IMG/VR virus record: IMGVR_UViG_3300025655_000302
Coordinates: 1 to 23,322 of that record
Direction: 5' to 3' (one strand)
From: a virus
DNA: 23,322 nt
A model generated the notes under the pieces. It searched no databases. It was not told the DNA's origin and worked only from the letters and a program-made list of their open reading frames with translations. The position numbers and the translations under genes were made by a program. Of this stretch, positions 1-23,322 are shown piece after piece (the first letter of the stretch is position 1; every line of letters starts with the position of its first letter).

Positions 1-1416
1 CCTACCTTTAATGTGGATAAGTTTGTGCGTGTTGTCCAAGTACTGAAGCAACATGTCAACCGCAAACCTAATAGTATTGTCTATATTGTCCGGGTCGTGG
101 TTAATTTTTACACTTCCCGTATTTCTCCAAAAAGAAACCCATGTCCTAACTTCTCCTGGAGTGGCGGACGTCATGAAAGATTCTGTCTTAAGAACATAAT
201 AAATCATGTTAGGGAGGTACGACTCCCAAGTCTCCGTTAAACCACTTGTCGGGAAGAAAACATTACGGTCGAAAATATACTCCACGACGGCATCCAACCC
301 GGAAGTGGTGCCTTTCATCTTGTAAGCAGTTACCGCATTTCTTAGCTGCTGTCTCCACTCGGTAACATCCTTGCCGATTAATTTCCACCCAATTAAAGTC
401 GCTAAGTAATCCAAGAACTCCGGAGGGCAGTTGTCGATATCAACCAAATCCCCGATAGAATCCACTACGTGATGAATATCATACGTAGCGTATCCTAGCG
501 CACGCAAGAATTTACTAAGAGAGCCGCTATTGGCAAACTTAGTAGGAATTAAAGTAGAGGACGTGAAAACCTCTAAACTATCCCTCACCATAGGTGAGGA
601 ATCCATATTCTCGTCAACCCACAAGCCAAGTGAAGTCTTGTACGCATCAAGTAACTGCGTTCCAGACAAATATGTCTCCCCTGAGACTTGAGAGGTGGAA
701 GATACGAACTCAGCGGGCATAAACCGGCTGGCATTTAAGTTGGGGTAGTTATACTCTCTGTTTTTCCAAATGTACTCGTAAAGAACATTAAGACAATCCT
801 TTTCCGTAACAGTCTTTCCTTGGTATAGGTTTTCAGACCACAGGCTCGAAGCTAAAGAACTTAATTCAACGTGGTCTGCATGTTTAGATGTAATAGAGGG
901 ACCCGGACTGTTTAAAAGATGCAGAAGCCCCAACTTATCAACAAGTGTATCATGCGCCAGCCCAACAGTACTTACTTCGGGGTATAGAGAGGATACACCT
1001 GGAACGTTTGAGTTGTCTCCAGAGAACCATAAAGCGAAAGCTTGGTTGGTTCTATAATCAGAATTCAATATTGTTGCGCTAAGACCACTACCTTCCATGA
1101 ACGTTACAAGCTCGGAGGATGCAGTAAAATCTTTCCAGTCATAGCCTAAAGGAGCTAAAACATAATCATTGAACACATCTGAGGTTACCCGTGTTAATTT
1201 ATTTGCCGGGACAAATTTAGCCTGGAGTTCAGAAATACTACCTATTGCGCTCGACTGAAACAACGAGCTGGCATTTTCGACTAGCTTCAAATAATGAGCT
1301 AGAGTTTTGTAACTTAACTCTTCCCCTACACCAAAATTCAACGCCTCCCTGTCCGTGTACAGAGAGGGCACTAGGTGATTTATAGTTTCAATGTAGTTGT
1401 ATTTCTGAATTGTCAT
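1..1416 (-). CDS. Baseplate/tail protein I (gpI-like), partial, C-terminus beyond the left edge
   Basis: I translated this frame by hand. It is open from an ATG at 1416 to base 1, at least 472 codons with no stop. Around residues 330-385 it carries the pattern of the phage tail protein I family (P2 gpI, Pfam Tail_P2_I): a 'LPxLLxxLAxxxGW'-like stretch read here as PPEFLDYLATLIGW, then W-x3-R, then a KGT-x2-GL-like element (KGTTSGL). In P2-like phages gpI is a baseplate component next to gpJ that helps link the wedge to the tail fibre. The start overlaps the stop of the upstream gpJ-like gene as TAATG, with no strong SD of its own, which suggests translational coupling. About 330 residues precede the domain, much longer than P2 gpI (roughly 175 residues), so the N-terminal part is an extra region I do not recognise. 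It has no ATG-to-stop ORF in this window because the stop lies outside. Confidence 0.8.
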   Translation of the reverse strand, partial: MTIQKYNYIETINHLVPSLYTDREALNFGVGEELSYKTLAHYLKLVENASSLFQSSAIGSISELQAKFVPANKLTRVTSDVFNDYVLAPLGYDWKDFTASSELVTFMEGSGLSATILNSDYRTNQAFALWFSGDNSNVPGVSSLYPEVSTVGLAHDTLVDKLGLLHLLNSPGPSITSKHADHVELSSLASSLWSENLYQGKTVTEKDCLNVLYEYIWKNREYNYPNLNASRFMPAEFVSSTSQVSGETYLSGTQLLDAYKTSLGLWVDENMDSSPMVRDSLEVFTSSTLIPTKFANSGSLSKFLRALGYATYDIHHVVDSIGDLVDIDNCPPEFLDYLATLIGWKLIGKDVTEWRQQLRNAVTAYKMKGTTSGLDAVVEYIFDRNVFFPTSGLTETWESYLPNMIYYVLKTESFMTSATPGEVRTWVSFWRNTGSVKINHDPDNIDNTIRFAVDMLLQYLDNTHKLIHIKGR

Positions 1417-3023
1417 TATACTATATCCACAGTAAGCTCAAAGTTGTTGAGTTGGATAATTTCGTTAACATTAACGTGGATGTCCCCGGGGAAGTTATCC
1501 ACTGTAAAATAGCGAACACCGGGAAGCTCGTTCATATAGTTTTGTAGTTTGGAAAGGGATAGCGCTTCCCCAAACTCTCTACGGTCCACATCAAAGTAAG
1601 CTAAAAGACCATCTACCGCAACCTGTTTAATTGCGTTTCTTCTATGGACATCCGCCTCGTCAATTAACACAGTGCAGTTTAAATCCAAAGTTCTAATAAC
1701 CCCATCTACGAGGGTTATCTCGTCCGTCATCATTTTAAGGTTGTTTAGGTGATTCAGAAGTTCCCCTTTAAGAAGCAGCGAACATCTCTCTAGTTGAAGT
1801 TGGGATGCTTTGGCAAGGCAGTAAATATCGATGTTGTTTGCGCCAGCCCCATTATTACGAAGAACCGCCATTGCTTTTCCTACAGTACCATTGGCAGATG
1901 AAAAATTATTCGCGGCAGCTGTGTAGTCTTCCCCAGTAACACATCTGTGCTGTGACTTGAATACGTGGGGGTAGTATTTCTTCGCGTGCGCTACGGATTC
2001 TTTATCTCTTCCTCCGGTGGCTTTAGTAATGTTTCGCACAGAAACATTCATAGTAGAACCGGTGTTTTTAGTACTAGGCACTGAAACGTTGATAGCATTC
2101 CTTCCAACGTTGCCTCTTTCTCCTCCTCCTGAGCGGTAAAATACTTTAACTGCTAAGCCTGGAGTTGGCTTCATTCCTTTAGTGCCATTACCAAAAGTTA
2201 ACGCTGCACCATAATTTTCATCGTACTTCTTTTCGAAAACAGCTTGGTTTCCAGAAGCCAAGAATAAAGAATCAACCTCTTGCCACAAAGTACCGTCCGA
2301 AGATGAAACAGCAATACTGCCTTCAACTACAGGGGCTTCAGCCAATTTGATTTCAAAGTCTTCATCTACAAGACTAAACGTGTGGTCTTCCTCTTGAAGG
2401 GTCCCCTCAAGCATGTAAAAATTACCCATTACACGTTCTCCGGAATTTACATCAAACTCTAAATCCTCTATACCGCTAGAATCAAAAACTATAGTGCCAT
2501 CGGCATTTCCTCTGTACAATGTAAAAGTTACCGGCTGTCCGTCTTTGTCACTGCCCGCTCTTAAAGTTCGGTTGGCTTTGGGGATAACAGTGCGTGTTGG
2601 GCTATCATCAAAAAAATCAGAACTAAGGGTTACAGTACATTCAGCTTTGGCAGCTGAAGGTCCTTTTGTTTTAACACCAATAAGATTTAGAAGCTTTTCC
2701 AGGTTCGCATCGTTTTTAACAGTAGTAATGTACCCCTCGTTCGCAACAAAGTCAGCTTTCAAAGAGATGACACTGGCTAGGTACGCAAAAAGCTCAACAA
2801 ACATTACACCCATATCCGACTCAACAAAATTAGTAAACTCATCAGGGTACACAGCTCGCATATAATCCAACAATGCGTCTTTGTAAGAAGCAAAGTCAGT
2901 TAGGGAGTAATCGATATATTTCGGCTTATCCTGCTCAGGGATAGCCGCGTACCGCAGGTAGTCAGACTCGACCGTACCATCAAAGGCGGACACATTGTAA
3001 AGCGGGTTAGAGGGAAAGGACAT
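1416..3023 (-). CDS. Baseplate wedge protein J (gpJ/T4 gp6-like)
   Basis: This is a baseplate wedge subunit; in T4 gp6 the family forms the ring that holds the wedges together around the hub. The 535-residue protein has the classic N-terminal signature of the baseplate J family. A 'FxSYKDALLDYMRAVYPDEF' segment (about residues 45-64) leads into ESDMGVMFVELFAYLA (about 68-83) and then a helix ending in NLEKLLNLIGVKTKG (about 107-121). The central part is beta-rich with a FGNGTKG turn near residue 277, also typical of the family. The C-terminus has a helix-rich segment with ADVHRRNAIKQ and a final beta portion. The start codon lies 3 bases past the gp25-like stop, without a good SD. The stop overlaps the next start as TAATG. 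The family assignment is firm; whether it is closer to gp6 or P2 gpJ is not resolved. Confidence 0.92.
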   Translation of the reverse strand: MSFPSNPLYNVSAFDGTVESDYLRYAAIPEQDKPKYIDYSLTDFASYKDALLDYMRAVYPDEFTNFVESDMGVMFVELFAYLASVISLKADFVANEGYITTVKNDANLEKLLNLIGVKTKGPSAAKAECTVTLSSDFFDDSPTRTVIPKANRTLRAGSDKDGQPVTFTLYRGNADGTIVFDSSGIEDLEFDVNSGERVMGNFYMLEGTLQEEDHTFSLVDEDFEIKLAEAPVVEGSIAVSSSDGTLWQEVDSLFLASGNQAVFEKKYDENYGAALTFGNGTKGMKPTPGLAVKVFYRSGGGERGNVGRNAINVSVPSTKNTGSTMNVSVRNITKATGGRDKESVAHAKKYYPHVFKSQHRCVTGEDYTAAANNFSSANGTVGKAMAVLRNNGAGANNIDIYCLAKASQLQLERCSLLLKGELLNHLNNLKMMTDEITLVDGVIRTLDLNCTVLIDEADVHRRNAIKQVAVDGLLAYFDVDRREFGEALSLSKLQNYMNELPGVRYFTVDNFPGDIHVNVNEIIQLNNFELTVDIV

Positions 3024-3026
3024 AAG

Positions 3027-3512
3027 TTAGAACGCTAGGTTTATAGTTTCGGTAGCTAAAACATCGTCTTTCATAGCTACAGTTAAAGATATTAAAAGTT
3101 GAGACTCAGAAGTAAGACCTACAGCTTCCGTGGAGTGAGGTCCCACAGTCGTAGTGAAAGCCTCAGTAGCATCAATTTCTTGAACTTCAAAATTAATAAT
3201 TTTTACTCTGGGCTCATAAGTTGCTAGCGCTGTAGCGATTTCGAATTGAATCTCAGAGAAAAGAAAATTATCCAAAGGCTCAAAAACAGCCAGATGTAGG
3301 TTTGTACCGAATTCCGGCAACATAACCCTGTCTCCTTTTTTAGTAGTAAGCAGGTCAATTACATTATTCTTTATAAGATGGATTCCATACTGCTTGGAAA
3401 ACACTCCCCCAGAGTTACTAGGCGACAAACTGGAGTTTAAACCGACAATCGATTTCTCGACTCCCGTTGTAACGTACTTTACTTTGTACAGTGTTGCGTC
3501 TCCTAATGCCAT
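3027..3512 (-). CDS. Baseplate wedge protein gp25/gpW-like
   Basis: At 161 residues this is the usual size for the gp25/gpW family (Pfam GPW_gp25), whose members join the sheath to the baseplate wedge in T4, P2 and type VI systems. Residues about 53-110 show the hallmark order: LLTTKKGDRVMLPEFG (the 'R..PefG' turn), then a LHLAVFEPLD helix start, then a helix ending in TYEPRVKI and a beta strand. The acidic-arginine EPR motif near the end of that stretch is the most conserved piece of the family. Upstream sits an AGGT SD 5 bases before the ATG, and the start overlaps the stop of the 1036-residue gene as TAATG. The gpJ-like gene follows after 3 bases, the standard W-J pairing. The family contains lysozyme-named members in databases, but no catalytic residues are evident here. 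Confidence 0.93.
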   Translation of the reverse strand: MALGDATLYKVKYVTTGVEKSIVGLNSSLSPSNSGGVFSKQYGIHLIKNNVIDLLTTKKGDRVMLPEFGTNLHLAVFEPLDNFLFSEIQFEIATALATYEPRVKIINFEVQEIDATEAFTTTVGPHSTEAVGLTSESQLLISLTVAMKDDVLATETINLAF

Positions 3513-6500
3513 TATGACCTATAAGTTTCTATATTTTTGAAGAATCCCTGCTGGGCGTTGTAGTTGGTTTTTACCTCCTTTATAGATAGAGGTTTTGAAT
3601 ACATTTTAAAGCTTCCTAGGAATCCATCCAAACCACTGCGTGGAATCTTTCGGGTGGAGCCTGTGTTAGTTTGACCTCCTAGAGCCGGTACATGTTGACC
3701 GTAAAAGCCACCGAACGAATCGGTGTTTAAACGTCTTCCATTGTGTTGTTTATATTGGTCGTTTGTGTTGTACCCTAAGAACCCTAGGGGAGTTGTAGTT
3801 CCGGGGGAATTTTGAGAGGTACCAATCATATCAGTAAACCCACCTCCTAAAATCCAAGGAGTAAAGATAGGATATTTCGGAACAGCGGAGTCCTCTACAC
3901 CTTCGACCAAACTTTCGGTGTGGGCACCCTCCTGTACAAAACTTTGAGTACTTCCTCGTGTAACTTCAATAGGAGAAGGAACCCCTAGTGGTACGTTCTT
4001 TGGAATGCCAAAGGCGTCTGATATGGAGGATGTAGCTAATACTTCCCCATCAATAAACACAGAAACGGTATCATTCTTATAATCAAAAGAAACATTATAG
4101 TGGGAAAATTCTACATCACAGCTGGAGCAGCTTTTTCCTGCAACGGAGGATACAGACACAGGAATCTTCATACCTAATTCGGTGCCTGAAGTTGCATTTC
4201 CGTGTCGTGTAGGGTTAACCAATATAGTACCGTCCGTAGCGTCTTTAATCTGTTTCTCTTGAATTGCAACGCTGTGACCCCATTCCCAGCCATCCTGCTC
4301 CCCGATAAGTGAGTTTTGACCTACAGTAGGGAGAATTACAAATTCTAGGTTTCCTACACTAGAGGCAGCATCAGGTCCAGCAGTGCCTGCTCCTGATACG
4401 TCTTTGTCTCTAAAGCCAATCAGTAGACCTTTCGTAGGTCCGGTATCGTCCACGGTTGTGTCAGCAGTAATAAAACTACCGGGCTCAGGGTTGTTGCCTG
4501 AGTTTTCACACGCGGCTACAATTCTGTACCGGTGGTGTCCCGTTAAGCCAGACGATACTTCAGGGATATGTGTCCAGAAATCCATAGACCACCCGTCAGT
4601 CCCATAGGTTAAACCGTTAACGTCTTCTCCTGCAGGGAATAGTTTTCCGTCTTTTATGTTGTTAGGAAGCCTTACATAACAACCTCCCTGGTTATTATTA
4701 GTGTCTTGGGCGTCAATCGGCTGGTAATAAATACCGTACCTAGCTTTGGCATCGTAAATCGTTCCTCGTAAGAAAGGAATGCCGATACCGGAAGGGAAAG
4801 CGTGGTCAGTAGATGAGGCAACAAATTTACCGTTAAGCGCAACAGACCCTTCCGCGTAGTTGTCCAGCTCATACTTGTTTTTATCCGGAGAGGTTACATC
4901 TGGCTTTAAGAAATTGTAGCAAACGACCAACCCATCGGTAACCAAGGAATCCCCAAGCCCTTTATATGATGCTTGGGTGCCAGAGACGCCGCCCTGGTTT
5001 TTCACAAAGTCTCCCATGGAGATTTCATCAACATTGAAGTCCTTTAAGTAAATGGTATTAAGTAAAGGATTGCCTTTAACGAAAATAGGCTCTACAGGAA
5101 CAACGACGTTCTCAACATCCTCGGCAATAACAATTCTTTTTTGAACTTTTAGGTCAGGAATAATGGCTGTACCTTTTAAGTATGAGAAGTCGTTTAGAGG
5201 CGCTCTATGTAGTCTCTTTCGAACACGAGTCTCACCGGTAGCAGTGTCTACATCAACCACAACATCTCCGACACGTTTAACGGTGTCGGTATTTGGGTCG
5301 AATGGGAAATCGCTGCCATTAGGGTGGTATCCATTGGACACTAACAGATGTTTTCTTTCAGCAGTAGTTAAAGTTTTAATAATAACGTCTTGACCAAGCG
5401 GATGGTCTACTTCAGTAATTTCTATACCTCCGAACAGACCAAACAATTGAAGCTGTTTCTTACGCTTTTTAATCTTAGCCTCGTAAGAGTCACTGTGAGC
5501 CATTTGGCTTCGACGGTAATTTACAACAGTTGGGCTGTCGGCGGCAAATCCTGTCTCCGTAAGTTCTGTAATATACTTCTCAATTTGAGTATGGTGAATG
5601 TTTCTGTCGCGAATATACGCTTGTAGGATTTCATCGATTTCTAATAAGCGAGCCACGTTTCCTTGAGGGTCCTCACCTTCAAAGTCATCACTAAAAATAG
5701 TATTAGATATTTGACGTAAGTCGCTTTCTGTTAACTCCTCACCTCTACCTCCTGCCCATGGCTGGTCTTTTAAAGTCCAGGTATTAGAGTTAAATATTAT
5801 GTCCCCTGTAAGCGGAAGCCCTCCTGTCCGAGAATCATAATACAAACCATCTTCAGAAAGAATAAATTTACCATCAGTAGATATCGGAGGTCCATACACT
5901 AAATCAAACCGTCCAACTTCCTCTTCTGGCTTGGGGACCTTACTCTTCAATTGGGCTTTAATAGCCTCTCGGTATGCTTTATTATGTCTGAAAGGTTTAA
6001 CTACTGAGTTTACAACATGATTTTCATACTGGGAAACTAATGCGAGCTGCTCTTCGGAAAGCTGTCCAGAACCTAGCAGTGCTTGGTAATTGAGTCTAGG
6101 CTCCTCTTCCATGCCGGATGCTCTAGCCTGTAAAGTTGTGGTAATCAACTCTAGCTGTGCTTCGACGTCTGCCAGCTCTTGCCGTAACCTTACATAGCCA
6201 TTGTAAACTTTGCGAACTTTGTTATTAAAATAAGTTCTTGTATGGGTCGAGGGTTGAGGGAACTGATTATACAGCTCGGCTCTCGCCTGCCTAATTAAAC
6301 CAGCCAAGTTTCCGGCGGGTCTTCCTGAAACAAAAACCTCTTCCCCCGAATTCTGCAAAATGGACATAGTGTCTATGGAACTTTTTAAAGCAGCAAGCTT
6401 AGCTTGGGCTCGGTCAGCACCTAAATTTCCAGAATTAGGGGACAGGAATAATCTTTTATTTCCGTTGGAGTTGTATTGTTGGTGCTGTCCCGTCAAACGT

Positions 6501-6622
6501 ACCAATCTAGCACGGGAATTAGACACACGGCGACTAAGTCGTCCTAGGGTTGTAGTTAGGACATTAGACATCGCAGTAAGTGCGGTGCTATTTAACAGTT
6601 TGATAGTTGATTCAGAAAGCAT
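3512..6622 (-). CDS. Large virion structural protein with a lectin-like (LamG/concanavalin-type) C-terminal half
   Basis: This 1036-residue protein lies between the PAAR-like tip gene and the gp25-like wedge gene, so a baseplate or tail-tip location is likely. Residues about 1-230 are helical and charged, with a long R/K/E-rich stretch (about 130-165) that could be coiled coil. Residues about 240-550 are mixed. From about 560 onward I read a concanavalin-like beta-sandwich pattern. It includes a GLVVCYNF strand near 564, GWSMDFWTHIP near 677, HYNVSFDYKNDTVSVFIDGE in the 800s, and a closing LDGFLGSFKMYSKPLS segment near 1005, which resembles the last strand of LamG domains. Such domains bind glycans in other proteins; a receptor- or wall-binding role here is inference. 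The start abuts the PAAR-like stop (TAAATG) and has no SD. No frameshift is seen. Confidence 0.75.
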   Translation of the reverse strand: MLSESTIKLLNSTALTAMSNVLTTTLGRLSRRVSNSRARLVRLTGQHQQYNSNGNKRLFLSPNSGNLGADRAQAKLAALKSSIDTMSILQNSGEEVFVSGRPAGNLAGLIRQARAELYNQFPQPSTHTRTYFNNKVRKVYNGYVRLRQELADVEAQLELITTTLQARASGMEEEPRLNYQALLGSGQLSEEQLALVSQYENHVVNSVVKPFRHNKAYREAIKAQLKSKVPKPEEEVGRFDLVYGPPISTDGKFILSEDGLYYDSRTGGLPLTGDIIFNSNTWTLKDQPWAGGRGEELTESDLRQISNTIFSDDFEGEDPQGNVARLLEIDEILQAYIRDRNIHHTQIEKYITELTETGFAADSPTVVNYRRSQMAHSDSYEAKIKKRKKQLQLFGLFGGIEITEVDHPLGQDVIIKTLTTAERKHLLVSNGYHPNGSDFPFDPNTDTVKRVGDVVVDVDTATGETRVRKRLHRAPLNDFSYLKGTAIIPDLKVQKRIVIAEDVENVVVPVEPIFVKGNPLLNTIYLKDFNVDEISMGDFVKNQGGVSGTQASYKGLGDSLVTDGLVVCYNFLKPDVTSPDKNKYELDNYAEGSVALNGKFVASSTDHAFPSGIGIPFLRGTIYDAKARYGIYYQPIDAQDTNNNQGGCYVRLPNNIKDGKLFPAGEDVNGLTYGTDGWSMDFWTHIPEVSSGLTGHHRYRIVAACENSGNNPEPGSFITADTTVDDTGPTKGLLIGFRDKDVSGAGTAGPDAASSVGNLEFVILPTVGQNSLIGEQDGWEWGHSVAIQEKQIKDATDGTILVNPTRHGNATSGTELGMKIPVSVSSVAGKSCSSCDVEFSHYNVSFDYKNDTVSVFIDGEVLATSSISDAFGIPKNVPLGVPSPIEVTRGSTQSFVQEGAHTESLVEGVEDSAVPKYPIFTPWILGGGFTDMIGTSQNSPGTTTPLGFLGYNTNDQYKQHNGRRLNTDSFGGFYGQHVPALGGQTNTGSTRKIPRSGLDGFLGSFKMYSKPLSIKEVKTNYNAQQGFFKNIETYRS

Positions 6623-7015
6623 TTATTTAATATTTACAAAGTTCGTTCCGGTTGTAATTCTATGGCTGCAGTTAGTTTTACTTCCAACAACAGCTACGGC
6701 TTTTCCATTAATAGTAACATACGGCTTTCCCTCTACAACTTTCCACTTACGTTCAAAGTGAAGGTTTGGAAGAGGAGGAGGTGGAGTTTCACCTTCCGAG
6801 CCGGCAGGGGGGGGAACAACATCTCCCGGACCTTCATACCCATCGGATACAGTACCGGCACCGCCAGAATAGTTCCCGGTATGAGTAGTTCCCTCATCAC
6901 CTACGACAGAGACTAGCCTTCCGTTAACCTTAACAAAATCTTGAGACATATAGATAACGCGACCTTTCATAGGTAACGCATCTAACTCACTATTTTCTCT
7001 TGCGATACTAGGCAT
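6623..7015 (-). CDS. PAAR-like spike tip protein
   Basis: The 130-residue product contains two copies of a short element, VKVNGRLVSVVGDEG (about 28-42) and VTINGKAVAVVGSKT (about 100-114), each followed within a few residues by a histidine (TTH and CSH). The 'V-x-I-N-G-x2-V-x-VVG' form with nearby His/Cys matches PAAR-type tip proteins, which sharpen the central spike of contractile tails and often bind a metal. Between the copies lies a Pro/Gly/Glu-rich linker (about 60-84). The gene follows the gpV-like spike gene by two ORFs, the expected neighbourhood for a tip protein. A strong SD (AGGAGAGGA) precedes the ATG, and the start overlaps the upstream stop by 8 bases. A metal site is inferred from the residues, not shown. 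The protein could also be a divergent DUF4280-type PAAR relative. Confidence 0.7.
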   Translation of the reverse strand: MPSIARENSELDALPMKGRVIYMSQDFVKVNGRLVSVVGDEGTTHTGNYSGGAGTVSDGYEGPGDVVPPPAGSEGETPPPPLPNLHFERKWKVVEGKPYVTINGKAVAVVGSKTNCSHRITTGTNFVNIK

Positions 7016-7322
7016 ACAATTTCCTCTCCTTCGATGTGGGAGCTACATTATTTAGTGTAACAGCTGTAATTTTGAGTGCTTCTCGGGGAACTTCGCCTAA
7101 ACCCTCGCCTGAAAACAGGGAAGCTTTCTCGCCCGCCGAAAGAACTACTTCTCGAAGAGGTATAGGAACTCCCGGACCTATACCTGAATCCGCGTAAACT
7201 GAGGTGATACCGCTAGCATCGGAAGTGGTTCCTAAAGTACGGTCTATTTCCCCAATAGTAATGCTTTCATGAGTGACGCCAGCCCTTCTTACTGGAGGAC
7301 CTAGGAGAGGAATTAGTACCAT
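7008..7322 (-). CDS. Small hypothetical tail protein
   Basis: I do not recognise this 104-residue protein. I place its start at the ATG at 7322 rather than an in-frame GTG 15 bases earlier. The ATG forms the same TAATG overlap with the preceding stop that is seen elsewhere in this operon, and a GGGAGAG SD lies a few bases upstream. The N-terminus is hydrophobic with a proline (VLIPLLGPPVRRAG), the middle is Ser/Gly-rich (about 30-55), and the end is basic (SKERKLYA). It sits between a beta-rich protein of unknown role and the PAAR-like tip gene, so a small baseplate or spike-associated part is likely by position only. No signal peptide, membrane segment or catalytic motif is visible. Confidence 0.75.
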   Translation of the reverse strand: MVLIPLLGPPVRRAGVTHESITIGEIDRTLGTTSDASGITSVYADSGIGPGVPIPLREVVLSAGEKASLFSGEGLGEVPREALKITAVTLNNVAPTSKERKLYA

Positions 7323-8676
7323 TAAGTTCTCTCCCACCTACCGTTGGTAGGATTATAGGTATACTCTCGTCCAGACGACATGGTAACTTTGTACCCTGGA
7401 TTTTGCTCGTAAAACCCTTCATAGTATAAAGTAAGAAGTTGAACTCCAGCCTCGCCTAGAGAATTTTCCCTGCAAACGGCAACTATAGCCTCCCCATCGT
7501 CTACCCCCGGAGCACTTCTATGCGAAAGCACTATAGGCTCAAACGCTACTGAATCAAAAAATGTTTCTTGTAAATCTAAAGCAGAGGTTCCGCTTGCGAT
7601 GCTTGCCATTGTATTTCCGACATATTCGCTAGAACTAGCAATAATAGGAACCCTGGTAGTAATAGGCTCATAAACACCATTACTCCTCAGCTTGTACAGG
7701 TCGTAAACGGCTTTATTCGCCTGATTATACTCAGCCGCGTAAAGTTTAAGTCTGGTAATAGTTAAATTTCCCCTTCCTGAAGAAAGGGATTCATCTTCCA
7801 CTATTTGGGTCTTCTGGTGAGCGTCGTTCTGTACAAGGGTAATAAAATCACCGGACGAGGTGGTAACCTCATTCCCGCTTGGTACATATCCGCTCCCTAC
7901 CAGACTGACCCTTTCGAACTTTGCTTCTCGTGGCAGAGAAGGACGTTCGTAATCAAATGTAACGGCTAAAAATGCGTCATCGGTGCTGAGCTTGTCACCG
8001 GTTGTGTCAGGTAAAGAGGAATTATAAAGTTCTATAAACTGACGTGCTCCATTGGTGTACTGACCCGCGTGGTAGAAAGCTTCGACACCTACCGTATAAG
8101 TTGGGTTGTCTAACACAAACGCGGAAACCACAGACGACAACCCATCACTATCAGCCTGAGTCGCTGAAACGTCCATATAAAGTTGGTCTCCTACAGGTAA
8201 AATAAACGGGGACACATTAGTGACCTTGTAGAGAGTATTTAAGCCTGTCTGAGAGTCTTTCTGACCTTCCGGGTCATCGTAGCTAGGTGGGACTCCGGAC
8301 GCAGCTTGGGAGCTTGCTGTAAGTCCTAGCTGCTCATGAAAGTGGTAATACTGTATGTCGTTAGAGAGGGTGTTAACTCCACGGGGACCTTTAACCCCTT
8401 GAATAGGAAGTACATCGTCAGCAGCTTTACCTACATATAAATCCACCGTAAAAACAATAGGAATTGAATATACAGTTTCTTTTGTATCCCCACCGCCAGT
8501 TTGTCCGGAAACATAAACAGTATAGTGCGCTTGTGGACAGATGGTATGTACATCCGGACTCAAATTCGGATACACTTTAAAGTTCGATATCTGAAGAACT
8601 TGAGTTGAGTTATTGTCGATAATCTGTCTCCGGGAAGGAACAGCATCGTAAGGGAATCCTAGGTCAATAGTAGCCA

Positions 8677-8677
<1 letters not shown>
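7322..8677 (-). CDS. Hypothetical virion structural protein next to the spike
   Basis: The 451-residue protein has no domain I can name. It is rich in beta-branched residues, Ser, Gly and Tyr, with few long helices, as in virion surface proteins. Features include an N-terminal segment with alternating hydrophobic residues (FKVYPN, HYTVYVSG) and a C-terminal block ending in YKVTMSSGREYTYNPTNGRW. A strong SD (GGAGG, 9 bases from the ATG) drives it, and its start overlaps the spike-gene stop as TAATG. It lies directly downstream of the gpV-like spike gene and upstream of the PAAR-like gene. This is a position where P2 has no equivalent, so it may be an extra part of the spike or baseplate periphery. 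Function is unknown. Confidence 0.8.
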
Positions 8678-11018
<2,341 letters not shown>

Positions 11019-11022
<4 letters not shown>

Positions 11023-13772
11023 TGAGGAGGACCTCCTTCAGAGGAGCCGCCAAACGGGTTAATCTGATTAAACAGGTCGCCAAACCCCGACTTGAGAGCT
11101 TCAAAAAGTACAGGGGTAGCTACATGAGTTTGCGCCTGTTCTCCGCCCCAAGGCGCACTCATCTCAAACGGAATTAATTTCAACTCGGTCTTAAAGCCGA
11201 CACCAGGGGAGATGGTGTGGGTGTACGATACAATTTTATATTTACCATCAAATGCGTGATTGCTTCCTATGCCGCGCATTCCTGTGCCGCGCATATCCGG
11301 CATGGACAAAGTAACTTCCCTTCCTATTTCGTCATACCTGCAAATTTCTGGTATCCCTAGTGTGGTTATTTTAGGCTCAAGAAAAACCTTTCCCCAATCA
11401 AGTACAGCCTTTTCTAGTTTCTTAGAATGAACAAATTTATTCTTCTTAAGTCCTCGAACCTCTGCAGTTTTTGGGGCACGAGAAAAAGAACTTGGGTTGG
11501 TTTTCTCTAGCATTGCGATTTCTGATGCCTTTAACCCAAAAACAGAACCTAACAACCACTTTGTCAAATTTTGGGGAGCCCAGCCAGGGTAGTTTCGCTC
11601 AATCCCTTTTACAGCATCTTCAAACTTAAAAAGTTTCTCATTTAAAACAGGCTCCATACGGTTAGCCTCCGCATCATCTACTGAACGTGTTTTATCGCTA
11701 TCGCCAACTCTTCCAGATGCAATCGCTCCAAGAGAATCAGCCTCTGCCTTGAAGGATGCTACGATACTTGACCATCCACCAACATCTAACTTTAGATTTA
11801 CACCTTGAGCAATCCAAGGAAATGATTTTATAGGTTTTAGGTGCTTACTTGGAGGAGCGGCTAAGGAAATGTCCAGTTCCCTTTCTTCACAAATATAAAC
11901 AACTTTGTCCGTTTTTGGAACTGGTCCAAAAACATTTTCCTTAGCTTTTCCATTCTCGTGTAAGAACTCAGCCGAGCTTATTCGGTAGGCTAAAGGATGA
12001 CCTTGTTCTCCTATTATTTCATTACCCCAGTTAATAAAATCGTTCAATGCATCCTCTACGGATTGACCGGGTTTTATACTCATAAGCAAGCCCGGTTTGT
12101 CTTTTTTGAATGAGAAATCCCCTTCCGGACCTCCACCCCAGTCCCCCCTTAGCTCTGTCTCACCTCCTCCTCCATCTTCAGACGTCATGAAAGCAATATC
12201 ATTGGCGGAGAACGGGTCAGACGTAAAAACAAACTCAGGAGTACTGTACGGCTCTGTCATAGCAGCAGTAGGCGGCGGAGGCATAAACTCTAGAGTGTTT
12301 AACGTGTTTATCTGTCCAACTCTTGCGTCAAGCGCCGTAGTATTTTGAATAACCCGAACAACAGAATCATTGGTCAGCCGAAAAAACCAAACCCCTGGTC
12401 CATACTGCTCAAAAGCAGCTCCGTCGTCCTGAGGTGGTACTTCAAACATAGAGTCGCTCCAGCCATCACCACCCCCTTCTCCAACTAAGGTTAGGTTTCG
12501 CTCAGCGTACCGAAGAGTCGGTGCGGAATGATTCCAACGTCCGGAGTCATCTCTATCCCAGGTTCTAAGGTCGGATGTTGATTCGTTAATAATAATTTGC
12601 TTAGTACCCCCTGCCCAGTACTCATACCGCCCGCTGTACTGGTCTTCCCAATTAGGAAGAGTTACGGTTTTAAAAAGTAAATCCCGTGCCTCTGTAATTT
12701 GTTGTAAATACTCACTTGGACCTTCAATCTCTGGGGAGAAAACGTTATCCGCTACCGCCGGAACATTGCGAGGCTCTTTTGAGGCTCCAAGGAGTTCTTC
12801 TACAAAATCTTCAGGAGTTGATATACTTCCTAATTGTTGAATTCCTGGGCTATCGCCTACTGACCCGGACTTATCCCTTTCCTCTCCTTTATCGCCTGAT
12901 TTTTCCCTATTAAAATTAGAGTAAAGTTGTCCTATCGGGTCATCAGGGTCGAATGAGCCGTCTACGGGAGGTACGTATTCGAAAAAAGGAGATTCCTCCA
13001 AGAAAGTGATGTTAGCCAATAACTTAGCATAATCATCTGACATATTGTCTATTTCGGCATCCGACCATGTTTGAGGTATATACTTTTTCCATTTCCCACT
13101 GGAGCCACCATTTTTCTGGTCCTTGTGCCCGCTTTTAATAGACCTTTTATACGCACCGATGGCAGCTTCAATATTAGCTTTAAGACCGTTATGGTTTAGG
13201 ACACAAGAAATTCCTTCCATGGAAAAGGCGGACTCTACAAGGGTTTCTATTGCGGCGGCAGTGTCTCGAAATGCAGTCAAGTCTACGCCTGTTGAAAAAC
13301 CTATTTTAGCTTCAGCGGAAGAACCTTTCCAGTTAGTTACTTTAGAATGTTCTGAGAGGTCGGAACCTCCAACAGCAAAATGCAAGTCCATCACAATCTC
13401 TTGACCTAGGGACAGGTTGTAGTTCGCACGCACTAAATGGCATTTTAATTTTTCAGACGTGCCTTGGTCGCCCTCCCAACCAAACCAAATAGTAAAATCT
13501 CCATCGTCGTTTAACAAATGGTCCATTATTTTCTTTTCAATTGCAATTGAAGGAATAACAATAGACATCTCTACCAGGAATTTGCCGTCTGTACCTCCAG
13601 AACCGCGTGACCCATAAGTGAACTTAAAAGATTTTAATGATTTTTTAAGCTCAAAAGGGTCCGGTGACATAGCAACAAAAGCGGTGCCTTTGTTAGTAGC
13701 CGCGAAACGACCGAAAGCACCCGGTCGCATCCAGTAAGGAGTCTTGAGGGTCTCGGAGATTTTATTGCTCAT
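11019..13772 (-). CDS. Baseplate hub protein (gpD/T4 gp27 type), enlarged
   Basis: The hub protein forms the ring at the end of the tail tube onto which the spike docks. The assignment rests on position, directly upstream of the gpV-like spike gene as in P2 (D next to V), and on the ends of the protein. The N-terminal 140 residues contain strands ending in YNLSLGQEIVMDLHFAVGG. The last 70 residues contain YKIVSYTHTISPGVGFKTELKLIPFE, very like the closing strands of gpD-family hubs ('Y.V..v.H.i.....f.T.l.l'). At 917 residues it is more than twice the size of T4 gp27 or P2 gpD (about 390). The extra length is a poorly conserved centre with charged, Gly/Ser-rich and Pro-rich parts (about 215-580). 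It has a good SD (GAGGT, 6 bases from the ATG) and an ATGA overlap with the upstream gene. Confidence 0.75.
11025..11037 (-). promoter_or_regulatory. SD of the spike gene inside a palindrome
   Basis: On the minus strand the SD AGGAGG is followed after one T by CCTCCT, and the ATG begins 3 bases later. The second half is complementary to the SD, so the SD could fold back on itself as a short hairpin (5-bp stem, 3-base loop). The same bases encode Gly-Gly-Pro-Pro at the end of the hub gene, so coding constraint may explain part of it. Confidence 0.5.
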
Positions 13773-14089
13773 GTCGAAACCTCATTAAATGGAACTCCCG
13801 GTATTTCCGGAACGAAAACTTTTCTGCCTGCTACAAGTTCAGTTTTTGCGTCATCAATTCTATTCGCGAGCATAATAGCCCACCATAAAGATTCGTCCCC
13901 ATAGACTTGTAAAGCTAATAAATCAGGACGACCGGTCATACCTTCAGGTATTATAGCAATTCTATATCTGTTGTTTTCCAGATTTTCCATAAAATCAGAA
14001 AAATCTAAAGAAGTAAACAAAGAAGACACCAACTTATCTCTATGGAAAGTTGGTACCGCATTAAAAATTTCAAAAGGGTTACTAGCCAT
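13769..14089 (-). CDS. Baseplate wedge protein, gp53/LysM (gpX-position) type
   Basis: I use the ATG at 14089 (protein beginning MASNPFEIFN, 106 residues). An AAAGGT SD lies 7 bases upstream, and the longer form would overlap the preceding gene without a usable SD. The core is RPDLLALQVYGDESLWWAIMLANRIDD followed by a GRKVFVPEIP-like end. The 'RPDLLA..VYGd..lWW.i...N.I.D......G..l.IP' pattern is that of T4 gp53-like wedge proteins and, more broadly, of LysM-type tail proteins such as P2 gpX. T4 gp53 joins wedges to the hub. Its place between the gpU-position gene and the hub gene agrees with P2 gpX. The stop overlaps the hub start as ATGA. Confidence 0.8.
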   Translation of the reverse strand: MASNPFEIFNAVPTFHRDKLVSSLFTSLDFSDFMENLENNRYRIAIIPEGMTGRPDLLALQVYGDESLWWAIMLANRIDDAKTELVAGRKVFVPEIPGVPFNEVST

Positions 14090-14100
14090 TATACTTACCT

Positions 14101-14580
14101 TTAATTTAAATAAGTAACTTCTCCAAGATTCCACCCGTGATATTCTTCAACAGACAACCGTATCATTATTGCACGGGAATCAGACTCATAAGCACCTAAC
14201 TCATAATCACTTGATATTTCATAACTAGTTACAATCAAGGGAGGGTATTTCAACTTACTCCCATAAATCTCAAAAGAACATACAGGTGGTCCTTCCCTAC
14301 CGTAAGTTCTGTCTAGAGGCTCTACAGAGTTACGAGCTACTTTAATTGCTTTCTCAACTTCCGAAGCTTGGTCGGCATGAGGAAGAGTAAACTTAAACTC
14401 AAAATCCGCAGCCCAAACGGAACCACCGACCCACAACCGGAGAGGTTCCCGTCTTCTGAAAATCTGTGTGGTTGCGTATCCGGCTTTTTTCTTTTCTTGT
14501 ATTTTAGGATTTTCAAAAATACTGAAACTACCAACGCCTTGCGCAGTAAACATTCCTATGCTTGATTTATTGTCACTCAT
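14101..14580 (-). CDS. Tail protein in gpU position
   Basis: I place the start at the second ATG (14580, MSDNKSS, 159 residues). It is 4 bases beyond the tape-measure stop, with a GGATGG SD-like run 8 bases upstream. The ATG at 14592 lies inside the tape-measure gene and has no spaced SD. The sequence is beta-rich: WVGGSVWAADFEFKFTLP near the middle, a helix with EVEKAIKVARN, then PPLIVTSYEISSDYELGAY and IMIRLSVEEYHGW near the end. That last half resembles the gpU/gpX class of tail-tube and baseplate connectors in its strand pattern, and the gene sits right after the tape measure as U follows T in P2. I do not see a diagnostic motif, so the family name is an inference from position and fold pattern. 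Confidence 0.7.
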   Translation of the reverse strand: MSDNKSSIGMFTAQGVGSFSIFENPKIQEKKKAGYATTQIFRRREPLRLWVGGSVWAADFEFKFTLPHADQASEVEKAIKVARNSVEPLDRTYGREGPPVCSFEIYGSKLKYPPLIVTSYEISSDYELGAYESDSRAIMIRLSVEEYHGWNLGEVTYLN

Positions 14581-14584
14581 AATA

Positions 14585-16582
14585 TTATCCATCCTGCAAT
14601 AGAACTCTCTGAATTTCGTTGTTTTCTTTGCTTATCTCATTTGTTTCTTGTATAGCTGTGAGAACTGAGGAGATTGCCGAGGTCAGAGTCTTAACATCTT
14701 CAGCTATAGGAGAATCTTTGACGGCGGTTATAAGGTCGTCCCATTGCCGTTGTAATGCCCGTTGTTTTAGAATTTCACTTTCTCGTTCAGTAGGAATCCT
14801 TTGTGTTCGTAAATTAGCGTCCAAGTAATTGCGGTCTTCTTCGCTAAAACCGAATGTAAGTCCTTTCACGAAGGTGTCGCGACTGCCCCTCCAAGCATCC
14901 ATCTCTTCCTCTTGCCTTGCGTTGCGTTCTCCTGCAATTGACCCGTGTTCGACCCAGCCCGACACTCTATCCAACCCTCTCCCACCAACTTCCATGACGG
15001 TGGTAAGCGGGTTATGCCACTCCCCCTGGACGCCTTTGCCTACCGTCTTTAAAAGACCTCCAGCAGTGCCGAGGACCATCTCCGCCGCGCCAAATGCCGT
15101 ATCCCAAGCAATTTCCGCAACATCGCCAACAACGCCAAGGGGGTTCCAGTCCTGCCACGCATGTTTTATTTTCAAAAATATAAACTCTGCGCCAATCGCA
15201 AAAGCGTCAATCATTGTCCAAAATATATTCCGCACTATCACTCCTCCGTATACTAGAGCGTTGTGCCCCCACTGACTGAGAACAGACTTAAATTGTTCCG
15301 TCCATAGTTCAAGATTTTCTTTAAAGGTATTCCAAGCTTTTTGTATACCACCTTGGGTGAAAAAGTCCCACGTCGCCACCACCGCTGTTTGGGCACCTTC
15401 CCAAATCTGAGATACCAATGAGCCTGCTTCTGCGATTTTCTCTTGCATCTGGGTTATGCCGCCGTTCGCTTCGAACTCGCTAAAAATTGCAATGGCTTTA
15501 TTAGTTAGACCTAAAAGCTCACCACTAATCCAATCAGCTATTGTTTGCGCCAAATCTACTACCTTACCACCAAGGTTGTTTGGACCCATTACGTTACCTA
15601 AAGCTTCCATTGAAGGGGTGAATATACTAAAAAATGCGTTCGCAAGTTTGTCCATTGTAGCAGACAGTTTTTTCTCCGCATCTTCCCTTACACGTAGGTC
15701 CCGCGTAGATGTCTGCATTAACTTGAGAAGTTCGCCAACTGAACCTAATTCGGCGGCAGCCTTATCCAAAATGGCAAAGTCCCCTGCTTGGAAGCTGAAC
15801 GTTTCTCCGAGTAACGCCCTAATCGTTGCGGAACCTTCCCCCTGGAACATACCCTCCTTGACGGATTTTAGAAGCGGATAAACAACTTTGGACATCAAAT
15901 CCTCCGCTCCCATACCTTCAAGGTTTTCCGGTAGTCCAAGCCTTGCTCTCAACGCCTTCTGTTCTGGGGTTTCGCCTATAAACTTAGAGACAACATTCAG
16001 TAACGGTTCAAGCTCAGCGCCTCCACCCTTCATCGATGCGGCGATGGTAGTCATGACAGCCCGCAGGTCATTGGCGAACTGCGGTCCGTAAATACCAGCA
16101 GCGTCTGTGAATGTTTGTTGGTGTTTATTTAACGCGGTAGCGAGAAGCTCCGGATTGGCTTCGGTTAAATCCGCTATATTCATCAATTGTGTTAAAGCCT
16201 TTGTTTGCAGCTCCTGAGACGCGTTCATGGTATTATTCATACCTCTCGTTAGTTGCAAGAAGGGACCCATATCTAAACCTAAGGTTTCTATCTGACTGAG
16301 AACGCCTAAAAACTGCTTATCCTGCGAACCAAGACCTTCTTGCATAAACTTGCCAAAGCTTTGTAAAACTTTGTCAAACCTGCCAGGAAGGTCAGCCACC
16401 CTTTCTAGAGCATCGTATACCTTACCTTGGTTGAGGGTATTAGACTTAACCATTGCGGTCTTCAACCCTTCGCTAGCTCCAATCTGCTGCGAAATGGCGC
16501 CCTTGATAGTCTCCAAAAGCGAGTTGCTTTTGTTCAAACTATCGGTTAACCTCTCTAAGGCTTCCTTCGTGTCTTGTGCCAT
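14585..16582 (-). CDS. Tail tape measure protein
   Basis: This 665-residue protein has the features of a tape measure. It has a helical, low-cysteine N-terminal half rich in Gln, Leu, Ala and Ser (about 1-330) and one strongly hydrophobic segment (about 440-472). Glycine/alanine-rich helices follow (about 480-515), and a polar helical tail ends in NEISKENNEIQRV. Tape measures run down the tube lumen and fix its length. At the usual 0.15 nm per residue, 665 residues would give a tail of about 100 nm, close to T4 (gp29, 590 residues). It is followed by the gpU-position and hub genes, as expected. The ATG lies 3 bases past the upstream stop and has no SD, so coupling is likely. A tape-measure role is well supported by composition and order, but no signature motif is diagnostic. 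Confidence 0.82.
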   Translation of the reverse strand: MAQDTKEALERLTDSLNKSNSLLETIKGAISQQIGASEGLKTAMVKSNTLNQGKVYDALERVADLPGRFDKVLQSFGKFMQEGLGSQDKQFLGVLSQIETLGLDMGPFLQLTRGMNNTMNASQELQTKALTQLMNIADLTEANPELLATALNKHQQTFTDAAGIYGPQFANDLRAVMTTIAASMKGGGAELEPLLNVVSKFIGETPEQKALRARLGLPENLEGMGAEDLMSKVVYPLLKSVKEGMFQGEGSATIRALLGETFSFQAGDFAILDKAAAELGSVGELLKLMQTSTRDLRVREDAEKKLSATMDKLANAFFSIFTPSMEALGNVMGPNNLGGKVVDLAQTIADWISGELLGLTNKAIAIFSEFEANGGITQMQEKIAEAGSLVSQIWEGAQTAVVATWDFFTQGGIQKAWNTFKENLELWTEQFKSVLSQWGHNALVYGGVIVRNIFWTMIDAFAIGAEFIFLKIKHAWQDWNPLGVVGDVAEIAWDTAFGAAEMVLGTAGGLLKTVGKGVQGEWHNPLTTVMEVGGRGLDRVSGWVEHGSIAGERNARQEEEMDAWRGSRDTFVKGLTFGFSEEDRNYLDANLRTQRIPTERESEILKQRALQRQWDDLITAVKDSPIAEDVKTLTSAISSVLTAIQETNEISKENNEIQRVLLQDG

Positions 16583-16585
16583 AAA

Positions 16586-17020
16586 TTAAAAAGGGTCTAC
16601 CCCTAAGTATTTAGTGGGGTCCACTACAGAAAGGTCTCTTAGCTTGCGTATGTCGTATTGGCGGACATAGTCTCCTACCTCAGATGCGCCGAGCCTCGTA
16701 AAAAATCTTTTAATCATCTGAGCGTGACGCCAAGGGATTGGACCTTTTTGAGAAAGTCTCTCCACTATCAAATCTCGAACACCTTCGTCCTCAACGTAAT
16801 TCAAATTAACAGCCAGCATGTACCTATTTCCATTCTTTGCAGTGTAAAAGGCATTTCCGGTTCTTTTACTTTGGAGCAACATCACTAAAGGGAATGGGTC
16901 GGTGGCAGTCCTGCTCCTATAAGTAAACGTGTAAAGGTTTGAGTTAAAAGAGGCTACGCGGGACACAGAACCTATGCGAAGCATAGCTTTTTTTAGTTTT
17001 TCGCTGTAATTAGATGCCAC
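16586..17020 (-). CDS. Hypothetical tail/baseplate-operon protein, first gene of the operon
   Basis: The 144-residue protein starts at a GTG (17020), chosen because a GGAG SD lies 4 bases upstream. The next Met is 12 residues in and has no SD. Its core reads LYTFTYRSRTATDPFPLVML, then FYTAKNGNRYMLAVNLNYV, with an Arg a few residues later, and it ends in YDIRKLRDLSVVDPTKYLG. The pattern of a Tyr-rich strand, 'fPLVm', then 'G..ylavNLnYv....R' resembles a group of small proteins encoded near tail genes of T4-like phages. I cannot assign it a T4 gene number. A candidate promoter element lies 14 bases upstream, which makes it the likely first gene of the long tail operon. Confidence 0.8.
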   Translation of the reverse strand: MASNYSEKLKKAMLRIGSVSRVASFNSNLYTFTYRSRTATDPFPLVMLLQSKRTGNAFYTAKNGNRYMLAVNLNYVEDEGVRDLIVERLSQKGPIPWRHAQMIKRFFTRLGASEVGDYVRQYDIRKLRDLSVVDPTKYLGVDPF

Positions 17021-17034
17021 TTTTCTCCGTAACC

Positions 17035-17047
17035 CTCTATTATATAC
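17035..17047 (-). promoter_or_regulatory. Candidate late-type promoter for the tail operon (GTATATAATAGAG)
   Basis: The minus-strand sequence GTATATAATAGAG lies in the 29-base gap between the divergent starts at 17020 and 17050. It includes a perfect TATAAT, but no TTGACA-like -35 is visible at the usual spacing. It shares TATATAATAG with the element before the helicase gene and 12 of 13 bases with the element at 20155-20167. An AT-rich -10-only element would fit a T4-late-like promoter. This is inference from repetition and position. Confidence 0.5.
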
Positions 17048-17049
17048 TA

Positions 17050-17364
17050 ATGTGGAGTGGTGAAGAGAATTTAGACAACGAAATTGCTGAATTTCTAGAG
17101 CAAATCGATTATGCGCTATCCTTTAAATTTAAGGAGAAGTGGAAGCATAGATTCTCTACGACATTTATTAACGTCTTCCAAGAAAAAATAATAACGGCTT
17201 TAAAACGACAAAAGCCCTTTAAGCTGTCCACTCTAGAAATGACTTACATAAAAAAGTACAACTACAAAAAGGAGTACGTTAGGGATTTTTACGAGTGTAT
17301 TAATATCGGCTTGTATAAGCCTCTAGTGGTAGACGATAGGTACAAGAAGGAAACTCCCTCTTAA
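17050..17364 (+). CDS. Hypothetical protein, divergent to the tail operon
   Basis: I use the ATG at 17050 (MWSGEENLDNE, 104 residues). An upstream in-frame ATG at 17014 would overlap the start of the opposite-strand tail gene. The protein is helical and strongly charged, with an acidic N-terminus (about 4-17) and a Lys-rich body (KFKEKWKHRF, LKRQKPFKLS, KKYNYKKEY). It ends in a segment YECINIGLYKPLVV. I do not recognise a family. The basic body is compatible with nucleic-acid or protein binding but proves neither. No SD precedes the start; an AT-rich TATTATATAC run ends 2 bases before the ATG. It is convergent with the nuclease gene, leaving a 10-base gap. Its strand matches the primase and helicase genes, so it may belong with the DNA-metabolism set. 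Confidence 0.7.
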   Translation: MWSGEENLDNEIAEFLEQIDYALSFKFKEKWKHRFSTTFINVFQEKIITALKRQKPFKLSTLEMTYIKKYNYKKEYVRDFYECINIGLYKPLVVDDRYKKETPS

Positions 17365-17374
17365 ACTACTTGCT

Positions 17375-18193
17375 TCAGGGGTTTACTCGGGGCTTCTGAT
17401 AATGCCCTTTTACCACCGCTCGCTTGGCTTTAGCTTCCTCGATTAATTTCTGAGCCTTAACAGGGTCAGCACCTTGAGCTGGGCAAATATCCTTATACCC
17501 GCACCAGTCGCAGAAACGGTTAACCATAGGAGGGAAATCCTCCTTCTTCCTCTTTCTAATATCCCAAATTTTATTCTTTTGGTCTTTTAGAAACATATTG
17601 ACGTGGTGCGTCGGATACTTAATTGACACGAACTTATCCAAATGAGGATAGTAGTGAGCTACGGTGACTCGGTCAATAGGAACATCGTACATTTTATGGA
17701 TGGCGTACGCGTACATCTGCATCTGAGCATCATTCTGAAGGTCTCTCTTGGACGCTGCGCGTTTGCTGGTCTTGTAGTCAATAACCAGTAAATCGCCAGA
17801 CTTACCCATTACAACGCGGTCTATGATGCCATTAAGGGTATAATCGCCACAGGGGGATTTGACAGAGAATTTCATCTCGGTGCTTATAGTCTCTGTCAGA
17901 GGTTTGTTGAAGGTTAGGAAGTTTCTTAAGCACTTTTCAGTCAGCGCTTCCTTTTCCTTTCCAAACTCGTACTGGCTGCGGATGGACTTGGCAATAGCTT
18001 CCAGCTCTTCATACGTAGTACACGCTACCCCATCCTCAAGAATCTTGTGGATGTACTGTCCGAACTGTAAGGCGTCGGTAGAGAGGGTTTCGTTAAAATC
18101 TTCCTTCAAGTAGTCAATATATTTGAATTTGTACTTCTTTTTACACTCGTCAAAGACTTTAATTTTACTAGGCGATACCTTATCGATAAACAT
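17375..18193 (-). CDS. PD-(D/E)XK nuclease with Fe-S cysteines (RecB/Cas4-type exonuclease)
   Basis: The 272-residue protein shows the full set of RecB/Cas4-family motifs. An N-terminal 'SPSKIKVFDECKKKYKFKYI' carries C17. H49 lies in GQYIHK. The active-site residues are D125 (GIIDRV), D139 and K141 (IDYKTSK), followed by Q157 and Y161 (QMQMY). A C-terminal cysteine group is C228-x2-C231-x5-C237 (FCDWCGYKDIC). C17 plus these three would coordinate a 4Fe-4S cluster, as in AddB and Cas4. Such enzymes are metal-dependent DNA exonucleases; in phages they act in recombination, replication-fork processing or host DNA breakdown. The start codon is immediately adjacent to the primase start on the other strand (shared CATATG), and a GGATGG SD-like run precedes it. 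No cas1 or cas2 is present, so a CRISPR role is not supported. Confidence 0.93.
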   Translation of the reverse strand: MFIDKVSPSKIKVFDECKKKYKFKYIDYLKEDFNETLSTDALQFGQYIHKILEDGVACTTYEELEAIAKSIRSQYEFGKEKEALTEKCLRNFLTFNKPLTETISTEMKFSVKSPCGDYTLNGIIDRVVMGKSGDLLVIDYKTSKRAASKRDLQNDAQMQMYAYAIHKMYDVPIDRVTVAHYYPHLDKFVSIKYPTHHVNMFLKDQKNKIWDIRKRKKEDFPPMVNRFCDWCGYKDICPAQGADPVKAQKLIEEAKAKRAVVKGHYQKPRVNP

Positions 18194-18196
18194 ATG
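18180..18196. promoter_or_regulatory. Tandem palindromes at the divergent nuclease/primase starts
   Basis: A perfect 10-base palindrome TTATCGATAA (18180-18189) is followed after one base by CATATG (18191-18196). CATATG contains both start codons, the nuclease ATG on the minus strand and the primase ATG on the plus strand. There is no intergenic space, so each transcript must begin inside the other gene. The palindromes could be an operator, but they also encode the first residues of the nuclease (MFIDK), so regulation is speculative. Confidence 0.4.
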
Positions 18197-19183
18197 AAAA
18201 TTCCATCCAATGTAATTAAAGACTATTTACAAGAGAAATTTGAAACTTTTCTTGTAAAAAACGACGAGTTCCTAGTGAATTCGTTGTTTGTGGAGGATTC
18301 TAAGTTTCATATGTCCATCAACATGACTACAGGTCTATGGCAGGATTTCAAGTCTAAAGAGACGGGAAACTTTCCGCAGCTAGTAGCTCACGTTGAGGGT
18401 ATTTCACACCAAGAAGCCCACAAGTATATAGGGAGAAAGCTATTTGATTCTCCGGAAGCCCTTTTCGACGTCTCGACCGTGCGCCAAACTGAAATCTACA
18501 CGGGGAAACCCAAAGTAGAGGAAGAGTTTGTTAACTTTAAAAAGCTAAGCCTTGCGCACGCTCTGCTATCTGATTCCTTGACAGAACGTTTAGCCGCGAA
18601 GGCTGTTATTTCCAGAAAATTGGATAGGTTTCCGTTCTACGTAGGAATGGAAGGCAAGTACGCTAACCGCCTAATCATCCCTTACAATTACAAAGGTCAA
18701 ATGATTTACTTCCAAGGTAGAAGTTTGTCCTCGTACGGAATGAAATACTTAAACCCAAGTAAGAACACCCACGGAGTAAAGTCCAGTGAGATTCTTTTCC
18801 CCTTTAACGAGTCCTTAGATTACGTAGTAGTGACCGAGGGACCTATGGATGCTATTAGCCTCCAGTTAAACGGACTAAACGCTACTTGTATCCAAGGAAG
18901 TATGATGTCGTACACGCAAGCAAGAGAACTCGCCAAAAAGAAAGTTATACTCAGCTTTGATAACGACGACGCAGGAAAGGAAGGAGAGGAGAAAGCAAGA
19001 AACCTCCTACTACGCCTTAACACCTCAAACATCTACACCGTACGCCCTCCAGAGCAGTACAAAGATTGGAACGCGTTCCACATAGACCTAAACGACTCTA
19101 AGAGCCTATTTAAGTACGTTCAGTCGAATATCCGAAAAATGGATTTCACGTACTTTGTGTCACAAGGTCTATCTGCAGATTAG
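18194..19183 (+). CDS. DNA primase-like protein with Toprim domain
   Basis: The 329-residue protein carries a Toprim catalytic core: VVVTEGPMDA (E215 and D219) and ILSFDNDDAGKEG (D256 and D258, the DxD pair). In DnaG-type primases these residues bind metal for RNA primer synthesis. The N-terminal 80 residues contain 'SINMTTGLWQDFKSKETGNF', which looks like the zinc-finger fold of phage primases. The zinc-binding Cys/His set is absent, so the domain may be degenerate or metal-free. Between them, residues about 140-200 contain RLIIPYN and YFQGRS, typical of the region just before Toprim. There is no attached helicase domain, so a separate replicative helicase would be needed. The start is fixed by the back-to-back arrangement and by the conserved N-terminus. 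No SD is visible. The last 15 bases overlap the opposite-strand gene. Confidence 0.88.
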   Translation: MKIPSNVIKDYLQEKFETFLVKNDEFLVNSLFVEDSKFHMSINMTTGLWQDFKSKETGNFPQLVAHVEGISHQEAHKYIGRKLFDSPEALFDVSTVRQTEIYTGKPKVEEEFVNFKKLSLAHALLSDSLTERLAAKAVISRKLDRFPFYVGMEGKYANRLIIPYNYKGQMIYFQGRSLSSYGMKYLNPSKNTHGVKSSEILFPFNESLDYVVVTEGPMDAISLQLNGLNATCIQGSMMSYTQARELAKKKVILSFDNDDAGKEGEEKARNLLLRLNTSNIYTVRPPEQYKDWNAFHIDLNDSKSLFKYVQSNIRKMDFTYFVSQGLSAD

Positions 19184-20146
19184 ATTGAACTTATCGCTAT
19201 AGATGGTTTCGTCCATCAAAGTATAGCGAACTTGAATGTCGTACCTGCCTACACTAGAGAATGTGTAGCTGTACTTCATAGTGTCATCAGACGTGACATT
19301 ATCAACATCAGCCCAAGCTTGCATGACGTCCCAGGCTCCGTCGTTCTCGTCGTACTTTCTAATTTGAATTGCAGCGGACTGGATTACAGATTCGTTAAAA
19401 ATAGCCCTCACATCCTTCGGAATGGATGTATCGTTTAGGGAGATATCCGTAGCGATAGAAAGGACGACTGTGCTACTAACGTTTACGTACTTCTGGAGTA
19501 ACTTATTTTTGGAGGTTACTGACAGAGGCTCGGTAAGACCTAGAATAGTGTCATTGTATAGGTCAAAAGTATTAATATAGACTTTTGGAGCAGAGCCTTC
19601 ATTATCTACAATTGTCCAAAAATCATAGTACTTACCTACCGAGGATGCGGTATTCGCTACCCCCACAGCAGAAGTAGCTAAATGACCACCGATATCCGTA
19701 AGTGCGGTAGTGGAGTAACCATCGGGCTGGAGAACTACAGCGTAATGCCCCGTATCTAGCCTAAAAATACCACTAGCCGAAGAAACGTCACCGCCGTAGG
19801 TGGAGGCATCAAAATAAGAAGTGGTAGGGTTTACGACCCTGGCGAACGTCGCCCCTGCGCCACTAGAGTTTATAAAACGGGCGTGGACACCCGATGCGAC
19901 TCCGGAAGCCACCAAACCATACTCAGTGCTAGACGAGTTGTAGTCTAGGTACTTTTCGGGGTCCCCGTTAGAAATAGTCTCCAAATAGGTGCTAGACGCA
20001 ATCTGGTCTTTAATTACAACTACAGAGCATACTTGGTACGGGTCAGCATAAGCGCCGCTTTTAATGTAAAATAACTCCAAGGCAGTCTTCCCCAGTACAG
20101 TGGGGCGATTCTTCCTCGGAACGACGGTAATGCTGTTAATCTTCAT
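19169..20146 (-). CDS. Hypothetical beta-rich virion structural protein
   Basis: I do not recognise a family for this 325-residue protein. It is rich in Ser, Thr, Val, Tyr and Asp and has little predicted helix. The last 60 residues (about 265-325) look like an Ig-like beta-sandwich: IQIRKYDENDGAWDVMQAW, then YSYTFSSVGRYDIQVRYTL, then a short closing strand FNLIC. It follows the gp26-like chaperone/frameshift pair after 13 bases and continues the tail gene strand, so a tail or virion part is likely. The start ATG has only a weak AGAG upstream. An AT-rich element similar to the tail-operon promoter lies 8 bases before the start. The 3' end overlaps the primase gene by 15 bases in a convergent arrangement. 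Confidence 0.8.
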   Translation of the reverse strand: MKINSITVVPRKNRPTVLGKTALELFYIKSGAYADPYQVCSVVVIKDQIASSTYLETISNGDPEKYLDYNSSSTEYGLVASGVASGVHARFINSSGAGATFARVVNPTTSYFDASTYGGDVSSASGIFRLDTGHYAVVLQPDGYSTTALTDIGGHLATSAVGVANTASSVGKYYDFWTIVDNEGSAPKVYINTFDLYNDTILGLTEPLSVTSKNKLLQKYVNVSSTVVLSIATDISLNDTSIPKDVRAIFNESVIQSAAIQIRKYDENDGAWDVMQAWADVDNVTSDDTMKYSYTFSSVGRYDIQVRYTLMDETIYSDKFNLICR

Positions 20147-20154
20147 GGATGTGT

Positions 20155-20167
20155 CTCTATTATCTAC
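20155..20167 (-). promoter_or_regulatory. Second copy of the candidate promoter element (GTAGATAATAGAG)
   Basis: On the minus strand GTAGATAATAGAG matches the element upstream of the tail operon at 12 of 13 bases and lies 8 bases before the ATG at 20146. It overlaps the end of the frameshift extension, where TAA and TAG are tandem stops, so part of the match could be coincidence. Confidence 0.35.
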
Positions 20168-20369
20168 CCCTGAAGTTTTTATTTTGAGATTCTTTTATAG
20201 CCTGAGCCTCAGCCTCTTGGTCTTTAACGAAAAGCTCTAAAAACTGCCTCCTGTCTTCTGAGGTCATATTTTGTACAGAGGCAAAATCAAAACGGCAGCG
20301 TCTTACCAACATATACCCCTCTCTGTCTAAAATATCTCTACCACATTTAACCTCTAGCTCGTAAAGAAA
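20160..20369 (-). CDS. Frameshift-only C-terminal extension of the gp26-like protein
   Basis: This reading frame lies in the -1 frame relative to the gp26-like gene and overlaps its end. Entering by a -1 slip at AAATTTTTTC, it adds 69 residues from Phe 278 of a fusion of about 346 residues. The extension contains a YELEVKCG start, a basic LVRRCRFDF segment and a helix FASVQNMTSEDRRQFLEL, followed by an acidic/Ala-rich tail. The 'NMTSEDRRQF' part resembles the C-terminal portions of frameshifted tail assembly chaperones, where a Met-Thr and an Arg pair sit before a charged helix. A stand-alone reading is possible: an in-frame ATG at 20312, with a GAGGGG SD 3 bases upstream, would give 50 residues. 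The two readings are not exclusive. Confidence 0.7.
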   Translation of the reverse strand, partial: FLYELEVKCGRDILDREGYMLVRRCRFDFASVQNMTSEDRRQFLELFVKDQEAEAQAIKESQNKNFRGR

Positions 20370-21199
20370 AAATTTGCGTTTACTCCCACAGTGTCTATAT
20401 TCTTGGCGGCGCAAGAATCGCAAATCCACTCGGTTTCAGGGTCCATACCGTAGCTAGGGGTGAAGATTGCCTCCCTCAGATTGGCAACATCTCTAACAGT
20501 AGTACCTTCCACAAAAAGAGAAATAATGGTACTGTCGGTCTGCCCTTCCACATCTAAAATGTACTGAGGCAAAGACTCAACCAACTGTTTCACGGACTGC
20601 ATAGAAGACTCATCACTAACCCTCAAGACCCTAACCCTCGCGGTTTTCTTTGAATCTGGAAGGAAAACAGTAGTTTCCGATTCCATATCGCCTTCCAAGT
20701 AATCAACTTTCATGCTAGAAATGTCATAATTCAGGATGGAATCTTTCTTACAGGAATCGCAAACCACCGGACACTTATACTCAGAACCGTAAGAAAGTTG
20801 GCGAATCTTGAACAGACAAAAAAGCTTATCAGGAATAGTAAGGTCTTCGTACTTCGGACCTTTAATACAGGTGCTTAGTACGTGATTTAAGGCGTCAAGG
20901 GCTCTGTCACCCTGTCCGGCTTGTTGGATTTTTTTCTCGTCCGAATACTTAAGAGGTCTAACCTCGACCGTTTGCTTATCATACCCAGAGTACATCTTAC
21001 CGAGAGAAGGAAGGTTAAACTCCACAAAAGAGTCTACATTCTTCACGTTCTCCAAAAGAGAAGCGACTGCATCCTTTATCTCTGACACTTCAGGTACTGT
21101 AGCATCAGCTGGAGTAGGTAAGGGTTTCTCCCCTTTCTCTTGACCTTCAAACGATTTCGCGAGGTCTACAATTGATTTTTCTTTATCTTTACCGAACAT
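20354..21199 (-). CDS. gp26-like baseplate hub / tail assembly chaperone, zero-frame product
   Basis: The 281-residue protein matches the T4 gp26-type baseplate family (T4_baseplate). A disordered Pro/Glu/Lys-rich start (1-55) is followed by FNLPSLGKMYSGYDKQTVEV (about 61-80). Next come VRPLKYSDEKKI, a helix with LDALNHVLSTCIKG, and KLFCLFKIRQLSYGSEYKCPVVCDSC. Two cysteine pairs, C147-x2-C150 and C260-x2-C263, with C143 nearby, suggest a zinc ribbon. In T4 gp26 is a hub component; related genes next to tape measures in other phages act as tail assembly chaperones. The gene ends at a -1 slippery sequence just before its stop, as in chaperone pairs. The ATG at 21199 has no SD. A divergent helicase gene starts 53 bases away, matching the uvsW-25-26 neighbourhood of T4. 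Confidence 0.82.
   Translation of the reverse strand: MFGKDKEKSIVDLAKSFEGQEKGEKPLPTPADATVPEVSEIKDAVASLLENVKNVDSFVEFNLPSLGKMYSGYDKQTVEVRPLKYSDEKKIQQAGQGDRALDALNHVLSTCIKGPKYEDLTIPDKLFCLFKIRQLSYGSEYKCPVVCDSCKKDSILNYDISSMKVDYLEGDMESETTVFLPDSKKTARVRVLRVSDESSMQSVKQLVESLPQYILDVEGQTDSTIISLFVEGTTVRDVANLREAIFTPSYGMDPETEWICDSCAAKNIDTVGVNANFFFTS
20366..20375 (-). promoter_or_regulatory. Programmed -1 ribosomal frameshift site AAATTTTTTC
   Basis: Two overlapping slippery heptamers lie in phase with the gp26-like frame: A AAT TTT (20375-20369) and T TTT TTC (20372-20366). Both are canonical X XXY YYZ sequences for a -1 slip, and the zero-frame stop lies only four codons past the first. Seven bases upstream is a GGGAG sequence that can pair with 16S rRNA, an arrangement like the dnaX frameshift enhancer. 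I see no clear downstream hairpin or pseudoknot. Confidence 0.8.
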
Positions 21200-21212
21200 A
21201 ATTTCACAAATT

Positions 21213-21224
21213 GTCCTAAAGGAC
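21213..21224. repeat. Short inverted repeat in the divergent gap
   Basis: GTCC-TAAA-GGAC forms a perfect 4-bp stem with a 4-base loop, centred in the 53-base gap between the gp26-like gene and the helicase gene. It lies upstream of the candidate promoter element. It could be a regulator site; it is too short and lacks a T-run for a terminator. Confidence 0.35.
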
Positions 21225-21235
21225 TATAATTACAA

Positions 21236-21245
21236 TATATAATAG
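21236..21245 (+). promoter_or_regulatory. Candidate promoter element TATATAATAG for the helicase gene
   Basis: The plus-strand TATATAATAG, including TATAAT, ends 7 bases before the helicase ATG. It repeats the core of the element at the tail operon start. If it works as a -10 box, transcription would begin only about 3 bases before the start codon, so the message would be nearly leaderless. No -35 is visible at normal spacing. Confidence 0.45.
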
Positions 21246-21252
21246 TAGTCTT

Positions 21253-22599
21253 ATGAAAATTATTATAGATAATCTAGTTTCAATTTTAGACACAGACAAC
21301 GAAAAACTAAAAAACATCCTGGAAAAGAAGTACCGGGTGCGCCAGGAAGGGTACCAATACGCCTCTTCTTACAAACAAGGTCACTGGGATGGCTTCAAAA
21401 AGTTTTTCCTAAAAAGTTCGGGAAAGTTCGGTACCGGCTTACTATCATATATTATATATGATTTAGGGGTAACTGAGTTAGACTATGAAATAGAGGATAA
21501 AAGAGAAAATATAAAAATAAAAGATTATAAAGTACCTACACTTAAATATAGAGATTATCAAGAAGAATTAATAACAAAAGCTTTAAATGAAAAACGTTGT
21601 ATTTTAAAAGCTCCTACTGGTTCAGGTAAAACTATAGTATTAGCCGGTTTACTTAAAGCCTTAGAAGATAAGACTGGTTTAATAGTATTTAATAAGAAAC
21701 AGCTTGTTATCCAGACTTACGATTTCTTAACCAAACATGGATTTGACGTAGGAGTAGCTTTTGGGGAAGGTGTGGACATCAAACCTATTACCTTGTGTAC
21801 CATCCAGTCTATAGACAAAGTCTTGGATACTCACCTAAAGCACTCAGACTTTATTATATTTGATGAGGTACATGAATTCTCCAAAGGTAAATTAGCTGTT
21901 AAGGTAATTAAATCTTTCCCCAAAGCACAGTTTAGAATTGGTTTAACCGCAACAGTACCCACAGACAAAATGGCTAAACTAAACTTAATCTCTGCCCTTG
22001 GACCAGTAATTGAGGAGGTCGAAGCTTCTGATTTGGTAGACCTCGGGTTCTTAACAAAACCTAAGATTCATATCTTACCAGCCCCAAGTGTAACTTTAGA
22101 AAATGACGACACGTATTTGGAAATATACCGTAAGTCTATAACAGAAAATGAGTTACGTAACCAGATGATTAAAGCTTTGGTCAGTGATTTTAGCAAGAAA
22201 CCATCTAAAACATTAATCTTGGTTAAAGATTTAGCCCACGCCAAAGTTCTTCAAGAGCTTATCCCAGAAGCTTTGAAGCTAGAAGGTAAGGATGACCTCA
22301 TCACCAGAAAGAAGACTATCGAGGAGTTTGCCTCCGCTGAAACCTCAGTGTTAATTGGTACAACTATCATGCAGACAGGGGTAGATATACCAGAGATAAC
22401 TCACTTGATTAACGCTAGAGGTCTTAAATCAGAAATCGCAACCTTGCAGGCTATGGGTAGAGCTTTGCGAATACACGAGTCTAAAAACAAGGTTTACATT
22501 TTTGATTTCAAAGACTCAGCGCCTTACCTTAGTAAACATTCAACCCAAAGAATTAAACACTACAAATCCTTAAACTTCGAAGTAAAAGACCATGCGTAA
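21253..22599 (+). CDS. uvsW: Superfamily 2 DNA helicase, UvsW-like
   Basis: The 448-residue protein has all main SF2 helicase motifs. These are the RDYQ element (about 100-103), Walker A APTGSGKT (120-127), DEVH (204-207), TAT (232-234), motif V GTTIMQTGVDIP (369-380) and motif VI QAMGRALR (399-406). The 90-residue N-terminal domain has YASSYKQGHWDGFKKFF (about 36-52), the feature of the UvsW N-domain that contacts DNA. T4 UvsW unwinds R-loops and branched DNA, shifting replication from origin-dependent to recombination-dependent, and remodels stalled forks. The neighbouring gp26-like gene supports the UvsW assignment, as uvsW lies near 25-26 in T4. No SD is visible before the ATG. A segment of about 210 bases (21441-21650) is markedly more AT-rich in its codon choice than the rest. 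The stop overlaps the next start by 8 bases. Confidence 0.9.
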   Translation: MKIIIDNLVSILDTDNEKLKNILEKKYRVRQEGYQYASSYKQGHWDGFKKFFLKSSGKFGTGLLSYIIYDLGVTELDYEIEDKRENIKIKDYKVPTLKYRDYQEELITKALNEKRCILKAPTGSGKTIVLAGLLKALEDKTGLIVFNKKQLVIQTYDFLTKHGFDVGVAFGEGVDIKPITLCTIQSIDKVLDTHLKHSDFIIFDEVHEFSKGKLAVKVIKSFPKAQFRIGLTATVPTDKMAKLNLISALGPVIEEVEASDLVDLGFLTKPKIHILPAPSVTLENDDTYLEIYRKSITENELRNQMIKALVSDFSKKPSKTLILVKDLAHAKVLQELIPEALKLEGKDDLITRKKTIEEFASAETSVLIGTTIMQTGVDIPEITHLINARGLKSEIATLQAMGRALRIHESKNKVYIFDFKDSAPYLSKHSTQRIKHYKSLNFEVKDHA

Positions 22600-22819
22600 A
22601 AAAGACGACCCTTACAAAGTGAACCACTTAGTCGAATTTGACATTGAAGAGTTCCGAGACGTTGCGAGAAACCTGAAGAAGATTCAAGACGAGGGAGTTG
22701 TTACGGAAGATTCCGTCAGGGTGTTGACCACTATTATCAGCCAACTTACCCACGTAAGAGATAAGCATGTTGACTGTTTAATCAACTGGTTGAAGCAGGA
22801 TTACGTCCTAGACGATTAA
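22592..22819 (+). CDS. Small helical protein after the helicase (UvsW.1-like by position)
   Basis: The 75-residue protein begins inside the helicase stop region (8-base overlap), so it is likely translated by coupling; no clear SD is present. It is helical and acidic, with FDIEEFRDVARNLKKI (about 15-30) and a second hydrophobic helix LTTIISQLTHVRDKHVDCLINWL (split at about 45-68). In T4 a 76-residue protein, UvsW.1, is encoded immediately after uvsW and was once thought to be its C-terminus. The size and position here match, but I cannot show sequence homology. Its role would be to accompany the helicase, possibly in DNA binding. It ends convergently with a possible short ORF on the other strand. 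Confidence 0.75.
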   Translation: MRKKDDPYKVNHLVEFDIEEFRDVARNLKKIQDEGVVTEDSVRVLTTIISQLTHVRDKHVDCLINWLKQDYVLDD

Positions 22820-22896
22820 CCCTTCTTTTTGAACTTGCTAGCGAAGTAGTTAAAGAGTCGCAGGACAAAGTCCCGGCAAATCCTTAACAGCTTCAT
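22816..22896 (-). CDS. Possible 26-residue cationic amphipathic peptide
   Basis: A short ORF not explained by its neighbours runs from an ATG at 22896 to a TAA at 22816-22818. It would encode a peptide with a hydrophobic spacing of Leu, Ile, Val and Phe (MKLLRICRDFVLRLFNYF at the start) and a Lys-rich end (SKFKKKG). This is the look of an amphipathic helix with a net positive charge. It lies 16 bases downstream of the charged protein gene on the same strand and lacks an SD. Such peptides can be membrane-active, but a role is not shown, and a random ORF of 26 codons is not rare. Its stop overlaps the stop of the plus-strand gene. Confidence 0.25.
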   Translation of the reverse strand: MKLLRICRDFVLRLFNYFASKFKKKG

Positions 22897-22912
22897 GTCG
22901 ATAGCCCAAAAT

Positions 22913-23322
22913 TTACTCAGCAGCGTCTTCAGTAGGTTCATCGGCTCCTTCCAAGGCTTCAAGGTTTGCTTGCGCTTGAGCTAAATCGCTCTTAGCTTGC
23001 TCTATGGCGTCATCTTTCTCGTCTTCTAGAGCAGCTTGCTCCTCTTCCGCTTCCTCTTCTTCGCTCATCGATTGACCTTTGGAGAAATCAATATCGGCAA
23101 AGAGGCTCTCAAGGTCTCCCGCCAGCTCTACCATTTCTTCCTTGCTGATTGCAGGTTGTTCTGGTGCTGCGGCTTCCATGTCCTCACCTTCTGGAGCGGG
23201 CTCTTCAGCGGTTTCGGTGTCTAGACCTTCTTTAAGGTTTTTCTTCTTGTCCTTACCGTTCTTTTTCTTCTTTTCAAGCGTGCGTTTTGGATTGAGTTGC
23301 AACAGGTGTACAGTGATACGAT
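22913..23322 (-). CDS. Highly charged low-complexity protein, partial, N-terminus beyond the right edge
   Basis: The frame is open to the window end. Upstream of the in-frame TTG at 23302 the codons continue (R-I-T-V-H-L-L) without a stop or SD, so I treat the gene as 5'-truncated, with at least 136 residues visible. It begins with a Lys-rich stretch (TLEKKKKNGKDKKKNLKEG) and then becomes very acidic. A run of Glu/Ala (SMSEEEEAEEEQAALEDE) passes into a probable coiled coil (AIEQAKSDLAQAQANLEALEG). No enzymatic motif is visible. Acidic, low-complexity helical proteins in phage structural regions can be scaffold or internal head proteins, but I do not have evidence for that here. Confidence 0.7.
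   Translation of the reverse strand, partial: RITVHLLQLNPKRTLEKKKKNGKDKKKNLKEGLDTETAEEPAPEGEDMEAAAPEQPAISKEEMVELAGDLESLFADIDFSKGQSMSEEEEAEEEQAALEDEKDDAIEQAKSDLAQAQANLEALEGADEPTEDAAE

Follow-up and report, generated by a model that had tools for sequence, protein, structure and literature searches.

The gene for a gp26-like protein in the window, the whole stretch of 23,322 nucleotides of an IMG/VR virus record that was analysed here, very probably codes for a tail assembly chaperone of the T4 gp26/gp51 type that comes in two forms, the long one being the predicted product of a -1 ribosomal slip. Read from the sequence, the slip site is present, the -1 frame behind it is open and selected, and the extension that it encodes is similar to the gp51 C-terminal family; slippage itself, its rate and the role of the products in assembly we infer. 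Most ribosomes would stop at 20354 and produce the gp26-like short form of 281 residues (TAC-N). A minority would slip by -1 on T TTT TTC (or on the overlapping A AAT TTT) to produce a 346-residue long form (TAC-NC) with a helical, gp51-C-like end. If lambda G/GT is taken as the model, the tape measure protein would be coated by the short form in many copies and would receive tail tube subunits from a small number of long forms. In the original prediction the gp26-type protein had the part of the G-like partner and the -1 ORF that of the T-like domain, an assignment supported by slip-site conservation, purifying selection, profile similarity and the T4 gp26/gp51 arrangement.

Table 1. Features of the predicted two-form chaperone locus and its presumed client, in window coordinates.
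Feature	Position	Strand	Basis or remark
gp26-like gene, short form (TAC-N / G-like), 281 aa	20354..21199	(-)	PF12322 1.1e-12; phrog_150 6e-16; AlphaFold model matches
Candidate Shine-Dalgarno-like stimulator, GGGAG	20383..20387	(-)	10 nt before TTTTTTC, 7 nt before AAATTTT
Slippery heptamer A AAT TTT	20375-20369	(-)	sequence; present too in L102, L104, L004 and L005
Slippery heptamer T TTT TTC	20372-20366	(-)	80/80 cyanophage-type loci; FF columns invariant between clades
-1 extension, predicted T-like / gp51-C-like domain of the long form	20160..20372	(-)	70 aa including the shared FF, plus stop; kept in relatives
Presumed tape measure (665 aa), presumed chaperone client, not adjacent	14585..16582	(-)	gene order as in SP-15

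The match of the gp26-like protein to PF12322 exceeds the curated cut-off of that family, and its phrog_150 match carries the annotation 'baseplate hub'. An AlphaFold model of the gp26-like part resembles gp26-type viral models in a fold search, SP-15 being the best (2e-14). A fold search of the model against the PDB gave no solved-structure match, and a profile search of PDB sequences with the protein yielded nothing beyond weak matches to prefoldin (0.06).

On the minus strand the 3' end of the gene reads GTG GGA GTA AAC GCA AAT TTT TTC TTT ACG AGC TAG. Two overlapping in-phase -1 heptamers had been proposed near the stop, and the sequence bears this out: A AAT TTT and T TTT TTC both lie in phase as X XXY YYZ ahead of the stop, with an overlapping, open -1 frame. 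Three sense codons separate T TTT TTC from the 0-frame stop (20356-20354), and a slip on either heptamer is predicted to give one identical peptide, ..VNANFF/LYELEVKC.., across the slip. T TTT TTC, the more conserved of the two, is probably the main slip site. Past the heptamer the -1 frame was correctly described as open, its length being 68 codons and not 69, with a stop at 20162-20160; the computed length of the fusion, 346 aa, agrees with the figure of about 346 given beforehand. In-phase heptamers occur 45 times per 7040 codon positions in the window's genes, of which only gp26 has one that opens onto more than 18 codons of -1 frame other than by running into an annotated downstream gene.

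The GGGAG run lies at the predicted distance of 7 bases, counted from AAATTTT. Its GGGA is retained in the relatives L102 and L104 and absent from L004 and L005. Among 80 cyanophage-type loci, 70 have an SD-like motif ahead of the slip site (at control positions, 3-41 of 80). The 60 nt on the 3' side fold with a mean z of about -2.1, more strongly than control windows elsewhere in the locus, and most cyanophages show such structure; in these phages the SD-like element and the downstream stem-loop both peak exactly at the slip site. Downstream RNA folding is likewise seen in L102 (z -2.8) and L104 (z -3.8), unlike the window, where no significant downstream structure was found (z +0.8; second estimate +0.2).

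The junction is conserved among close relatives. Two IMG/VR contigs with a 100% identical protein (L002 and L003) have the same junction as the window, and in four relatives at 60-70% identity (L102, L104, L004 and L005) the same AAATTTTTTC, both heptamers and the -1 ORF are kept; the sequence of a further relative, L103, ends inside the junction. The extensions share the pattern FFL(Y/H)ELE..LD.E....LV....F...SV..M....R....L.L, whose conserved residues start right at the slip site. Between L102 and L104, the part of the extension beyond the 0-frame stop shows 11 synonymous against 4 non-synonymous substitutions (dN/dS 0.08; P 3e-5 against a neutral proportion of 0.22), and wider pairs of extensions give dN/dS values of 0.33-0.55 with synonymous sites near saturation. 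As judged from these substitutions, the -1 extension is under purifying selection; both the site and the -1 protein are evolutionarily conserved.

More distant homologues of gp26 were found by tblastn in SP-15, LIS04, GXN1, two huge uncultured phages and one cyanophage, and a search from the gp26 of that cyanophage recovered about 800 T4-like phage records. A -1 ORF follows a T TTT TTC at the end of gp26 in S-PM2, Sf-CH1b, BUCT-ZZ01, KVP40, Marzo, ORM_20 and Atu_ph07, and a T TTT TTT in that place in HTVC008M. This ORF is annotated as gp51 in S-PM2 and as 'base plate hub assembly catalyst' in HTVC008M; elsewhere it is hypothetical or carries no annotation. Scanning IMG/VR with an alignment of cyanophage gp26 yielded the 80 cyanophage-type loci, all of which have T TTT TTC at the same alignment column and a -1 ORF behind it; in L055 the -1 frame closes 38 nt past the 0-frame stop, early in the domain. 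Other FF pairs in the same genes are encoded as TTT TTC in 4 of 71 cases. Aligned jointly, the window clade and the cyanophages show no variation between them in the two Phe columns, so their slip sites are homologous. The check proposed at the outset, an alignment of homologues, thus finds the slip site and -1 ORF conserved both in L102, L104, L004 and L005 and across the 80 cyanophage-type loci. In Salmonella phage GG32 (L018 4720-4902; Ackermannviridae) the gp26 extension lies in the -1 frame with no canonical heptamer (GAG ATT TTC ATT TAA).

The extension can be linked to T4 gp51 in steps. By hhalign, the window-clade extension matches the cyanophage extension with 84% probability and a score of 31; the maximum among shuffles was 20, and 0 of 200 column shuffles were as good. 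The cyanophage extension matches the C-terminus of T4 gp51 in profile-profile comparison at 87-89%, and that of S-PM2 matches phrog_634, 'baseplate hub assembly catalyst', at 8e-29 (0.09 for the L102 extension). Direct profile comparison of the window extension with T4 gp51 is weak (3%), so the link between them runs via the cyanophages. A -1 ORF, a conserved slip site and similarity to cyanophage gp51 ORFs occur together in the window, as would be expected of a long form. In the AlphaFold model of the extension (pLDDT 76), three short helices precede a long one; a fold search with this model gave no significant match, P-HM1 Gp51 ranking third (0.24).

On sequence grounds, T4 gp51 is itself a gp26 paralogue with the extension fused on, because the whole protein matches PF12322 (4e-52) and phrog_150 (3e-84, profile positions 13-280 of 282), gp26 and gp51 cross-match by BLAST in two T4-type loci (L112 and L114), and its C-terminal part matches phrog_634. 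T4 gp26 covers phrog_150 positions 14-235 only. T4 makes both forms from two divergent genes, where its relatives have one gene and a predicted slip. A homologue that keeps the protein and lacks the slip site had been named as a case that would count against frameshifting; T4 is such a case, and is explained by gp51 encoding the fused long form. In T4 and its relatives gp26 and gp51 are divergent neighbours (L012 5803-7229; L106-L115). The gp51 frame of L114 (2974754850) is broken after 120 residues, possibly through sequence error or decay.

It is also conceivable that the downstream ORF encodes a separate small gp51-like protein, translated by coupling or from an internal start, with no fusion and a heptamer that is incidental. 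In its favour, stop and start overlap in KVP40 and Marzo (TAATG/TGATG), where small genes are annotated; the fourth codon past the slip site is ATG in 52 of 79 cyanophage-type loci; and an internal ATG in the window would give a product of about 50 residues. Yet 10 of the same 79 loci have no start in the first 14 codons. Within the window clade the earliest starts fall at differing places; L104 has none before codon 33, and the only ATG common to all five members is at that codon, inside the conserved domain. Start codons whose positions are for the most part not conserved speak against the ORF being a small gene of its own. Such a gene would also leave the T TTT TTC of 80/80 loci unexplained, and it sits poorly with residue conservation that begins at the slip site and with the fusion of the domain to a gp26 paralogue in T4. 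We regard it as very unlikely.

A combination, in which the frameshift fusion is accompanied by a free small protein from an internal start, is unlikely: several relatives have annotated internal starts and T4 has the annotated internal-start product 26', but across the window clade such starts are not kept. Given that homopolymers are error-prone and in-phase heptamers are not rare at the frequency given above, a homopolymer error might have split a fused gene, or the -1 ORF might be meaningless. The same frame relation, however, recurs in records at 60-100% identity, in 80/80 cyanophage-type contigs and in isolate genomes, a conservation that rules out sequencing or assembly error, and the probability of chance or artefact is vanishingly small.

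Other lineages may reach the same pair of chaperone forms by other routes. Homologous extensions lie in the +1 (or -2) frame in SP-15 (L006 6724-6919), LIS04 (L007 5736-5949) and GXN1 (L008 5724-5988), and also in L009 and L020; they overlap the end of gp26 and are mostly unannotated, SP15_046 being a fragment only. SP-15, LIS04 and GXN1 have a common CC CGA TT(C/T) ahead of the stop. By name, the phages with the +1 (or -2) arrangement are SP-15, LIS04, GXN1, LR756508 and Mel-JY01. There is an even chance that a single chaperone family has kept both forms through several decoding switches, namely a -1 slip on T TTT TTC (the window clade, cyanophages, KVP40 and others), a +1/-2 arrangement (SP-15/LIS04/GXN1, with two more lineages probable) and, in T4, duplication of the gene. 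If this is true and the +1/-2 arrangement is unreported, it would represent a new decoding switch at a homologous junction.

The surroundings of the gene differ from the canonical ones. In SP-15 gp26 lies between the tail tube and tape measure genes; in the window, 3.6 kb holding a 325-aa gene, a primase, a nuclease and others separate the gp26-like gene from the presumed tape measure, which has no significant family match. The separation from the tape measure noted earlier is real here; it is less unusual than was supposed, in that BUCT-ZZ01, GG32 and Atu_ph07 also have no adjacent tape measure. A 144-aa gene (16586-17020) directly upstream of the presumed tape measure was considered as the true chaperone and rejected: its CCCTTTT gives only 14 codons beyond the stop, the C-terminus of its L102 homologue differs, and its best hit to a named family, a DNA end protector, is weak. 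The 325-aa protein (19169-20146), directly after the extension, is kept in L102 and matches no family significantly; it may be a neck or tail protein. In a 163-aa tail gene (14101-14592) a terminal in-phase TTTAAAT opens -1 into the overlapping downstream gp53-like gene (13769-14134), possibly by chance. A 781-aa spike-like protein (8677-11022) contains long low-complexity stretches rich in proline, glycine and acidic residues, including a run of about 15 glycines.

The original prediction tied the T4 gp26 family to tail assembly chaperones, a connection that had already been published: Vladimirov, Gautam and Davidson (2022), as cited in PMC10885494 and PMC12846349, identified the T4-like tail assembly chaperone genes. 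The phage Adele paper (PMC12846349) credits that study with slippery poly-T stretches in the TAC-N genes of T4-like phages, and according to the PRFect paper it describes some T4-like phages as having a short gene alongside a fused long one. Since, going by these citing papers, both the chaperone identity and the frameshift idea are published, the window locus is to be seen as a divergent further member. In the literature consulted we found no statement of the homologous position of the site in the window lineage, of a dnaX-like pair of stimulators in cyanophages or of the +1 (or -2) arrangement, all of which the 2022 paper may contain. The present analysis adds a divergent, uncultured lineage of myophages to those with the frameshifted T4-type chaperone and shows by homology that its slip site occupies the protein position seen in cyanophages. 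A further suggestion is that one frameshifted gene should be annotated in many cases where gp26 is followed by a 'gp51' or unannotated ORF.

Among known systems, T4-like gp26/gp51 has the same two products, a gp26-type short form and a long form made up of a gp26-type part and the gp51 C-terminal domain; T4 has separate genes and no slip, whereas the window has one gene with a predicted -1 slip. The window lineage is divergent from the T4 type (PF12322 at 1e-12), and its gene is not beside the tape measure. G-T frameshifting has been described as conserved among long-tailed phages 'except T4' (Atkins et al. 2016, PMC5009743), and the comparison supports the view that this long-cited exception carries as two genes the two forms for which its relatives slip. 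The gp26 genes of cyanophages and KVP40, at about 20-25% identity to the window protein, have T TTT TTC at the homologous FF codons and a -1 ORF of the same domain family; cyanophages differ from the window in their downstream stem-loop and in the long presumed tape measure gene that usually follows directly. In Vandenendeviridae and Andersonviridae (phage Adele, PMC12846349), which are other phage families than the window's, a conserved poly-T -1 site likewise lies at the end of TAC-N, with a -1 frame open in all genomes and a downstream ORF annotated as a separate hypothetical gene. The dnaX-type -1 cassette shares the SD-like element about 10 nt before the heptamer and, with cyanophages, the 3' stem-loop; its heptamer is a different one, and the window is without significant 3' structure. 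Family, profile and solved-structure searches, in which very distant homology could be missed, revealed none to lambda G/GT or P2 E/E'. These systems nevertheless share with the window the arrangement of a short protein and a rare -1 fusion (predicted in the window) with a small C-terminal domain and, probably, the function, and differ from it in that the window gene is not next to the tape measure. The division of labour in lambda is established knowledge: gpG covers the tape measure protein, and gpGT, the minor product, uses its T part to deliver the tail tube protein (PMC5009743).
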